From assembly GCA_900473045.1 (NCBI GenBank), contig UCKS01000051.1:62001-126000 (forward strand): a DNA stretch of 64,000 nt, in the 5' to 3' direction. Below, piece after piece: positions 1 to 64,000 of this stretch (position 1 is the stretch's first letter; every line of letters begins with the position of its first letter). Under the pieces are notes generated by a model. The model saw nothing but the letters and a program-made list of their open reading frames with translations, had not been told where the DNA came from and made no database searches. The position numbers and the translations under genes were made by a program. This DNA is from Hyphomicrobiales bacterium (GTDB taxonomy: Bacteria; Pseudomonadota; Alphaproteobacteria; Rhizobiales; Rhizobiaceae).

Positions 1-1003
1 CTGCGGCAACGCCGTCGTCTGGAAGCCGTCGGAAAAGACCCCGCTCACCGCACTTGCATCGCAGGCTATCCTTGACCGTGCGATTGCCCGCTTCGGCGAT
101 GCACCGGAAGGCCTGACACATGTCCTGATCGGCGACCGCACCATCGGCGAAGTCATGGTCGATCACCCGAAGGTGCCGCTGGTTTCGGCAACCGGTTCCA
201 CCCGCATGGGCCGTGACGTCGGTCCGCGTCTGGCCAAGCGCTTTGCCCGCGCCATCCTCGAACTCGGCGGCAACAATGGCGGCATCGTCTGCCCCTCGGC
301 CGATCTCGACATGGCGCTGCGCGCCATCGCCTTCGGCGCCATGGGCACGGCCGGCCAGCGTTGCACGACCCTGCGCCGCCTGTTCGTCCATGAAAGCGTC
401 TACGACCAGCTCGTTCCGCGCCTGAAGAAGGCTTACACCAGCGTTTCGGTCGGCAACCCGCTGGAATCCACCGCCCTCGTCGGCCCGCTGGTCGACAAGC
501 CGGCCTTCGACAACATGCAGAAGGCACTTGGCGAAGCCAAAGCCCATGGCGGCTCCGTCACCGGTGGCGAACGCGTCGATCTCGGCCACGCCAACAGCTA
601 CTACGTCAAGCCGGCTCTCGTCGAAATGCCGAAGCAGGACGGCCCGGTTACCGAAGAAACCTTCGCACCGATCCTCTACGTCATGAAGTACAGCGATTTC
701 GACGCCGCCGTTGCCGATCACAACGCGGTTGGTGCCGGCCTTTCCTCGTCGATCTTCACGCTCGACCTGCAGGAAGCCGAGCGCTTCCTGTCGCCTGATG
801 GTTCCGACTGCGGCATCGCCAATGTCAACATCGGCACATCCGGTGCTGAAATCGGCGGCGCGTTCGGCGGCGAAAAGGAAACCGGCGGCGGCCGCGAATC
901 CGGCTCGGACGCATGGCGCGCCTACATGCGCCGCGCCACCAACACGATCAACTATTCGAAGGCCCTGCCACTGGCACAGGGCGTCTCTTTCGACATCGAA
1001 TAA
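1..1003 (+). CDS. amaB: ALDH7-family semialdehyde dehydrogenase, 5' truncated by window edge
   Basis: NAD(P)-dependent aldehyde dehydrogenase, C-terminal part only; the reading frame is open from base 2, so the start lies outside the window. Counting from the internal Met at base 155, the general-base Glu36 lies in LELGGNN and the nucleophile Cys70 (bases 362-364) in GTAGQRCTT. That GQRCTT context is characteristic of the antiquitin/ALDH7 branch, which oxidises 2-aminoadipate 6-semialdehyde (piperideine-6-carboxylate) in lysine catabolism. An aminotransferase gene follows after 15 bases, fitting an amino acid catabolic operon. Family assignment is firm; the exact substrate is inferred from family and context. 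Confidence 0.85.
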   Translation, partial: CGNAVVWKPSEKTPLTALASQAILDRAIARFGDAPEGLTHVLIGDRTIGEVMVDHPKVPLVSATGSTRMGRDVGPRLAKRFARAILELGGNNGGIVCPSADLDMALRAIAFGAMGTAGQRCTTLRRLFVHESVYDQLVPRLKKAYTSVSVGNPLESTALVGPLVDKPAFDNMQKALGEAKAHGGSVTGGERVDLGHANSYYVKPALVEMPKQDGPVTEETFAPILYVMKYSDFDAAVADHNAVGAGLSSSIFTLDLQEAERFLSPDGSDCGIANVNIGTSGAEIGGAFGGEKETGGGRESGSDAWRAYMRRATNTINYSKALPLAQGVSFDIE

Positions 1004-2251
<1,248 letters not shown>

Positions 2252-2288
2252 GCCGGACCAGCCAGCGGCGCAATCGCGAAACACGAGC

Positions 2289-2320
2289 AACCCTGCCGTT
2301 CCAAACGGCAGGGTTTTCTC
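2289..2320 (+). terminator. Rho-independent terminator after the aminotransferase
   Basis: Perfect 12-bp stem AACCCTGCCGTT / AACGGCAGGGTT with a 3-base loop, followed by TTCTCTG. It lies 37 bases after the stop codon and closes the ALDH7-aminotransferase unit. Confidence 0.85.
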
Positions 2321-2422
2321 TGTCGAAAGAATTTTGCACCACCGGAAATTGCTGCTATCCGGTAGTCGCGGCCATCAACACGCACAGTGCCGGCACCGGA
2401 CACAGACAGGGGCAACCGGAGC

Positions 2423-3841
2423 ATGTTCTCCAGTTTACGGCAATCGACCGACATCATTGAAAAGCTGCGGAAGAATTCGTTCGAGCCCGCCCATGCCGAT
2501 TATTACCGAGGCAAGCCCGGCCGCCCGCTCAATCTCATTCTCAAGGCCCGCCATGACTTTCTCTCGGTCTGGCGCAAGGGCGACTACACCGACCGCGTAA
2601 CGGCCATGAACGTCTTCGGACGCCAGATCGTCGTCGTCAATTCGCCGGACGCGATCCGCTATGTCGTCGCCAAACGGCACGAGAATTTCGAGCGCAAGAC
2701 GCCGCAGATGCGGCGGGCGCTGGAGTTCCTGCTCGGCGACGGGCTGTTCATTTCCGATGGCGAGACCTGGAAGCAGCGCCGGCCGCTGGTCAACGATATC
2801 GTCCACAAGAACCGCGTGCCGGCCTTCGGCAAGATCATGGAAAACACCACAAGCGAACTGGTGCACCGCTGGGAATCCCTTCCCGACGGCGCGCCCGTCA
2901 ACGCTTTGTTCGAAATGGCCGGCCTGACAGCGGAAATCATTTCCCGCGCCGTCTTCGGCAATGACCTCGGCGAGGACGGCGCAAAGGCCGTCAGCGAGGG
3001 TTTCGAGAGCTACCAGTCGCTGATCGATTCCGTCAACATCGGCTATTTCCTCGGCTTCGACGAGGGTCTTCCGGTGCTGCGAACGCCCAAGCTTCGCCGG
3101 TCCGTGTCCCGCATTCACGGGATCATCGACAAGGTGGTCGAAGACCATCTGGCCGGACGTGGCGACGACAATTCGATGGTGGAACTGCTGGTGCGCCGGC
3201 AGAAGCGCAATCCGGAACTGAAGCTCGACGTGGTGGCGCTCCGCAACGAAGCCGCCACGATCTTCATGGCCGGCCACGAGACGACGGCTGCAACATTGAC
3301 CTGGGCCTGGTATCTGCTGTCGCGGGCGCAATGGGTCGAGAAATCGCTGCATGAGGAAATCGCCCGCGTCTGCGGCAATCGCACCCCGACGCTCGACGAT
3401 ATTCCCCAACTCGACTGGTGCCGCGCGATCATCGAGGAAACCCTGCGGCTCTATCCGCCGGTACCGATCCTTGCCCGCCAGGCAAAAGAGGCCGACCGCA
3501 TCGGCGATATCGACGTCAAGCCGGCATCTCTGGTCCTGATTGTGCCGTGGCTGCTGCACCGGACGGAAGCCTTCTTCAAGCACGCGCATCTCTTCAAGCC
3601 TGAGCGCTTCATGAATGGCGGCAAGGCCATTCCCTATAGCTACATTCCCTTCGCCAGCGGCCCGCGCGTCTGCCCCGGCCTGCAATTCGGTCTTCAGGAA
3701 GCGATCCTGTGCCTGGCCATCCTTGCGCAGAAATTCACGGTACGGGTGGCGGAAAACGCAAAAGTCGAGCCGCAATGCCGCCTGACGCTGCGCCCGCGCG
3801 GCGGCCTGCCGGTGACGCTGCATCGGCGCGAAAGGGTTTAG
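2423..3841 (+). CDS. Cytochrome P450 monooxygenase
   Basis: 472-aa soluble P450 using the ATG at 2423, which has a GGAGC purine run just upstream; an in-frame Met at 2387 is less likely. The I-helix oxygen-activation motif AGHETTAATLTW, the K-helix EETLR (ExxR) and the heme loop FASGPRVCPG, with thiolate ligand Cys417, are all intact. The AGHETT and heme-loop pattern resembles fatty-acid hydroxylase (CYP102-like) and related bacterial class I enzymes, but the substrate cannot be read from sequence. No ferredoxin or reductase gene lies beside it. The stop codon is 2 bases from the TTG start of an LpxL-like acyltransferase, suggesting a joint role on a lipid. Confidence 0.92.
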   Translation: MFSSLRQSTDIIEKLRKNSFEPAHADYYRGKPGRPLNLILKARHDFLSVWRKGDYTDRVTAMNVFGRQIVVVNSPDAIRYVVAKRHENFERKTPQMRRALEFLLGDGLFISDGETWKQRRPLVNDIVHKNRVPAFGKIMENTTSELVHRWESLPDGAPVNALFEMAGLTAEIISRAVFGNDLGEDGAKAVSEGFESYQSLIDSVNIGYFLGFDEGLPVLRTPKLRRSVSRIHGIIDKVVEDHLAGRGDDNSMVELLVRRQKRNPELKLDVVALRNEAATIFMAGHETTAATLTWAWYLLSRAQWVEKSLHEEIARVCGNRTPTLDDIPQLDWCRAIIEETLRLYPPVPILARQAKEADRIGDIDVKPASLVLIVPWLLHRTEAFFKHAHLFKPERFMNGGKAIPYSYIPFASGPRVCPGLQFGLQEAILCLAILAQKFTVRVAENAKVEPQCRLTLRPRGGLPVTLHRRERV

Positions 3842-3843
3842 CC

Positions 3844-4836
3844 TTGACGGCCAAGCCAGAAAACGGCTCCAAAAACGGTCCAGCGAAACGATCTGCCTGG
3901 GTTTACCGCACGCCCGCGGGCCCGCCGCTCGCCGACCTGTTCAAGGATAGCGACCGGCGCAAGGCGGCCTTTCGCTATCACGTGACCGGTAATATCAAGA
4001 ACCTGCTCGACCTGTCCGTTCATTTCGGTTTGAAAGCCGTGCCAGCCAGCATCTGCTCGGCGGCAGGCGCCCGGCTTGGGGCCTTCGTCATTCCGCGTTG
4101 GCACACGTCATCCGTCAAGAAAACGCAGAGGAACCTGAAGCGTCTTCTGCCCGACGCGACCGAGGAGGAGCGCGACAGGGTTCTGAAGCGGATCTGGCAT
4201 AACCAGGGCCGCATCATGACGGAGTTTTCCATCATCGGGCGCCTGTGGCGCCACGCAACCTGGCACGATCTGCACCATTTTACCGAGGCCCACGCAAAAG
4301 GACCGGTGATCGTCGTCTGCATGCATCTCGGAAACTGGGAGATTTTCGCGCCCAAACTGGTGGAGCTCGGGCTCTCCCCGTCCGCCAACTATACCCCGCC
4401 CGCCGGCAGGGCACGCGCCTGGATTGCCAGACGGGTGCGATTGAAGCTCGGATACGGCTTACTGCCCCCCGGCAAGGATGGCATCCGGCCGGCGCTGAAC
4501 ATTCTGAAAGAAGGCGGTGCAATCTCGGTCTTTTGCGACGAGGGCTTTGCGGGCAAAATCCGCGGGCCCTTCTTTGGCCGCCCGCCGCATCTGGAAGGCA
4601 ATCTTGCTGTCGTGGCGCGGCTTGCCCGTTTGACCGGGGCAACGATCTGCCCGTGTTATGCGGTGCGGCGCGATGGCGCGTCTTTTGATGGTTTTGCGCT
4701 TCCGCCGGTTATCCTGCCGCCGGAAAACAAACACGGCGAGCGCCTGATCGACGACGTTTTGCTGCTCAATTCGGTGATCGAGCCGGTCATCCGCGCCCAT
4801 CTCGACCAATGGTATTTTATCGACAACGCACTCTGA
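3844..4836 (+). CDS. LpxL/HtrB-like lysophospholipid/lipid A acyltransferase, TTG start
   Basis: 330-aa member of the lipid A biosynthesis acyltransferase family. The catalytic HX4E motif is MHLGNWE (His161, Glu166). I use TTG at 3844, preceded by an AAAGGG ribosome-binding run about 8 bases upstream; upstream in-frame Mets fall inside the P450 gene. Family members transfer secondary acyl chains onto lipid A or act on ornithine lipids or phospholipids at the inner membrane. The 2-base spacing from the P450 gene implies translational coupling. It converges on phnN with a 2-base gap. Which lipid it acylates is unknown. Confidence 0.85.
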   Translation: MTAKPENGSKNGPAKRSAWVYRTPAGPPLADLFKDSDRRKAAFRYHVTGNIKNLLDLSVHFGLKAVPASICSAAGARLGAFVIPRWHTSSVKKTQRNLKRLLPDATEEERDRVLKRIWHNQGRIMTEFSIIGRLWRHATWHDLHHFTEAHAKGPVIVVCMHLGNWEIFAPKLVELGLSPSANYTPPAGRARAWIARRVRLKLGYGLLPPGKDGIRPALNILKEGGAISVFCDEGFAGKIRGPFFGRPPHLEGNLAVVARLARLTGATICPCYAVRRDGASFDGFALPPVILPPENKHGERLIDDVLLLNSVIEPVIRAHLDQWYFIDNAL

Positions 4837-4838
4837 GG

Positions 4839-5414
4839 TCAGCTCGCAGAGCCGTGCAATTCGGTGACCAACGCTGCAAATCGCGAGCCCGCAATCTCGA
4901 GCGGCCCACTGTTGTCGATGGTCGTCACGTCGGGCTCGTCAAAAATATCCGGCACCTGCCGTTTGAGCCGGTTGAGGATATCCTGCTCACTCTCGCGGCC
5001 CCGCGCCACGAGCCGGCTTGCCAGCACCTGCGGCGAAGCGGTGATGTTGACGATTGCGACCCTTGGAAAGGCCTGCCGGAACTGGCCAAGCACCGCCCGG
5101 CTGCCATTGGCGATCAGGATCCTGCCGGCCCGCACCTTTTCGAGTGCGTCCTTGGGAATTCCGTATTTCAACCCGTGCGCCTGCCAGGCAACCGCGAAAT
5201 CACCGGCTGACAAACGGCTGTCGAAGACCTCGCCGGAAATGCTCTCGTGATCCTCGCCACCGGCATCCGACGGGCGGGTGATGACCCGGCGGACGAAGTC
5301 GATATCTTCGCGATCGGCAAAGTGCTGCGCCACGAAACCGATGACGCTGTCCTTCCCGGCACCGCTGGGGCCGACCACGACGATGATCGCGCCCGTCTGG
5401 CCCTGTCCGTGCAT
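4839..5414 (-). CDS. phnN: Ribose 1,5-bisphosphate phosphokinase PhnN
   Basis: 191-aa guanylate-kinase-like P-loop enzyme. Walker A is GPSGAGKDS (15-23). PhnN phosphorylates ribose 1,5-bisphosphate to PRPP, the last step that returns the ribose carrier of the C-P lyase pathway to metabolism. Its start overlaps the phnM stop by one base (TGATG), so it is the last gene of the phnC-to-phnN unit. Length is normal for the family. Confidence 0.93.
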   Translation of the reverse strand: MHGQGQTGAIIVVVGPSGAGKDSVIGFVAQHFADREDIDFVRRVITRPSDAGGEDHESISGEVFDSRLSAGDFAVAWQAHGLKYGIPKDALEKVRAGRILIANGSRAVLGQFRQAFPRVAIVNITASPQVLASRLVARGRESEQDILNRLKRQVPDIFDEPDVTTIDNSGPLEIAGSRFAALVTELHGSAS

Positions 5415-6553
5415 CAGGCGACCCGCCTGCCTTCACGCCAGACCGAGCGAACGATCGGAATGCCTTCCTGGCGCTGAACCCGGACGATATCGGCACGCAG
5501 GCCGGTGGCAATGCGGCCGCGATCATCGAGACCGACGGTGCGGGCCGGGGTCGCGGTAACCATGGCGAGCGCCTGCGGCAGGCTGACACTTTCCAGTTCA
5601 TCGGACAGAACGAACGGTGCCTGGATCAGGCTGAACGGCACATAATCGGACGACAAGACGTCGAGGACGCCACGTTCGGCGAGGTCCTTTGCAGCGATGT
5701 TGCCGGAATGCGACTTGCCGCGGACGATATTGGGTGCACCCATGAGAACGCTGAGGCCAGCCGCATGCGAGGCTTCGGCCGCCTCGAAGCTGGTCGGGAA
5801 TTCCGCAAGGCGAATGCCGAAACCGACCGATTCCTCGACATGGGCCAGAGTGGCGTCGTCATGGCTGGCAATGGCGATGCCGCGCTCGGCGCAGGCCTTG
5901 GCGATCTCGGTGCGATGCGGGCCGGCATATTTGGCCGACAACGCCTGCTGGCGGGCACAGAACGCCGCGAATGCCTCGTCGGAAAGGCCACGCTTGTTCT
6001 TGTAGTACAATGTGTACTGCTCCATCGTCTGGAACTGACGCTGGCCCGGCGCGTGGTCCATCAGCGAAACGAGGCCGACCTGCGGATCGTTCTCGAATTC
6101 AACGAAGTGTGCCATCACATTGTCGGTCGAAACCTCGCAACGCAGGTGAATACGATGGTCGGCGCGCAGGCGGTTTTCCTTTGCGGCCTGCGCCAAGGCA
6201 TTTGCCATGTCGCGCATTTCGCCCTGCTCGAAGCCGCCATCCTCGTCCGAGCCCATGCGCAGGCAATCGAAGACGGTGGTGATGCCTGATGTGACGATCT
6301 GGGCGTCATGCGCCTGGATCGCCGCCATCTTCAGCCAGCGGACACCCGGGCGCGGCGAGTAATGGGCTTCCAGATGGTCGGTATGCAGCTCGACCAGGCC
6401 GGGGATCAGGTAATCGCCTTCGAAATCCTCACCGGTGCGGCTGACACCTTCCGAAATGTCGGCGATCTTGCCGTCGCGGATCAGGACAGAGCCGTCGAGA
6501 ATGCGGTCTTCGAGGACGATGCGGGCGTTGGAGAGAACGGTTTCAACGGTCAT
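5414..6553 (-). CDS. phnM: Alpha-D-ribose 1-methylphosphonate 5-triphosphate diphosphatase PhnM
   Basis: 379-aa amidohydrolase-superfamily enzyme. The ATG at 6553 is one base after the stop of the upstream gene; longer in-frame starts would run back into that gene. Metal-site segments are visible: HTDHLEAHYSPRPG near the N-terminus, IASHDDATLAHVEE, and the C-terminal LSSDYVP. PhnM removes pyrophosphate from alkylphosphonate ribose triphosphate, giving the 5-phosphate substrate of PhnJ. It sits with phnN at the end of the transporter unit rather than after phnL as in E. coli. Confidence 0.95.
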   Translation of the reverse strand: MTVETVLSNARIVLEDRILDGSVLIRDGKIADISEGVSRTGEDFEGDYLIPGLVELHTDHLEAHYSPRPGVRWLKMAAIQAHDAQIVTSGITTVFDCLRMGSDEDGGFEQGEMRDMANALAQAAKENRLRADHRIHLRCEVSTDNVMAHFVEFENDPQVGLVSLMDHAPGQRQFQTMEQYTLYYKNKRGLSDEAFAAFCARQQALSAKYAGPHRTEIAKACAERGIAIASHDDATLAHVEESVGFGIRLAEFPTSFEAAEASHAAGLSVLMGAPNIVRGKSHSGNIAAKDLAERGVLDVLSSDYVPFSLIQAPFVLSDELESVSLPQALAMVTATPARTVGLDDRGRIATGLRADIVRVQRQEGIPIVRSVWREGRRVA

Positions 6554-6554
6554 G

Positions 6555-7262
6555 TCATGCCATCTTTCGTTTGGACGTGCCGCCGAGCGGCAGAAGCGAG
6601 TGAACTGTAAACGGCGCGCCGCGTTCGGGCTCGGTGAACAGCGCCAGCGAGGTAACGCCAAGAGGCTGGCCGATGAAAGGCGCAAAGACCTGCTCCAGCA
6701 GCACCTTCATCGCGGGTTGACGATCCAGGGGAACCGGGCCGGTCAGTGTCATATGGAAACGGAAGCTCTCGAAAACGTAAGGGTAGCCCCAGTCGAACAG
6801 ATTGCGGCGCATGACGTCACCGAGCAATTCCGGCTTGCGGCGGGCGATATCGGCTTCTGACAACGGCGCGCGGAACGGCGAGAACCGCCGCACGGTTTCG
6901 TCGGCAAGATCCTGCAATTGCGAACAGCCGACGGCCGGCACCAGTGCGAAGAACGGCCCCAACTGTCCAAGTGTCATTTCCGGGATTTCGAACGGCCTGC
7001 ATTCCTCGGAAAACGAATCGAACTCATCCAGAAGGTGCGCCTCGGTCTTGCCCGGAGCAAGCGAGAAGGGAGCCTTCAGCGTTCCGTGAAAGCCGTAGCG
7101 GCGCGGATCGGCTGTCAGGGCCGTCAGCTCGCTGGCGCTGAAATCGCCCGCAGGCTCGAGGTTTGAGGTTTCGCCGGTAAACGGGTTCGCTCCCAGCCAC
7201 CGCTCTGCGGCGGCGCTCAGCGGGTCGTCTTGGTCAGGCGAGATATAGAATGCGTAGCGCAC
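6555..7262 (-). CDS. DUF1045 2H-phosphoesterase-like phosphonate metabolism protein
   Basis: 235-aa protein of the DUF1045 / putative phosphonate metabolism family. It carries two H-x-T signatures, FHGTLKAPF in the first half and FHMTLTGPV in the second, the hallmark of 2H phosphoesterases that open cyclic phosphates. C-P lyase releases 5-phosphoribosyl 1,2-cyclic phosphate, which E. coli opens with PhnP (metallo-beta-lactamase fold). No PhnP-like gene is present in this window, so this protein is a good candidate for that step. It is one base from phnM; about 116 bases with a hairpin separate it from phnE2. Confidence 0.85.
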   Translation of the reverse strand: MRYAFYISPDQDDPLSAAAERWLGANPFTGETSNLEPAGDFSASELTALTADPRRYGFHGTLKAPFSLAPGKTEAHLLDEFDSFSEECRPFEIPEMTLGQLGPFFALVPAVGCSQLQDLADETVRRFSPFRAPLSEADIARRKPELLGDVMRRNLFDWGYPYVFESFRFHMTLTGPVPLDRQPAMKVLLEQVFAPFIGQPLGVTSLALFTEPERGAPFTVHSLLPLGGTSKRKMA

Positions 7263-7354
7263 TGGTCATTCCCTGCAAGGCATCACGGGAGCGGTGACCG
7301 GACGGGCCGATTTGCCCCCGTCGCTACGCGCTTTTCGTGACATTATCGTGATCA

Positions 7355-7372
7355 GTGGCGGTGATCCGCCAC
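7355..7372 (-). terminator. Hairpin just after phnE2
   Basis: Perfect 7-bp stem GTGGCGG / CCGCCAC with a 4-base loop, six bases past the phnE2 stop on the minus strand. No U-run follows, so a processing or mRNA-stabilising hairpin is more likely than a full terminator. Confidence 0.5.
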
Positions 7373-7378
7373 CACAGT

Positions 7379-8887
7379 TCAATGTGTTTTCTGGCCCATC
7401 AGACGCGAGCGCAGAAAATTGGAGGCACTGTCGAAAATGAAGACGACGATGAGGATCAGGATAACCATATAGCAGACGTTTTCCCAATCGGAATTCGTCC
7501 GCATCGCTTCCCAGAGTTTCAGGCCGATGCCGCCGGCACCGACAGCGCCGATGATGGTCGCCGAGCGCGTGTTGGATTCCCAGAAATACAGTGCCTGGCT
7601 GGCAAAGACCGGCAGGACCTGCGGCAGGACGCCGAAGCGCTGCACGGCAAGCGGCGCAGCACCGACCGATTTCACGCCTTCACGCTGCTTGTCATCGATG
7701 TTTTCCAGCGCTTCGGCATAGAGCTTTCCGAGCGTACCTGTATCGGTAAAGAAGATCGCCGACATGCCGGCGAGCGGTCCGGGGCCGAAGGCGCGCGTGA
7801 AAAACAACGCCCAGATCAGCATGTCGACCGACCGCAGGAAATCGAAGAACCGCTTGGTTACCTGGTTGAGCATGCCGTTGCGGGTGATGTTGCGGGCAGC
7901 CAGGAAACACAGCGGGAAAGCGATGATCGAGGCAAACAGCGTACCGACGAAGGCCATGACGATGGTCTGCAGCAGCTTGGTCCAGACATCGAGATGTTGC
8001 CATTCGGAATTGTAGAGGATGTTGTTCCAGGCGAGCGAGAGGTTGGAGCGGCTCGGATCGATGCGGTCACCACTGGTAACCAGGCTGATGACCTCACCAA
8101 ACGACTTGTTGAAAAACGGCGAGTTGGTATCGAAGATGAAATTGGCCCAGCCGGGGAAGCGGTTGTGGATGCTGATCTTTTCCTTATCGACATCAGCCCA
8201 TCCAGTCATGCCGAAGGCAAGCGTGATCTTTTCGCCCGGGCGCTTCTGTGTTGCCCATTCGGGCAGGGCACCTTCCGGTGTCACGCCGTTGGAATGTTCG
8301 AGATCGATCAGCAAGGTTTCGCCGCCATGAGTGGCCGCCACCTTGCCGTCGGCAACAGCGATGCTGGTCGCGCTGTTGAAATTGACGGTGGCGCGGCTGA
8401 CGACTTCCTCGGTGCGGGTTTCCGTACGGGCGCCCGTATCGGCGCTGCCGCCGACAGCCGAATTCGGCGCCATGAAGCTGAAGCTCGAGCTCTTTTTCGG
8501 AGCGGCCTGCTGCGTCACGGCGGGAACATCGATGGTGCGGTCCACCATCTTCGTCTCGATCTTGACCCATTCCGGCTTGGCATCGGGGCCGAGCGGTGAA
8601 TAACGCGGATAGACGACCTGCATCGTACCATCGGTGGCGATCTTGATGTCGGGCCGGACTTCGTAGGAGACCCAGTCGGCGAGGTAGGTGCCGGCAATGC
8701 CCCAATTGGCATTGACCAGAACCTGGCCGATCGAGAAAAACCACCAGCTGTAGATCATGTAGAGGCCGATGCCGGCGAAGATCAGGATCGAGCGGATGCG
8801 CTTGCTGGTCGACCCCGTCAACAGATGCGGGTGGCGGGCGGCGATCGCTTCCATCTGCGCGGTGTTCATCATCGTGTGTGCGGTCAT
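7379..8887 (-). CDS. phnE: Phosphonate/phosphate ABC transporter permease with a long periplasmic insert (PhoT/PhnE2-like)
   Basis: 502-aa inner-membrane permease. One N-terminal membrane segment (about 31-50) is followed by roughly 200 polar residues, probably periplasmic, then the multi-span permease core. The core carries the PhnE-type EAA loop region GAVGAGGIGLKLWEAM. E. coli PhnE is about half this size; the length matches the second permease (PhoT) of the Sinorhizobium PhoCDET system. It follows the first permease gene after nine bases, so the two probably form a heterodimer with PhnC and PhnD. Confidence 0.9.
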   Translation of the reverse strand: MTAHTMMNTAQMEAIAARHPHLLTGSTSKRIRSILIFAGIGLYMIYSWWFFSIGQVLVNANWGIAGTYLADWVSYEVRPDIKIATDGTMQVVYPRYSPLGPDAKPEWVKIETKMVDRTIDVPAVTQQAAPKKSSSFSFMAPNSAVGGSADTGARTETRTEEVVSRATVNFNSATSIAVADGKVAATHGGETLLIDLEHSNGVTPEGALPEWATQKRPGEKITLAFGMTGWADVDKEKISIHNRFPGWANFIFDTNSPFFNKSFGEVISLVTSGDRIDPSRSNLSLAWNNILYNSEWQHLDVWTKLLQTIVMAFVGTLFASIIAFPLCFLAARNITRNGMLNQVTKRFFDFLRSVDMLIWALFFTRAFGPGPLAGMSAIFFTDTGTLGKLYAEALENIDDKQREGVKSVGAAPLAVQRFGVLPQVLPVFASQALYFWESNTRSATIIGAVGAGGIGLKLWEAMRTNSDWENVCYMVILILIVVFIFDSASNFLRSRLMGQKTH

Positions 8888-8896
8888 GGTCCGCTC

Positions 8897-9859
8897 CTAT
8901 TGCGCGAGCTGGAAGGCCTGATCGCCGACGAGACGGCGGCGCAGCCATGCGGAAAACTGATCGACGGCAATGATCGTCGAGAACAGCAGGATGATGATCG
9001 CCAGGGTCTTTGCCTCATGGCCCTGGCTGATCGACAACCGCAGCGGCTCGCCGATACCGCCGCCGCCGACGGCGCCGATGATGGTCGATGCACGCACGTT
9101 GATTTCGAGACGCAGCAGGAAATAGCTCATGAAGTTCGGCAAAACCTGCGGCACGATGCCGAACCAGACGCGTTCGAACCAGTTGCCGCCAGCGGCCCGC
9201 AGGCCTTCATCCGGCTTCATGTCGGCATTTTCGACGACCTCGAAGAACAGCTTGCCGAGCGCACCGACCGTATGGATCGAAACGGCGATCATGGCCGGGA
9301 TCGGGCCGAGGGAGAGGATCGCCAGAAAGAAGCCGGCGATCACCACTTCCGGAAAGGCCCGCAGGATTTCCATGACGCGCCGCGCCAGCCCGCGAACCCA
9401 GGGATTGGGCATCAGGTTGCGCGCGGCAAAAAAGCAGAGAATGAAGCCGAAAAACATGCCGAAGATGGTGGAGAAGATCGCGATGTTCAGCGTTTCCAGC
9501 ATCTTGTAGAAATATTCGGGCACATAGATGCTGTCCGTCAGGTACATCCGGCCTTCGGGGTAATTGTATTTCAGGCTGCCGTCGTCATAGGGGGAGGGCA
9601 GGTCGAACATCGCCCGGCCGATTTCCGCACCATCGCGCGGCACGAGATCGCCGACGAAATCGAAGAAATAGGGCAGGCGGTCGAAAAACTTGCCGGCATT
9701 GGTCGCATTGGCAAACCAGAGCGATCCGGACAGAGCCACGGCCAGCAGCGCAAGACCAAGGAACGTGTAGGTGCGGCGGCGGAGATTGAGCTCCTGCCAG
9801 TGGCGTTCGACCACGGCGCCATTGTCGCTCAGGGTCGTGGAAAGCGCTGACGTGGCCAT
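8897..9859 (-). CDS. phnE: Phosphonate/phosphate ABC transporter permease PhnE1 (PhoE-like)
   Basis: 320-aa permease from the ATG at 9859, which has GGAGA five bases upstream; the longer frame to 9904 runs into the hairpin spacer and lacks a ribosome-binding site. A membrane segment near 30-50 precedes a periplasmic stretch and a typical permease core ending with the coupling motif GAVGGGGIGEPL. It is the first of two PhnE paralogues and is separated from phnD by a stable hairpin. Confidence 0.92.
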   Translation of the reverse strand: MATSALSTTLSDNGAVVERHWQELNLRRRTYTFLGLALLAVALSGSLWFANATNAGKFFDRLPYFFDFVGDLVPRDGAEIGRAMFDLPSPYDDGSLKYNYPEGRMYLTDSIYVPEYFYKMLETLNIAIFSTIFGMFFGFILCFFAARNLMPNPWVRGLARRVMEILRAFPEVVIAGFFLAILSLGPIPAMIAVSIHTVGALGKLFFEVVENADMKPDEGLRAAGGNWFERVWFGIVPQVLPNFMSYFLLRLEINVRASTIIGAVGGGGIGEPLRLSISQGHEAKTLAIIILLFSTIIAVDQFSAWLRRRLVGDQAFQLAQ

Positions 9860-9923
9860 GAAGTCTCCGGCAAACACGAGGCCTTGAAGGGCGTCATGCC
9901 CCAAGGCTGCTTAAACAAGGAAA

Positions 9924-9948
9924 CGCTGGCCGGAATGGCCGGCCAGCG
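9924..9948 (-). terminator. Intercistronic hairpin between phnD and phnE1
   Basis: Perfect 10-bp GC-rich stem CGCTGGCCGG / CCGGCCAGCG with a 5-base loop, starting about 18 bases after the phnD stop; the minus strand reads TTTCC after it. It probably works as an attenuator or 3' stabiliser that keeps the binding-protein mRNA above the permease mRNA. Confidence 0.7.
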
Positions 9949-9966
9949 CTTTGGATTTTGACGATA

Positions 9967-10872
9967 TCAGCCGCCGATGGTCGACTTGCGGGCGTCGATG
10001 ATCGGCTTGTAGAAGTCGGCGTTGACTTCGACGAAGCCCTTGAAGTCGCCGCCCATGACGCCGGCAAAGCAGGCTGCATCGGTCTTCGGCAGGTCGAGCA
10101 TGAACTGCTTGAACTTCGCCTTCATGTCATTGTTCATCGAGGTGCGAACGACGATCGGACCGTTCGGGATCAGCGGCGAGCGCCACAGCTCGACCAGGTC
10201 GTTCATATCGAGAACGCCCTTTTCGACCATCTTGTGCAGGTTGCCGGAGGTGTAGCCGTCCTTGAACTCGCCGATGCCCGAACCGAAGGTCGTGCCGGCA
10301 TCGAAGGTGCCCTTGAGCACTTCGAGGACGAGGTTTTCATGGCCGCCGCCGAAACCGGTTTCAGCGAAGAATTCCTTGACCGGCATGCCGATCGTTTCCG
10401 GCAGTGTCACGCTCGGGATCAGGTAGCCCGATGTCGAATCCGGATCGGCAAAGCCAAGCTTCTTGCCCTTGAGGTCGGCGACGCTGGTGTAGCCCTTGTC
10501 CTTGCGGGCCACCATGATCGAGTAGTAGCCGGTGGAGCCATCGGACTGTTCAGTCGTCAGGATCGGCTCGACGGCATCAGCCTTGGCGAGGTAGATTTTG
10601 GCATAACCGGACGCGCCGAGTTCTGCATAATCGAGCGTGCCGCCGAGCAGGCCCTGGATAACGCCGTCATAGTCGGCGGCCGGGAAGAACGAGACCTTCT
10701 CGACATTCAGAGCCGCCTTCAGGTGATCGCCGAGGCACTGGTAGTTGCGCAGGCGGTCGGCTTCGTTTTCGCCACCGATGATGCCGACACGGAATTCCTT
10801 GAGGTCTTCAGCCTGGACGTGGCCGACGAGGGCAAAGAGCGCAACGGCGCTCAGAAGTGCTTTCTTCAACAT
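9967..10872 (-). CDS. phnD: Phosphonate/phosphate periplasmic binding protein PhnD
   Basis: 301-aa substrate-binding protein. A signal peptide with a hydrophobic core (about 5-16) ends at HVQA, with predicted cleavage after Ala21. The mature part begins EDLKEFRVGIIGGENE, typical of PhnD, and includes the DSTSGYLIP segment shared by phosphonate-binding family members. It delivers phosphonates, or phosphate as in rhizobial PhoD, to the PhnE permeases. It lies between phnC and a hairpin preceding phnE1. Confidence 0.93.
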   Translation of the reverse strand: MLKKALLSAVALFALVGHVQAEDLKEFRVGIIGGENEADRLRNYQCLGDHLKAALNVEKVSFFPAADYDGVIQGLLGGTLDYAELGASGYAKIYLAKADAVEPILTTEQSDGSTGYYSIMVARKDKGYTSVADLKGKKLGFADPDSTSGYLIPSVTLPETIGMPVKEFFAETGFGGGHENLVLEVLKGTFDAGTTFGSGIGEFKDGYTSGNLHKMVEKGVLDMNDLVELWRSPLIPNGPIVVRTSMNNDMKAKFKQFMLDLPKTDAACFAGVMGGDFKGFVEVNADFYKPIIDARKSTIGG

Positions 10873-10964
10873 AAGGGTCTTCTCCTGTTATCCCGGCGGC
10901 GCCGGTTCACATTCGGTTGCAATGGTATGCCCTTGACGCGGGCTCTCGATCCCCGAAGGCCGGT

Positions 10965-11801
10965 TTAAAGTCCAGCCAGTGCCAGCGGCTTGACGCCGGC
11001 GGATTTCGTGTTGTCCTGCGCGGCAGGAATATTGATGCTGGTCGACGTCATCGATTCATCGAGTTCGGCGCCCGAGCCATAAATTTCGGCGACGGCTGCC
11101 GCCGTCAGTGCCTGCGGCGGACCGTCGAAAACGACGCTTCCATGCGCCATGCCGATGATGCGCTCGCAGTAATTGCGCGCCGTATCCAGTGTGTGCAGGT
11201 TGGTAACAACGGTGATGCCGTCGCGCTCGTTGATGTCGCGCAGGGCGTCCATGACGATCTTGGCATTCAGCGGGTCGAGCGAAGCGATCGGCTCGTCGGC
11301 AAGCAGCATTTTCGGCTGCTGCATCAGCGCACGGGCAATGGCGACACGCTGCTGCTGGCCTCCGGACAGGGTGCCGGCCGGCTGAAGTGCCGTCTGCTCG
11401 ATGCCCAGCCGTTCCAGCGCGCCGATCGCCATGATGCGCTCCTCGCGGGTGAACATGTTGAGGATGCTGAGAACGGTGGAGCGATGGTTGAGGCGGCCGA
11501 GCAGCACGTTGGTCAGCACGTCGAGACGCGGCACAAGATTGAACTGCTGAAAGATCATGGCGCAATCGCGCTGCCAGTTGCGAAGGGCTGCACCGCGCAG
11601 CGACGACACTTCGAGATCACCGAAATGGATGGAGCCGGACGAGACATCGTTGAGACGATTGATCATCCTGAGCAATGTCGATTTGCCGGCACCGGAGCGG
11701 CCGATGATGCCGACCATCTGGCCCTGCGGGATGTCGAAGGTAACCGAATTGACAGCCACCTTCTTGCCGAACTGTCGGGTTACATTCTTCAACTGGAACA
11801 T
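10965..11801 (-). CDS. phnC: Phosphonate/phosphate ABC transporter ATPase PhnC
   Basis: 278-aa ABC ATPase. Walker A is GRSGAGKST, the signature LSGGQQQR and Walker B MLLADEP. The ATG at 11801 has AAGGA about nine bases upstream; an in-frame GTG two codons earlier is too close to that site. It heads its own unit, with a three-unit Pho-box-like repeat 75-100 bases upstream, as expected for the PhoB-activated phoCDET operon of Sinorhizobium. Confidence 0.93.
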
Positions 11802-11874
11802 GGGCACTCGTCCTTTTTGGCGTCGTCGGTCACAGGTATTGCCCTATGCCATAGCGGCGCTTGATGAAGGGGGA

Positions 11875-11903
11875 ATGTCAGATTGATGTAGCTTTTGTTA
11901 CAG
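11875..11903 (-). promoter_or_regulatory. Putative PhoB-binding Pho box upstream of phnC
   Basis: On the minus strand three units CTGTAAC, GCTACAT and CTGACAT are spaced exactly 11 bases apart. The first matches the CTGTCAT consensus at five of seven positions and the third at six; the middle one is weak. Orientation and position fit activation of phnC by PhoB under phosphate starvation. Confidence 0.65.
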
Positions 11904-11936
11904 CCCGCAATCCCTGCAAATGCAGGGCTGCGGGGC
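11903..11936 (-). terminator. Hairpin between the acetyltransferase gene and the phnC promoter
   Basis: Inner perfect stem CCCTGCA / TGCAGGG with a two-base loop, extended by an imperfect outer stem (GCCCGCA / TGCGGGG). It starts just after the acetyltransferase stop on the minus strand. The U-run is weak, but the position suggests an end to the phnG-to-acetyltransferase transcript. Confidence 0.6.
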
Positions 11937-11942
11937 GGAAAA

Positions 11943-12560
11943 TCACGCATTGTGACGGACCAGGAATGCGTCGGCATCAAGCATCCGGAAGTCGTTGAGT
12001 GCATCGCGCAACTTGGCGTGATCCCAATCCCACCAGGCCAGTTTCTCGAAGCGCCCGGCAATCTCCTTGCCGAAACGTTCGCGGATCAGCTTGGCCGGAA
12101 CGCCTCCGACGATGGTGTAGGGCTCGACGTCCTTGGTGACCACAGCTCCCGAACCGACGACCGCACCGTTTCCGATCGTCACGCCCGGCAACACCGTCGA
12201 TCCATGGCCGATCCAGACGTCGTGTCCGATAACAACCCGGTTTTCGCGGCGCCAGGCAAAGAAGTCCTGTTCCATGTCCGCATCAGGCCAGTAGTTCGAG
12301 GCGCGGTAGGTGAAATGGTGCAGCGTTGCGCGCCAGGTCGGATGGTTGGTGGCGTTGATACGAACCGATGCCGCCAGATTGGCGAATTTCCCGATCGTCG
12401 CGCACCAGATCATGCCGTCGCGCTCGATGTAGGAATAGTCCCCGAACTCGACCTCGTCGAGGCGGCAACGATCGCCCACTTCCGTATAGCGCCCAAGGGT
12501 CGATTGGCTGACGGTGGCGGTTGGATGGATCGTCGGCTCTTCGCTGAGTTTCTGGCTCAT
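11943..12560 (-). CDS. Phosphonate-operon hexapeptide-repeat acetyltransferase
   Basis: 205-aa left-handed beta-helix transferase of the family found in phn operons. Repeats such as [20 protein letters not shown] and [21 protein letters not shown] are of the LbH/xenobiotic acetyltransferase type, with a likely catalytic His within ATNHPTW. It overlaps the phnL stop by four bases (ATGA). E. coli uses the unrelated GNAT enzyme PhnO to N-acetylate aminoalkylphosphonates; this gene occupies an equivalent accessory position. Substrate is not established. Confidence 0.85.
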
Positions 12561-13264
12561 GCGGCAGCCTTTCGCGGCGAAAAGGCGGAGACGTCGAGAA
12601 TGCGGTCGGCGACGGCATCGCGCACTTCCTCGTCATGGAAGATCCCGAGCACGGCAACGCCCTCAGCCTTCTTGGCGGCAATCATCTCGACGACGACACG
12701 GCGGTTCTTTGCATCGAGAGAAGCCGTCGGTTCATCCAGCAGAAGGATTGCGTGATCGGTAATGAAGCCACGGGCGATATTGACGCGCTGCTGCTCGCCG
12801 CCCGAGAAGGTGGCCGGCGGCAACTGCCAGAGTTCATGCGGCAGATTGAGCTTTGCCAAAAGCGCCGACGCTCTTTCACGCGCAACAGCTTGATCGACGC
12901 CGCGCGCCAGAAGCGGTTCGGCAACGACATCCAGCGCCGATACGCGTGGAACGACCCGTAGGAACTGGCTGACATAACCCAGCGTATCGCGCCGGACTTC
13001 CAGCACTGCGCGGGGTGCCGCCGTCGCGAGGTCAACCAGATGGCCTTGATGCTCGATCAGGATCTGGCCGGCATCGACGGCATAATTGCCATACAGCATC
13101 TTCAGGATCGAACTTTTGCCGACACCGGACGGACCGCCGAGCACGACGCATTCGCCTTGTCTCACGGAGAACGACACGCCGTTCACGACCGGCAACTGGA
13201 TACCGTCACGCAGGTGCATGGTGAAGCTCTTGGCGACTTCGGAGACAACGAGGGGAGTGGCCAT
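12557..13264 (-). CDS. phnL: C-P lyase accessory ABC-type ATPase PhnL
   Basis: 235-aa ABC ATPase without a permease partner. Walker A is [10 protein letters not shown], the signature FSGGEQQR and Walker B ILLLDEP. PhnL associates with the PhnGHIJ core complex and is needed for phosphonate breakdown rather than uptake. The ATG at 13264 has AAGGAG seven bases upstream. The gap to phnK contains a RIME-like palindrome; the downstream acetyltransferase overlaps by four bases. Confidence 0.93.
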
Positions 13265-13281
13265 GACTATTTCTCCTTTTG

Positions 13282-13330
13282 GAGCATGGTTTGGTCCGAA
13301 AACCGGTTCCCACTTTTCGGAACCATGCTC
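13282..13330. repeat. RIME/Bru-RS-like 49-bp palindromic element
   Basis: Palindromic ends GAGCATGGTT and AACCATGCTC surround the inner inverted motif CCGAAAACCGG-TTCCCACTTTTCGG. The ends and the GAAAAGTGGGAACCGGTTTTCGG-type core match the intergenic palindromes (RIME, Bru-RS) dispersed in Rhizobium and Brucella genomes. It fills the phnK-phnL gap, and its last two bases are part of the phnK TGA stop. Confidence 0.85.
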
Positions 13331-14105
13331 AGACCTGCAGAATGGAGGAAACGAGAAGCTGGGTGTAGGGCTCGCGCGGATCATCGAGTACCCGGTCGGT
13401 CAGACCCTGCTCGATCACCAGACCGTCCTTCATCACCATCATCCGGTGAGACAGAAGCCGGGCGACGGCGAGATCGTGGGTGACGATGATCGCCGACAGG
13501 CCGAGGTCATGGACAAGACCGCGCACCAGGTCGAGCAGACGGGCCTGAACCGAGACGTCAAGACCACCAGTCGGCTCGTCCATGAAGACGAGGCGCGGGG
13601 AGGTGACGAGATTGCGGGCGATCTGCAGGCGCTGGCGCATGCCGCCGGAAAAGGCGCGCGGCTGGTCGTCGATGCGGTCTTCCTCGATCTCGACGCGGCG
13701 CAGCCAGTCAGCTGCCGTCGCACGGATATTGCCATAATGCCGGTCGCCGACCGCCATCAGCCGCTCGCCGACATTGGCGCCGGCCGAAACCGTCATGCGC
13801 AGGCCATCCGCCGGGTTCTGGTGCACGAAACCCCAGTCGGTGCGCATCAGGAAACGCCGCTCGGCCTCGCCCATGCGGGCAAGATCGCGGTACTGGCCGT
13901 CGCGCATATGGTATTCGACAATGCCGGAACTGGGCATCAACCGGGTGGAGAGACAGGACAGCAACGTCGTCTTGCCGGATCCGGATTCACCGACGATCGC
14001 CAGCACTTCGCCCGGCCAGAGTTCGAAGGAGACGTTCCGGCATCCGATGCGGCTGCCGTAGAATTTCGACACGTCGTTGACTTTGAGAAGCGGGACGGCA
14101 CTCAT
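13329..14105 (-). CDS. phnK: C-P lyase accessory ABC-type ATPase PhnK
   Basis: 258-aa ABC ATPase that docks on the PhnJ subunit of the C-P lyase core. Walker A is GESGSGKTT, the signature FSGGMRQR and Walker B LVFMDEP. The ATG at 14105 overlaps the phnJ stop (ATGA), which fixes the start; a longer frame to 14168 runs into phnJ. Its TGA stop is shared with the end of the palindromic element, so the repeat arrived without altering the protein, or now supplies the stop. Confidence 0.94.
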   Translation of the reverse strand: MSAVPLLKVNDVSKFYGSRIGCRNVSFELWPGEVLAIVGESGSGKTTLLSCLSTRLMPSSGIVEYHMRDGQYRDLARMGEAERRFLMRTDWGFVHQNPADGLRMTVSAGANVGERLMAVGDRHYGNIRATAADWLRRVEIEEDRIDDQPRAFSGGMRQRLQIARNLVTSPRLVFMDEPTGGLDVSVQARLLDLVRGLVHDLGLSAIIVTHDLAVARLLSHRMMVMKDGLVIEQGLTDRVLDDPREPYTQLLVSSILQV

Positions 14106-14980
14106 TCTGCGGCCTCCTGTTGGGCGAGAAGATGACCGGCATGACCATGCTCGCGGCGATCCTCGCAATGGTCGGTATCGGAGCAGACGAACATGCGTCC
14201 GCCCTTGTCGTCGAGAACGACTTCATCGAGATAGACCTGCTCTGCACCGCACAGCGCGCAAGGCTTGTCGAAGTGCTGGATCTCGAACGGATGATCCTCG
14301 AAATCGAGGCTGACGACATCGGTATAGGGCGGAACCGCGTAGATGCGCTTCTCGCGGCCGGCACCGAACAGCTGCAAGGCTTCCGACATGTGCATTTTCG
14401 GATTGTCGAATTTTGGCGTCGGCGACGGGTCCATGACGTAGCGGCCCTCGACCTTGACCGGATAGGCATAGGTCGTGGCGATATGGCCGTTACGGGCAAT
14501 ATCCTCATAGAGCTTCACATGCATCAGGCCGTATTCTTCCAGCGCATGCATTTTGCGCGTTTCGGTCTCGCGCGGCTCAAGGAAACGCAGCGGTTCAGGG
14601 ATCGGAACCTGGTAGACCAGCGTCTGGCCGGCGGTCAGTGCCTCCTCCGGAATGCGGTGGCGCGTCTGGATGATCGTCGCCTCGCGGGTCTTGGTGGTCA
14701 CTGCGACATTGGCAACCTTCTGGAAGAAAGCACGAATGGAAACCGCGTTGGTGGTGTCGTCGGCGCCCTGGTCGATGACCTTCAGCACGTCCTTGGGTCC
14801 GAGGATCGCCGCTGTCACCTGAACGCCGCCGGTCCCCCAGCCGTAAGGCATCGGCATTTCGCGCGAGGCGAACGGAACCTGATAGCCGGGTATCGAAATC
14901 GCCTTGAGGATCGCCCGGCGGATCATCCGCTTGGTCTGCTCGTCGAGGTAAGCGAAGTTGTATGTGGCAAGGTCCGTCAT
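14102..14980 (-). CDS. phnJ: C-P lyase radical SAM catalytic subunit PhnJ
   Basis: 292-aa radical SAM enzyme that cleaves the carbon-phosphorus bond of ribose 1-alkylphosphonate 5-phosphate. The unusual cluster motif CX2CX21CX5C is exact: Cys241, Cys244, Cys266 and Cys272, the same numbering as E. coli PhnJ. Gly32 (IPGYQVPF), the radical-bearing glycine of the E. coli enzyme, is also conserved. The start overlaps the fosX stop by four bases and the stop overlaps phnK. Confidence 0.97.
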   Translation of the reverse strand: MTDLATYNFAYLDEQTKRMIRRAILKAISIPGYQVPFASREMPMPYGWGTGGVQVTAAILGPKDVLKVIDQGADDTTNAVSIRAFFQKVANVAVTTKTREATIIQTRHRIPEEALTAGQTLVYQVPIPEPLRFLEPRETETRKMHALEEYGLMHVKLYEDIARNGHIATTYAYPVKVEGRYVMDPSPTPKFDNPKMHMSEALQLFGAGREKRIYAVPPYTDVVSLDFEDHPFEIQHFDKPCALCGAEQVYLDEVVLDDKGGRMFVCSDTDHCEDRREHGHAGHLLAQQEAAE

Positions 14981-15396
14981 TCGGCTGCCTCCTTCAAACG
15001 GGAATAGGTGGTGAGCCGCTCGGCAAGTGTGCCGGTGTGAAGCTCGAACAGGTGGTTGTCGGCATCGTGGAAATAGATCGAGCGGCCTTCACCTTCGACG
15101 CGCGGACGCGGTGGCATGAGATCGAGGCCGAGCGACTGGATGCGCTCCAGATAGGTGTCGATATCCTCGTCACGGATCTTGAACGCGACATGATTGTAGG
15201 TGCGCTCGCTCAGGCTTTCGCCCTGCATGATGGCGATCCAGAGATCGCCGATCGTGAAGAACTTTTCCGCCGACCGCGAAAACTGCATCTCATCACTGGC
15301 ATAGACCTGCTTGGCGCCGAAGACTGTCTGCAGAATGTCGGTCATGCGCTCGAGATCGCTGACGACGAAGGTGATGTGGGAGAGATTTTCGATCAT
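14977..15396 (-). CDS. fosX: FosX-like fosfomycin epoxide hydrolase (VOC fold) inside the phn operon
   Basis: 139-aa vicinal-oxygen-chelate protein. Metal ligands His7, His69 and Glu118 are present, as is Glu44, the general base of FosX enzymes, in RSAEKFF. It strongly resembles the Mesorhizobium loti FosX, also encoded in a phn operon, which hydrates fosfomycin only weakly. It is embedded between phnI and phnJ with four-base overlaps on both sides, so it is coexpressed with C-P lyase. Its natural role may be processing an epoxide-type or other phosphonate rather than resistance. Confidence 0.9.
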   Translation of the reverse strand: MIENLSHITFVVSDLERMTDILQTVFGAKQVYASDEMQFSRSAEKFFTIGDLWIAIMQGESLSERTYNHVAFKIRDEDIDTYLERIQSLGLDLMPPRPRVEGEGRSIYFHDADNHLFELHTGTLAERLTTYSRLKEAAE

Positions 15397-16505
15397 TCGG
15401 CCGCGTCCCGAATGGTGTCGTTTTTCTCTACCCCATTCCGTGCATCATATTCGGCGCGCATGCGGCGGACGAGATCCAGCTCGGCCTGGAAGTCCACATA
15501 ATGCGGCAGCTTCAGGTGCTCGACGAAGCCAGTGGCCTGGACGTTGTCGGAATGAGAAATGACGAATTCCTCGTCCTGCGCCGGCGCGACGATGTCCTCG
15601 CCGAACTCGTCGGCACGCAGCGCCCGGTCGACCAGCGACATCGCCATCGCCTTGCGCTCGCTCTGGCCGAAGACCAGGCCATAGCCGCGGGTGAACTGCG
15701 GCGGGTTCTTGGCCGAGCCCTGGAACTGGTTGACCATCTGGCATTCGGTCACCTGGACCGGGCCAAGCGACACGGCGAAACCAAGCTCGGGAATATCGAG
15801 CTCCACCTCCACTTCGCCGATGCGCACTTCGCCGACGAAGGGATGGGTGCGGGCATAGCCGCGCTGGGTGGAATAGGCGAGAGCCAGCAGAAAACCTTCG
15901 TCGCCGCGCGCTAAGGCCTGCAGACGCAGGTCTCGGTTCAGCGGAAATTCCAGCGGCTCGCGGGTCAGGTCGCCTGGAACATGATCCTCCGGCATCTGGC
16001 CGTCACCTTCGATCAGTCCTTCGCCGGCAAGGATATCCGAAACCCGCATCATCGAGTTCTCATCCGCCGTCCGGCGCAAGGGTTCGGCCACAGGCTCATC
16101 CGTCAGAAGTGATGGGTCGAGCAGGCGGTGGGTATAGTCGAAGGTCGGCCCGAGCAGCTGGCCGCCCGGCAGATCCTTGTAGGTCGCCGAAATGCGGCGC
16201 TCGATCTTCATCTTCGCGGTATCGACCGGAACCGACATGCCGAACCGCGGCAGGGTGGTGCGATAGGCGCGCAGGATGAAGATCGCCTCGATCATGTCGC
16301 CGCGCGCCTGGCGCACGGCGAGCGCTGCGAGTTCACGATCGTAGAGCGACGCTTCCGCCATGACCCGATCGACCGCGAGGCCGAGCTGGGCGACGATCTG
16401 GTCGATCGAGATGGCCGGCAGCGACCGGTCGCCACGGCGGCGGTCGGCGAGGAGCTGGTGCGCATTGGCGATAGCGGCTTCGCCGCCCTTGACAGCAACA
16501 TACAT
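15393..16505 (-). CDS. phnI: C-P lyase core subunit PhnI
   Basis: 370-aa core subunit. PhnI, with PhnG and PhnH, replaces the adenine of ATP by the alkylphosphonate, giving alpha-D-ribose 1-alkylphosphonate 5-triphosphate. The N-terminal MYVAVKGGEAAI and the DYTHRLLDPS and TQRGYARTHPFVGE segments are typical. It follows phnH after three bases, and its stop overlaps the fosX start (ATGA). Confidence 0.95.
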   Translation of the reverse strand: MYVAVKGGEAAIANAHQLLADRRRGDRSLPAISIDQIVAQLGLAVDRVMAEASLYDRELAALAVRQARGDMIEAIFILRAYRTTLPRFGMSVPVDTAKMKIERRISATYKDLPGGQLLGPTFDYTHRLLDPSLLTDEPVAEPLRRTADENSMMRVSDILAGEGLIEGDGQMPEDHVPGDLTREPLEFPLNRDLRLQALARGDEGFLLALAYSTQRGYARTHPFVGEVRIGEVEVELDIPELGFAVSLGPVQVTECQMVNQFQGSAKNPPQFTRGYGLVFGQSERKAMAMSLVDRALRADEFGEDIVAPAQDEEFVISHSDNVQATGFVEHLKLPHYVDFQAELDLVRRMRAEYDARNGVEKNDTIRDAAE

Positions 16506-16508
16506 GGA

Positions 16509-17129
16509 TCAGACCTCCCGGCGGCGAAGTTTGGTGGTGCGTGGCAGGCACAGGACATCCGTGCCGGCAACGAGGATCAGATCGACACCACGGGGAAACA
16601 GTGCGCGGTTTTCGGTCCAGAGCGTCAGGAAGATGTCCGGCAAGCCTTTGGGCGAAATCACGGCTTCATCCTTGATGCCCGGGCCGGCGGCCACAAACTC
16701 CGGTCCGCCGGTCAACGCAGCGATCTCGATGACCAGCGTGGACGAGCGATCGGGATATTCCTGCGTACCGAGTGCGAACTGGTCGAAACCCGGAACGATG
16801 CCACCGGCTTCGATGAAGACAAAACGGGCGTCCGGCTTGATATCGGTCACCGGTGCGCTGGTGTGGAAGGACAGCCAGGCGGGGACGGAGGACTGAACGA
16901 GGGTGTTTGTCAGCCATACGGGCGTACCGTCGTCGCAAAGCGTGAGAGCAATCGCTCCGGCGCCAGCACCAAGCGGTGCAGGTGGCGTGACAGATGCGCC
17001 AAGCGGCATGATCGTGCCCGGCCGGGCCATCGCGTCCATCAGCGCGCGAAACACCGACTGTGACTGGAACACCGGATCGGTGAACGCGCCGGCATAGGCG
17101 CTGGCGTGGATTTCTGTGTGAGCGCCCAT
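16509..17129 (-). CDS. phnH: C-P lyase core subunit PhnH
   Basis: 206-aa subunit of the PhnGHIJ complex. The N-terminal GAFTDPVFQSQSVFRALMDAMARPG block, here noted by its ends at about 14-38, is diagnostic for PhnH. It probably stabilises the core and assists the nucleobase-displacement step. Start and phnG stop overlap by one base (TGATG). Confidence 0.95.
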   Translation of the reverse strand: MGAHTEIHASAYAGAFTDPVFQSQSVFRALMDAMARPGTIMPLGASVTPPAPLGAGAGAIALTLCDDGTPVWLTNTLVQSSVPAWLSFHTSAPVTDIKPDARFVFIEAGGIVPGFDQFALGTQEYPDRSSTLVIEIAALTGGPEFVAAGPGIKDEAVISPKGLPDIFLTLWTENRALFPRGVDLILVAGTDVLCLPRTTKLRRREV

Positions 17130-17596
17130 CAGTTGTCTCCCCGGACCATGGTGAAGAAATCGACCCGTGTTGCCGCAGTCTGTTCGGCATGTTTGCGGTC
17201 TTCGGCATGGATGCGGCTTTCAACCGCATCGATCAGTTGGTCGACAACACTGCGATATTCCGGCCGCTGGTAGAGCGCATCGAAGATGGCGGCGAGACGC
17301 GCCTTCTCCCGGTCGTTGCCAAGCAGTTGGCCATGGCCGATTTCCCCGGAGCCAAGCCGTACCGTAGCGCGGCTGACGGTCGTCTCTCCGAGGTTGAACG
17401 GATCGCCACCGCCACCGATGCGGCCACGTACCATGACGAGGCCGGTTTCGGGACCACGCACCGGATGCACATCTGGCCTTGGCTCGATGGCCAGCCAGCT
17501 GGTTTGCAGCTCTTCGCCGGAGGCTCGGGCCAGAAGGCCCATGATCCGTTTGCGCCCGTTCACCGCCGTGCCGGTATTTTGTTTGATCGCGTCCAT
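17129..17596 (-). CDS. phnG: C-P lyase core subunit PhnG
   Basis: 155-aa first gene of the C-P lyase core unit. The conserved RIMGLLARA and VRGRIGGGGDPFNLGE segments identify PhnG, which acts with PhnI and PhnH in activating the phosphonate. The promoter region is shared with divergent phnF and holds an inverted repeat and a Pho-box-like sequence. Confidence 0.95.
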   Translation of the reverse strand: MDAIKQNTGTAVNGRKRIMGLLARASGEELQTSWLAIEPRPDVHPVRGPETGLVMVRGRIGGGGDPFNLGETTVSRATVRLGSGEIGHGQLLGNDREKARLAAIFDALYQRPEYRSVVDQLIDAVESRIHAEDRKHAEQTAATRVDFFTMVRGDN

Positions 17597-17611
17597 TGCT
17601 TCCGTCCGAAA

Positions 17612-17629
17612 TGTCTATTACGCTAGACA
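17612..17629. promoter_or_regulatory. Inverted repeat, candidate PhnF operator
   Basis: TGTCTA-N6-TAGACA lies 16 bases upstream of the phnG start, between divergent phnF and phnG. HutC-type GntR regulators bind short GT..TA..AC palindromes beside their own genes, so this is a plausible PhnF site. A TATAGT sequence directly upstream on the minus strand could be the -10. Confidence 0.6.
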
Positions 17630-17664
17630 ACTATACATCTGATGTTTTCTTCTAGAACCGTTAC

Positions 17665-17682
17665 GTGACGGGCTTGTGACAT
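17665..17682 (-). promoter_or_regulatory. Putative Pho box for phnG
   Basis: Minus-strand units ATGTCAC and CCGTCAC, 11 bases apart, match the two-unit PhoB consensus CTGTCAY well. The site lies about 70 bases before phnG and overlaps the phnF start codon, so PhoB binding could also affect phnF. No ideal -10 at the usual spacing is evident. Confidence 0.5.
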
Positions 17683-18418
17683 GAATGCGAAAAAGACAGT
17701 CGAGCGGCAGACCGGTGTCGCCCTGTGGCGGCAGATCGCCGATCTGATACGGCTGTCGATTAGCAATGGCGATCACGACCAGACAGGCATGGTTCCGCCC
17801 GAGACTGTGCTCGCCGCGCAGTTCGGCGTCAACCGTCATACCGTGCGCAGCGCGCTCGCCGCTCTTGCCGACGAGGGACTTGTTCAGGCCATCCAGGGTC
17901 GGGGCACGATGATCCAGCGGCAGGAGCGGCTGAGTTTCCCGATTTCGCGCCGCACCCGGTTTTCACAGGGACTTGGTGATCAGGCGCGGGACATCGAAGC
18001 CAAATTGCTCGCCCATGAGACCTTGCCGGCTGTAGGAGAGATCGCGACCGGATTGCAGATCGCGCCGGGAACGGCCTGCGTTCAGCTGGACCTTGTCAGC
18101 AGCGCCGATGGACGCCCGCTATCCTGCTCCACCAGTTATTTCCCGATGGAGCGCTTCGGGCAGATGGCCGAACAGTTCGAAAGGCTCGGCTCGATCACCA
18201 AGGCTTTTGCGGCGCAAGGCCTCGCCGACTATGTGCGGGTATCGACGGAACTCGTCGCCCGCCACGCCGATGCCGACGAACTGGCGCTGCTCCGGCTTTC
18301 GCCCGGCGCCATCGTCATCGCAGCAACGGCGATCAATGCCGATCCGGACGGGGTTCCCGTGCAGTTTTCCCGCACCCGCTTTGCCGCCGACCGCGTCAAG
18401 CTAAAGCTTGAAACCTGA
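17681..18418 (+). CDS. phnF: GntR/HutC-family phosphonate regulator PhnF
   Basis: 245-aa transcription factor with an N-terminal winged helix (about 14-80; FGVNRHTVRSALAALADEGL is the recognition region) and a C-terminal UTRA effector domain (about 95-240). PhnF proteins repress phn genes and respond to a phosphonate or pathway intermediate. It is transcribed divergently from phnG with 84 bases between. The ribosome-binding site is weak, which suits a low-level regulator. Confidence 0.92.
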   Translation: MNAKKTVERQTGVALWRQIADLIRLSISNGDHDQTGMVPPETVLAAQFGVNRHTVRSALAALADEGLVQAIQGRGTMIQRQERLSFPISRRTRFSQGLGDQARDIEAKLLAHETLPAVGEIATGLQIAPGTACVQLDLVSSADGRPLSCSTSYFPMERFGQMAEQFERLGSITKAFAAQGLADYVRVSTELVARHADADELALLRLSPGAIVIAATAINADPDGVPVQFSRTRFAADRVKLKLET

Positions 18419-18429
18419 CGGCACGGAAA

Positions 18430-18456
18430 AGGGCGCGATACCGAAGCAAGCGCCCT
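18430..18456. terminator. Hairpin between convergent phnF and the FAH-family gene
   Basis: Stem AGGGCGC / GCGCCCT with a 13-base loop, in the 58-base gap between two convergent genes. It lacks a clear T-run on either strand. Confidence 0.45.
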
Positions 18457-18476
18457 CGCCAAATGTGCCGCAGCGA

Positions 18477-19316
18477 TCAAACGTCGGCGACGAAGGTCTG
18501 TTTCTGCCTGCCCAGCCCCTCGATCCCCAACTCGACGACATCGCCGTCTTTCAGGTACTGCGGCGGCTTGAAGCCCATACCGACGCCGGGCGGCGTGCCC
18601 GTCGAAATAATATCGCCGGGATGCAAGGTCATGAACTGGCTGAGATAGCTGACCACATGGGCGACACCGTAGACCATGGTCTTCGATGAGCCGTTCTGCT
18701 TGCTGACGCCATTGACCGTCAGCCACATCTTGAGGTTCTGCGGATCGGCAACCTCGTCCCTGGTGACGAGCCACGGACCGGTCGGGCCAAAGGTGTCGCA
18801 GGATTTGCCCTTGGTCCACTGGCCGGAACGCTTGGTCTGGAAATCCCGTTCGGAAACGTCATTGATGACGCAATAACCGGCGACATGCTCCAGTGCATCC
18901 GCTTCCGATACATATTTGGCTTTTTTGCCGATGATCACGCCCAGCTCGACTTCCCAGTCGGTCGCTTCCGAGCCGCGCGGAATGAGAACGTCATCGTTCG
19001 GGCCGACGATGGCCGAGGTCGCCTTCATGAAGATCACCGGCTCCGGCGGCACCGTGGCGCCCGTCTCAGCCGCATGGTCGGCATAGTTCAGGCCGATGCA
19101 GATGAATTTCCCGGTGCCCGCAACGCAGGCACCAAGACGTGGACTGCCGCCAACCACCGGCAGGCTGTCGATATCCAGCCCCTTCGCCCAGCTCATGTCG
19201 CTGATCGCATCGCCACCGATATCGGCGATAACGCCGCTCAGGTCCCGGATCTGGCCGACCGTGTCGAGGATACCCGGCTTTTCGGAGCCCAACGGCCCGT
19301 AGCGCAACAGTTTCAT
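18477..19316 (-). CDS. Fumarylacetoacetate hydrolase-family protein
   Basis: 279-aa FAH-fold enzyme. The metal-site acidic cluster is visible in DWEVELGVIIG, and GLNYADHAAETGA plus STGTPPGVGMG are typical. Close bacterial relatives include 2,4-diketo-3-deoxy-L-fuconate hydrolase and proteins annotated as ureidoglycolate lyase. Beside gluconokinase, an SDR and an aldolase, a diketo-deoxy sugar acid hydrolase is the better guess. GGGAGG precedes the start. Confidence 0.8.
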   Translation of the reverse strand: MKLLRYGPLGSEKPGILDTVGQIRDLSGVIADIGGDAISDMSWAKGLDIDSLPVVGGSPRLGACVAGTGKFICIGLNYADHAAETGATVPPEPVIFMKATSAIVGPNDDVLIPRGSEATDWEVELGVIIGKKAKYVSEADALEHVAGYCVINDVSERDFQTKRSGQWTKGKSCDTFGPTGPWLVTRDEVADPQNLKMWLTVNGVSKQNGSSKTMVYGVAHVVSYLSQFMTLHPGDIISTGTPPGVGMGFKPPQYLKDGDVVELGIEGLGRQKQTFVADV

Positions 19317-19381
19317 CTTTTCTCCTCCCTTGAAATCCAGACAATTCTGCCGTCTGACAGATCAAAGGCGGACAGCGTTGT

Positions 19382-19391
19382 AAAGCGCTTT
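19382..19391. promoter_or_regulatory. LacI-type palindrome upstream of the FAH-family gene
   Basis: Perfect 10-bp palindrome AAAGCGCTTT with the central CG-dyad style of LacI/GalR operators, 65 bases upstream of the FAH-family start. No LacI gene is in view, so this is tentative. Confidence 0.3.
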
Positions 19392-19408
19392 TGCCCCTGG
19401 GGTTGACC

Positions 19409-19954
19409 TCAGCGCGTCGGCAAATCTTGCAGTCCGGTCAGGGCTTCCCCGACAATCTCGTCAATGGTCTGATCAACGTCGACGGTCACGGCATCACGCT
19501 CGCCGGTTGGTGGCTCCAGCGTTGCAAACTGGCTGTCGAGCAGCGATGCCGGCATGAAATGACCGGTGCGGGCTTTCATACGCTTGTCGAAAACGGCGCG
19601 CGATCCCTCCAGGAAAACGAAGGCCAGACGGCCACCGGCCGCAGCCCGCAACCGCTCGCGATAGACTTTCTTCAGCGCCGAACAGGAGACGATGACCCGC
19701 TCGCCGCGCCCGACACTGTCGCCAATCAGGCTGCCAATGCTATCGAGCCAGGGCCAGCGGTCGTCGTCACCAAGCGGAATGCCGGCCGACATTTTCTCGA
19801 TATTGGCAGCTGGATGCAGGCTGTCGCCCTCGATGAACCTGCAGTTCAATTTTTGCGCCAGACGCTCGCCGACCGAAGTCTTGCCGCAGCCGCTGACGCC
19901 CATGACGATCACCGGCAAGACCGGGTTTTCAGAGAGAGGTTGTGATACCGCCAT
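19409..19954 (-). CDS. gntK: Gluconokinase
   Basis: About 181-aa P-loop kinase of the thermosensitive gluconokinase type. Walker A is GVSGCGKTS, followed by FIEGDSLHPAANIEKM and the VSCSALKKVYRERLR region typical of GntK. It converts D-gluconate to 6-phosphogluconate. Several in-frame ATGs (19975, 19960, 19954) exist and none has a clear ribosome-binding site; all overlap the end of the SDR gene, implying translational coupling. Confidence 0.88.
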   Translation of the reverse strand: MAVSQPLSENPVLPVIVMGVSGCGKTSVGERLAQKLNCRFIEGDSLHPAANIEKMSAGIPLGDDDRWPWLDSIGSLIGDSVGRGERVIVSCSALKKVYRERLRAAAGGRLAFVFLEGSRAVFDKRMKARTGHFMPASLLDSQFATLEPPTGERDAVTVDVDQTIDEIVGEALTGLQDLPTR

Positions 19955-20696
19955 CGACATAAAGCGTGTGTCCATTCACGAAAGAAGAAGCGTTGCTCGC
20001 CAGGAACACCGCCGAGCCGACCAGTTCCTCGACATTTCCCCAGCGCGCTGCGGGTGTACGCTTTTCCAGCCAGTCTGAAAACTCCGGATTATCGACGAGC
20101 GCCTGATTGAGCGGCGTCCTGAAATAGCCGGGTGCGATCGCGTTGATCTGTAGTCCGTGGCGCGCCCAATCGGCGCACATGCCGCGCGTCAGGTTTCGCA
20201 CCGCACCTTTGGTCGCGGTGTAAGGGGCAATCCCGGGCCGGGCGAGTTCGCTTTGGACCGAGGCGATATTGACGATCTTCCCCCGCCCCCGGCCGATCAT
20301 GAAGCGGGCAACGGCCTGGCTGACATAGAAGACGCTGGAAATGTTGGTTGCCAGCAACTGCTCCCATTTGTCGGCTGGAAAATCCTCCAGCGGTGAGCGG
20401 AACTGCATGCCGGCATTGTTGATCAGGATATCGATTGCGCCGATTTCGCTCTCGATGATGGCAACGGCCTCCGCAGCGGCGTCCCTGCTGGTCACGTCGA
20501 AGGCGGCAGCATTGGCGACATGCCCGTTGTCCCGAAGAGCAGCGACGGCCGCTTCGACCTTTTCGACCTCGCGGCCGTTGACGACGATCTCGGCACCATG
20601 GACTGCAAGGCCCTCCGCCAGGGCAAAACCGATACCCTGGCTGGAGCCGGTGATCAGCGCACGCCGGCCGGCCAGATCAAACAGCGGAAAGCTCAT
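19929..20696 (-). CDS. SDR oxidoreductase, gluconate 5-dehydrogenase-like
   Basis: 255-aa classical short-chain dehydrogenase. The cofactor motif TGSSQGIG, NNAG, and active-site Tyr-x3-Lys in PYTATKGAV are intact, and the C-terminus GHTLYVDGG is typical. It resembles IdnO-type gluconate 5-dehydrogenases, which reduce 5-ketogluconate to gluconate, feeding the overlapping gluconokinase. The ATG at 20696 has GAGGG eight bases upstream. Confidence 0.85.
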   Translation of the reverse strand: MSFPLFDLAGRRALITGSSQGIGFALAEGLAVHGAEIVVNGREVEKVEAAVAALRDNGHVANAAAFDVTSRDAAAEAVAIIESEIGAIDILINNAGMQFRSPLEDFPADKWEQLLATNISSVFYVSQAVARFMIGRGRGKIVNIASVQSELARPGIAPYTATKGAVRNLTRGMCADWARHGLQINAIAPGYFRTPLNQALVDNPEFSDWLEKRTPAARWGNVEELVGSAVFLASNASSFVNGHTLYVDGGITTSL

Positions 20697-20750
20697 GCGA
20701 TTGCCCTCGAGGCGGGATGTGGCGGAAGAACATCCCGCCACAATGCGTCT

Positions 20751-21797
20751 TCAGCCGGCCTTTGAATAGGCCTTTGCCATATCGGGCAGACGCTTGACGC
20801 GAATTTTCGATGCCTGGCCTGCTGTGTTGAAGGCAATGAAGCGCTCCCTGCACACGTCGACCATGCGGGCAGTTGCCGGTTTCAGGTAATTGCGCGGATC
20901 GAAATTGTCCGGGTTCTGCAGGTGATGCTTGCGAATTTCACCGGTGAAGGCAAGGCGCAGGTCGGTATCGATATTGACCTTGCGAACCCCCAGCGGAATG
21001 GCCTTCTGGATTTCGGCAAGCGGAACGCCCCAGGTCTGCTTCATCTGACCGCCGAACTCGTTGAACAGGTCCTGCAGATCCTGCGGAACGGTGGACGAAC
21101 CATGCATGACCATATGGGTATTCGGCAGGCGCTTGTGGATTCGGGCGATGGTGTCGATCGACAGGATTTCGCCATCAGGCGCGCGGGTAAACTTGTAGGC
21201 GCCGTGGCTGGTGCCGATGGCGACGGCCAGCGCATCGACGCCGGTCTTTTCGACGAAATCGAAAGCCTGTTCCGGATCGGTCAGCAATTCCTCGCGCGAC
21301 AGCTTGCCTTCGAAGCCGTGGCCGTCTTCCTTTTCGCCGGCGCCCGTTTCCAGGTTGCCGAGACAGCCAAGTTCACCTTCGACCGACACGCCGGCGGCGT
21401 GGGCGATCTTCACCACTTCGGCGGTGACGCCGACATTGTACTCATAGGACGCGATCGACTTGCCGTCAGCGAGCAGCGAACCGTCCATCATGACGGAGGT
21501 AAAGCCGTTGGTGATCGCCGAAATGCAGGTCGAGGGCTGGTCGCCGTGATCGAGATGCAGGCAGACCGGAATATGCGGATATTCTTCGGTAGCACCGAGG
21601 ATCAGATGCCGCAGGAACGCATCGCCGGCATAGGCGCGGGCGCCGCGGCTTGCCTGCAGGATGACCGGAGAATCCGTGGCATCGGCGGCGCGCATCACGG
21701 CCTGGATATATTCCAGATTGTTCACGTTGAACGCGGGCAGCGCATAATTGTTTTCAGCGGCGTGGTCCAAAAGCTGCCGCAAGGTGATCAATGCCAT
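20751..21797 (-). CDS. fba: Class II fructose-bisphosphate aldolase (CbbA/Fba type)
   Basis: 348-aa zinc-dependent aldolase. CLHLDHGDQ, VEGELGCLG and VMHGSSTVP are the conserved class II motifs, and the C-terminal half is of the Calvin-cycle subtype. It cleaves fructose 1,6-bisphosphate or runs in the gluconeogenic direction, central to organisms using the Entner-Doudoroff pathway. GGGAGAC precedes the start. No other Calvin-cycle gene is nearby. Confidence 0.92.
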   Translation of the reverse strand: MALITLRQLLDHAAENNYALPAFNVNNLEYIQAVMRAADATDSPVILQASRGARAYAGDAFLRHLILGATEEYPHIPVCLHLDHGDQPSTCISAITNGFTSVMMDGSLLADGKSIASYEYNVGVTAEVVKIAHAAGVSVEGELGCLGNLETGAGEKEDGHGFEGKLSREELLTDPEQAFDFVEKTGVDALAVAIGTSHGAYKFTRAPDGEILSIDTIARIHKRLPNTHMVMHGSSTVPQDLQDLFNEFGGQMKQTWGVPLAEIQKAIPLGVRKVNIDTDLRLAFTGEIRKHHLQNPDNFDPRNYLKPATARMVDVCRERFIAFNTAGQASKIRVKRLPDMAKAYSKAG

Positions 21798-22441
21798 AGT
21801 CAGAAGTCTCCCATTGTCTCAGCACATCGTTCCTGATCACGATGCGCGCACCTTATTCTCCATCTGAGCAGAAGTGCTCCCCACAAAAGCCAACTGGTAT
21901 CGCGACCAGGCCTCCTGGCGAATGTGAGCGGATTTTCCACGGCACCATAATTGATGATCCGGGTTTGGCAACCGCCACAGTGGCGGAAATGCGGCCGCTG
22001 GTCGTCCGGAAACGTTACAGGTCGCATGTTACGGCAATTTATCCTGCATTTTTTTGTTCGCGCACGAAAAACAACCTGGAATTGAAATACAACCGTGACA
22101 CCCGGTCCATACGTGCGCGCTTTTCGACGCGCTTGCGAAACCTCCCGGAGGACGTTGTGCACGATCACTTTCGCAGGGCGCCTTCTTGCGCACGCATATT
22201 ACGTCAACCGCGGGAAAAAATCGGCAAACTTGCGCGGACGCGCGGGTCAGCCTTCCTGGAACGGCACCACACGACGCAACTCCATTAGAAAATGACGCAA
22301 TTGAAATGCAACCGCGGCGCTAGAATTATCCGTCTGCGAGCGACATGGAGACATCATGGGCGACACAAAGAGCCTTGCCACTGGAAAAGATTTGGCATTC
22401 TATCGCCGCTTCACAACCAAAAAAAGGGGACGGAAAACACA
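21798..22441. other. 644-base divergent regulatory region between fba and oppA
   Basis: No convincing gene. It contains a 15-bp palindrome CCGCCAC-A-GTGGCGG (21972-21986), a 17-base direct repeat (22081 and 22300), and TTGAAA at 22301 with AATTAT 17 bases later as a weak promoter candidate for oppA. Open frames here lack normal codon use. Confidence 0.6.
22081..22316. repeat. 17-base direct repeat upstream of oppA
   Basis: ATTGAAATRCAACCGYG occurs at 22081-22097 and 22300-22316 (two transition differences). The second copy covers the candidate -35 region of oppA. Likely paired sites for one regulator, or remnants of a promoter duplication. Confidence 0.5.
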
Positions 22442-24040
22442 ATGACACTGGCAAAACTCAACCTCCGTACAGCAATGCTGCTTGGATCGATTCTCATCGG
22501 AGCGAGCCCTGCGCTTGCAGAAACCGTCCTGCACCGCGGCAATGCCGGCGAGCCGCAAACGCTCGATCCAGCCCATACTTCAATCAACATCGAAGCCTTC
22601 ATCCTGAAGGACCTCTATGAAGGCCTGACCATCTATGACGCCGCAGGCAAAATCGTGCCGGGCGCTGCCGAAAGCTGGGATCTGTCGGACGACGGGCTCG
22701 TCTACACTTTCAAGCTGCGCGCCAATGCCAACTGGTCGGATGGCTCTCCAGTCACCGCCGGGGACTTCGTGTTCTCCCTTCAGCGCGTTGAAGATCCGAA
22801 GACCGCAGCCGGTTATGCCAACATCCTTTTCCCGATCAAGAACGCCGAAAAGGTCAACAAGGGCGAAGTGCCAGTCGATCAGCTCGGCGTCAAAGCAATC
22901 GACGACAAGACCGTCGAAATCACGCTGGAGCGCCCGACCCCCTTCTTCCTTGAGCTTCTCGCCCACCAGACGGCCTTGCCGATCTCCAAGGCCAGCGTCG
23001 AAAAGAGCGGCGCCGATTTCGTTAAACCAGGCATCATGGTCTCCAACGGTGCCTACAAGTTGACAGCCCACACACCCAACGACAGCCTGACGACCGAAAA
23101 GAACGCTTCCTACTGGGATGCGGCAAACGTCAAGATCGACAAGGTCATCTTCTATCCGATCGACGACCAGGCCGCTTCCGTCCGCCGCTTCGAAGCCAAG
23201 GAAATGGATCTCGCCTACAACTTCTCGGCCGACCAGCTGGAGCGTCTGCGTGGCTCGCTTGGCGACCAGGTGCATGTGTCCACGGCTCTGGCAACCTATT
23301 ACTACGCCTTCGACACACGTCAGGAGCCCTATAGCGATGTCCGCGTCCGCCGTGCGCTGTCCATGGCCGTCGATCGCGACTTTCTGGCCAAGGAAATCTA
23401 TTCGGGCTCGCAGCTGCCGTCCTACTCGATGGTGCCTCCGGGCATAGCAAACTATGGCGATCCGTCCAAAGCCGATTTCGCCGACAAATCGCAGCTCGAT
23501 CGCGAAGATGAAGCACTCAAGCTGATGAAGGAAGCCGGTTACGGCGAAGGCGGCAAGCCGCTCAACATCGAAATCCGCTACAACACCAATCCGAACCATG
23601 AACGTGTCGCAACAGCCGTTGCCGATATGTGGAAGAACACGTTCGGCGCCAAGGTATCGATGGTCAACCTCGACGTCTCCTCGCACTATGCCTACCTGCA
23701 GGAAGGCGGCAAGTTCAACGTCGCCCGTGCCGGCTGGGTTGCCGACTACGCCGACGCCGAAAACTTCCTGGCACTGAGCGTTTCAGCGAACAAGACCTTC
23801 AACTACGGCCACTTCGAAAACAAGGATTTCGACGCCCTGATGAAGGCTTCCTATGAGGAGCAGGATCCGACTGCCCGGTCCAAGCTCCTTCATGACGCCG
23901 AGACCCTTTTGATGAAGGAACAGCCCGTCGCGCCGCTTCTCGCCCAGGCCGAACTTTGGCTGGTATCGAGCAGGATCAAGGGCTGGCAGGACAATGCCGC
24001 TAACGAGCATCTGAGCAAATTCCTCAGCGTTGCCGAATAA
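22442..24040 (+). CDS. oppA: Oligopeptide ABC transporter substrate-binding protein OppA
   Basis: 532-aa family 5 extracellular solute-binding protein. The signal peptide ends at SPALAE (cleavage near residue 25). The mature protein has the GEPQTLDPAHTS start and the family segment RVRRALSMAVDRDFL. It binds peptides in the periplasm for OppBCDF. The ATG at 22442 follows an AAGGGGACGG stretch; the frame is open further upstream but without coding character. A stable hairpin separates it from oppB. Confidence 0.93.
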   Translation: MTLAKLNLRTAMLLGSILIGASPALAETVLHRGNAGEPQTLDPAHTSINIEAFILKDLYEGLTIYDAAGKIVPGAAESWDLSDDGLVYTFKLRANANWSDGSPVTAGDFVFSLQRVEDPKTAAGYANILFPIKNAEKVNKGEVPVDQLGVKAIDDKTVEITLERPTPFFLELLAHQTALPISKASVEKSGADFVKPGIMVSNGAYKLTAHTPNDSLTTEKNASYWDAANVKIDKVIFYPIDDQAASVRRFEAKEMDLAYNFSADQLERLRGSLGDQVHVSTALATYYYAFDTRQEPYSDVRVRRALSMAVDRDFLAKEIYSGSQLPSYSMVPPGIANYGDPSKADFADKSQLDREDEALKLMKEAGYGEGGKPLNIEIRYNTNPNHERVATAVADMWKNTFGAKVSMVNLDVSSHYAYLQEGGKFNVARAGWVADYADAENFLALSVSANKTFNYGHFENKDFDALMKASYEEQDPTARSKLLHDAETLLMKEQPVAPLLAQAELWLVSSRIKGWQDNAANEHLSKFLSVAE

Positions 24041-24048
24041 CGGAGTCC

Positions 24049-24081
24049 TCACGCGCGGCAACGAAGTGTTGCCGCGCGTGA
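24049..24081 (+). terminator. Intercistronic hairpin between oppA and oppB
   Basis: Perfect 13-bp stem TCACGCGCGGCAA / TTGCCGCGCGTGA with a 7-base loop and no T-run. Likely a 3' mRNA stabiliser or attenuator giving more OppA than permease. Confidence 0.75.
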
Positions 24082-24101
24082 CGGTCAGAGAGTAAAGCCC
24101 C

Positions 24102-25025
24102 ATGATCTCCTTTGTCCTGCGCCGCCTAGCGAGCGCCGTGCCGACGCTATTCATCGTCGTCACAATTTCCTTCTTCCTGATGCGGTTCGCCCCGGGCGGG
24201 CCATTCAACCTCGAACGTCCGCTACCGCCGCAAACCATGGCGAACCTTATGGCGACGTATCATCTGGACCAGCCGCTTTGGAACCAGTACCTCACCTACA
24301 TCGGTAATGCCGTCACCGGTGATTTCGGACCCAGCTACATCTACAAGGACAATACCGTCGCCGAACTGATCGGCAAAGGGCTGCCCTACTCGATGGAACT
24401 CGGCTTCTATGCCCTTTTGCTCGCGCTGTTTGGCGGCGTTCTCGCCGGTACAATCGCGGCGCTCAGGCAAAACAGCGCACTCGACTTTCTCATCATGTCG
24501 GTTTCGACCATGGGCGTCACGATACCGAACTTCGTCGTTGGTCCGGTGTTGACGCTGATATTCGCCATCACCCTGTCCTGGCTCCCCGCCGGCAGCTGGG
24601 GCGATGGTTCGCTGCGCTACCTGATCCTGCCGATGATTGCCCTTGCGCTGCCGCAGTTGGCGGTCTTTGCCCGGCTGACGCGCGGATCGATGATCGAGGC
24701 GCTGCACACTGACCATATCCGCACGGCCCGCGCCTACGGCCTGCCGTCGCGCACGGTGGTCATCACCCATGCAATGCGTGCGGCCATGCTGCCGGTGGTC
24801 TCCTATCTGGCCCCGGCCGCCGCCGCCCTGCTCACCGGCTCGGCCGTGGTCGAGACGATCTTCACCATTCCCGGCGTTGGCCGCTATTTCGTGCTGGGCG
24901 CAATCAACCGCGATTACACGCTGGTCATGGGCACCGTGGTGCTGATTGCCATCTTCGTTATCGTTTTCAATCTCCTGGTCGACATTCTCTACGGCCTTCT
25001 CGATCCGAGGGTTCGCCATGACTGA
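24102..25025 (+). CDS. oppB: Oligopeptide ABC transporter permease OppB
   Basis: 307-aa inner-membrane permease with about six membrane spans. It starts ISFVLRRLASAVPTLFIVV, the usual OppB/DppB N-terminus, and includes the coupling-loop region HTDHIRTARAYGLP. It ends eight bases inside oppC, so the two are translationally coupled. Confidence 0.94.
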   Translation: MISFVLRRLASAVPTLFIVVTISFFLMRFAPGGPFNLERPLPPQTMANLMATYHLDQPLWNQYLTYIGNAVTGDFGPSYIYKDNTVAELIGKGLPYSMELGFYALLLALFGGVLAGTIAALRQNSALDFLIMSVSTMGVTIPNFVVGPVLTLIFAITLSWLPAGSWGDGSLRYLILPMIALALPQLAVFARLTRGSMIEALHTDHIRTARAYGLPSRTVVITHAMRAAMLPVVSYLAPAAAALLTGSAVVETIFTIPGVGRYFVLGAINRDYTLVMGTVVLIAIFVIVFNLLVDILYGLLDPRVRHD

Positions 25026-26145
25026 TATCGTCACCACGGAACTGCCGCCGGAAACCGCCAGCAGAAGCCTGTTTCAGCTCGCCACCCTGCGCTTTCGCCG
25101 CAACCGCGCCGCCATGGCCGGCTGCGTGACGCTGCTGCTGATCACCCTGTTTTCGTTCCTCGGCCCCTATTTCATCAGTCACACCTATGATCAGGTGTTT
25201 CCATCCTACGTCTCGGTGCCGCCAAGCCTGGAGCCTCGGCCGGATGCGTCCAGCCTGCAGGACGTCATGGAAGGCGTCGCCGGACGCGCACGCGTCCAGT
25301 TGAAGGAGTTCGCCGTCGAAGGCCAGACGTTCACGGCCACCGTGACCTCCGGCACCCAGATCGATCCACGCACCACGCGCTATTTCGACCGGGCCAACGA
25401 ATTCGACAGTACGCAGGTCGTCGCCACCGAAGATGATGGCAAAACGCTGAAGCTGACCGGCCAGGTCTCGCGCGAATACTTCCTGTTCGGCACGGATTCG
25501 AACGGCCGTGACCTGATGGCCCGCGTCATGCTCGGCGGCCAGATCTCGATCGCCGTCGGCCTGCTCGCCAGCCTGGTGTCGCTGAGCATCGGCGTGCTCT
25601 ACGGGGCGACGTCGGGCTATATCGGCGGCCGCGTCGACAATGTCATGATGCGGTTTGTCGAAATCCTCTATTCGCTGCCCTTCGTCTTTCTCGTCGTCGT
25701 GCTTGTCGTGTTCTTCGGTCGGTCGTTCATCCTGATCTTCCTCGTCATCGGCGCGGTGGAATGGCTGGACATGGCCCGCATCGTGCGCGGCCAGACGCTG
25801 GCCCTGAAACGGAGGGAATTCATCGGTGCGGCACAGGCTCTCGGGCTGACGGACTGGCAGATCATCCGCCGCCACATCATTCCGAACACGATTGGCCCCG
25901 TCGTGGTCTTCGTCACCGTCGTCGTGCCGAAGGTCATCCTGCTCGAGAGCTTCCTGTCCTTCCTCGGCCTCGGCGTCCAGGCGCCGTTGACCAGCTGGGG
26001 CGCACTGATTGCCGAAGGTGCCAACAACATCCAGTCGGCACCCTGGCTTCTGATTTTCCCGGCGATCTTCTTCGTCCTCACCCTGTTCTCGCTCAATTTC
26101 GCCGGTGACGGCCTGCGCGATGCGCTCGACCCGAAGGACCGCTGA
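25018..26145 (+). CDS. oppC: Oligopeptide ABC transporter permease OppC
   Basis: 375-aa permease. One N-terminal span (about 36-56) is followed by a polar periplasmic stretch of about 110 residues, then the permease core opening with FGTDSNGRDLMARVMLGG and including LKRREFIGAAQALGL. The periplasmic stretch is typical of OppC. The ATG at 25018 overlaps oppB by eight bases. Confidence 0.94.
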   Translation: MTDIVTTELPPETASRSLFQLATLRFRRNRAAMAGCVTLLLITLFSFLGPYFISHTYDQVFPSYVSVPPSLEPRPDASSLQDVMEGVAGRARVQLKEFAVEGQTFTATVTSGTQIDPRTTRYFDRANEFDSTQVVATEDDGKTLKLTGQVSREYFLFGTDSNGRDLMARVMLGGQISIAVGLLASLVSLSIGVLYGATSGYIGGRVDNVMMRFVEILYSLPFVFLVVVLVVFFGRSFILIFLVIGAVEWLDMARIVRGQTLALKRREFIGAAQALGLTDWQIIRRHIIPNTIGPVVVFVTVVVPKVILLESFLSFLGLGVQAPLTSWGALIAEGANNIQSAPWLLIFPAIFFVLTLFSLNFAGDGLRDALDPKDR

Positions 26146-26146
26146 T

Positions 26147-27748
<1,602 letters not shown>

Positions 27749-27756
27749 CATCTCAA

Positions 27757-27780
27757 GAGCCCGGCCAACCCGCCGGGCTC
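27757..27780 (+). terminator. Terminator hairpin after the opp operon
   Basis: Perfect 9-bp stem GAGCCCGGC / GCCGGGCTC with a 6-base loop, nine bases past the stop; only a weak T-tract follows. Confidence 0.75.
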
Positions 27781-27902
27781 CTACCGCTTTCACCGCACGT
27801 TCTTGTGGTTTCGATCCTGACAGCCTAGGCTCACGCCAAGGGAGCCTCCCGAAGGGATCGCTCCCAGACGGATAAAAAACAACGGGAATACGGGGACGGA
27901 CC

Positions 27903-28814
27903 ATGACCAGCCCATCGCTTTACGAAATCCACGATCCCCGCTTTCGCGCGCTGATCGTCGGCAGCGCCGTTCTCGAAGAACTGCATTCCGGCTGCCGCTG
28001 GGCCGAAGGGCCGGTCTGGTTCGATGACGCGCAGCAGCTTTTGTGGAGTGACATTCCAAACCAGCGCATGTTGCGCTGGGTGCCGGACGGCGGCGTCTCG
28101 GTCTATCGTTACCCCTCGAACTTCGCCAACGGCCACACGCGCGACCGCCAGGGGCGGCTGGTCTCCTGCGAACACGGCACCCGCCGTGTCACCCGCACCG
28201 AGGCGGATGGCTCGATCACAGTGCTGGCCGACAGTTTTGAGGGCAAACGACTGAATTCGCCCAATGACGTCGTTGTGCGCTCCGATGGCAGCATCTGGTT
28301 CAGCGATCCGACCTACGGCATCCTGTCGGACTATGAGGGCTACAAATCAGCCCCGGAGCAGGACAAGCGCAGCATCTACCGGCTCGACCCTGTGACCGGC
28401 GCACTGACCGCCGCCGCCAGCGATTTCCTCCAGCCGAACGGCCTTGCCTTCTCGCCGGGTGAAACCAAGCTCTATGTTGCCGACAGTGGCACCAATCCCG
28501 ACGATACGGCACCGGCCCATATCCGGGTCTACGACGTGGAAGGCACGCGCCTGACCAATTCCCGCGTCTTCTGCCATCTCGACGAAGGCCGCCCGGACGG
28601 GTTTCGCCTCGATACCAACGGCAATCTGTGGACCAGCGGCGGCCATGCCGTGCATTGTTTTGCCCCGGACGGCACGCTTCTCGGCAAGATCCGTATCCCG
28701 CAGGGCGTTTCCAATCTCACCTTCGGCGGCCCGCGCCGCAACCGGCTGTTCATCACCGCAACGCAATCGGTCTATTCGATCTACGTGACGGCGACCGGCG
28801 TCCAGCGGCCGTAA
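27903..28814 (+). CDS. SMP-30/gluconolactonase family protein
   Basis: 303-aa six-bladed beta-propeller hydrolase. Typical segments are CRWAEGPVWFDD (metal Glu), LNSPNDVVVRSDGSIWFSDPTYG (noted at about 117-139) and FLQPNGLAFSP with the conserved metal-site Asn and Asp. Members hydrolyse sugar lactones such as gluconolactone. It has a GGGGACGG ribosome-binding region and follows the opp terminator, so it is likely a separate unit. It converges on the EamA gene with a 6-base gap. Confidence 0.88.
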   Translation: MTSPSLYEIHDPRFRALIVGSAVLEELHSGCRWAEGPVWFDDAQQLLWSDIPNQRMLRWVPDGGVSVYRYPSNFANGHTRDRQGRLVSCEHGTRRVTRTEADGSITVLADSFEGKRLNSPNDVVVRSDGSIWFSDPTYGILSDYEGYKSAPEQDKRSIYRLDPVTGALTAAASDFLQPNGLAFSPGETKLYVADSGTNPDDTAPAHIRVYDVEGTRLTNSRVFCHLDEGRPDGFRLDTNGNLWTSGGHAVHCFAPDGTLLGKIRIPQGVSNLTFGGPRRNRLFITATQSVYSIYVTATGVQRP

Positions 28815-28820
28815 TGATTT

Positions 28821-29735
28821 CTATTCCTTGATCTCGCCCCGGTGCTTCAGCTGCTGTTCGCGGAAGAAGATGAACAGGCCGGAGGCGATGATCAGCGCCG
28901 CACCGACGACCACGGTCCAGCGCGGCGTATCGCCAAAGAACATCCAGCCGAACACCACCGCCCAGAATAGCAGCGTATATTGCAACGGCACGACGGTTGC
29001 TGCATCCGCAAGCTTCAGCGAGCGGCTGACCAGAAGATGGGCCATCATCGCGACGATGCCGAGCAGGCACAGCGCAAACAGCGCTTGCATATCCATCGGC
29101 GCCCAACCGGCGGTATTGGCACCGACGCCGACCAGCGAAAAGATCAGCGCGCCGCTCAGCTGCCAGAAGATCAGCGTCGTGTCCGGCGTCGAGCGCAAGG
29201 TCCGTCCGAGAAGCAGGGCGAAGGCAAAGGCGGCGCTGCCGACCAGCGCAATCAGCGCCGGCAGCGAAAAGCTCTTGGCCGACGGCTCCAGCGCGACGAT
29301 CACCCCGGCAAAACCGATCAGGATCGCGGTCCACCGCCGCCACCCGACTTTCTCTCCCAGAAGGAACGGCGAGGCCGCCGCGACATAAATCGGCGCGGCC
29401 AGCCAGTAGGTCATCGCATCGGCAAGCGGCATATAGGCGACGGCGTAATAAAAGGCCGACGCATCGACGGCGAACAGCAGCGAGCGCAGCGCATGCAGCC
29501 AGGGCCGATCGACCTGGATCAGGCTGCGCCAGCCACGCTTGATGAAAAACGGCGTCAGCACGACCAGCGCCGCGATGCTGCGGATCGTCATCAACTGGGA
29601 AACGGAATAGGTCGAGACCAGCCATTTGCCCATGACGTCGTTGAGCGAAAACATCAACATGCCAAGCAGCATGATCAGCACGCCATTGCGCGCGTCGTTC
29701 GATGAATGGGCAATAGATGTGGTTTCGGCAGTCAT
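28821..29735 (-). CDS. EamA/DMT-family membrane transporter
   Basis: 304-aa inner-membrane protein with about ten hydrophobic segments in two EamA repeats (for example GVLIMLLGMLMFSLNDVMGKWL at the start and YTLLFWAVVFGWMFFGDTPRW in the second). Drug/metabolite transporter family members often export amino acids or metabolites; the substrate is unknown. The ATG at 29735 is chosen because longer frames run into the divergent promoter region. Confidence 0.85.
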   Translation of the reverse strand: MTAETTSIAHSSNDARNGVLIMLLGMLMFSLNDVMGKWLVSTYSVSQLMTIRSIAALVVLTPFFIKRGWRSLIQVDRPWLHALRSLLFAVDASAFYYAVAYMPLADAMTYWLAAPIYVAAASPFLLGEKVGWRRWTAILIGFAGVIVALEPSAKSFSLPALIALVGSAAFAFALLLGRTLRSTPDTTLIFWQLSGALIFSLVGVGANTAGWAPMDMQALFALCLLGIVAMMAHLLVSRSLKLADAATVVPLQYTLLFWAVVFGWMFFGDTPRWTVVVGAALIIASGLFIFFREQQLKHRGEIKE

Positions 29736-29874
29736 GGCGGCGGTTCCGGTGGAGATGCGTGCCAGTCGCACATTCCGGCCGGGCGATCCAGTCGCGAAAA
29801 GGCATAGGTCCATCAACAATTGGAATGCCCAGTCCGGCGCGGTTTTCTCCGGCGGCCTGTTGCGCGTCAAATTA

Positions 29875-29889
29875 ATAGAAATCCTCTAT
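29875..29889. promoter_or_regulatory. LysR-type inverted repeat between EamA and YdeP-like genes
   Basis: ATAGA-AATCC-TCTAT, equal to ATAG-N7-CTAT, resembles LysR-family recognition sites and lies between divergently transcribed genes. Confidence 0.35.
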
Positions 29890-30004
29890 CGCCGCATGCG
29901 ACATGGCATCTTGAACAGAAAGAGAAATTCCCTCAGAAGCCTCCATAGACCGCATTTTTGATCGGGTTTCTTCTATCGGCTAAGTGCCAGGGATCGCTGC
30001 GTTC

Positions 30005-32314
30005 ATGGGCAAGACTGTTTTTATCGGCAAAGCCTCCAATGCTGCGGGCGGCTGGGGCGCTTTGAAGAGTTGCGGCAAGAGGCTTCTCGAAAGCGGCTCG
30101 CCGATTTCGGGTGCACGCGCCCTGTTGAAGGCCAATCAGCCGGATGGTTTCGACTGCCCCGGCTGCGCCTGGGGTGACCCCGCGCACGGCTCCTCGTTCG
30201 AATTCTGCGAAAACGGCGTCAAGGCCGTCGCCTGGGAAGCGACCGACAAACGCACGCCGCCGGATTTTTTTGCGGCCCATACCGTGACAGCCCTTCAGTC
30301 CTGGAGCGACTACGCGCTGGAACAGCAGGGCCGGTTGACGCATCCGATGCGCTATGACCGCGCAACAGACACCTATGTGCGCGTTAGCTGGGACGACGCC
30401 TTTGTCGAGATCGGCAAAATCCTCAACAGCTTTGATACGCCTGACCGGGCGGAGTTCTACACGTCCGGCCGCGCCTCCAACGAAGCCGCCTTCCTCTACC
30501 AGCTGTTCGTCCGGTTCTACGGCACCAACAATTTTCCCGATTGCTCCAACATGTGCCACGAGGCCAGCGGCATTGCCATGAAGCAGGCCGTCGGCGTCGG
30601 CAAGGGTACCGTGCTATTGGAGGACTTCGAGAAGGCCGACGTCATCTTCGTCATCGGCCAGAACCCCGGCACCAACCATCCGCGCATGCTCGGCGACCTG
30701 CGCCGTGCCGCCCAACGAGGCGCCAAAATCGCGGTGTTCAATCCCGTGCGCGAGCGCGGGCTCGAACGGTTCGCCGATCCGCAGGACAAGCTGGAAATGC
30801 TGCGTGGCGGCTCCACCGAGATCGCCAGCGATTATTTCCAACCACGGCTGGGTGGCGACATGGCGGCCGTGCGCGGCATGGCCAAGGCGGTCTTCGCCGC
30901 CGATGACGCAGCCCTTGCAGCGGGTGAGCCCTCAGTTCTGGATCGCGAGTTCCTGGCGCAACATACCGCCGGTTTCGACGCCTATCGTGCTGCCGCCGAT
31001 GCAACAAGCTGGGCCGAGATCGAGGATCAATCGGGCCTAACACGCCTGGAACTCGAGCGGGCAGCAGACACGTATCTCGTTGCTGAAAGGGTGATCTGCA
31101 CCTGGGCGATGGGCGTGACGCAACACCGGCATTCGGTGATCACCATCCGCGAGATCGCCAATTTCATGATGCTGCGCGGCAATATCGGCAAGCCCGGCGC
31201 TGGTCTCTGCCCGGTACGCGGCCATTCCAATGTCCAGGGCGACCGTACCGTCGGCATCAACGAAAAAGCCCCGGCAGCCTTTCTCGATGCGCTGGAAAGG
31301 GAATTCGATTTCAAGGCACCGCGCAAGGAGGGCCACAATGTGCTCGCCGCCATCGGTGCCATGCTCGACGGTTCGGCAAGAGCCTTTATTGGCCTCGGCG
31401 GCAATTTTGCCCGCGCAACCCCCGATAGTCCGATTATCGCCAAAGCGCTGGCGCGGCAGAAATTGACGGTGAACATCGCCACCAAGCTCAATCATTCGCA
31501 CCTGATGCCGGGCGAGGTCAGCTTCATCCTGCCGTGCCTTGGCCGCACCGAGATTGACCGCAATTCCAAGGGCGTCAGCCAGATCGTCACCGTCGAGGAT
31601 TCGATGAGCATGGTGCATGGTTCCGGCGGCATCAACAAACCGGCCTCGCCCGAACTGCGCTCGGAAGTCGCCATTATCGCCGGCATTGCGGCCGCAACCG
31701 TCGGCTCCGTCAAGGTCGATTGGGCCGCCCTTGCCGACGATTACGATCTGATCCGCGATCACATTGCCAATGTCATTCCCGGCTTCCAAGACTACAATGT
31801 GCGTGTCCGCAAACCGCGCGGCTTTCACCTGCGCAATGCCGCTTCCCACCGCGAATGGGAAACGCTGGGCGGCCGCGCCACCTTCTGGACCGGCCCGCTG
31901 CCCGTCGCTATCGAGCACCAGCTTGCACGCGGCCAGGACGGCGTCTTCGTGCTCCAGACTTTCCGCTCGCACGACCAGTACAACACGACGATCTACGGCA
32001 TGGACGACCGCTATCGCGGTGTCTACGGCGAACGCAGCGTCGTCTTCATCAACCCGGCCGATCTGGCCGAACTTGGCGCCGAAGCCGGAGACCGGGTGGA
32101 CGTTATCGGCCGGCATGACGATGGCGTTTCCCGCATCGCCAGCAATTTCCGGCTGGTGCCCTATGATATCCCGCGCGGATGCGTTGCCGGCTACTATCCC
32201 GAACTGAACGTGCTTGTGCCCCTGTCGAGCGCCGGCGACGAGAGCGATACGCCGACATCGAAATCGGTCCTCGTGTCGTTCCGCACTCAAGCAGCGACCG
32301 CAAACGCAGCCTGA
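30005..32314 (+). CDS. YdeP/FdhF-like molybdopterin oxidoreductase alpha subunit
   Basis: 769-aa homologue of E. coli YdeP (formate dehydrogenase alpha-like family). It opens with NAAGGWGALKSC and DCPGCAWGDP, then EFYTSGRASNEAAFLYQLF, DCSNMCHEAS, GQNPGTNHPRML and the C-terminal RSHDQYNTTIYGMDDRYRG, all conserved with YdeP. The standard N-terminal 4Fe-4S cysteine motif of formate dehydrogenases is replaced by CPGC. The family is tied to acid resistance in E. coli, but its reaction is not well defined. ATG at 30005 chosen; an in-frame GTG at 29984 is possible. It overlaps the next gene by one base. Confidence 0.9.
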   Translation: MGKTVFIGKASNAAGGWGALKSCGKRLLESGSPISGARALLKANQPDGFDCPGCAWGDPAHGSSFEFCENGVKAVAWEATDKRTPPDFFAAHTVTALQSWSDYALEQQGRLTHPMRYDRATDTYVRVSWDDAFVEIGKILNSFDTPDRAEFYTSGRASNEAAFLYQLFVRFYGTNNFPDCSNMCHEASGIAMKQAVGVGKGTVLLEDFEKADVIFVIGQNPGTNHPRMLGDLRRAAQRGAKIAVFNPVRERGLERFADPQDKLEMLRGGSTEIASDYFQPRLGGDMAAVRGMAKAVFAADDAALAAGEPSVLDREFLAQHTAGFDAYRAAADATSWAEIEDQSGLTRLELERAADTYLVAERVICTWAMGVTQHRHSVITIREIANFMMLRGNIGKPGAGLCPVRGHSNVQGDRTVGINEKAPAAFLDALEREFDFKAPRKEGHNVLAAIGAMLDGSARAFIGLGGNFARATPDSPIIAKALARQKLTVNIATKLNHSHLMPGEVSFILPCLGRTEIDRNSKGVSQIVTVEDSMSMVHGSGGINKPASPELRSEVAIIAGIAAATVGSVKVDWAALADDYDLIRDHIANVIPGFQDYNVRVRKPRGFHLRNAASHREWETLGGRATFWTGPLPVAIEHQLARGQDGVFVLQTFRSHDQYNTTIYGMDDRYRGVYGERSVVFINPADLAELGAEAGDRVDVIGRHDDGVSRIASNFRLVPYDIPRGCVAGYYPELNVLVPLSSAGDESDTPTSKSVLVSFRTQAATANAA

Positions 32315-32613
32315 TGCCGGAACAGGTTACAGAGGCAGAGTTCCTGGCGCGTGTCGCTGCGATGCGGATGCAAAACCCGGCGCTTTCGCCGCTGATGGCG
32401 GGGATCGTGGCGGCTCTATTCCTGGAGATCGCCACAGACAGCCGCACCTTCGCAAAGCTATTCGGCATTGAACATGCCCTCGTTCTGCGCGAGATCAACC
32501 AGCTGACCGGTCCGGACGCGCCCATCGAAATCATCCGCCGAAATGTCCGCACACTGCGAGCACATCTCAAGCTTACGGTAAAAGGTGAGGCACTTTGCCG
32601 CCTCATCCCTTGA
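32314..32613 (+). CDS. Conserved small protein coupled to the YdeP-like gene
   Basis: 99-aa, helical-looking soluble protein starting MPEQVTEAEF, with no motif I recognise. Its ATG overlaps the oxidoreductase TGA (ATGA), so it is translated with it. A chaperone or maturation factor for the molybdoenzyme is possible, or an adaptor for electron transfer. It has no cysteine cluster: one Cys only, near the C-terminus. Confidence 0.7.
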   Translation: MPEQVTEAEFLARVAAMRMQNPALSPLMAGIVAALFLEIATDSRTFAKLFGIEHALVLREINQLTGPDAPIEIIRRNVRTLRAHLKLTVKGEALCRLIP

Positions 32614-32872
32614 CCTTGGCCAAAGGCTTGCTAAGTAAATATCGACTCCAGCAGCGCAGGGCATTTTCAACACGCCTGCTGAGCAAACCTGATACCGGGC
32701 CCCTCTGGCGAGAATTTACGGCGCTCTCGTGATGTCGGTATTAACCCGCAAATAAGCCGGCGGACTATAAGCAAATGACACTCCACCTCATGCGTTCTTC
32801 GCATGCCGTTCAGGGCATGTGGGATTTTTCCAGCTATTCAGCTCTCAAGCGTGCCGGATCGGAGGTGCGGCC

Positions 32873-33937
32873 ATGACCACCGCTCCCCAGACCTCGACGC
32901 TCAGCTATTTCAAATGGTCCTTCATCGTCACCGCCGTCGGTCTTGCACTCGGCGCCTGGCTTGGCTGGACGACCACGGGAACGATCGGCGGCATGGCCAC
33001 GGTCTTCTTCATCTGTACGGTTCTGGCCGTGCTGGAAATCTCGCTGTCCTTCGACAACGCCATCGTCAATGCCAACAAGCTCAAGGAAATGACACCGGTC
33101 TGGCAACAGCGGTTCCTGACCTGGGGCATTCTCATCGCCGTTTTCGGCATGCGTATCGTCTTCCCGCTGCTCATCGTCGTTATCGCCGCAAAGATCGGCC
33201 CGATCGACGCGCTGGTTCTGGCCGCAGCACGCCCGGAAGAATATGCCCGCATCATGAACGAGGCGCATCTTCCGATTGCCGCTTTCGGCGGTACCTTCCT
33301 GATGATGGTCGGCCTGAAATTCTTCTTCGACCATGAGAAAGATGTTCACTGGATCCAGGTGCTGGAACGCAACATGTCCCGGTTCGCCTCGATCAAGGGC
33401 GTTGAAATCGCCTTCGTTCTGGCAGTGATCCTGATCTTCTCTTCGCTGCTTGAAGGCGAAGAATCAACCACGTTCGTCTATTGCGCCATCTACGGCCTCC
33501 TGACCTTCCTCGCAGTCGAGGTTGTTGGCGGGCTGCTCGATGCATCGCAGCAGACGATGAATGCGGCGGCAAAGGGTGGTCTCGGCGCCTTCATCTATCT
33601 CGAAGTGCTGGATGCGAGCTTCTCCTTCGACGGCGTCATCGGCGCTTTCGCCCTGACGCAGAACCTTTTCGTCATCGCCATCGGCCTCGGCATCGGTGCC
33701 ATGTATGTGCGCTCGATGACCATCATGCTGGTGGAAAAGGGCACGCTTGCCGAATATCGCTACCTGGAACACGGCGCCTTCTACGCGATCCTGATCCTCT
33801 CGATCATCATGTACGTGCAGACGCTGTTCCACATTCCGGAAGTCATCACCGGCCTGGGCGGTGCGGCACTGATCGGTATCTCGCTCTGGTCGTCGATCAG
33901 GCACAACCGCCGTGAACAACTGGGCGGCGCGCATTAA
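32873..33937 (+). CDS. TerC-like DUF475 integral membrane protein
   Basis: 354-aa polytopic membrane protein with the TerC-superfamily signature acidic segments LEISLSFDNAIVNANKL and LEVLDASFSFDGVIGAFAL. DUF475/TerC proteins are linked to metal ion (manganese) export and tellurite resistance. The start has a perfect GGAGGT seven bases upstream. It is followed by a strong terminator, so it is monocistronic. Confidence 0.9.
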   Translation: MTTAPQTSTLSYFKWSFIVTAVGLALGAWLGWTTTGTIGGMATVFFICTVLAVLEISLSFDNAIVNANKLKEMTPVWQQRFLTWGILIAVFGMRIVFPLLIVVIAAKIGPIDALVLAAARPEEYARIMNEAHLPIAAFGGTFLMMVGLKFFFDHEKDVHWIQVLERNMSRFASIKGVEIAFVLAVILIFSSLLEGEESTTFVYCAIYGLLTFLAVEVVGGLLDASQQTMNAAAKGGLGAFIYLEVLDASFSFDGVIGAFALTQNLFVIAIGLGIGAMYVRSMTIMLVEKGTLAEYRYLEHGAFYAILILSIIMYVQTLFHIPEVITGLGGAALIGISLWSSIRHNRREQLGGAH

Positions 33938-33960
33938 TACAATAGCCCGCACAAACAGAG

Positions 33961-33992
33961 ATGCCGTCCGTCAAAAGCGGGCGGCATTTTTT
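33961..33992 (+). terminator. Rho-independent terminator after the TerC-like gene
   Basis: ATGCCGTCCG / CGGGCGGCAT stem (one G-U pair), 7-base loop, followed by TTTTTTAT. Confidence 0.9.
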
Positions 33993-34183
33993 ATGTCCGG
34001 GTATCGCCTCGCGCAGCTGCGGCTTAAAGATCATCCAACCTTGCCCACGCCCTCCCGGCATCGCCGAACAATGCGCCTGTATGCGCTGTCTGCATCGCAT
34101 TGGCCGGCCTAGCGCCGCATGGCAGCAACGTCCGCCGGTGCGTTTCCCTCATGTTCCCCCTGCAGAACGCGCATGCCAGAACG

Positions 34184-34216
34184 CAAAAAACCCGCCAGTT
34201 GCCTGGCGGGCTTTTC
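34184..34216 (-). terminator. Terminator after the 55-aa protein gene
   Basis: Perfect 8-bp stem CCCGCCAG / CTGGCGGG with a 4-base loop. The minus strand has TTTTTTG after it, the plus strand TTTTC, so it works best for the minus-strand gene and perhaps both ways. From 33993 to 34183 I see no gene. Confidence 0.88.
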
Positions 34217-34237
34217 TGATTTCAGGCAGCGGCCGAA

Positions 34238-34405
34238 TTAGCCGCGCTTGACGGAATGGAAGTTTGCCGGGTTGATACCGAGCGTATAGAGGTCGCGGTC
34301 CAGCGGACGGCGGTTGCCTTCGACTGCTGCGGCAGCGGCCGTGGCCGCGCCGAAGATGGCGATGGCATTACCGAAAAAGCCTCGGGCAGATTTACGGGCA
34401 CTCAT
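34238..34405 (-). CDS. 55-aa conserved small protein
   Basis: Short protein starting MSARKSARGFFGN, with an alanine-rich hydrophobic stretch (IAIFGAATAAAAAV, about 14-27) and a charged C-terminus. It could insert in the membrane. AAAGAG sits directly before the ATG at 34405, codon use is GC3-rich, and a strong terminator follows 22 bases after the stop. I do not recognise a function. Confidence 0.7.
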   Translation of the reverse strand: MSARKSARGFFGNAIAIFGAATAAAAAVEGNRRPLDRDLYTLGINPANFHSVKRG

Positions 34406-34509
34406 CTCTTTGCTCACTTTCCTAAGTTGTTGTGTCTTGCTGACGAGATGAATATGCGGTTTGCAACCCCCGTTTACAATGCACAGGAATTCATCCCAGC
34501 CATGCAAAT

Positions 34510-34599
34510 AGCAAGGGCCCAGTTAACCCGTGAACTGATCTCCGATCGTTGGCGTCCAACTTTCGGAGTTCAGTTCACAGAGTCAACCGGGCCCTTGCT
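34510..34599. repeat. 90-base imperfect inverted repeat after tctA
   Basis: Arms of about 36 bases pair with few mismatches: AGCAAGGGCCC with GGGCCCTTGCT outside, and GTGAACTGATCTCCGA with TCGGAGTTCAGTTCAC inside, around a 17-base loop. It lies 22 bases past the tctA stop. No T-run follows, so it may be an unusual terminator, a REP-like element or a structured RNA. Confidence 0.75.
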
Positions 34600-34621
34600 G
34601 TGACGATCTTGGGAGGAACCG

Positions 34622-36139
34622 TCAGTCTTCGTTGGCGGCAAGCTGCGAGAGCACCTGGCCACGCCCGCGCGCCCGCAGGATCAGCGGCACGATCAGCGCA
34701 GCTGCTGCAACGGCCAGCAGCACGGCTGCGACCGGGGAGGTGAACAGCACCGTAACATCGCCCTGGCTGATCGCCAGCGCGCGGCGGAGTTGCTGCTCGG
34801 CCAGCGGTCCGAGGATCAGGCCGACGACGACGGGCGCAATCGGATAGCCGAAGATGCGCATGCCGTAACCGAGAACACCGAACGCCAGAAGCATGCCGAG
34901 TTCGAACACCGACGGATTGGCGCCGATGGTGCCGAGCGTCGCAAACAACAGGATACCGGCATAAAGCCATGGCTTGGGGATCGTAAGCAGCTTCACCCAC
35001 AGGCCGACCAGCGGCAGGTTGAGAACCAGCAGCATGAAGTTGGCGATCAGCAGCGATGCGATCAGCCCCCAGACGAGCTGCGGGTTGGTGGCAAACAACA
35101 GCGGACCGGGCTGCAGGCCGTATTGCTGGAAACCAGCCAGCATGATCGCCGCCGTTGCGGTGGTCGGCAGGCCAAGCGTCAGCAAAGGCACCAGCGTACC
35201 GGCCGCCGAGGCGTTGTTGGCTGCTTCCGGACCCGCCACGCCTTCGATGGCACCATGGCCGAATTCTTCCGGATGCTTGGACAGCCGCTTTTCAGTGGCA
35301 TAGGAAAGGAACGTGCCGATTTCAGCACCGCCGGCCGGCATGGCGCCAATCGGGAAACCGATCGCCGTTCCGCGCAGCCAGGCCTTCCAAGAGCGCGCCC
35401 AGTCCTGCCCGGTCATCCAGACGGAACCCTTGACTGCCTCGATTTTGTCCGGCCCCTGATCGCCCTGTGCGGCGATATAGAGCGATTCACCGATGGCAAA
35501 CATCGCGACCGCCAGCGTCGTCACTTCGATCCCGTCCAGAAGATCGGGAATGCCAAAGCTCATGCGGGCCTGGCCGGTCAGCTGGTCGATGCCGATGATG
35601 GCAAGCGCAAAGCCGATGAACAGCGAGGTAAGCCCGCGCAGCGTCGAATCGCCAAAGGCCGAAGACACGGTGACGAAGGCCAGAACCATCAGCGCGAAAT
35701 ACTCGCGCGGACCGAAAACCAGCGCCAGCTTGACGACGAACGGCGCGATGAAGGCAAGGCCGAGCGTCGCGATCAGGCCGGCGACGAACGAGCCGATGGC
35801 CGCCGTTGCCAGTGCCGGTCCGCCGCGCCCCTTGCGAGCCATCTTGTTGCCCTCGAGTGCCGTGACGATCGAGGCACTTTCGCCGGGTGTATTGAGAAGA
35901 ATGGAGGTCGTCGAACCGCCATACATGCCGCCGTAATAGATACCGGCAAACATGATCAGCGAACCGCCCGGATCCAGCCGGTAGGTGACCGGCAGCAGCA
36001 GCGCCACGGTCAGCGCCGGGCCGATACCCGGCAAGACGCCGACGGCGGTGCCAAGCGTCACGCCGATCAAGGCGTAGAACAGATTCATCGGCTGGGCGGC
36101 GACGAGCATGCCCTGCAGCAGGAAATCAAATGTAGTCAT
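34622..36139 (-). CDS. tctA: Tripartite tricarboxylate transporter large membrane subunit TctA
   Basis: 505-aa, about 12 membrane spans. The TctA signature is visible in [21 protein letters not shown] (about 31-51) and [20 protein letters not shown]. It forms the pore for citrate-like carboxylates with TctB and the periplasmic TctC. It is last in the tctC-B-A order and followed by a long inverted repeat. Confidence 0.95.
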
Positions 36140-36148
36140 GTCAGCGCC

Positions 36149-36640
36149 TTACCAAAACAGGTGTTCGAGCGGACCGGCAGGCAACGAGAGCTGCAGCAAC
36201 CCGGCAAAGACCAGCCAGACGCCAAGACAGAGCACAATGCCGATCGGGATCGTGAACCACAACTTCCGCTTTCCAAACCCGGCCGCAGTCGCAGCAAACA
36301 ACAGGCCGGTGGCGATGGAGAAACCCAGCGGCTTCAGCGTCAGCATCTGCACTGCAAGGCCGCCGACGATCCAGATCACCGGGCCAAATTCCTGACGCTC
36401 CCGTGTCGGAAAATCTCCGCGCAGCGCCTCGAATACGGTCCAGGCGGCCAGCAGCAGCAGCACGCTGGCGATCACGAAGGGAATGGTTGCCGGGCCGATG
36501 CCGGAATAGCTGGTGATCTTGGCAAGCCGCGACGTGTCCCAGAAGATCAGGCCGGCAAGACCGGCCAGGAAGACGGCAATGACAAGCGCCGCCCTGTCAG
36601 GGCGGCGTGTCTGCGTCGAAGGGGTGTTACCCTTGCTCAT
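36149..36640 (-). CDS. tctB: Tripartite tricarboxylate transporter small membrane subunit TctB
   Basis: 163-aa protein with about four membrane segments, DUF1468/TctB type. It starts with the ATGA overlap of the tctC stop and ends nine bases before tctA. Small TctB subunits are poorly conserved, so the call rests on size, topology and operon position. Confidence 0.9.
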   Translation of the reverse strand: MSKGNTPSTQTRRPDRAALVIAVFLAGLAGLIFWDTSRLAKITSYSGIGPATIPFVIASVLLLLAAWTVFEALRGDFPTRERQEFGPVIWIVGGLAVQMLTLKPLGFSIATGLLFAATAAGFGKRKLWFTIPIGIVLCLGVWLVFAGLLQLSLPAGPLEHLFW

Positions 36641-37581
36641 TGAACCAGACCAATGTCCTTGAGGACAGCTTCGGTTGCGGAAACGTCCTTGGCGAGCTGC
36701 GCCTTGAACGCGTCACCGGCCAGATAGGTATCCGTCCAGCCCTTGGTCTTCAGGGTTTCCTGCCAGCCGGCCGACTTGGCGAGCTTTTCGATATCGGCAG
36801 AAACGGCAGCCTTCTGCTCGTCGGTGAGGCCCGGAGCTGCGGCAACCATGCGCCAGTTTTCAACGACGACGTCGAGGCCGCCTTCCTTGATGGTCGGGGC
36901 GTCGATGCCGGGCAGGCGCTCTGGGCTCGACATCGCAAGCAGGCGCAGCGTGCCCGCCTTGATCTGCGATTCGAACTCGCCGTAACCGGAAATGCCGGCC
37001 GTAACCTGGCTGCCGAGAATGGCCGCAAGGGCTTCGCCCCCGCCGGAAAACGCGATGTAGTTGATCTTGGTCGGGTCAACGCCGGCCGCCTTGGCAATCA
37101 GGCCAACTGCGATGTGGTCCGTACCGCCGGCCGAGCCGCCGCCCCAGGAGACTGCGCCCGGATCCTTCTTCAGCGCTTCGACGAGATCACCCATCGACTT
37201 CAACGGCGAATCGGCGGGAACGACGATGGCTTCGTATTCGCCGGTCAGGCGCGCGATCGGGGTGACGTCGTTGAGCGATACCGGCGACTTGTTGGTGAGG
37301 ATGGCGCCGACCATGACGTAGCCGCCGACGATCAGGGCATTGGCGTTGCCGGCCGACTGGCTGGCGAACTGTGCAAGGCCGATCGTGCCGCCGGCGCCCG
37401 GTACGTTCTGAACCTGAACGTTGCCGGAAATGCCTTCGGCTTGCATGACCGACTGGATCGAGCGGGCCGTCTGGTCCCAGCCGCCGCCCGGATTGGCCGG
37501 TGCGATGATGGTGTAGTCAGCGGCAACAGCCGGCAGGGCGAGCGCGCCAGCAAGAATGGATGCCAGAAAAAACTGTTTCAA
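36637..37581 (-). CDS. tctC: Tripartite tricarboxylate transporter binding protein TctC, TTG start
   Basis: 314-aa periplasmic Bug-family binding protein. I choose TTG at 37581: GGAGGAC lies about 6 bases upstream, and the product then begins with a clean signal peptide, MKQFFLASILAGALALP, cleaved after VAA. The longer ATG frame (37626) would bury the ribosome-binding site. It binds a carboxylate for TctBA. The 261 bases upstream hold no gene. Confidence 0.9.
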   Translation of the reverse strand: MKQFFLASILAGALALPAVAADYTIIAPANPGGGWDQTARSIQSVMQAEGISGNVQVQNVPGAGGTIGLAQFASQSAGNANALIVGGYVMVGAILTNKSPVSLNDVTPIARLTGEYEAIVVPADSPLKSMGDLVEALKKDPGAVSWGGGSAGGTDHIAVGLIAKAAGVDPTKINYIAFSGGGEALAAILGSQVTAGISGYGEFESQIKAGTLRLLAMSSPERLPGIDAPTIKEGGLDVVVENWRMVAAAPGLTDEQKAAVSADIEKLAKSAGWQETLKTKGWTDTYLAGDAFKAQLAKDVSATEAVLKDIGLVQ

Positions 37582-37842
37582 AGGGTAGTCCTCCGTCAGG
37601 CGCGCTCGTTCAGTTGGCGCGCACATTGTTCATCTTTGCGGACGGGGATGGCTCACGGTCGATCAGCTGCGGCAGCTTTTGAGGCTCGCCGTAACGCCGG
37701 GTCTGGTGAAACTCCTCCCATACGCCTCGATCATCCGCCTCCACGGATAATGAAGAACTGCAAGGCACCATATGAAGCTGACATTTACCTGACATCGGGC
37801 GGGACCTTGCAGTGTTAATGTCCCTTAATTTTTGGTTTTCGT

Positions 37843-38910
37843 CTACTGCAGCCGCAAAACTTCGTTCCAGCGGGCAATCAGCCGCGCCCGCTTGACCTGA
37901 TCGAGATAGACCATCAGGCCGGGGCTGACCGGAACCGGCTTCAATTGGCCGCCGAGCATCTCACGCATGGTGTTGGCGGTGTTGGCGCCTGCCACATCGG
38001 GACTGACGGCGGGAATCTGCAATTCGCGCGCCATGATCGTCTGGCCTTCCTTCGACATGAAGAACTCCAGGTAACGGCGGCCGAGATCCGGCGTTGCTGC
38101 CGCCTGCGGCACCAGCCCGATGCGCGACATGACGACGGTGTAATCACGTGGCAGCACGATGCCGACATCCGGGTGGCGCGAGGCCCAATCGGCGGCATAG
38201 GAGCCGAGAATATTGTAGCCGAGTACGAAGCGGCCGTCGGAGACGCGCTCGAGGATGGCCGAGCTGGTGGAATAGAGCTTGACCCCGGCCGCCCCCATGG
38301 CCTGGATCACCGACCAGATATCGCCGAACTGTTCCTGATCGCGCGCCATGAACAGGAAGCCGACGCCGGATCGCTCGATATCGTAGGTGCCTATCTTGCC
38401 GAACACCGCACTGCCATGGCGTTTGAGATAATCGACGAACTCCGCCCGGGTCGAGGGCGGCTTTTCCTTGGTGAAACTTGGCTTGTGATAGACGAAAACG
38501 GCCGGTTCGAAGGTCAGCGCATAGGCCGTATTGCGCCAATTGGCCCAGGCCGGCCAGCGCCCGCTCATCGGCATGTCGCTGCGCTGGGCATAGCCGTCGT
38601 TGCTGAGCTTCACCTGCAGGTCCATCGCCGAGGAAAAGGCGAAATCCGCAGTCCTTTCGCCCGCATCTGTCTCCTTGACGATCCGGTCGTAGATCTCGCC
38701 GGTCAGCATGTCCTCGTAGCGCACGGCCACATCCGGATTGGCGATCTGGAAACCGATGATCATCGGCCGCGCCAGGGGTTCGTCGAGCGAGGAGTAGACG
38801 ACCACGGTCGGCGCCGCGGCATCGCCCGAACGCGCCGGAAACAGCGTCAGCTGGGCGGCGGCCGTCGTTGAAAATCCACAGAGAAGACAGAGAAGGGGAA
38901 GGAAACGCAT
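37843..38910 (-). CDS. Periplasmic solute-binding protein adjacent to the TctDE-like sensor
   Basis: 355-aa extracellular solute-binding protein of the AfuA/PotD-like class. The signal peptide MRFLPLLCLLCGFSTTAAA is cleaved before QLTLF. The mature part has VVVYSSLDEPLARPMI, typical of iron- or phosphosugar-type binding proteins. There is no permease or ATPase next to it. It is divergent from the response regulator gene with 78 bases between. Rather than serving transport, it may present ligand to the TctE-like kinase, as in some three-component carboxylate or phosphoglycerate sensors. Confidence 0.85.
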   Translation of the reverse strand: MRFLPLLCLLCGFSTTAAAQLTLFPARSGDAAAPTVVVYSSLDEPLARPMIIGFQIANPDVAVRYEDMLTGEIYDRIVKETDAGERTADFAFSSAMDLQVKLSNDGYAQRSDMPMSGRWPAWANWRNTAYALTFEPAVFVYHKPSFTKEKPPSTRAEFVDYLKRHGSAVFGKIGTYDIERSGVGFLFMARDQEQFGDIWSVIQAMGAAGVKLYSTSSAILERVSDGRFVLGYNILGSYAADWASRHPDVGIVLPRDYTVVMSRIGLVPQAAATPDLGRRYLEFFMSKEGQTIMARELQIPAVSPDVAGANTANTMREMLGGQLKPVPVSPGLMVYLDQVKRARLIARWNEVLRLQ

Positions 38911-38988
38911 AAAACGATATTGCCGCAGCGTCGGCCCGTTCACAAGCACCAGCACGCCCGATACAGTAGCTTCAGGGAGACAGCGGAT

Positions 38989-39663
38989 TTGCGAATACTA
39001 CTGGTCGAAGACAATACGGCGCTTTCGGAAGGACTTGTCGCGATCCTGCGCGGCAGCGGCTATGCCGTTGACGTCGTCCACGACGGCGCATCGGCCAATG
39101 CGGTCACCGCGACGGAAACGTTCGACCTCGTCATCCTCGATCTCAACCTGCCGGAGATGGATGGGCTCGACGTGCTGCGATCGATGCGGGCGCGGCAGAA
39201 CAAGGCGGCGGTGCTGATCCTGACGGCGCGCGGCACGCAGGAAGAAAAGATCAAGGGGCTCGATCTCGGCGCCGACGACTACATGATCAAGCCGTTCGAC
39301 ATCAGCGAATTCGAGGCCCGCGTCCGTGTTCTCCTGCGGCGGCAGGCCGGGCTGCGCTCGTCGCTGGTCAGCTATGGCAGGATCTCGCTCGATCTCAATT
39401 CGCGCACCTTTTCGGCCGATGGCATCACCGTTGATATCCCGGCAAGGGAACTCGGCCTTTTGGAAATCCTGTTCATGCGCGCCGGCAAGGTGGTCGCCAA
39501 GGAAGCGATCATCCAGTCGCTGACGGCCTTCGATGACGATCTCAGCGCCAACGCCATCGAGCAATATGTCAGCCGGTTGCGCAAGCGCCTGGCGCCGCAT
39601 GGACTGACGGTGCGCACCGCGCGCGGCATCGGCTACTATCTCGACAAGATGGCAGACGCCTGA
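38989..39663 (+). CDS. tctD: OmpR-family response regulator (TctD-like), TTG start
   Basis: 224-aa regulator. Receiver domain with phospho-acceptor Asp51 in LVILDLNLPEMDG and Lys in MIKPFD; C-terminal winged helix (about 125-220) ending RTARGIGYYLD. The natural start appears to be TTG at 38989, where the protein opens LRILLVEDN and AGGGAG lies about nine bases upstream. It is coupled to the kinase by a one-base overlap and probably controls tctCBA in response to carboxylates. Confidence 0.9.
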   Translation: MRILLVEDNTALSEGLVAILRGSGYAVDVVHDGASANAVTATETFDLVILDLNLPEMDGLDVLRSMRARQNKAAVLILTARGTQEEKIKGLDLGADDYMIKPFDISEFEARVRVLLRRQAGLRSSLVSYGRISLDLNSRTFSADGITVDIPARELGLLEILFMRAGKVVAKEAIIQSLTAFDDDLSANAIEQYVSRLRKRLAPHGLTVRTARGIGYYLDKMADA

Positions 39664-41072
39664 TGGCACGCCGTGCCTATTCCCTGCGCCGGGGGCTTTT
39701 GGCCTGGCTGCTGATCTCGACCGTCGTCATCGGAGCACTGGCCCTGATCGACACTTATCGCGAGGCCGTGAAGACTGCAAATATCGTCTCAGACCGGGTG
39801 CTTGCAGGCTCAGCATTGGCGATTGCCGAAAGGGTTGTGGTCGCCGAGGACGGTTCGCTGGAGGTCGATATCCCCTATGTGGCGCTCGAGATGCTGACCT
39901 CGGCAGCACAGGACCGCGTCTTCTACCGGGTCGACGGCCCTCCCGGCCAGTTCATCACCGGCTACCAGAACCTGCCTTCGGTTGCCGATCTCAACGGCCA
40001 GTCGGCCGTCTATACCGATGCGCAGTTCCGGGGCGAGCCGATCCGGGTTGCAGCCTTGGAGCGGTCCGCATCAACCGGCATCAATTCCGTCCCCTTCGTC
40101 GTTACCGTCGCTGAAACCACGATTGCCCGGCGCCAGCTGACACAGGCGATCCTTTTGCGCTCGGCATTCCGGTTGCTGATGATGATCCTCGGTGCAGCCG
40201 GCATCGTCTGGGTCGCGGTGACTTTTTCGCTACGGCCGCTGTATCGCCTCGGCGATGCCATTGCCGAACGCAGTCCCGACGATCTGCATCCGATCGACCA
40301 ATCTGTGCCGAGCGAAGTCGAAGGGCTGGTCGAAACGGTCAATTCCTTCATGGTGCGGCTGCAATCGGCGCTCGATGCGCTGCGTCACTTTTCCGGCAAT
40401 GCCAGCCACCAGCTGCGCACGCCGCTGGCGATCATCCGCACCCAGCTGGCGCTGTCGGCCCGCGCCACGACATTGGAAGAGGCGCAGGCCGCCGCCCGCA
40501 AGGGCGACGAAGCTGTCGCCCACGCCGAACGCATCCTGGCGCAATTGCTGCTGATGGCAAAGATCGACGCTGCCGGCTCGAAGGAGCCGCAGCCGCTCGA
40601 GATCATCGACCTGATGGCGCTGGCCCAGGAGATTACCGGCGACCGGGTGCCCGGTGCCGGTGAGGCCGGCATCGATCTCGGCTTCGAGGGTGATGGCAAG
40701 GCGCTGATCCGGGCGGAGCCGCTCTTGATCGGCGAACTGCTGCGCAACCTGATTGAAAACGCCATTGCCTATGCCGGCAAGGGGGCGGAAGTCACGGTCC
40801 GGGTGGAAACCGAAAAGAACGGTGTCCGGCTCGACGTGGAAGACAACGGCCCGGGCATCCCGCTGGAGAACCGGCAGGTCGTGCGCCAGCGTTTTGCGCG
40901 CGGCGGACGCGGGCAAGCACCGGGGATGGGGCTGGGACTTCCGATCGTCGAAGAAATCGCCGGACTGTTCGGCGGACATCTCAACCTCAGCGAAGGGCCG
41001 GAGGGCAGGGGCCTGAAAGCCTCGGTCACATTTCCAGCCGCGACAGCTGGCCCGGCCGCGGTCTCTGCCTAG
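39663..41072 (+). CDS. tctE: Sensor histidine kinase (TctE-like, 2CSK_N domain)
   Basis: 469-aa membrane kinase. Two membrane spans (about 11-29 and 168-190) bracket a periplasmic two-component sensor kinase N domain typical of TctE. The phospho-acceptor His249 is in ASHQLRTPLA; ATP-binding boxes are NLIENAIAYA, VEDNGPGIP and GMGLGLPIVEEIA. Its start overlaps the regulator stop. Its stop overlaps the stop of a small convergent gene. Confidence 0.92.
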   Translation: MARRAYSLRRGLLAWLLISTVVIGALALIDTYREAVKTANIVSDRVLAGSALAIAERVVVAEDGSLEVDIPYVALEMLTSAAQDRVFYRVDGPPGQFITGYQNLPSVADLNGQSAVYTDAQFRGEPIRVAALERSASTGINSVPFVVTVAETTIARRQLTQAILLRSAFRLLMMILGAAGIVWVAVTFSLRPLYRLGDAIAERSPDDLHPIDQSVPSEVEGLVETVNSFMVRLQSALDALRHFSGNASHQLRTPLAIIRTQLALSARATTLEEAQAAARKGDEAVAHAERILAQLLLMAKIDAAGSKEPQPLEIIDLMALAQEITGDRVPGAGEAGIDLGFEGDGKALIRAEPLLIGELLRNLIENAIAYAGKGAEVTVRVETEKNGVRLDVEDNGPGIPLENRQVVRQRFARGGRGQAPGMGLGLPIVEEIAGLFGGHLNLSEGPEGRGLKASVTFPAATAGPAAVSA

Positions 41073-41191
41073 CGGTTGCGACCTGTCATCAGCGAGGTCG
41101 TTTCACGGGTCTGAACGAGAAGGATCGCGTTCCAGATCATCTGGACAAAACCGCGATCAGACGGGCTCGACAGCTTGCGCTGCGAAAACAT
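41069..41191 (-). CDS. 40-aa hypothetical small protein, convergent with tctE
   Basis: Small frame starting MFSQRKLSSPSDRGF and ending TSLMTGRNR, with a hydrophobic centre (FVQMIWNAILLVQ). GGAG lies seven bases before the ATG at 41191; an in-frame ATG four codons earlier is possible. About 70% of codons end in G or C, unlike the AT-rich DNA just upstream, which supports coding. Its TAG overlaps the tctE TAG in CTAG. No function recognised. Confidence 0.5.
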   Translation of the reverse strand: MFSQRKLSSPSDRGFVQMIWNAILLVQTRETTSLMTGRNR

Positions 41192-41567
41192 GATAAGCTC
41201 CATAGGGTTGTTGCGAGGGTGAGATAGCACCTTGCCATGTATTTCGCCAGAGGGTCAAAAGCAAATCTGCCCTGCACGGCAAGCATGGCAGATAGATCGA
41301 AAATAATCTCTGATTTATACATTTTGATCGCAAGTAAATCGAGACGATATAGTGATCTGAAATTCCGGAAATTGCCTGCTGAATCAACAGTTTGTTCCAA
41401 GGTGGAAAAATGGCGCCTCAGGGGAGATTCAGTTGCATTTTTTCACCCTAAAGGTATCGGATTTTTCAATCCGATTGGCATCAGGATGACCACGTCCCCG
41501 CCTTTCGTCGAAATGGCTTTTGGCTTTTCCCCATGTCATGCTGCGGTAAAACGGACGGGAGACAACC
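41192..41567. other. AT-rich intergenic region with an 8-bp palindrome
   Basis: About 375 bases with clearly lower GC than the genes around it and no convincing frame. It holds a perfect inverted repeat ATCGGATT-TTTC-AATCCGAT at 41456-41475, about 90 bases before the acuI-like start, which could be an operator or a small hairpin. Confidence 0.55.
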
Positions 41568-42563
41568 ATGACGGAATATTTCAGGGCACTGGTGATCGAC
41601 GACCGCGACGGCAAGCCGGTGGCGGGCTTTCGGGATCTGGAGCTTGCCGATCTTCCGGATAATGACGTGCTGGTCGAGGTGCTGTTCTCGACACTCAACT
41701 ACAAGGATGGCCTCGCCGTTTCCGGCAAGGGTCGCATCGCCCGCCGCCTGCCGATGGTCGCCGGGGTCGACCTCTCCGGTATTGTTGTCGAATCCCGCAA
41801 TCCGGACTGGAAGACCGGCGACAAGGTAGTCGTCAACGGCTGGGGCATGTCGGAGACGGAATGGGGTGGCTACACCCGGTTCCAGCGCCTGAAACCCGAA
41901 TGGCTGACGCGCCTGCCGGATGCGTTCACGCTTGAGGAGAGCATGGCGATCGGGACTGCCGGATATACGGCAGCCCTTGCGATCGATGCTCTGGAAGCAT
42001 GGGGGAAAATCAGGACGGATGCCCGGGAAATCCTGGTCACCGGTGCGGCAGGCGGTGTCGGCTCCGTGGCAATCACGCTGCTGGCAAAGCGCGGTTACAC
42101 GGTCACCGCGTCGACAGGCCGCCCGGAAACCCACGGCTATCTGTCGGCGCTCGGCGCAACCGGATTCATCGACCGGGCTGAACTTGCCGCAAAGGGCGGC
42201 GCACTTCAAAAGGAGCGCTGGGCAGGCGCGATCGATTCCGTCGGATCCACGACGCTGGCCAACGTTCTGGCGCAGACGGTTCAGAGCGGCGCGGTTGCCG
42301 CCTGTGGTCTTGCCGGTGGGGCCGACCTTCCGGCAACCGTCATGCCGCATATCCTGCGCGGGGTCGCACTGCTCGGCATCAATTCGGTAACGGCACCGCA
42401 CACAGAGCGCGACAGGGCCTGGGCTATTCTGGCGGAAAGCCTTGACCGCAAACAGCTGGCGGCAATGACGACGGTCGAGCCCTTGTCGCGCCTGCCACAG
42501 CTTGCAGAAGACATCGTCGCTGGAAAAATCCGCGGCCGCGTCGTCATCGACGTGGCGAAGTAG
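41568..42563 (+). CDS. acuI: Acrylyl-CoA reductase AcuI/YhdH family
   Basis: 331-aa zinc-free medium-chain dehydrogenase/reductase. YKDGLAVSGKGRIARRLP and VVNGWGMSETEWGGY are AcuI/YhdH hallmarks, and VTGAAGGVGSVAI is the NADPH-binding loop. AcuI reduces toxic acryloyl-CoA to propionyl-CoA. GGGAGA lies six bases before the ATG. It is monocistronic or shares a transcript with the AraC gene 70 bases downstream. Confidence 0.9.
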   Translation: MTEYFRALVIDDRDGKPVAGFRDLELADLPDNDVLVEVLFSTLNYKDGLAVSGKGRIARRLPMVAGVDLSGIVVESRNPDWKTGDKVVVNGWGMSETEWGGYTRFQRLKPEWLTRLPDAFTLEESMAIGTAGYTAALAIDALEAWGKIRTDAREILVTGAAGGVGSVAITLLAKRGYTVTASTGRPETHGYLSALGATGFIDRAELAAKGGALQKERWAGAIDSVGSTTLANVLAQTVQSGAVAACGLAGGADLPATVMPHILRGVALLGINSVTAPHTERDRAWAILAESLDRKQLAAMTTVEPLSRLPQLAEDIVAGKIRGRVVIDVAK

Positions 42564-42633
42564 CGCGCAGTTCCGCAGGATTTGCCTGTCCTTACTGTGC
42601 AAGTGTTTCAGTGGCTCAATCACGAAAGACCAC

Positions 42634-43497
42634 ATGATGCGCAAGGATATCACGCAGACCAGCTACAACGACCGGCTCAACCGGGTGATGGACCATGTCT
42701 ATGCCCATCTCGAGGATGACCTCTCTTTTGATCGGCTGGGCGATGTCGCCTGCCTCTCGCCATATCACTGGAGCCGGATCTATTCGGCTATGCGCGGCGA
42801 AACCATTGTCGCGACTATCCGCAGGCTCAGACTCCAGCGCGCCGCCGACCGGCTGGCCAATTCCGATCTCGATGTCGAAGCCATCGCGTCTCGCGCCGGC
42901 TATGGCTCGACCGACACATTCGGGCGTGCCTTCAAGGAAGCTTTCGGCATTCCGCCCGCCAGCTACCGCGAGAAGGGTTCGCATTCCATCTTCGAGGCCG
43001 CCAACGCAGCCAGCGACACGGCCGGATTTCCGGTTGCTATCGTGACCCTGCCGGAGCAGCGATGCGCCTCAATCGCCCATACCGGCTCGTACATGACAAT
43101 CGACCACGCCATGGGGCGGCTCTTTAACGAGCTTGCGCTGCGTCGTGCCCTGCCAGACGAACCGGCCATGATTGGCGTGTTTTATGATGATCCCGATCTC
43201 GGGCCAGAGCAGTCTTTGCGCTCGCGCGCCTGCATGCCGGTTACGGAACTCACGGCCATCGACGCTCCGTTGGCAAAGACGGCTTTGCGGGGCGGCTTGT
43301 ATGCGAAGTTGAGCTACACCGGCCCCTATGCGGATATGCGTAGTGCTTATCGATGGTTGTTGGGTGTGTGGCTGCCAGCCTCGGGCTACGAGCCAGACAA
43401 TGCCCCGGTCTTCGAGGCCTATCTCAATGATCCCCGTGATGTGCCTCAGAGTGAGCTGCGGACGGATATCCATCTGCCACTCGAGGGTGGGGCATGA
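42634..43497 (+). CDS. AraC-family regulator with GyrI-like effector domain
   Basis: 287-aa protein with an N-terminal AraC DNA-binding domain (about 10-110; ASRAGYGSTDTFGRAFKEAFGIPPASYRE region) and a C-terminal GyrI-like/SOUL-type ligand domain (about 125-285). The Rob and SbmC relatives bind small hydrophobic molecules. Start at the ATG at 42634 or 42637; ribosome-binding signal weak. It overlaps the next gene by four bases. Confidence 0.88.
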   Translation: MMRKDITQTSYNDRLNRVMDHVYAHLEDDLSFDRLGDVACLSPYHWSRIYSAMRGETIVATIRRLRLQRAADRLANSDLDVEAIASRAGYGSTDTFGRAFKEAFGIPPASYREKGSHSIFEAANAASDTAGFPVAIVTLPEQRCASIAHTGSYMTIDHAMGRLFNELALRRALPDEPAMIGVFYDDPDLGPEQSLRSRACMPVTELTAIDAPLAKTALRGGLYAKLSYTGPYADMRSAYRWLLGVWLPASGYEPDNAPVFEAYLNDPRDVPQSELRTDIHLPLEGGA

Positions 43498-43928
43498 CCA
43501 GCCCCGCCCTTCCCGCAGTGATCGCCGCAGCGGTCTCGCGATACCCTGCGCCGGTACAGGCGCAGCTGTTCCAGATCCGCGATCTCATTTTTGCCGTGGC
43601 AACAGAAACCGACGGCGTCGGCCCGCTCACCGAAATGCTCAAATGGGGCGAACCGGCCTATCTGACTGACGTCAGCAGAAGCGGAACGACCATCCGGCTG
43701 GGGGTATCCAGGTCGGCACCCGATCACTGCGCTGTGTTCGTCAACTGCCAGACCTCGCTGATCGGCACTTTTCGCGCTCACTTTGCCGATGATTTTGCTT
43801 TTGAGGGCAACCGCGCGCTTATCATCCCCAATGCAGGCGATTTTCCTCGGGAGCCGCTCGCGCTCTGCCTGCGTGCCGCACTGACCTATCATCGGCAGAA
43901 GACATCACACAAAATCCACCCGGCCTGA
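43494..43928 (+). CDS. DUF1801 domain protein
   Basis: 144-aa YdhG/DUF1801-like protein, cytoplasmic. LKWGEPAYLTD is the usual core motif. It is coupled to the AraC-GyrI regulator by an ATGA overlap, an arrangement that suggests shared control. Biochemical role unknown. Confidence 0.8.
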   Translation: MTSPALPAVIAAAVSRYPAPVQAQLFQIRDLIFAVATETDGVGPLTEMLKWGEPAYLTDVSRSGTTIRLGVSRSAPDHCAVFVNCQTSLIGTFRAHFADDFAFEGNRALIIPNAGDFPREPLALCLRAALTYHRQKTSHKIHPA

Positions 43929-43932
43929 CCAC

Positions 43933-43954
43933 GCCCGCCACTTCCGTGGCAGGC
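43933..43954. terminator. Hairpin between convergent DUF1801 and amino acid binding protein genes
   Basis: GCCCGCCAC / GTGGCAGGC stem (one mismatch) with a 4-base loop in a 63-base convergent gap. No clear T-run. Confidence 0.45.
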
Positions 43955-43991
43955 GCGATACCGATGCTTACCCGGATACGGGTTGCGGGCT

Positions 43992-44771
43992 TTACTTCAT
44001 CGTATAGACGTCGATGGAGAAATACTTGTCGTTGATCGTCTTGTAGGTGCCATCGGCACGAATGTCGGCCAGTGCCTTGTTCAGCTTTTCGCGAAGAGCG
44101 TTGTCGTCCTGGCGAAGGGCGATGCCAACACCCTCACCGACGAATTTCGGATCGGTGATCGGTTCGCCGATCAACTCGCAGCATTTGCCGTCATTGTTCT
44201 TGGTGACCCAGTCAAGCATCGGCAGCATGTCGCCGACTTCCATGTCGAGGCGGCCATTGGCCATGTCGAGATTGGCTTCGTCCTGGGTCGGATAGAGCTT
44301 GATCTCGGCATCGGGATAGACGGCAGCGATATATTCGGCCTGCGTCGTGCCGGCTTGCGCGCCGATGACCTTGCCCTTCAGCGCCTCGTTGGTGAATGCG
44401 GTAATCCCGGCACCCTTTGCCGCGACATGTGTCATCGCTGCCATGTAATAAGGATCGCTGAAGGCCACCTGCTTCTTGCGCTCTTCGGTGATGAACATAG
44501 AGGCGATGATCATGTCGTATTTCTTGGCGACCAGCCCGGGAATGATGCCGTCCCAATCCTGCGCCACGACTTCGCATTCGGCCTGCATCTTGGCGCAAAG
44601 CGCCAGACCGATATCGACGTCGAAACCGCCGATCTTTCCGGCGGTGTCAATGAAATTGAACGGAGGATAGGCACCTTCTGTCCCGATCCTGAGCTTTTCG
44701 GCGGCGTTGGCAGGCGTCATGGAAAAGGCAGCAGCACAGGCCAAAGCCAATGCGATCATGTGTTTTTTCAT
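43992..44771 (-). CDS. Polar/basic amino acid ABC transporter substrate-binding protein
   Basis: 259-aa family 3 binding protein. Signal peptide MKKHMIALALACAAAFSMTPANA, cut at about residue 23; mature KLRIGTEGAYPPFNFID is the classic opening of lysine/arginine/ornithine-binding proteins. No permease or ATPase gene adjoins it, so it must work with components elsewhere. Start at ATG 44771 with GGGGAAC upstream. Next to the gabTD regulator, a ligand such as lysine, ornithine or 5-aminovalerate is plausible. Confidence 0.88.
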   Translation of the reverse strand: MKKHMIALALACAAAFSMTPANAAEKLRIGTEGAYPPFNFIDTAGKIGGFDVDIGLALCAKMQAECEVVAQDWDGIIPGLVAKKYDMIIASMFITEERKKQVAFSDPYYMAAMTHVAAKGAGITAFTNEALKGKVIGAQAGTTQAEYIAAVYPDAEIKLYPTQDEANLDMANGRLDMEVGDMLPMLDWVTKNNDGKCCELIGEPITDPKFVGEGVGIALRQDDNALREKLNKALADIRADGTYKTINDKYFSIDVYTMK

Positions 44772-44914
44772 ACGTTCAGTTCCCCTTTGGCGCACCGTTT
44801 GCCGGTGCTTGACCGAAACTCTATGCCTGAAATGCACATAAACGAAATAGATAGAGACAATAGCTGGTATAAATCCGCTTGATCGCCGACGACAGTAACT
44901 CGATGCGGAAGGGG

Positions 44915-45742
44915 CTAGAACGTTGGTGGCGTGTTGATCCACAGAAGCACTGTCTCGCCGTCATGGCGGTTTGACCAGGCGTGGTGACGGCGGCTGTTGA
45001 AATAGAGGGAATCGCCGGGGTTCAGATCGTGAAACTGATCGGAATCCAGGATGAACTCCACCCGGCCGGACAGCACATAGACAAATTCCTCGCCGTCATG
45101 CTTGTAGGCGCCCTCGCTGGACGCGCCCGGCTCCAGGACGAAGCGATGGCAATCCATCTGGTTGCGGCCCTCGGCCAGCAGCTGCACGGTCACGCCCGGC
45201 GTCGTGCGCGGCCAGGTCCGCCATTCGCCGGAGCGCACCAGCGCCCGCACGTCCGGTTCGTCCTCGCCGGAAAGGCTGGACACCGTGGTCGCGAAATACT
45301 CGGCAAGATTATGGAGGACGGCGACCGAAACCCCTTGCGAGGTCCGCTCCAGCGTCGAAAGCACCGAAGCGGCGATCCCGATATCGCCGGCCACCTGTTC
45401 CAGCGTCTTGCCGGCCGCGTGGCGCAGGCTCCTGAGCTTGCGCCCGACCTGCGATTGCGGCGCCGTATCGCCAACGGGACTTTGCCCCGCATCGTCGAGC
45501 TCGCCCGCTTCCAGCTCCAGCGCCTCGCGGATCGCCGCCGGATTGAGCCCGCGCTCGGCGCGAAACCAGGAAATCCGCTTCAGCTGGGCAACGTCACCCT
45601 CGCTATATTGCCGGTGACCGGTAGCCGAGCGGTCCGGCACGACCAACCCTTGTGTCTCCCACAGGCGTAAGGTCGATGCGGAGACGCCAGCAAGCCGTGC
45701 GGCTTCCGCGACCTTGTAGCGTATTTTCATGGCCTCACTCAT
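44915..45742 (-). CDS. MerR-XRE-cupin fusion transcriptional regulator
   Basis: 275-aa regulator with three domains: MerR-type winged helix (about 8-75; VAEAARLAGVSASTLRLWE), XRE-type helix-turn-helix (about 100-155; KTLEQVAGDIGIAASVLSTLE) and a C-terminal cupin sensor (about 195-270; HDGEEFVYVLSGRVEF, PGDSLYFNSRRHHAWSN). Cupin-linked XRE regulators such as PuuR control amine and amino acid catabolism. It is divergent from gabT with 222 bases between, containing two inverted repeats. ATG at 45742 has AGGA eight bases upstream; Met at 45778 is possible. Confidence 0.88.
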   Translation of the reverse strand: MSEAMKIRYKVAEAARLAGVSASTLRLWETQGLVVPDRSATGHRQYSEGDVAQLKRISWFRAERGLNPAAIREALELEAGELDDAGQSPVGDTAPQSQVGRKLRSLRHAAGKTLEQVAGDIGIAASVLSTLERTSQGVSVAVLHNLAEYFATTVSSLSGEDEPDVRALVRSGEWRTWPRTTPGVTVQLLAEGRNQMDCHRFVLEPGASSEGAYKHDGEEFVYVLSGRVEFILDSDQFHDLNPGDSLYFNSRRHHAWSNRHDGETVLLWINTPPTF

Positions 45743-45875
45743 AAGCCGTCCTGTGACATCTTCAAGCTTTGCATGCATGCCGCTGCGCCCCGGCGCCTGG
45801 CGGCAACCAGCCCGGCGGGAAAAATCCAAGCGATAACGCCTTGTGGGCAAGACATCCATTCCCGGTGCTGCTTCT

Positions 45876-45933
45876 CAAATCACAAAATTTGATTTGTAAA
45901 CCTACAGAAAAAATATAGGATTTCAGAGAAATC
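45876..45933. promoter_or_regulatory. Two inverted repeats in front of gabT
   Basis: CAAATCA-N7-TGATTTG at 45876-45896 and GATTTC-AGA-GAAATC at 45919-45933, in an AT-rich stretch also holding TTGATT and TATAGG promoter-like hexamers. Candidate operators for the divergent MerR-XRE-cupin regulator, which could use two HTH domains on two sites. Confidence 0.55.
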
Positions 45934-45964
45934 TGCAACCGAAAACGCCCCACGCAACATCAGG

Positions 45965-47242
45965 ATGACACCCGTGACCAGTTTGACCGATCGCAAGAAC
46001 GCAGCCATATCCCGCGGTGTGGGCATGACCACGCAGATCTATGCTGATCGTGCCGAGAATTCCGAAATCTGGGACAAGGAAGGCAATCGTTATATCGATT
46101 TTGCCGCCGGTATCGCTGTCGTCAACACCGGCCACCGCCATCCGCGCGTGATTGAAGCCGTCAAGAAGCAGCTCGACCGCTTCACCCACACCTGCCATCA
46201 GGTCGTGCCTTACGAAAACTATGTCGAGCTTGCCGAACGGCTGAATGCCATCCTGCCGGGTGACTTCGCCAAGAAGACGATTTTCGTCACCACGGGTGCG
46301 GAAGCCGTCGAGAACGCCGTCAAGATCGCCCGCGCCGCAACCGGCCGCCAGGCTGTCGTTGCCTTCGGCGGCGGCTTTCACGGCCGCACCTTCATGGGCA
46401 TGGCACTGACCGGCAAGGTCGTGCCCTACAAGGTCGGTTTCGGCGCCATGCCGGCCGATGTCTTCCACGTGCCGTTCCCGGTCGAACTGCAGGGCGTTTC
46501 CGCCGAACAGTCGCTGGCGGCCCTGAAGCGTCTGTTCGCCGCCGACGTTGATCCGAACCGCGTCGCCGCCATCATCATTGAGCCCGTGCAGGGCGAAGGC
46601 GGCTTTTATCCGGTGCCGACCTCCTTCATCAAGGCGATCCGCGAGATCTGCGACCAGCACGGCATCCTTCTGATCGCCGACGAAGTGCAGACCGGCTTTG
46701 CCCGCACCGGCAAGCTGTTTGCCATGGAACATCACGGCGTCGCCGCCGACCTCGTGACGATGGCCAAGGGTCTTGGCGGCGGCTTCCCGATCGCAGCCGT
46801 GACCGGCCGCGCTGAGGTCATGGACGCTCCAGGCCCCGGCGGCCTCGGCGGCACCTATGCCGGTAACCCGATGGGCGTTGCCGCAGCCCACGCCGTTCTC
46901 GATATCATCGAGGATGAGAAGCTGTGCGAGCGCGCCGAACAGCTGGGCGGCCGCCTGAAGCAGCGCCTCGCCGCCATTGCCGAGCAGGTGCCGGAAATCG
47001 TCGATATCCGTGGTCCGGGTTTCATGAATGCGGTCGAGTTCAACGACGTGAAGACCAATCTTCCGAGCGCCGATTTCGCCAACAAGGTGCGTCTGAAAGC
47101 GCTCGAAAAGGGCCTGATCCTTTTGACCTGCGGCGTACACGGCAATGTCATCCGCTTCCTAGCGCCGATCACCATCCAGGACAACGTCTTCGCCGAAGCC
47201 ATGGACATTCTGGAAGCCTCGATCCTGGAAGCCCGCGCCTGA
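45965..47242 (+). CDS. gabT: 4-aminobutyrate (or 5-aminovalerate) aminotransferase
   Basis: 425-aa class III aminotransferase. PLP Lys268 is in TMAKGLGGGFP, preceded by LLIADEVQTGFARTG and FGGGFHGRT. It moves the omega-amino group of GABA, or of 5-aminovalerate in DavT members, to 2-oxoglutarate. The gene pair gabT-gabD followed across VapBC by a CoA-transferase and glutaryl-CoA dehydrogenase makes a DavT role credible. A GTG three codons in is an alternative start. Confidence 0.9.
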   Translation: MTPVTSLTDRKNAAISRGVGMTTQIYADRAENSEIWDKEGNRYIDFAAGIAVVNTGHRHPRVIEAVKKQLDRFTHTCHQVVPYENYVELAERLNAILPGDFAKKTIFVTTGAEAVENAVKIARAATGRQAVVAFGGGFHGRTFMGMALTGKVVPYKVGFGAMPADVFHVPFPVELQGVSAEQSLAALKRLFAADVDPNRVAAIIIEPVQGEGGFYPVPTSFIKAIREICDQHGILLIADEVQTGFARTGKLFAMEHHGVAADLVTMAKGLGGGFPIAAVTGRAEVMDAPGPGGLGGTYAGNPMGVAAAHAVLDIIEDEKLCERAEQLGGRLKQRLAAIAEQVPEIVDIRGPGFMNAVEFNDVKTNLPSADFANKVRLKALEKGLILLTCGVHGNVIRFLAPITIQDNVFAEAMDILEASILEARA

Positions 47243-47390
47243 TTTCAGGCGCCAGCCTCACGACATATCCCGTCGGGCAGCAGCGCTTTTCTGCCCGATG
47301 GACCCGGCTGCTTTTATCGGCTATCGGCATTGTCCCCGCGACGAAAATGCCGCCTGCGCTGCTTGCGCGGACCGCCAGAAAGGATCTCCG

Positions 47391-48848
47391 ATGATCTTTA
47401 CCGAGACATTGATCGCTCATGTCAGGGATCCGCATCTGCTCGGGCTGGTGAATGCGCCATGGGCGCCTGCGGCAAAGACCTTCGACGTCCATAACCCCTC
47501 GAACGGCGCCCTGCTCGCCACCCTGCCGGATATGGGCGTCGCGGAGACCCGCACCGCTGTCGATGATGCCTATGCGGCGCAATTTCCCTGGGCCGAACGA
47601 CCGGCCGGCGATCGCAGCACGATCCTGCGCCGCTGGCACGATCTGGTCATCGCCCATATCGATGATCTCGCCGCGATCCTGACTGCGGAAATGGGCAAGC
47701 CGCTCAATGAAGCCCGTTCCGAAGTCCAGCACGCGGCGGCCTATATCGAATGGTATGCGGAAGAGGCCAAGCGTGTTTACGGCGAGACCATTCCCGCACC
47801 TTCGACCGACCGCCGCATGATGGTGATCAAGCAGCCGGTCGGCGTGGTCGGCACGATCACCCCCTGGAATTTCCCGGCTTCGATGGTGGCGCGCAAGATC
47901 GCACCGGCGCTCGCGGTCGGTTGCACCATCATCCTCAAGCCCGCAGAACAGACACCGCTGGTGGCTCTGGCCATGCACGCGCTGGCCATCCGCGCCGGTT
48001 TTCCCAAGGGCGTCTTCAACCTCGTGCTCGCCTCTGAGGGTGATGCGATCGGTCAGGAGCTCTGCACCAATTCGAGAGTGCGCAAGATCAGCTTTACCGG
48101 CTCCACCGAAGTCGGCCGCATCCTGATGCGGCAGTGCTCGGACCAGATCAAGAAAATCAGCCTCGAACTTGGCGGCAGCGCACCCTTCATCGTCTTTGAC
48201 GATGCCGATATCGACGCCGCCGTCGATGGCGCCATCCAGGCCAAATTCCGCAATGCCGGCCAGACCTGCACCTCGGCCAACCGCATCTATGTTCAAAGCC
48301 GCGTCCACGACGAATTCGCCGCCAAACTGGCGGCCGAAGTGGCGAAGCTCACGGTCGGCGACGGTTTTTCCAAGGGCGTCACCATCGGCCCGCTGATCGA
48401 TAGCCGGGCAATCGAGAAGGTCGAAGCCCATGTCAACGACGCGGTCGGCAAGGGTGCAAAGCTTCTTTGCGGCGGCAAGCGCGTGTCCGGCGCGTTCTTC
48501 GAACCGACCGTGCTGTCCAATGTCGGCAAGGGTATGCTGGTCGCCTGCGACGAAACCTTCGGACCGGTCGCCCCGATCATTCGCTTCGAGACGATGGAAG
48601 ACGTCATCCTGCAGGCCAACGATACGATCTACGGGTTGGCCGCCTATTTCTACGCCACCGAACTGAAAAAGGTCTGGCGTGTCGCCGAGGCGCTCGAATA
48701 CGGCATGATCGGTATCAATACAGGCCGCATGTCGTCTGAGGCCGCCCCCTTCGGTGGCCTCAAGCAGTCCGGCATCGGCCGCGAAGGCTCCCGCCACGGC
48801 GCCGAGGATTATCTGGAGATGAAATATCTCTGCATGGGGAATATTTGA
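47391..48848 (+). CDS. gabD: Succinate (or glutarate) semialdehyde dehydrogenase
   Basis: 485-aa NAD(P)-dependent dehydrogenase. General base Glu259 (LELGGSAPF) and nucleophile Cys293 (NAGQTCTSANR) with VVGTITPWNFP identify the GabD/DavD group. It oxidises the semialdehyde made by the upstream aminotransferase. AAGGAT precedes the ATG at 47391; the 148-base gap to gabT holds no gene. Substrate chain length (C4 or C5) cannot be decided from sequence alone. Confidence 0.92.
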   Translation: MIFTETLIAHVRDPHLLGLVNAPWAPAAKTFDVHNPSNGALLATLPDMGVAETRTAVDDAYAAQFPWAERPAGDRSTILRRWHDLVIAHIDDLAAILTAEMGKPLNEARSEVQHAAAYIEWYAEEAKRVYGETIPAPSTDRRMMVIKQPVGVVGTITPWNFPASMVARKIAPALAVGCTIILKPAEQTPLVALAMHALAIRAGFPKGVFNLVLASEGDAIGQELCTNSRVRKISFTGSTEVGRILMRQCSDQIKKISLELGGSAPFIVFDDADIDAAVDGAIQAKFRNAGQTCTSANRIYVQSRVHDEFAAKLAAEVAKLTVGDGFSKGVTIGPLIDSRAIEKVEAHVNDAVGKGAKLLCGGKRVSGAFFEPTVLSNVGKGMLVACDETFGPVAPIIRFETMEDVILQANDTIYGLAAYFYATELKKVWRVAEALEYGMIGINTGRMSSEAAPFGGLKQSGIGREGSRHGAEDYLEMKYLCMGNI

Positions 48849-48858
48849 GGACGCCGAA

Positions 48859-49233
48859 TTAATGATGTGAAGGATGGTACGCAATTAATAGCTTTTCGGC
48901 GACGGCTTTGAGCCTCTTGTCCAAAGTCCAAAAGCTCACTCCCGGCATCAACGTGATTGACGCCAAGAGGTGCGCGTCAGCATAACCGATGCCTGAACTA
49001 TAAATTTGTCTGCTTTCGATCAATTGCAAGACTTCCCCGTCAGACGCGACTGTCACTTCGTTCATTTGTCGCAACTGGTCTAGGAAAGCAGTCCTATCCC
49101 TCAGACTGCCAAGAGATATTTCACCCAAGATGAATGGATGCATCAATATGTTGCCGCTAGCGAGCAGTTGCGCAAACGCGCTGTCGCCAAACCGTATATG
49201 ATTGATCCAGACGGATGTGTCGGCGAGGATCAT
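48859..49233 (-). CDS. vapC: VapC PIN-domain ribonuclease toxin
   Basis: 124-aa PIN toxin. The acidic active-site residues Asp5 (LADTSVWI), Glu38 (LGEISL), Asp86 (GYADAHLL) and Asp105 (TLDKRL) are all present. VapC toxins cleave RNA, often initiator tRNA or rRNA. The ATG at 49233 overlaps the antitoxin stop by four bases. It appears intact. Confidence 0.92.
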   Translation of the reverse strand: MILADTSVWINHIRFGDSAFAQLLASGNILMHPFILGEISLGSLRDRTAFLDQLRQMNEVTVASDGEVLQLIESRQIYSSGIGYADAHLLASITLMPGVSFWTLDKRLKAVAEKLLIAYHPSHH

Positions 49234-49436
49234 GGCTGATCGTCGATCCAAGGACGCCGCCGGGGAACATCCTCCAAATCAGGTTGAGTACCACCCAACA
49301 AAGCAAGCCTGCGTGATGCCGAAACATGAACGAACATCTTGAGGGCTTCACGAACAACAGCCGATTTTTCCGTCAGCCCGCTGTAAGCCTGAGCTTTGGC
49401 CAGCAATTCATCATCAAGAACAATAGTTGTGCGCAT
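49230..49436 (-). CDS. vapB: VapB antitoxin
   Basis: 68-aa antitoxin of the VapB family: an N-terminal MRTTIVLDDELL DNA-binding strand-helix and the conserved LGGTQPDLEDVPRRR tail that neutralises the PIN toxin. It precedes and overlaps vapC, the usual order, and probably represses the operon. Confidence 0.92.
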   Translation of the reverse strand: MRTTIVLDDELLAKAQAYSGLTEKSAVVREALKMFVHVSASRRLALLGGTQPDLEDVPRRRPWIDDQP

Positions 49437-49493
49437 GGCTCTACTCCCGATATGCGCATCAAAAATATCATCGATTGATGCTTATTTCAATGC

Positions 49494-50666
49494 CTAAGGC
49501 TTCATCCCGATCTCAGCCAGCACCTCATGCGTATGCTCCCCAAGCCTCGGCGCACCACGCTCAAGGGCAAGTTCGGCATCTGAAAACTGAATGGGCGTCC
49601 GCACGCCCGGCGCCGTCCCTGATGCCGATCCCGTATGTGGCGTATCCACCCGCATGCTACGGTGAATGATCTGCGGGTCCGAGAACACATCCGCCACCGT
49701 GTTGATCGGGCCACCGGGCACGCCGGCTGCTTCCAGCATGGCAAGCAACATATCCCGGCTATAAATCACCGTCCGCGCCGTCAGTTCCGGCGTCAGCGTG
49801 TCGCGGTTTTTCACCCGGCTCGCATTCGTCAGGTAGCGCGGATCGGTCGCCAGAGTGTCAAGACCAAGCAGTGTGCAGAACTTGACGAACTGCCGGTCAT
49901 TGCCGACGGCGACGATCAGGTGGCCATCGGAAACCGGGAACACCTGATAGGGCGCAATATTCGGATGTGCGTTGCCAAGGCGGCGGGGCGATTGTCCGGA
50001 GACGAGGAAATTCAGTGCCTGATTGGCAAGTACCCCGGTCATGCTGTCGAACAGTGCCATATCGACCTGCTGGCCGGTGCCGGTGCGTTCGCGCATGTGG
50101 AGCGCTGCCTGAATGGCGATGACGCCGTAAAGGCCGGTGAAGATGTCGGCAAAGGCGACGCCGATTTTCTGCGGCTCGCCTTCGGGATCGCCCGTCAGGT
50201 CCATGATGCCGCTCATGCCCTGGATGATATAATCGTAACCGGCGCGATGGGCATAGGGGCCGTGCTGGCCGAAGCCGGTAACGGAGCAATAGATCAGCCG
50301 CGGATTCACCGTCTTCAGGCTTTCATAGTCGAGCCCGTATTTTGCCAGCCCGCCGACCTTGAAGTTTTCCAGCAGCACGTCCGACTGCGCCGCCAGCCGC
50401 CGCACTGCCTCCTGCCCTTCCTCGGTGGTGAAATCGAGGATGACGGAGCGCTTGCCGCGATTGCAGGCGTGGAAATAGGCGGCGTCCAGATGGCCGCCGG
50501 TGTCGCTCTCTATAAAGGGAGGTCCCCAAGTGCGGGTGTCGTCCCCCGCCGGGCTTTCCACCTTGATGACATCGGCACCGAGATCGGCCAGTGTCTGGCC
50601 GATCCATGGCCCCGCCAGGATGCGGGCAAGTTCGAGAACCTTCAGGCCCTTCAGCGGCGTTTCCAT
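49494..50666 (-). CDS. CaiB/BaiF family CoA-transferase
   Basis: 390-aa class III CoA-transferase with LKGLKVLELARILAGPW at the N-terminus, VIKVESPAGDDTR and VLLENFKVGGLAKYGL. Its partner gene gcdH, eight bases upstream, suggests it transfers CoA to glutarate (SUGCT-like). That would place glutarate activation and oxidation in one transcript. Substrate inferred from context. Confidence 0.88.
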   Translation of the reverse strand: METPLKGLKVLELARILAGPWIGQTLADLGADVIKVESPAGDDTRTWGPPFIESDTGGHLDAAYFHACNRGKRSVILDFTTEEGQEAVRRLAAQSDVLLENFKVGGLAKYGLDYESLKTVNPRLIYCSVTGFGQHGPYAHRAGYDYIIQGMSGIMDLTGDPEGEPQKIGVAFADIFTGLYGVIAIQAALHMRERTGTGQQVDMALFDSMTGVLANQALNFLVSGQSPRRLGNAHPNIAPYQVFPVSDGHLIVAVGNDRQFVKFCTLLGLDTLATDPRYLTNASRVKNRDTLTPELTARTVIYSRDMLLAMLEAAGVPGGPINTVADVFSDPQIIHRSMRVDTPHTGSASGTAPGVRTPIQFSDAELALERGAPRLGEHTHEVLAEIGMKP

Positions 50667-50674
50667 GCCGGCGC

Positions 50675-51862
50675 TCAGAAGAAGGCCTGCAGCCCGGTCT
50701 GGGCGCGGCCAAGGATCAAAGCGTGCACATCATGGGTACCCTCATAGGTGTTCACCGTTTCGAGGTTCACCATGTGGCGCATGACCTGATAATCCTCGGA
50801 AATGCCGTTGCCGCCGTGCATGTCGCGGGCCGCGCGAGCGATATCCAGCGCCTTGCCGCAATTGTTGCGCTTGACGATCGAGATCATCTCCGGCGCCATC
50901 CGGCCGGCATCCATCAGTTGCCCGACCCGAAGCGACGCCTGCAGTCCAAGGGTGATTTCCGTCTGCATATCGGCAAGCTTTTTCTGGAACAGCTGCGTCT
51001 GCGCTAGCGGACGGCCGAACTGCTTGCGGTCGAGCCCGTATTGCCGGGCCGCATGCCAGCAGAATTCCGCCGAACCGAGCACACCCCAGGAGATGCCATA
51101 GCGGGCACGGTTGAGGCAGCCGAACGGACCTTTCAGGCCTTCGACATTCGGCAACAAGGCATCTTCGCCGACTTCGACATTGTCCATGACAATTTCGCCG
51201 GTGATCGAGGCACGCAGCGACAGCTTGCCGCCGATCTTCGGGGCCGACAGGCCCTTCATGCCCTTTTCCAGCACGAAGCCGCGAATGGCATTGCCATGCG
51301 CCTCCGACTTCGCCCAGACGACGAAGACGTCAGCGATCGGTGCGTTTGAAATCCACATCTTGGAGCCGCTGAGGCGATAGCCGCCGTCGGTCTTCACCGC
51401 CCGCGTCTTCATGCCGCCCGGATCGGAGCCCGCATCCGGTTCGGTCAGACCGAAACAGCCAATCCATTCGCCGCTGATCAGCTTTGGCAGGTATTTCTGG
51501 CGCTGCTCTTCCGAGCCATAGGCATGGATCGGGTAGATAACGAGGGAAGACTGCACGCTCATCATCGAACGGTAACCACTGTCGACACGCTCGACCTCGC
51601 GGGCAACCAGGCCATAGGCCACATAGGACGCACCGACGCCGCCATAGGTATCCGGCACGGTTACGCCGAGCAGGCCGAGGTCGCCCATTTCGCGGAAGAT
51701 CGAGGGATCGGTCGTCTCGTTGCGGTAGGCATCGATGACACGCGGCTGCAGCTTGTCCTGCGCATAGGCGCGCGCCGTATCGCGGATCATCCGCTCGTCT
51801 TCAGAGAGCTGATCCTCCAGCAGAAATGCGTCGTCCCACTGGAATTCCTGTCTTGCAGCCAT
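50675..51862 (-). CDS. gcdH: Glutaryl-CoA dehydrogenase
   Basis: 395-aa flavoprotein of the acyl-CoA dehydrogenase family. The N-terminus [17 protein letters not shown], the [17 protein letters not shown] flavin segment and catalytic Glu374 in [10 protein letters not shown] are typical of GcdH. It converts glutaryl-CoA to crotonyl-CoA with CO2 release, passing electrons to ETF. GGGAGGA precedes the ATG by about five bases. It is cotranscribed with the CoA-transferase and divergent from the M24 peptidase gene. Confidence 0.92.
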
Positions 51863-52001
51863 GGCGTCCTCCCGTCACTTTCCTTCTTGTATCCGTTATG
51901 GCAAGCCGGACAGGGCGATACAAACGAAAATGCGGCACTGCCTCATGCGCTGCGGGAATGGCGGCCCGCAGGGCGTTGAAGATACAGGACAAGGAAACGG
52001 C

Positions 52002-53243
52002 ATGGCTCACCTCGACAGGATACGCGCATCGCAGCTGATGGAAACCGCCGGGATCGACGTCCTGCTGCTGCTTTCGCCCGAAAGTTTTGCCTACGCGACA
52101 GGCGCACCCGCCGGTGTCGCCACCATGTGGCGGCGGGCTGGAGCGGTTGCGGCCATTGTCCCGGCCGATCCGGCGTTTCAGGAAGCAGCTGTCGTCACCG
52201 ACCTGTTCGAAGCGGCTTTCCGCGCGTCCAGCACCATCACCGATATCCGTATCAACCCGATCTGGGTCGAAACAGGCGATATCCGGGGCATGGAAATGCG
52301 GCCGCCGGAGGAGCTGATACAGGCCGCCTGGGAAAAACAGCGCCGGCCCACCGGCTTTCAGCGCCCGGAAACCTTCGATGCCGGTCTGGGTTTCCGGCTG
52401 GCTGCAACGCTTCTAGCAGACAAGGGTCTCGGAGAAGGCCGCATCGGCATCGAGTTCGATGGCCTTTCCGTTGCCGATTTCCGGTTGCTGTCTGCGGTGT
52501 TGCCGCAGGCCGAACTCATCGATGCCTCCAACCTCGTCCGTCGATTGAAGATGATCAAATCGCCAACCGAGATTGGCCATCTGCGAACCGCCGTCGAACT
52601 GGCCGAGACCGGGATCGTCGCTCTGCGCGAAACCATCGATATCGGCATCAGCCGCGACGACCTGGCAAGCGCCTGGGAGAAAGGCGCGCGCGCTGAGGCG
52701 GCACGGCGCAGCGTTGAGAATCTCACTGGGCTCTGGGAATATGTCTCCGTCGGCCCGAACCCCTGGACCAAGGGTGGCGTCGTCGAACGCGGCGATCTGA
52801 TCAAGGTCGATGTTGGCTGTTTGATTGCCGGCTATACATCCGATACCGGCCGCACCTTTGTCTGCGGCACGCCGTCCGCCCTGCAGGCCCGGCTGTTCGA
52901 TGCCCTGCAAACCGCCTATGACGCGGGCCTGCCGCTGCTGAAGCCCGGCATCGCCATGAGCGAGGTGCACCGGGTGACGACCGGGGCAATGGGGAAGGCG
53001 GGCTTTCCCGGCTATACACGCGGTCATTTCGGCCATGGGCTGGGCGCCGGGCTCGGCAGCGAGGAATGGCCCTTCCTGTCGCGGCAATCGGATGTGATCA
53101 TCGAGCCGGGCATGGTGCTCGCCTTCGAGACGCCCTGGTATGTTGATGGTGTTGGCGGCATGATCATCGAAAACCAGTTGCTGATCACTGCGGATGGTCA
53201 CGAGATCATGAACCGGCTACCGTCCGGTCTCGTATCCCTCTGA
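52002..53243 (+). CDS. M24-family peptidase (Xaa-Pro dipeptidase/creatinase-like)
   Basis: 413-aa pita-bread metallohydrolase. Metal ligands are visible: Asp in VDVGC and in YTSDTGRT, His in GHFGHGLGAG, and Glu in AFETPWY and IIENQLL. The N-terminal half (1-160) is the creatinase domain. Substrate not deducible; ectoine hydrolases and creatinases share the fold. The ATG at 52002 has AAGGAA six bases upstream. It runs in one direction with the LysR and flavoprotein genes. Confidence 0.85.
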   Translation: MAHLDRIRASQLMETAGIDVLLLLSPESFAYATGAPAGVATMWRRAGAVAAIVPADPAFQEAAVVTDLFEAAFRASSTITDIRINPIWVETGDIRGMEMRPPEELIQAAWEKQRRPTGFQRPETFDAGLGFRLAATLLADKGLGEGRIGIEFDGLSVADFRLLSAVLPQAELIDASNLVRRLKMIKSPTEIGHLRTAVELAETGIVALRETIDIGISRDDLASAWEKGARAEAARRSVENLTGLWEYVSVGPNPWTKGGVVERGDLIKVDVGCLIAGYTSDTGRTFVCGTPSALQARLFDALQTAYDAGLPLLKPGIAMSEVHRVTTGAMGKAGFPGYTRGHFGHGLGAGLGSEEWPFLSRQSDVIIEPGMVLAFETPWYVDGVGGMIIENQLLITADGHEIMNRLPSGLVSL

Positions 53244-53255
53244 TCGCGGCTTCCC

Positions 53256-54212
53256 ATGCCTGACAATCGCCTCGAACGTTTCGCCCACAATCTCGACTGG
53301 AACCTCCTGCGCACCTTCGTCGTGGTGGTCGAGGAGGGCAGCATCACGGCGGCGGCCAACCGGCTTTTGTTGCAGCAACCCGCCGTCAGCATGGCGCTCA
53401 AGCGGCTGGAGCAGACCGTCGGCCAGAAACTGATCGACAGGCGTCCGGGCCGCTTCGACCTGACGGAAGCAGGGGAAAAGCTGCACCGCCAGTGCCGGGA
53501 TATCTTCGCTGCGGTCGTGCGCCTGCCGAATGCGCTGGAAACGGCTGGCGACGACGTGACCGGCCATGTCAGCATTCATTCCGTCAGCCATGCGCACAAT
53601 CCGGCCTGGGACTGCAAGCTCGAAAGCTTCTTTCGCCTCTATCCCAAGGTAACGCTCAGCATCACCGTGGAAACCACCGTCAGCGTCATCAGCGCGGTCG
53701 AGCGCAATATCGCCACCATCGGCCTCTGCGACGGCAATATTCCCGACGCGCTCGTCAAGACGTTCCATATCCGCGAACAATACGGGCTCTACTGCGGCCG
53801 GGGTCACCGGCTGTTCGGCGTTGAGGGAGCGGCGCTGAACGACCTGCGCGGCGATCCCTACATTGCCTTCATCGCCGATGTTCTCGGCGGCCAGCATATG
53901 AATGCCATTACCGCCGTGCGCGCCATGGGTTCCTTCGGCCAGCAGGTGCGGGCGGTCTCCTGCAATGTCGAGGAAGTGCTGCGCCTGATATCGGCCAATA
54001 TCGGCATCGGCATGGTGCCGGATCATCTGGCGGCACCGGGCCTTGCTGCGGGTGATCTCTGGCAATTGCCGCCCTATGACCTCCTGCCGACCACGGATGT
54101 CTTTCGCATCGCCAATCCCAACGCCATCCTCAATCCCGCCGAAGCGGCCTTCCTTCGCCATGTCGCCGACACCGAGCCGCTTGATCATAGCTTGGGGCAT
54201 CAATCTGCCTGA
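53256..54212 (+). CDS. LysR-family transcriptional regulator
   Basis: 318-aa regulator: N-terminal helix-turn-helix (about 12-70; SITAAANRLLLQQPAVSMALKRLE region), then a substrate-binding domain with two Rossmann-like lobes. It is 12 bases after the M24 gene, so probably cotranscribed, and may control the peptidase and the flavoprotein downstream. Confidence 0.9.
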   Translation: MPDNRLERFAHNLDWNLLRTFVVVVEEGSITAAANRLLLQQPAVSMALKRLEQTVGQKLIDRRPGRFDLTEAGEKLHRQCRDIFAAVVRLPNALETAGDDVTGHVSIHSVSHAHNPAWDCKLESFFRLYPKVTLSITVETTVSVISAVERNIATIGLCDGNIPDALVKTFHIREQYGLYCGRGHRLFGVEGAALNDLRGDPYIAFIADVLGGQHMNAITAVRAMGSFGQQVRAVSCNVEEVLRLISANIGIGMVPDHLAAPGLAAGDLWQLPPYDLLPTTDVFRIANPNAILNPAEAAFLRHVADTEPLDHSLGHQSA

Positions 54213-54313
54213 TAGTCAGCTTCGCCACTATAAATTTGAACATCGATCACCCCACCTTTAGGGTCCGGTTGCGCGAGGCGAAATCGCGGATACCGTAAAG
54301 GGCTGGGACTGAC

Positions 54314-55441
54314 ATGCAGACATTCGACGTGGCAATCATTGGCGGCGGCATCGCCGGCCTGTCGCTTACCTATTTCCTCAGCCCCCGTCGCTCTGTCGTC
54401 GTGCTCGAACGGGAAACGGCGCTCGGCTATCACAGTACCGGCCGCTCCGCCGCCGAATTCGTACTGCGCTACAATGCGCCGGAAGTCTGCGCGCTTGCCG
54501 CGATCGCCAAGGATTTCTTCGACAGCCCACCGAACGGATTTTCGGACATTCCGCTGCTGAACCAGCGCGGTGGCGTTATGATCGCCAATGCCGAAAAAGC
54601 CGCGCGCCTGGAGGAGATGTTTCGCGCCGAACTCGCCTTCACGCCGGAACTCGAGCCGCTCGATGAAGAGGAAGTGCTGGCGCGCGTACCGATCCTGAAG
54701 CCGGGCTATGCCGCTGCCGCGTTCTACGATCCCAATTTCTGGGATATCGAGGTCGAAAGCCTGCTGCAGGGTTATGTCAAAGGCGCACGCCGCCACGGCG
54801 CTGAGATCCGCGAGCGCCACGCGGTTCTGTCCGCCAGCCATAATGGCCAGGCCTGGACCATCGAAACGTCGGCAGGCCCTGTCCGTGCCAGGACAGTGGT
54901 TAATGCCGCCGGTGGATGGGCCGATCCAACGGCGGAAATTTTTGGCGTCAAGCCACTCGGTATCATCCCGCATCGCCGCACGGCCATTACCGTCGATCTT
55001 CCCGAGGGGATCGATATTTCCGCAATGCCGGAGATCAACGAGATCGACGAGGACTTCTACATGAAGCCCGACGCCGGACGGCTGTTCGCAAGCCCCGCCG
55101 ATGCCACCCCCTGTGAACCCGGCGACGTGCAGCCGGAGGAACTCGATGTCGCCTGGGCAGCACACTATGTCGAGGAGGCAACCACCATCCCGGTTCGCCG
55201 CGTTGCCAAGAGCTGGGCCGGAATGCGCAGCTTTTCATCCGACAAGCTGCCGGTGATCGGCGCTGCATCTGACCAACCGGATTTCTTCTGGCTAGCGGGC
55301 CAGGGCGGCTACGGCATCCTCACCTCGCCGGCCCTCGGCGCCTTGGCGGCAAGCCTGTTGACCGGCCACCCCCAGCCGGAAAGGTTTGGCGCGCAAGCGC
55401 TTGATCCAACAAAGTTCAGCCCGCTGCGGTTAACGGTTTGA
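54314..55441 (+). CDS. FAD-dependent D-amino acid dehydrogenase-like oxidoreductase
   Basis: 375-aa DAO-superfamily flavoprotein. FAD-binding VAIIGGGIAGLSL is at the N-terminus, with GYHSTGRSAAEF as in D-arginine dehydrogenase (DauA). The C-terminal WAGMRSFSSDKLPVIG and GQGGYGILTSPALG motifs are typical. It probably oxidises a D-amino acid or imino acid to the keto acid. It converges on the UdgX gene with a 2-base gap. Confidence 0.85.
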   Translation: MQTFDVAIIGGGIAGLSLTYFLSPRRSVVVLERETALGYHSTGRSAAEFVLRYNAPEVCALAAIAKDFFDSPPNGFSDIPLLNQRGGVMIANAEKAARLEEMFRAELAFTPELEPLDEEEVLARVPILKPGYAAAAFYDPNFWDIEVESLLQGYVKGARRHGAEIRERHAVLSASHNGQAWTIETSAGPVRARTVVNAAGGWADPTAEIFGVKPLGIIPHRRTAITVDLPEGIDISAMPEINEIDEDFYMKPDAGRLFASPADATPCEPGDVQPEELDVAWAAHYVEEATTIPVRRVAKSWAGMRSFSSDKLPVIGAASDQPDFFWLAGQGGYGILTSPALGALAASLLTGHPQPERFGAQALDPTKFSPLRLTV

Positions 55442-55443
55442 TA

Positions 55444-56952
55444 TCACCCATTACCGGCATTCTGTTGCTCCAGCCGAACGTCGGACATTGCCCGCCGCCC
55501 GAATGCGGCAGCACGGGCAATGTCCGAGCGGAAACGTGCCATTTCCTCATGCTTGCGCCCCTCATCCGGGATGCGCAGGAGATAGGCGGGATGCACGGTA
55601 ACAAGCAGCGACTGTCCGGCGCCGAGCTGCAGCATCTCGCCGCGTAGATCGGTCAGCCGCTGCCGGCTGTCGGTCAGCGCCATCAGCGCCGTTGATCCCA
55701 TCGCCACCACCAGCTTCGGCTTGACCAGCGCCAGTTCCCGCGTCAGCCACCATTTGCAATGCTGGACCTCGCCAACATTCGGCTTTTGGTGGATACGGCG
55801 CTTGCCGTGCGGCTCGTATTTGAAATGCTTGACCGCATTGGTGACATAGGTGCTCTGACGCTCCAGCCCGACCTCCTCAGCGACAGCATTGAACACCGCA
55901 CCGGCCGGGCCAACGAATGGCCTGCCGGCAAGATCCTCCTGGTCGCCCGGCTGTTCACCGACGATCATGATCTCGGCGTCCTGCGGTCCCTCGCCGAAGA
56001 CAGTCTGCGTTGCGCTGCAATGCAGGGCGCAGCGCGTACAATGCCGTGCCTCCTCGCGAAGCTCCTCAAGCGTCCCTGCCGGCGGCCGGACAATCTCCGG
56101 CTCGGCCTGGGCAATGGCCTGCAGCCGCTGGTGAAACAACGGTGCCTCGCTGGCGGCCCGTTCGGCCATGGCAATGACGCTCGCCTCGGCACCGGCAATC
56201 AGGCCCGGAATGAGCTCCGCCTCCGGCAGGTTCTTCCAGTATTTCTTCGGCATCTCCGTCATCATCATCTTCACCTTCAGGCGGGCTGGATTGAAGATGT
56301 TGGAAAAATAGGTGCGCCATAGTGTATCGGTTTGATCGGTCAGCATCGGATTTTCTGCCGGCTGCGTCGAAATCGTCAACACCTCGCCGTCCCAGGCCGC
56401 GGTCCCCTTGGGCGTGGCGATGATCCAGTCCATGTCGGTAAAGCGGCGCTGGAAGAACGGCGCGACGCGCGCAACGATATGATGATCGGGCTCGAACCAC
56501 GCCAGAAAACGCCGGCGTGCGGGCCCCTCTTCGGCGTTAATCTCCTTGAAGCGGACGAAGGCCGTCATCTTGTGGCAATCGCGCCGCACGGATTTTTCCA
56601 TCGCGTTCAGCTGCGCCACGTCGGCATTGGAAAGCACCTCCAAAAGCGTACGCTCCTCCTGCAGCCGAAAGAGAACCCGGTAGAGAAGCTGGAAACGCAA
56701 GGGATCGCTGTGGCAGATCACAGCTTGCGCCAATGACAGGAAAGCCTTCGGCACCGTTACGGTGGACGCTATCGCAGCAGTAGCAACAGCCGTCTCCGGC
56801 ACTTCCGCAGCGGGTGCAAACAGATCGTCCGCCGCACCGTTCCTGCAACGCCAGTCGATGGTTCGCGGTTCTGTGCGCGCAAGCAGCAGAGACCGGGCAG
56901 CCTCCCGCCACTCGGTCAAATCTCCCCGGCCCTCCAGCAGAATCGTCTCCAT
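55444..56952 (-). CDS. udgX: UdgX-type uracil-DNA glycosylase fused to a DUF4130/SAM-linked domain
   Basis: 502-aa fusion. Residues 1-270 form a domain found linked to radical SAM proteins (DUF4130-like). Residues about 295-480 form a family 4 style UDG with cluster cysteines (306, 309, 400), GEQPGDQED and HPAYLLR. The KRRIH motif (385-389, numbering with the preceding GTG; His389) is the UdgX mark; its His binds uracil-excised DNA covalently. ATG at 56952 shares one base with the radical SAM stop (TGATG). Confidence 0.93.
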   Translation of the reverse strand: METILLEGRGDLTEWREAARSLLLARTEPRTIDWRCRNGAADDLFAPAAEVPETAVATAAIASTVTVPKAFLSLAQAVICHSDPLRFQLLYRVLFRLQEERTLLEVLSNADVAQLNAMEKSVRRDCHKMTAFVRFKEINAEEGPARRRFLAWFEPDHHIVARVAPFFQRRFTDMDWIIATPKGTAAWDGEVLTISTQPAENPMLTDQTDTLWRTYFSNIFNPARLKVKMMMTEMPKKYWKNLPEAELIPGLIAGAEASVIAMAERAASEAPLFHQRLQAIAQAEPEIVRPPAGTLEELREEARHCTRCALHCSATQTVFGEGPQDAEIMIVGEQPGDQEDLAGRPFVGPAGAVFNAVAEEVGLERQSTYVTNAVKHFKYEPHGKRRIHQKPNVGEVQHCKWWLTRELALVKPKLVVAMGSTALMALTDSRQRLTDLRGEMLQLGAGQSLLVTVHPAYLLRIPDEGRKHEEMARFRSDIARAAAFGRRAMSDVRLEQQNAGNG

Positions 56953-58184
56953 CACAACAGCGCCAGCTGCTCGGGCTTCGGCTCGAACATGGCCCGCAGA
57001 TCGGAGCGGTCGATCAACCGATGCGGCGTCCAGCCCTCGGTCACGACAAACGACTGCACTTTCTTGATCGAGACATGCAGACGCGCCAGATCCTCCAGCC
57101 GTAAACGGCGATGACGTCTGGCAGAAAGGATGCCATTGACCGCCTTCGTTCCCAGGCCTGGCACCCGCAGCAGCATCTCGCGTTCGGCCGTGTTGATATT
57201 CACCGGAAAACGATGGCGGTTGACCAGCGCCCAGGCGAGTTTCGGATCAAGCTTCAGGTCGAGCATGCCATCCGGCTGGTTTTCGGTGATTTCCTCGATG
57301 CCGAAGCCATAGAAGCGATAGAGCCAGTCGGCTTGATAAAGCCGGTGCTCGCGCATCAGGGGCGGCTTGATCAAAGGCAGGTTTTTCGACGCATCAGGGA
57401 TGGGGCTGAACGCGGAATAATACACCCGGCGCAGGCCATAGCTGCCGTAGAGCCGGGCGCTGGTGCCAAGGATGACCTTGTCATTGGCCTGATCGGCTCC
57501 GACGATCATCTGCGTGCTCTGCCCGGCCGGCACGAAACGCTTGCGCCGCTTGGTCTGCAGCGTCGGATCGTTGGCAGCCTCGATCTTCAGCCGGAGTTCG
57601 CCCATCGACTTGCGGATATTGGCCGGCCGCTTTTCCGGCGCAAGCCGGGTCAGCCCCGTATCGGTCGGCAGTTCGATATTGATCGACAGGCGATCGGCAT
57701 AAAGCCCGGCCTGCTCGATCAACAGCGGCGAGGCCTCCGGAATGGATTTCAGATGGATGTAACCGCCAAAATTATGGGTGACGCGCAATTCGCGGGCGAT
57801 GCGGACCATTTCCTCCATCGTGTAATCCGACGAGCGGATAATCCCGGACGAGAGAAACAGGCCCTCGATATAGTTGCGCCGATAGAATTCCAGGGTCAGC
57901 CAGACGACTTCCTCGACGCTGAACCGCGCACGCTCGACATTGCTGGACGAGCGGTTGATGCAGTAGGCACAATCGTAGATGCAGAAATTCGTCATCAGAA
58001 TCTTGAGCAGCGAGATGCAGCGGCCGTCCGGCGCATAGGCGTGGCAGATGCCGGAGCCTTCCGTCGATCCGAGCCCGCCGGACTTCGACGAATCGCGCTT
58101 CACTGTCCCGCTGGAGGCGCAGGAAGCATCGTATTTGGCAGCATCGGACAGGATGGCCAGTCGTTCGTTCAGCGACTTCTTCAT
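56952..58184 (-). CDS. Putative DNA modification/repair radical SAM protein linked to UdgX
   Basis: 410-aa radical SAM enzyme. The cluster motif CX3CX2C is Cys68, Cys72 and Cys75 in NFCIYDCAYCINR. A helix-hairpin-helix-like region near the C-terminus (LLRVPGLGTKAVNGILSARR) suggests DNA binding. This family always seems to neighbour a UDG-fused protein as here; its reaction is unknown, and DNA lesion repair is inferred. No ribosome-binding site stands out. The genes are translationally coupled. Confidence 0.92.
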   Translation of the reverse strand: MKKSLNERLAILSDAAKYDASCASSGTVKRDSSKSGGLGSTEGSGICHAYAPDGRCISLLKILMTNFCIYDCAYCINRSSSNVERARFSVEEVVWLTLEFYRRNYIEGLFLSSGIIRSSDYTMEEMVRIARELRVTHNFGGYIHLKSIPEASPLLIEQAGLYADRLSINIELPTDTGLTRLAPEKRPANIRKSMGELRLKIEAANDPTLQTKRRKRFVPAGQSTQMIVGADQANDKVILGTSARLYGSYGLRRVYYSAFSPIPDASKNLPLIKPPLMREHRLYQADWLYRFYGFGIEEITENQPDGMLDLKLDPKLAWALVNRHRFPVNINTAEREMLLRVPGLGTKAVNGILSARRHRRLRLEDLARLHVSIKKVQSFVVTEGWTPHRLIDRSDLRAMFEPKPEQLALL

Positions 58185-58311
58185 AATTGTTCATGTTATG
58201 TTCTTATCGGTTTGGGGTCAACATGAGAAAACCCGGAAATATCGGAACGATTGGCGCAGGCGTCCGTTGTAAGCGCGAACCCTCCCCAAGCTTTCAAAAG
58301 GAGATGGCGCG

Positions 58312-58872
58312 ATGCCGTTCATCGACAAATCGAAAATCCTCATCCTTGCCACCCATGGCTACGAACGTTCGGAACTGCGTGTTCCACTCGACGAGCTGAA
58401 AAGGCGTGGCGCCGACGTCAAGATCGCCGCGATCGACAGGGAGCCGATCAAGAGCTGGGACAACAAGGATTGGGGTGACGCGGTCAATGTCGATCTTCTG
58501 GCCAAGGACGTTGATATCGGCGACTTCGATGCGCTGGTTCTGCCGGGCGGCCAGATGAACCCGGATATCTTGCGCCACGATGAGGACGCCATGCGCGTCG
58601 TCAAGGAATTCGTCGCATCCGGCAAGGTCGTCGCCGCCATCTGCCATGCGCCCTGGCTTCTGATCGAAGCCGATGCCGCGCGCGACCGCAAGATGACCTC
58701 CTATATCTCGATCAAGACCGACATGATCAATGCCGGCGCCATCTGGTCGGACGAGCCCGTCGTTACCGACAAGGGCATCATCACCTCGCGCAACCCGGAC
58801 GATCTCGACGCATTCGTGAAAAAGATCGTCGAGGAAATCGAAGAAGGCCGCCACGAGCGCCGCGCTGCCTGA
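58312..58872 (+). CDS. DJ-1/PfpI family protein
   Basis: 186-aa class I glutamine amidotransferase-like protein. The nucleophile elbow is AICHAPW (Cys111, His112) with Glu18 in GYERSEL near it. Such proteins act as deglycases, chaperones or proteases under stress. AAAAGGAG lies in front of the ATG. It is followed by a PNPOx-fold gene after 22 bases, forming a likely stress operon. Confidence 0.9.
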   Translation: MPFIDKSKILILATHGYERSELRVPLDELKRRGADVKIAAIDREPIKSWDNKDWGDAVNVDLLAKDVDIGDFDALVLPGGQMNPDILRHDEDAMRVVKEFVASGKVVAAICHAPWLLIEADAARDRKMTSYISIKTDMINAGAIWSDEPVVTDKGIITSRNPDDLDAFVKKIVEEIEEGRHERRAA

Positions 58873-58894
58873 TCCCCAATCGACAAAGGAAACA

Positions 58895-59401
58895 ATGATG
58901 GCTGATATATCGAAGACGAAAACCGATCCGCTACAGCAACTCTGGGACGTGCTTGGCGATATCCATGCCGGCATGCTGGGCGTTGAGGAATCCCGCCAGC
59001 ACATGCAGCCGATGGCGCCGTTCGTCGAAAAGGAAAGCAATTCGATCTGGTTTTTCACCCGCACGGACAGCGATCTGATCAAGGCGGCGCGGACGGGAAA
59101 CCGGGCGCATTTCTGTGTCATCAGCAAGGATCACGACTATCATGCGTGCCTTGCCGGCGCGATCGACGAGGTCAAGTCCCGCGAGCATATCGACAAATAC
59201 TGGTCGGCTCCGGTGGCTGCCTGGTTTGAAGGCGGCAAGGACGACCCCTCGCTGACGATGCTTCAACTGAAGCTTGACGACGTGGCGATCTGGGCCTCGA
59301 CCAACAGCACGCTGAAATTCGGCTGGGAAATCGCCAAGGCCAATCTGACCGGCAAGGAGCCGGAACTCGGCTACCACACGCAGATTTCTCTGCCGCACTA
59401 A
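58895..59401 (+). CDS. PNPOx-fold general stress protein
   Basis: 168-aa pyridoxamine 5'-phosphate oxidase-like split-barrel, similar to the GsP26/general stress FMN-binding group. NSIWFFTRTDSDLIKA and LDDVAIWAST segments are typical. Probably binds FMN or F420-like cofactors; the substrate is unknown. AAAGGA precedes the double ATG (58895 or 58898). Two hairpins follow the stop. Confidence 0.88.
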   Translation: MMADISKTKTDPLQQLWDVLGDIHAGMLGVEESRQHMQPMAPFVEKESNSIWFFTRTDSDLIKAARTGNRAHFCVISKDHDYHACLAGAIDEVKSREHIDKYWSAPVAAWFEGGKDDPSLTMLQLKLDDVAIWASTNSTLKFGWEIAKANLTGKEPELGYHTQISLPH

Positions 59402-59409
59402 TGTTTACT

Positions 59410-59475
59410 ATCCGCACCGACCCCTCAATGGTGCGGATGGATGCCTCGCCCGGGTCCCCTCGGGCGGGGCATTTT
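59410..59475 (+). terminator. Tandem hairpins between the PNPOx-fold and flavin reductase genes
   Basis: First: perfect ATCCGCACC / GGTGCGGAT (59410-59438). Second: GCCTCGCCCG / CGGGCGGGGC (59443-59470, one mismatch) followed by ATTTT. The second is a good intrinsic terminator for the plus-strand genes. Confidence 0.85.
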
Positions 59476-59477
59476 GC

Positions 59478-60056
59478 CTATAAGGAAACCCGGCCGTAAC
59501 GGCCATTGCTGTAGATCAGCGAGTGTCCGTCACCTGCAACGATCGAGACCACGCGGCCGAGAATGATCGCATGGCTGTGGCGCTCAATGATCTCGTCGAC
59601 TTCACAATCGATCCCGGCCAGCGCACCGCGCAGAACCGACGCACCGCTTGCCAGCGTGAACCATTCGGCCCCGTCATAGCGCTCGATCCCCTTCAAGCCG
59701 CCCTTGCCGGCAAACCGGTCGGCCACGTCCTGCTGATCGGCACTGAGGATGTTGACGCAGAAATGCCCGTAGCGGCTGATGATCGGCCAGCTGGAGGAAC
59801 TGCGGTTGATGTTGACGATCATCGTCGGCGGATCGACGGACAGCGCGGTCGCAGACGTTACGGTCGCGCCGGTCCGCTCGTCGCCGACGCCGGCGGTAAT
59901 CACCGAGACCCCGCCCGGCATCCGCCGCATGGCCGACTTCAAGGCATCCTCATCCGCCACATGCGGAAAGGACGGTTCCCGCTGCGGGGTGATCCGGTCG
60001 AGCGAATTTCTCAAAGCGACGTTCATGCGGGTCCACTCTTTTGCCGTCTCGTTCAT
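59478..60056 (-). CDS. Flavin reductase family protein
   Basis: 192-aa FMN-binding split-barrel reductase. FRMPGG-like AMRRMPGGVSVITAG and ATVTSATALSVDPPTM with FCVNILSADQQDVADRF are conserved in flavin reductases that supply reduced FMN to monooxygenases. The start is ATG 60056 or 60026; neither has a strong ribosome-binding site. No partner monooxygenase lies nearby. Confidence 0.87.
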   Translation of the reverse strand: MNETAKEWTRMNVALRNSLDRITPQREPSFPHVADEDALKSAMRRMPGGVSVITAGVGDERTGATVTSATALSVDPPTMIVNINRSSSSWPIISRYGHFCVNILSADQQDVADRFAGKGGLKGIERYDGAEWFTLASGASVLRGALAGIDCEVDEIIERHSHAIILGRVVSIVAGDGHSLIYSNGRYGRVSL

Positions 60057-60251
60057 AGTCCCGGATTTACGCACGAAACGAGACCCCGTCTCAAGCAAAG
60101 AATACCCGTCGTCATCGGCGATGCCGGATCGATTTTTCAATCATGATAAATTTTATAGATTATATTATTTTCCCGAAAGGGCGGCATTCTGCGACAGTTG
60201 CAAGGTGCCGGAACGCGGCGCGCCGTAATAAGTGATAAAAATCATAGACTA

Positions 60252-60298
60252 TTGACAGGATAGGCAATTGTGTCAGGATTGTGTTAACAACCGTTAAC
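60252..60298 (+). promoter_or_regulatory. Promoter region of the 58-aa gene with a CtrA-like TTAA pair
   Basis: TTGACA at 60252 is a clear -35-like hexamer, with a poor -10. Then GTTAACAACCGTTAAC (60283-60298) gives TTAA-N6-TTAA, one base short of the CtrA consensus TTAA-N7-TTAA. Tentative. Confidence 0.35.
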
Positions 60299-60325
60299 CG
60301 ATCGCAGCAAACAGCGGAGAACTGC

Positions 60326-60502
60326 ATGTTTTATCACGGTGGAATGACTCTCGGTTACCTGACGCCTCCGGCAAAAAAGGAAAAAGCCATCCGCGTAGAA
60401 ATGCCGGTTCGCCAAGCCCGCGAAGAGCAGACCGAATTCGAACAGGAACGCGATCAGGAACTGAGCCGCGCATTTTTAACTCCCTGGCACTTGTTCTACT
60501 GA
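60326..60502 (+). CDS. 58-aa small conserved-looking protein
   Basis: Short frame starting MFYHGGMTLGYLTPP, charged in the middle (RQAREEQTEFEQERDQELSR) and ending TPWHLFY. GGAGA lies seven bases before the ATG at 60326. No motif recognised. A promoter-like TTGACA lies 70 bases upstream. It converges on the AraC gene. Confidence 0.7.
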   Translation: MFYHGGMTLGYLTPPAKKEKAIRVEMPVRQAREEQTEFEQERDQELSRAFLTPWHLFY

Positions 60503-60519
60503 CCGGTTGGCTTGTCTGA

Positions 60520-61434
60520 TTAGTCCGCCGCCGCCGAAGCCCGGCCATGATTGGCAATGCTCGAATACATGCCCGTGGTGCGGAATTCCGTCGGGCTAGC
60601 GCCGAAATAGCGGCGGAACACCTTGGCGAAATAGTTCGGATCCTCGAAGCCGGACATCACAGCCACTTCCTTCACCGACAGATGCGCCGCCTTGGTCAGA
60701 AGCTTGGTTGCGCGTTGCAGCCGCTTGCGGAGCACGAATTCCGCCGGCGGCATGCCTTCACTGGCGGCAAACACCCGTGAAAAATGCGCCCGGCTGAGGC
60801 CGGAGACATCCGCCAGCTTTTCGACAGGCAGCGGATGCTGCAAATTCGCCATGATATGATCGATGACATGCTGCATCGTCCGGTATTCCTGGCTGAAAAC
60901 GGGATGCGAGCCGAAAACATCGTCGTACAGCACCATCGCCGACTCGTATGCGATGGCAGAAGCGCTGCCCGGCGCATCCGCACCGCCTGAAATCAGCCGC
61001 AGGCTGCAATCAGCAAGGTGCTCGATCGTCTCCGGCTTCAGGTTGAGGATCGGCCCGGTGGTTGCCAGGATGGCCTTGTGAACGCGCAACGCCTCCTCGC
61101 CGTTCATGGAAATCCAGAAAAACTCCCATCGGCCGTTCTGCTCCAGCCAGTAGCGGTGATTGTGCGGCACCAGGACCAGCAGCGTTTCGCCCTCCCGCAC
61201 CCGATAGGTACGGTTCTCGTAGCGCAGGTTTCCAGCACCGCCGATCGTGTGCTGAAGCACGGTGAACGGCGTCTGCCCGCGCTTGCGCCCATCCCAATCA
61301 TAGGCAGCATCCGTGCGGATTTCATAGCCCGTGCTGGTCGGCATGGTGTGCAGGCTGTGGCGGCCGCGCGGCAGCGAAACCGTCCGCATCACCGGTCCAT
61401 TCTCGATCAGTCGTTTCAGCATAGAATTACCCAT
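60520..61434 (-). CDS. agpT: AraC-family regulator of alpha-galactoside genes (AgpT-like)
   Basis: 304-aa regulator: N-terminal cupin-like sensor (about 30-130; PHNHRYWLEQNGRWEFFW) and C-terminal AraC domain (about 195-295; VSGLSRAHFSRVFAASEGMPPAEFV and EVAVMSGFEDPNYFAKVFRR). Divergent from the alpha-galactosidase gene, the same layout as agpT in Sinorhizobium. A TATAAT -10 lies about 33 bases upstream inside a palindrome. Confidence 0.85.
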   Translation of the reverse strand: MGNSMLKRLIENGPVMRTVSLPRGRHSLHTMPTSTGYEIRTDAAYDWDGRKRGQTPFTVLQHTIGGAGNLRYENRTYRVREGETLLVLVPHNHRYWLEQNGRWEFFWISMNGEEALRVHKAILATTGPILNLKPETIEHLADCSLRLISGGADAPGSASAIAYESAMVLYDDVFGSHPVFSQEYRTMQHVIDHIMANLQHPLPVEKLADVSGLSRAHFSRVFAASEGMPPAEFVLRKRLQRATKLLTKAAHLSVKEVAVMSGFEDPNYFAKVFRRYFGASPTEFRTTGMYSSIANHGRASAAAD

Positions 61435-61465
61435 GAAAGCACAATACCTCTCTGGCGGCCTCTTT

Positions 61466-61481
61466 CATTATACGCATAATG
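61466..61481. promoter_or_regulatory. Palindrome covering the agpT -10 box
   Basis: CATTAT-ACGC-ATAATG. On the minus strand it contains a perfect TATAAT (61467-61472) for agpT. A regulator bound here would block agpT transcription, suggesting autoregulation. Confidence 0.55.
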
Positions 61482-61625
61482 CCCCTCAACAAAGCAAGAT
61501 GACCGGGTTGGAGCGGCATCGACAGGGAGAGTTGGGAAGCAACATGCGCCGATGCGCCTTGTTTCCTGTGCATGGATTTTACCCTGTCCGTTTTTCCCGG
61601 CCAAACGACCAGCGACGAGGACAGC

Positions 61626-63098
61626 ATGACCAGCTTCAAGATAGCCATTATCGGCGCCGGCAGCGTCGGCTTCACCAAGAAACTCTTCACCGATATTCTC
61701 TGCGTGCCGGAGTTCCGCGATGTCGAGTTCGCGCTCACCGATATGAGTGAGCACAATCTCGGCATGATCAAGTCGATCCTCGACAAGATCGTTTCATCCA
61801 ACAACCTGCCGGCCAAGGTCACGGCCTCGACCGATCGCCGCGAAGCGATCTCCGGTGCGCGCTACATCATTTCCTGCGTCCGCGTCGGCGGCCTTGCTGC
61901 CTATGCCGACGATATCCGGATCCCGCTGAAATACGGCGTCGACCAGTGCGTCGGTGACACGATCTGCGCCGGCGGCATTCTCTATGGCCAGCGCAACATT
62001 CCGGTCATCCTCGATTTCTGCAAGGACATCCGCGAACTCGCCGAGCCCGGCGCAAAATTCCTCAACTATGCAAACCCGATGGCGATGAACACCTGGGCTG
62101 CGATCGAATACGGCAAGGTCGATACGATCGGTCTCTGCCACGGCGTCCAGCACGGTGCCGAACAGATCGCCGAAATCCTCGGCGCCAAGGATGGTGAACT
62201 GGATTACATCTGCTCCGGCATCAACCACCAGACCTGGTTCACCGATGTCCGGGTCAAGGGCCGCAAGATCGGCAAGGACGAACTGGTCGCGGCTTTCGAG
62301 GCACATCCAGTTTTCTCGCAGCAGGAAAAGCTGCGCATCGACGTTTTGAAGCGTTTTGGCGTCTACTCCACCGAGAGCAATGGCCACCTGTCGGAATACC
62401 TGCCCTGGTACCGCAAGCGGCCGGAGGAAATTACCCGCTGGATCGATATGTCCGACTGGATCCACGGCGAAACCGGCGGTTACCTGCGCCATTCGACCGA
62501 GACCCGCAACTGGTTCGAGACCGAGTATCCGCAGTTCCTGGAAGAGGCAAACAAGCCGATCGACCCGGCCCGCCGCTCCAACGAGCATGCCAGCCATATT
62601 CTTGAGGCACTAGAAACCGGGCGTGTCTATCGCGGCCATTTCAACGTCAAGAACAATGGCGTCATCACCAATCTGCCATCGGATGCGATCATCGAGAGCC
62701 CCGGTTTCGTCGATCGTTTCGGCCTCAACATGGTCGCCGGCATCACGCTGCCGGAAGCCTGCGCCGCCACCTGCATTTCCTCGATCAATGTCCAGCGCAT
62801 GTCGGTTCATGCCGCCATATCAGGCGATATCGATCTGCTGAAGCTGGCCGTACTGCACGATCCGCTGGTCGGCGCCATCTGCACGCCGGAAGAAGTCTGG
62901 CAGATGGTCGATGAAATGGTCGTGGCACAGGCGCAGTGGCTGCCGCAATATGCCCATGCCGTTCCGGCCGCCAAGGAACGCCTGGCCAAGGGCACCGTAA
63001 AGACCCGTGACTGGAAGGGCGTTGCCCGCCGCGAGGTTCGCTCGATCGACGAACTGCGCGCCGAGAAGGAAGCAACGAAGTTGAAGGCTGCAAGCTGA
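61626..63098 (+). CDS. melA: GH4 alpha-galactosidase (MelA/AgaL-like)
   Basis: 490-aa family 4 glycoside hydrolase, needing NAD and Mn. NAD-binding IAIIGAGSVGFT is at the N-terminus; Mn-binding Cys171 (GLCHGVQHG) and His201 (GINHQTW) are present. It cleaves melibiose or raffinose-type alpha-galactosides in the cytoplasm. ATG at 61626 has GAGGAC just upstream; an in-frame Met at 61572 is less likely. It is followed by the binding-protein gene of the same system. Confidence 0.92.
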   Translation: MTSFKIAIIGAGSVGFTKKLFTDILCVPEFRDVEFALTDMSEHNLGMIKSILDKIVSSNNLPAKVTASTDRREAISGARYIISCVRVGGLAAYADDIRIPLKYGVDQCVGDTICAGGILYGQRNIPVILDFCKDIRELAEPGAKFLNYANPMAMNTWAAIEYGKVDTIGLCHGVQHGAEQIAEILGAKDGELDYICSGINHQTWFTDVRVKGRKIGKDELVAAFEAHPVFSQQEKLRIDVLKRFGVYSTESNGHLSEYLPWYRKRPEEITRWIDMSDWIHGETGGYLRHSTETRNWFETEYPQFLEEANKPIDPARRSNEHASHILEALETGRVYRGHFNVKNNGVITNLPSDAIIESPGFVDRFGLNMVAGITLPEACAATCISSINVQRMSVHAAISGDIDLLKLAVLHDPLVGAICTPEEVWQMVDEMVVAQAQWLPQYAHAVPAAKERLAKGTVKTRDWKGVARREVRSIDELRAEKEATKLKAAS

Positions 63099-63273
63099 GC
63101 TGCAGCGACGAACGTGGAAGGCCTGTTTTCCGGAGGAGGAGGCAGGTCTGGGAGTGGGCGATGCGTCGTCCGCTCTCTTCCGGCAGAGGGCAGGATGCCG
63201 TCGAGCCGGGTGCTTTTAGGAGGAGAGCCGCCCATACCGGGCCGGCCTGAAGCATGAGGGAGAAACAACGACA

Positions 63274-64000
63274 ATGAAAAGCTTTCGCCATCTGAAAATG
63301 ACCAGCGCGCTGCTTTTGGGCGTGTCGGTATTCGCCGTGACGGCCATGGCTTCCGAGCCGACCGTGGTGCCGGAGCAGCCGGCATTCCCGGCCCAGGGCA
63401 AGATCACCTATGTGCCGCGCGATTCCATCCTCGAATACAAGGCGCTTCCCGAATATCACGAGCCCGACTGGGTCACCGAGAAATTCGTCAAGACCGGCAA
63501 GCTGCCGCCAGTTGCCGAGCGCTTGCCGAAGGAACCGCTGGTCTTCAAGACCGGCAACATGCCGGATGGCGTCGGCGTTTATGGCGATACGATGCGCCAT
63601 GTCATCGGCGGACGTCCGGAAGGCTGGAACTATTCCGCCGGCCAGACACAGGGCTGGGGCGGCATCGATATCGAGATGTCCGAATGCCTGACGCGCACCG
63701 CACCGCTCTATCAGGTCGAAGCCAAGGATGTGGAACCGCTGCCGAACCTCGCCAAGAGCTGGGAATGGTCGGAAGATGGCCACAAGCTTACCATGCACCT
63801 GATCGAAGGCGCCAAATGGTCGGACGGCGTTCCCTTCTCCTCCGAAGACGTGATGTTCTACTGGGACGACAATGTTGTCGATCCCAATGTCTCGCCGCTC
63901 AATGGCGCGACGCCGGAAACCTTCGGGGAAGGCACGACGCTGAAAGCCATCGATGCCAATACCGTCGAATGGACCTTCAAGGAGGCCTTCCCGCGACAGT
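63274..64000 (+). CDS. agpA: ABC transporter substrate-binding protein (AgpA-like), 3' end outside window
   Basis: At least 242 codons, open to the window end. It starts MKSFRHLKMTSALLLG with a signal peptide ending TAMAS, then has EWSEDGHKLTMHLIEGAKWSDG, typical of family 5 (Opp/Dpp-like) binding proteins. In rhizobia AgpA of this class binds melibiose and other alpha-galactosides. ATG at 63274 follows GGGAG about ten bases upstream. The 175-base gap after the galactosidase holds no gene I can support. Confidence 0.88.
   Translation, partial: MKSFRHLKMTSALLLGVSVFAVTAMASEPTVVPEQPAFPAQGKITYVPRDSILEYKALPEYHEPDWVTEKFVKTGKLPPVAERLPKEPLVFKTGNMPDGVGVYGDTMRHVIGGRPEGWNYSAGQTQGWGGIDIEMSECLTRTAPLYQVEAKDVEPLPNLAKSWEWSEDGHKLTMHLIEGAKWSDGVPFSSEDVMFYWDDNVVDPNVSPLNGATPETFGEGTTLKAIDANTVEWTFKEAFPRQ

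Follow-up and report, generated by a model that had tools for sequence, protein, structure and literature searches.

A radical SAM–DUF4130 operon with LexA-type operators and an optional UdgX domain, and its proposed role in processing DNA lesions

The window analysed here is a stretch of 64,000 nucleotides of DNA from a Hyphomicrobiales bacterium. At positions 55444..58184, a preliminary description made from the sequence had placed a radical SAM protein and a UdgX fusion, and it was right in both coordinates and content. Both open reading frames match their families above the cut-offs. The first gene (56952..58184, reverse strand) encodes a 410-residue protein of the radical SAM family TIGR03916, with an NCBIfam score of 566.9 bits against a cut-off of 343.5. 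The second (55444..56952, reverse strand) encodes a 502-residue fusion which matches TIGR03915 (225.8 bits, NCBIfam cut-off 112.25) and DUF4130 (141.3 bits, Pfam cut-off 27), as well as the UdgX family TIGR03914 (326.8 bits, NCBIfam cut-off 189.95). Matching all three NCBIfam families in this way, the window's pair is an ordinary member in which no difference was seen. The genes overlap by a single base (TGATG); because the in-frame ATG at 56952 overlaps the upstream stop, we prefer it as the start of the fusion, which makes the listed GTG at 56955 less likely. Neither protein matches any PADLOC family, and a role in anti-phage defence was rejected on that count.

Beyond the window, the pair was followed in a sample of 150 genomes from the order and another of 200 from the phylum. 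TIGR03916 and TIGR03915 score above their cut-offs in the same 28 genomes of the order sample and in the same 31 of the phylum sample, and with identical genomes carrying both families in each case, the pairing cannot be due to chance. Eight pair-bearing genomes are common to the two samples, leaving 51 distinct ones, of which 48 (the window's included) were examined at the locus. In these the radical SAM and DUF4130 genes are adjacent on one strand with spacers of at most about 130 nt, the exception being L037 with one gene between them. The coupling first proposed from one locus is thereby borne out. Matches below the cut-offs were left uncounted in both samples; they comprise remnants in G050 (a short piece of the radical SAM start with a stop, and 58 residues from the end of the partner) and in G136 (the C-terminal part of a DUF4130 partner, 49 bits) together with short stretches of other proteins. 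Annotated plasmid records also show a gene order identical to that of the window's pair. The radical SAM and DUF4130 genes form the stable core of the operon, and the pair is widespread in bacteria. For the wider survey, 141 of 144 loci were tabulated, leaving out L001, L002 and L032 (the genome of the window itself), and counts over 138 loci also drop the fragmentary L134 together with L030 and L031, where a radical SAM protein is missing. These 138 loci are not independent of one another; L136 and L140, for instance, are near-copies.

The radical SAM protein carries the cluster motif CIYDCAYC (C68, C72 and C75; 57960..57983, reverse strand), and its CxxxCxxC form is found in all 111 aligned proteins, a set made up of the window and 110 loci after near-duplicates above a scaled score of 0.88 were removed. 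The same alignment reveals three extra, near-invariant cysteines in the stretch 58017..58121 (reverse strand): C22 (58119-58121) is kept in 109 proteins, and C47 (58044-58046) and C56 (58017-58019) in 110 each. A second metal site in the N-terminal part of the protein is therefore possible. This stretch is predicted with low confidence by AlphaFold2 (pLDDT below 50 at residues 22-32, 36-38 and 40-46), the mean pLDDT of the model being 87.4. For the radical SAM protein, 103 of these 111 rows went into the structure alignments, and for the partner 100 rows did. Among the fold matches listed for the model, lipoyl synthase and HydE come first and biotin synthase lower. These enzymes act on other substrates, and the resemblance shows no function. 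A helix-hairpin-helix region (PGLGTKAV; 57114..57206, reverse strand) had also been claimed, and its residues P342, G343 and G345 are indeed kept in 111 of 111 proteins, whereas the Pfam HHH_3 match over residues 327-357 is weak, at 21 bits under a cut-off of 27.

At its extreme C-terminus the protein ends in QLALL (56955..56969, reverse strand), a conserved motif resembling those that bind the beta sliding clamp. The consensus for such motifs, in the extracts of PMC12309361 and PMC11139829 available to us, is QL[S/D]LF, or Q-aliphatic-x-[L/M]-[F/L] with a six-residue variant. All 111 aligned proteins have Gln as the first tail residue; at the fourth position, 107 have Leu and four have Phe. 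A QxxLF-type motif falls within the last 16 residues of 134 of the 138 radical SAM proteins, compared with 8 of 1063 neighbouring ORFs (mechanical calls rather than curated genes), and the remaining four carry QLDLF, QGSLF, QLSFF and QLSLW in their last 45 residues if Gly is permitted at position 2. With a stricter form of the motif the figures are 110 of 138 and 1 of 1063; the looser QxxLF-type form also turns up in 8.8% of shuffled tails. Tails of this kind are found as QLILPF in Parabacteroides, QLSLF in Pusillibacter, QLSLGF in Acinetobacter and QLSLW in Gemmatirosa, whose protein is 35% identical to the window's. The strict clamp regular expression matched only 1 of 14 ImuB ORFs, so that the positive control within the loci failed and the argument for the clamp is purely one from conservation. 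On this basis, the QLxLF-type tail probably ties the radical SAM protein to the beta sliding clamp; it may instead be kept for another reason.

The partner protein begins with the TIGR03915/DUF4130 domain, which its profile match places at 56218..56928 on the reverse strand (G000:C55:118218-118928), followed by the UdgX domain at 55513..56214 (reverse strand). The AlphaFold2 model of the fusion has a mean pLDDT of 92.6 and a pTM of 0.62. All fold matches listed for it are UDG-like chains, and among these UdgX of Mycobacterium smegmatis is the closest solved structure to the UdgX half. All the UdgX motifs are present on the reverse strand: motif A, GEQPG, at 55945..55959; the R-loop KRRIH at 55789..55803; and motif B, HPAYLLR, at 55573..55593. 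The window's UdgX thus shares the GEQPG, KRRIH and HPxxLLR motifs of the M. smegmatis protein and differs from it in being the C-terminal half of a DUF4130 fusion, paired with a radical SAM protein and preceded by a LexA-type box. For the partner, 112 proteins were aligned (the window, 110 of 126 rows offered, and L139); the 16 rows left out by hand are mostly near-copies. Among the 92 fused proteins of this alignment, H388 of the R-loop is kept in 90, confirming the histidine that had been pointed out in KRRIH, with Q334 of motif A in 89 (Ala in three) and H454 of motif B in 90; the figure of 90 of 92 does not count L009 and L105, both without motif B, since they were among the rows left out. 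As for the exceptions at H388, L049 looks out of frame, with its UDG half in another frame, and L097 has a degenerate UDG half. In other UdgX proteins, according to the available text of PMC10359453, the histidine of the KRRIH loop becomes covalently linked to the abasic site once uracil has been removed, and UdgX bonds itself to its product without turnover (extracts of PMC10776899 and PMC10359453). The DUF4130 half is less readily placed. Its invariant residues in a 28-row alignment are R134, F135, P155, R170, I178 and R224; Arg, Trp and one Glu are conserved and no Asp, His or Cys is, and a search of its profile against PDB sequences returned nothing better than E 0.5. From this residue pattern, DUF4130 is probably a DNA- or lesion-binding adaptor.

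The sampled loci do not, however, support UdgX as the element by which the pair is defined. In 20 of the 112 aligned DUF4130 proteins it is absent while the radical SAM and DUF4130 genes stay in place, and no UDG ORF was found in the fetched locus of any of the 21 non-fused loci (these 20 and L138, which has no DUF4130 neighbour either). UdgX is therefore ruled out as an essential part. Of the glycosylase trap that had been proposed, the trapping histidine stands, being kept in nearly all fused proteins, but the pair can dispense with the domain that carries it. A recognisable exact operator is found in 12 of the 20 loci without UdgX. On the tree of the 111 radical SAM proteins, 101 of which could be labelled, the fused state changes 11 times, against a mean of about 18.6 for shuffled labels, and well-supported branches force at least seven changes between fused and unfused; one clade of six rows (L033, L135, L136, L137, L139 and L141) is wholly unfused. 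UdgX is an optional part of the operon, one that DUF4130 carries in the window's genome and in most sampled alphaproteobacteria.

Upstream of the operon lies the box GAACATAACATGAAC (58189..58203, reverse strand), which 4 nt separate from the ATG of the radical SAM gene. It is a perfect match to GAACN7GAAC, which we take to be the alphaproteobacterial type of LexA box, as we take CTGTN8ACAG to be that of E. coli. The window holds four matches to GAACN7GAAC where 1.82 are expected by chance, and 10 of 100 shuffles reach four, so that a single match means little and it is the conservation among relatives that counts. Counted from the start of the radical SAM gene, the alphaproteobacterial box falls between -250 and +40 in 117 of 138 loci, including 73 of 75 from named alphaproteobacteria and 27 of 27 from the order. 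By comparison, these loci hold 863 starts of other ORFs, and the box occurs at 11 of them, five of which belong to imuA-like ORFs. The 21 loci without this box were inspected singly, apart from L140. Seven of them (L038-L041, L046, L047 and L142) have CTGTN8ACAG 12-50 nt before the start, L137 from the Clostridia has two copies of GAACN4GTTC at -150 and -179, L121 has the looser CTGN10CAG only, and L058 and L084 have boxes with one mismatch, judged by eye. A different palindrome, GTCTCAN5TGAGAC, precedes the operon in L035, L109 and L125. No exact recognised operator was found in L033 (from the window's phylum), L135 (Parabacteroides), L136 (Acinetobacter), L138, L139 or L141. The sequence evidence thus indicates SOS (LexA) control of the operon. 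Regulation of this kind is already stated, in the available text of PMC8565304, for Verrucomicrobia, Alphaproteobacteria and Bacteroidetes, with a Caulobacter study given as the source for LexA and damage control in Alphaproteobacteria; ours is therefore a confirmation and extension of what is in print and not a discovery.

The neighbourhood of the pair points in the same general direction in some lineages. Among the neighbour clusters that recur, DnaE2 (15 loci) and ImuB (14) are the most frequent, and an ImuA-like cluster is found in seven; the names of all three were assigned from sequence, with a single member of each compared with family libraries. In L099 the DnaE2 ORF scores 1385.5 bits with NCBIfam and the ImuA ORF matches its NCBIfam model weakly (23.5 bits, cut-off 150), while the ImuB ORF of L119 has no NCBIfam match and contains Pfam IMS domains. 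At least one of imuA, imuB and dnaE2 lies nearby in 17 of 138 loci, a number that overstates independence because these neighbours are concentrated in two lineages; the fetched flanks of the other 121 hold none of the three. Divergent cassettes with imu genes occur in L008, L010, L012, L022 and L100. In L034, L099, L106, L111, L117, L119, L120 and L126 the pair sits between imuB and dnaE2, and the imu genes and the radical SAM gene are each preceded by a box of their own. In these loci the pair and genes of the ImuA-ImuB-DnaE2 mutasome are neighbours, and no relation between their sequences is claimed. In the window's genome, whose flank was not part of the neighbour clustering, DnaE2 is about 42 kb away. 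A DnaE2 match is found in 28 of 28 pair-bearing genomes of the order and in 88 of 122 without the pair (p 0.0003, ignoring relatedness and genome size), an association that may reflect either of these factors. No restriction or methylase gene was recognised among the 10 recurrent neighbour clusters, three of which were scanned against family libraries.

Some of this has been catalogued before. In the extracts available, PMC3765255 already links DUF4130 to radical SAM proteins and UDGs under the term mutagenesis-related, and PMC8565304 describes a COG4277-COG1573 pair which we regard as the TIGR03916 pair, the equivalence of COG4277 and TIGR03916 being our own reading; COG4277 was found only in PMC8565304 among the literature matches listed. 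The pairing itself is thus in print, and its SOS control partly so. In the open-licence literature, we found no papers for UdgX with DUF4130 or for UdgX with radical SAM, and no biochemistry or tested function of the pair or its families. The clamp-like tail, the extra cysteines, the gain and loss of UdgX on a stable core, the embedding in imu cassettes and the Lysobacterales palindrome were not met there either, though none was sought under its own name. To our knowledge, the cellular role of UdgX is unclear, and spore photoproduct lyase (SPL) is otherwise the only radical SAM protein known from DNA repair.

The preliminary description had suggested either repair or demodification of DNA. A role in DNA damage is well supported by the LexA operators, the clamp-like motif, the helix-hairpin-helix region and the translesion neighbours in 17 of 138 loci, and removal of a regulatory mark found no support here. 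Damage-type operators, a helix-hairpin-helix region, a clamp-like tail and, in some lineages, translesion neighbours together argue for a lesion-processing enzyme at replication sites. We favour, with moderate confidence, an SOS-induced, clamp-tethered radical SAM module that processes lesions alongside translesion synthesis and to which UdgX has been added as a covalent uracil trap. In such a scheme, LexA derepression on DNA damage would induce the operon, whose core is the radical SAM and DUF4130 proteins. The radical SAM enzyme would be expected to generate a 5'-deoxyadenosyl radical from SAM, its helix-hairpin-helix region would hold DNA, and its C-terminal QLxLF-type tail would tether it to the beta sliding clamp. 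Given such a tether, it would work alongside ImuA-ImuB-DnaE2 where replication has stalled or left gaps, and would use radical chemistry to remove or alter a base lesion or crosslink, with DUF4130 serving as the presumed DNA- or lesion-binding adaptor. UdgX, by analogy with the enzymology of other UdgX proteins, would cut out uracil, stay bonded to the abasic site and perhaps cap it until the fork has passed.

Tentatively, and with the odds somewhat against it, one may go further and see here, next to SPL, another kind of radical SAM enzyme for DNA repair: SOS-induced, clamp-tethered, with DUF4130 as its constant partner and possibly equipped with an auxiliary metal cluster, clearing a replication-blocking adduct or crosslink with ImuB-DnaE2, and joined in many lineages by a suicide glycosylase whose task would be to cap abasic sites left by uracil at the fork. 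If this were true, UdgX would gain a setting as an SOS-induced abasic-site cap at the fork. Were the clamp tail real, the search for the lesion would become concrete, since action would be expected at replication gaps beside translesion polymerases.

Direct reversal of pyrimidine dimers in the manner of SPL, implied by the SplB-like label and the remark 'might modify thymines' in the available part of PMC3765255, would share with this scheme its radical SAM chemistry, DNA-binding region and SOS control. SplB is likewise a radical SAM protein tied to DNA repair and, in the extracts of PMC8565304, SOS-regulated in several species. The window's protein is set apart from it by features, namely a constant DUF4130 partner, the helix-hairpin-helix region, the clamp-like tail and the extra cysteines. 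We consider SPL-like reversal unlikely. SPL was not among the fold matches listed for the radical SAM model, an absence that excludes nothing, and no SPL model appeared among the NCBIfam and Pfam matches of either protein, the NCBIfam SPL accession that was tried being absent from the library.

Two further explanations would place UdgX at the centre. In the first, close to the reading in the available text of PMC8565304, which speaks of base excision repair based on a UDG, the work would be done by UdgX, and the radical SAM protein would assist in the repair of uracil or ribonucleotides. The near-universal UdgX histidine of the fused proteins would fit this, but the core persists in the 20 of 112 partners that have neither UdgX nor a UDG ORF at the locus, and UdgX bonds to its product instead of turning over; such a system is distinctly unlikely. 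In the second, the radical SAM enzyme would break the His-C1' bond that holds UdgX on DNA. In its favour, DUF4130, the radical SAM protein's constant partner, carries UdgX as a fusion, and a UdgX-DNA crosslink would presumably need some repair route. Against this, the core exists without UdgX, the clade of six rows is unfused throughout and the label changes at least seven times, which makes a crosslink resolver very unlikely. Modification of DNA bases in place of repair, allowed by the family name 'DNA modification/repair' and by nothing else, is extremely improbable given the LexA-type operators in several lineages, the lack of a recognised restriction or methylase gene in the neighbour clusters (10, three of them scanned) and the lack of PADLOC matches.

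For the favoured lesion-processing module, a lead on the lesion comes from the rare palindrome GTCTCAN5TGAGAC. In three Lysobacterales-like genomes it is also found before other genes, in one ahead of uvrA and in two ahead of a helicase that has a zinc domain of the MrfA type. This leans weakly towards bulky adducts or crosslinks as the lesion. As a separate observation, G334:C13 has a GTCTCA palindrome with a spacing of 6 close to a gene for an RNA pseudouridine synthase, and it fits no recognised repair gene.

In this genome the operon, which pairs a radical SAM gene with a DUF4130-UdgX fusion gene, has two divergent neighbours (58312-59401 of the window), one encoding a member of the DJ-1/PfpI family and the other a pyridoxamine-oxidase-like protein, and the LexA-type box lies in the intergenic region shared by the operon and the DJ-1/PfpI family gene. 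Three matches to the translesion polymerase DnaE2 are found in the genome, one of them on the operon's contig (G000:C55:162188-165469), approximately 42 kb away and outside the window.

A different element precedes the operon in three Lysobacterales-like genomes, where the palindrome GTCTCAN5TGAGAC is located immediately upstream (L035 3161; L109 4956; L125 4956). Genome-wide, the palindrome occurs only 3, 3 and 1 times in these genomes, and the backwards control gave 0. Additional copies correspond to loci L150, L151, L152 and L153. One copy in genome G232 is upstream of uvrA, and copies in both G232 and G334 are upstream of an MrfA-type helicase; one G334 copy fits no recognised repair gene. 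Collectively, these sites appear to mark a small regulon of DNA-repair genes that has a dedicated operator.

A Gemmatirosa radical SAM relative (L138 7809-9260), 35% identical to the window protein, has the HhH region and a QLSLW tail but lacks the three N-terminal Cys, and no DUF4130 match was found in the 17 kb covered. The Acetobacter nitrogenifigens fusion (L097 6221-7648), judged from its alignment, retains a degenerate UdgX, with the motif A Glu, the covalent His and motif B all missing from its UDG half. Lastly, three loci carry a hemerythrin (HHE) gene with a Pfam Hemerythrin match between the radical SAM and DUF4130-UdgX genes (L037 5722-6198; L115 6256-6747; L118 6482-6958); the same position in L130, between 6227 and 6634, holds short frames only. 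The hemerythrin is possibly an oxygen or iron partner for the radical SAM enzyme.
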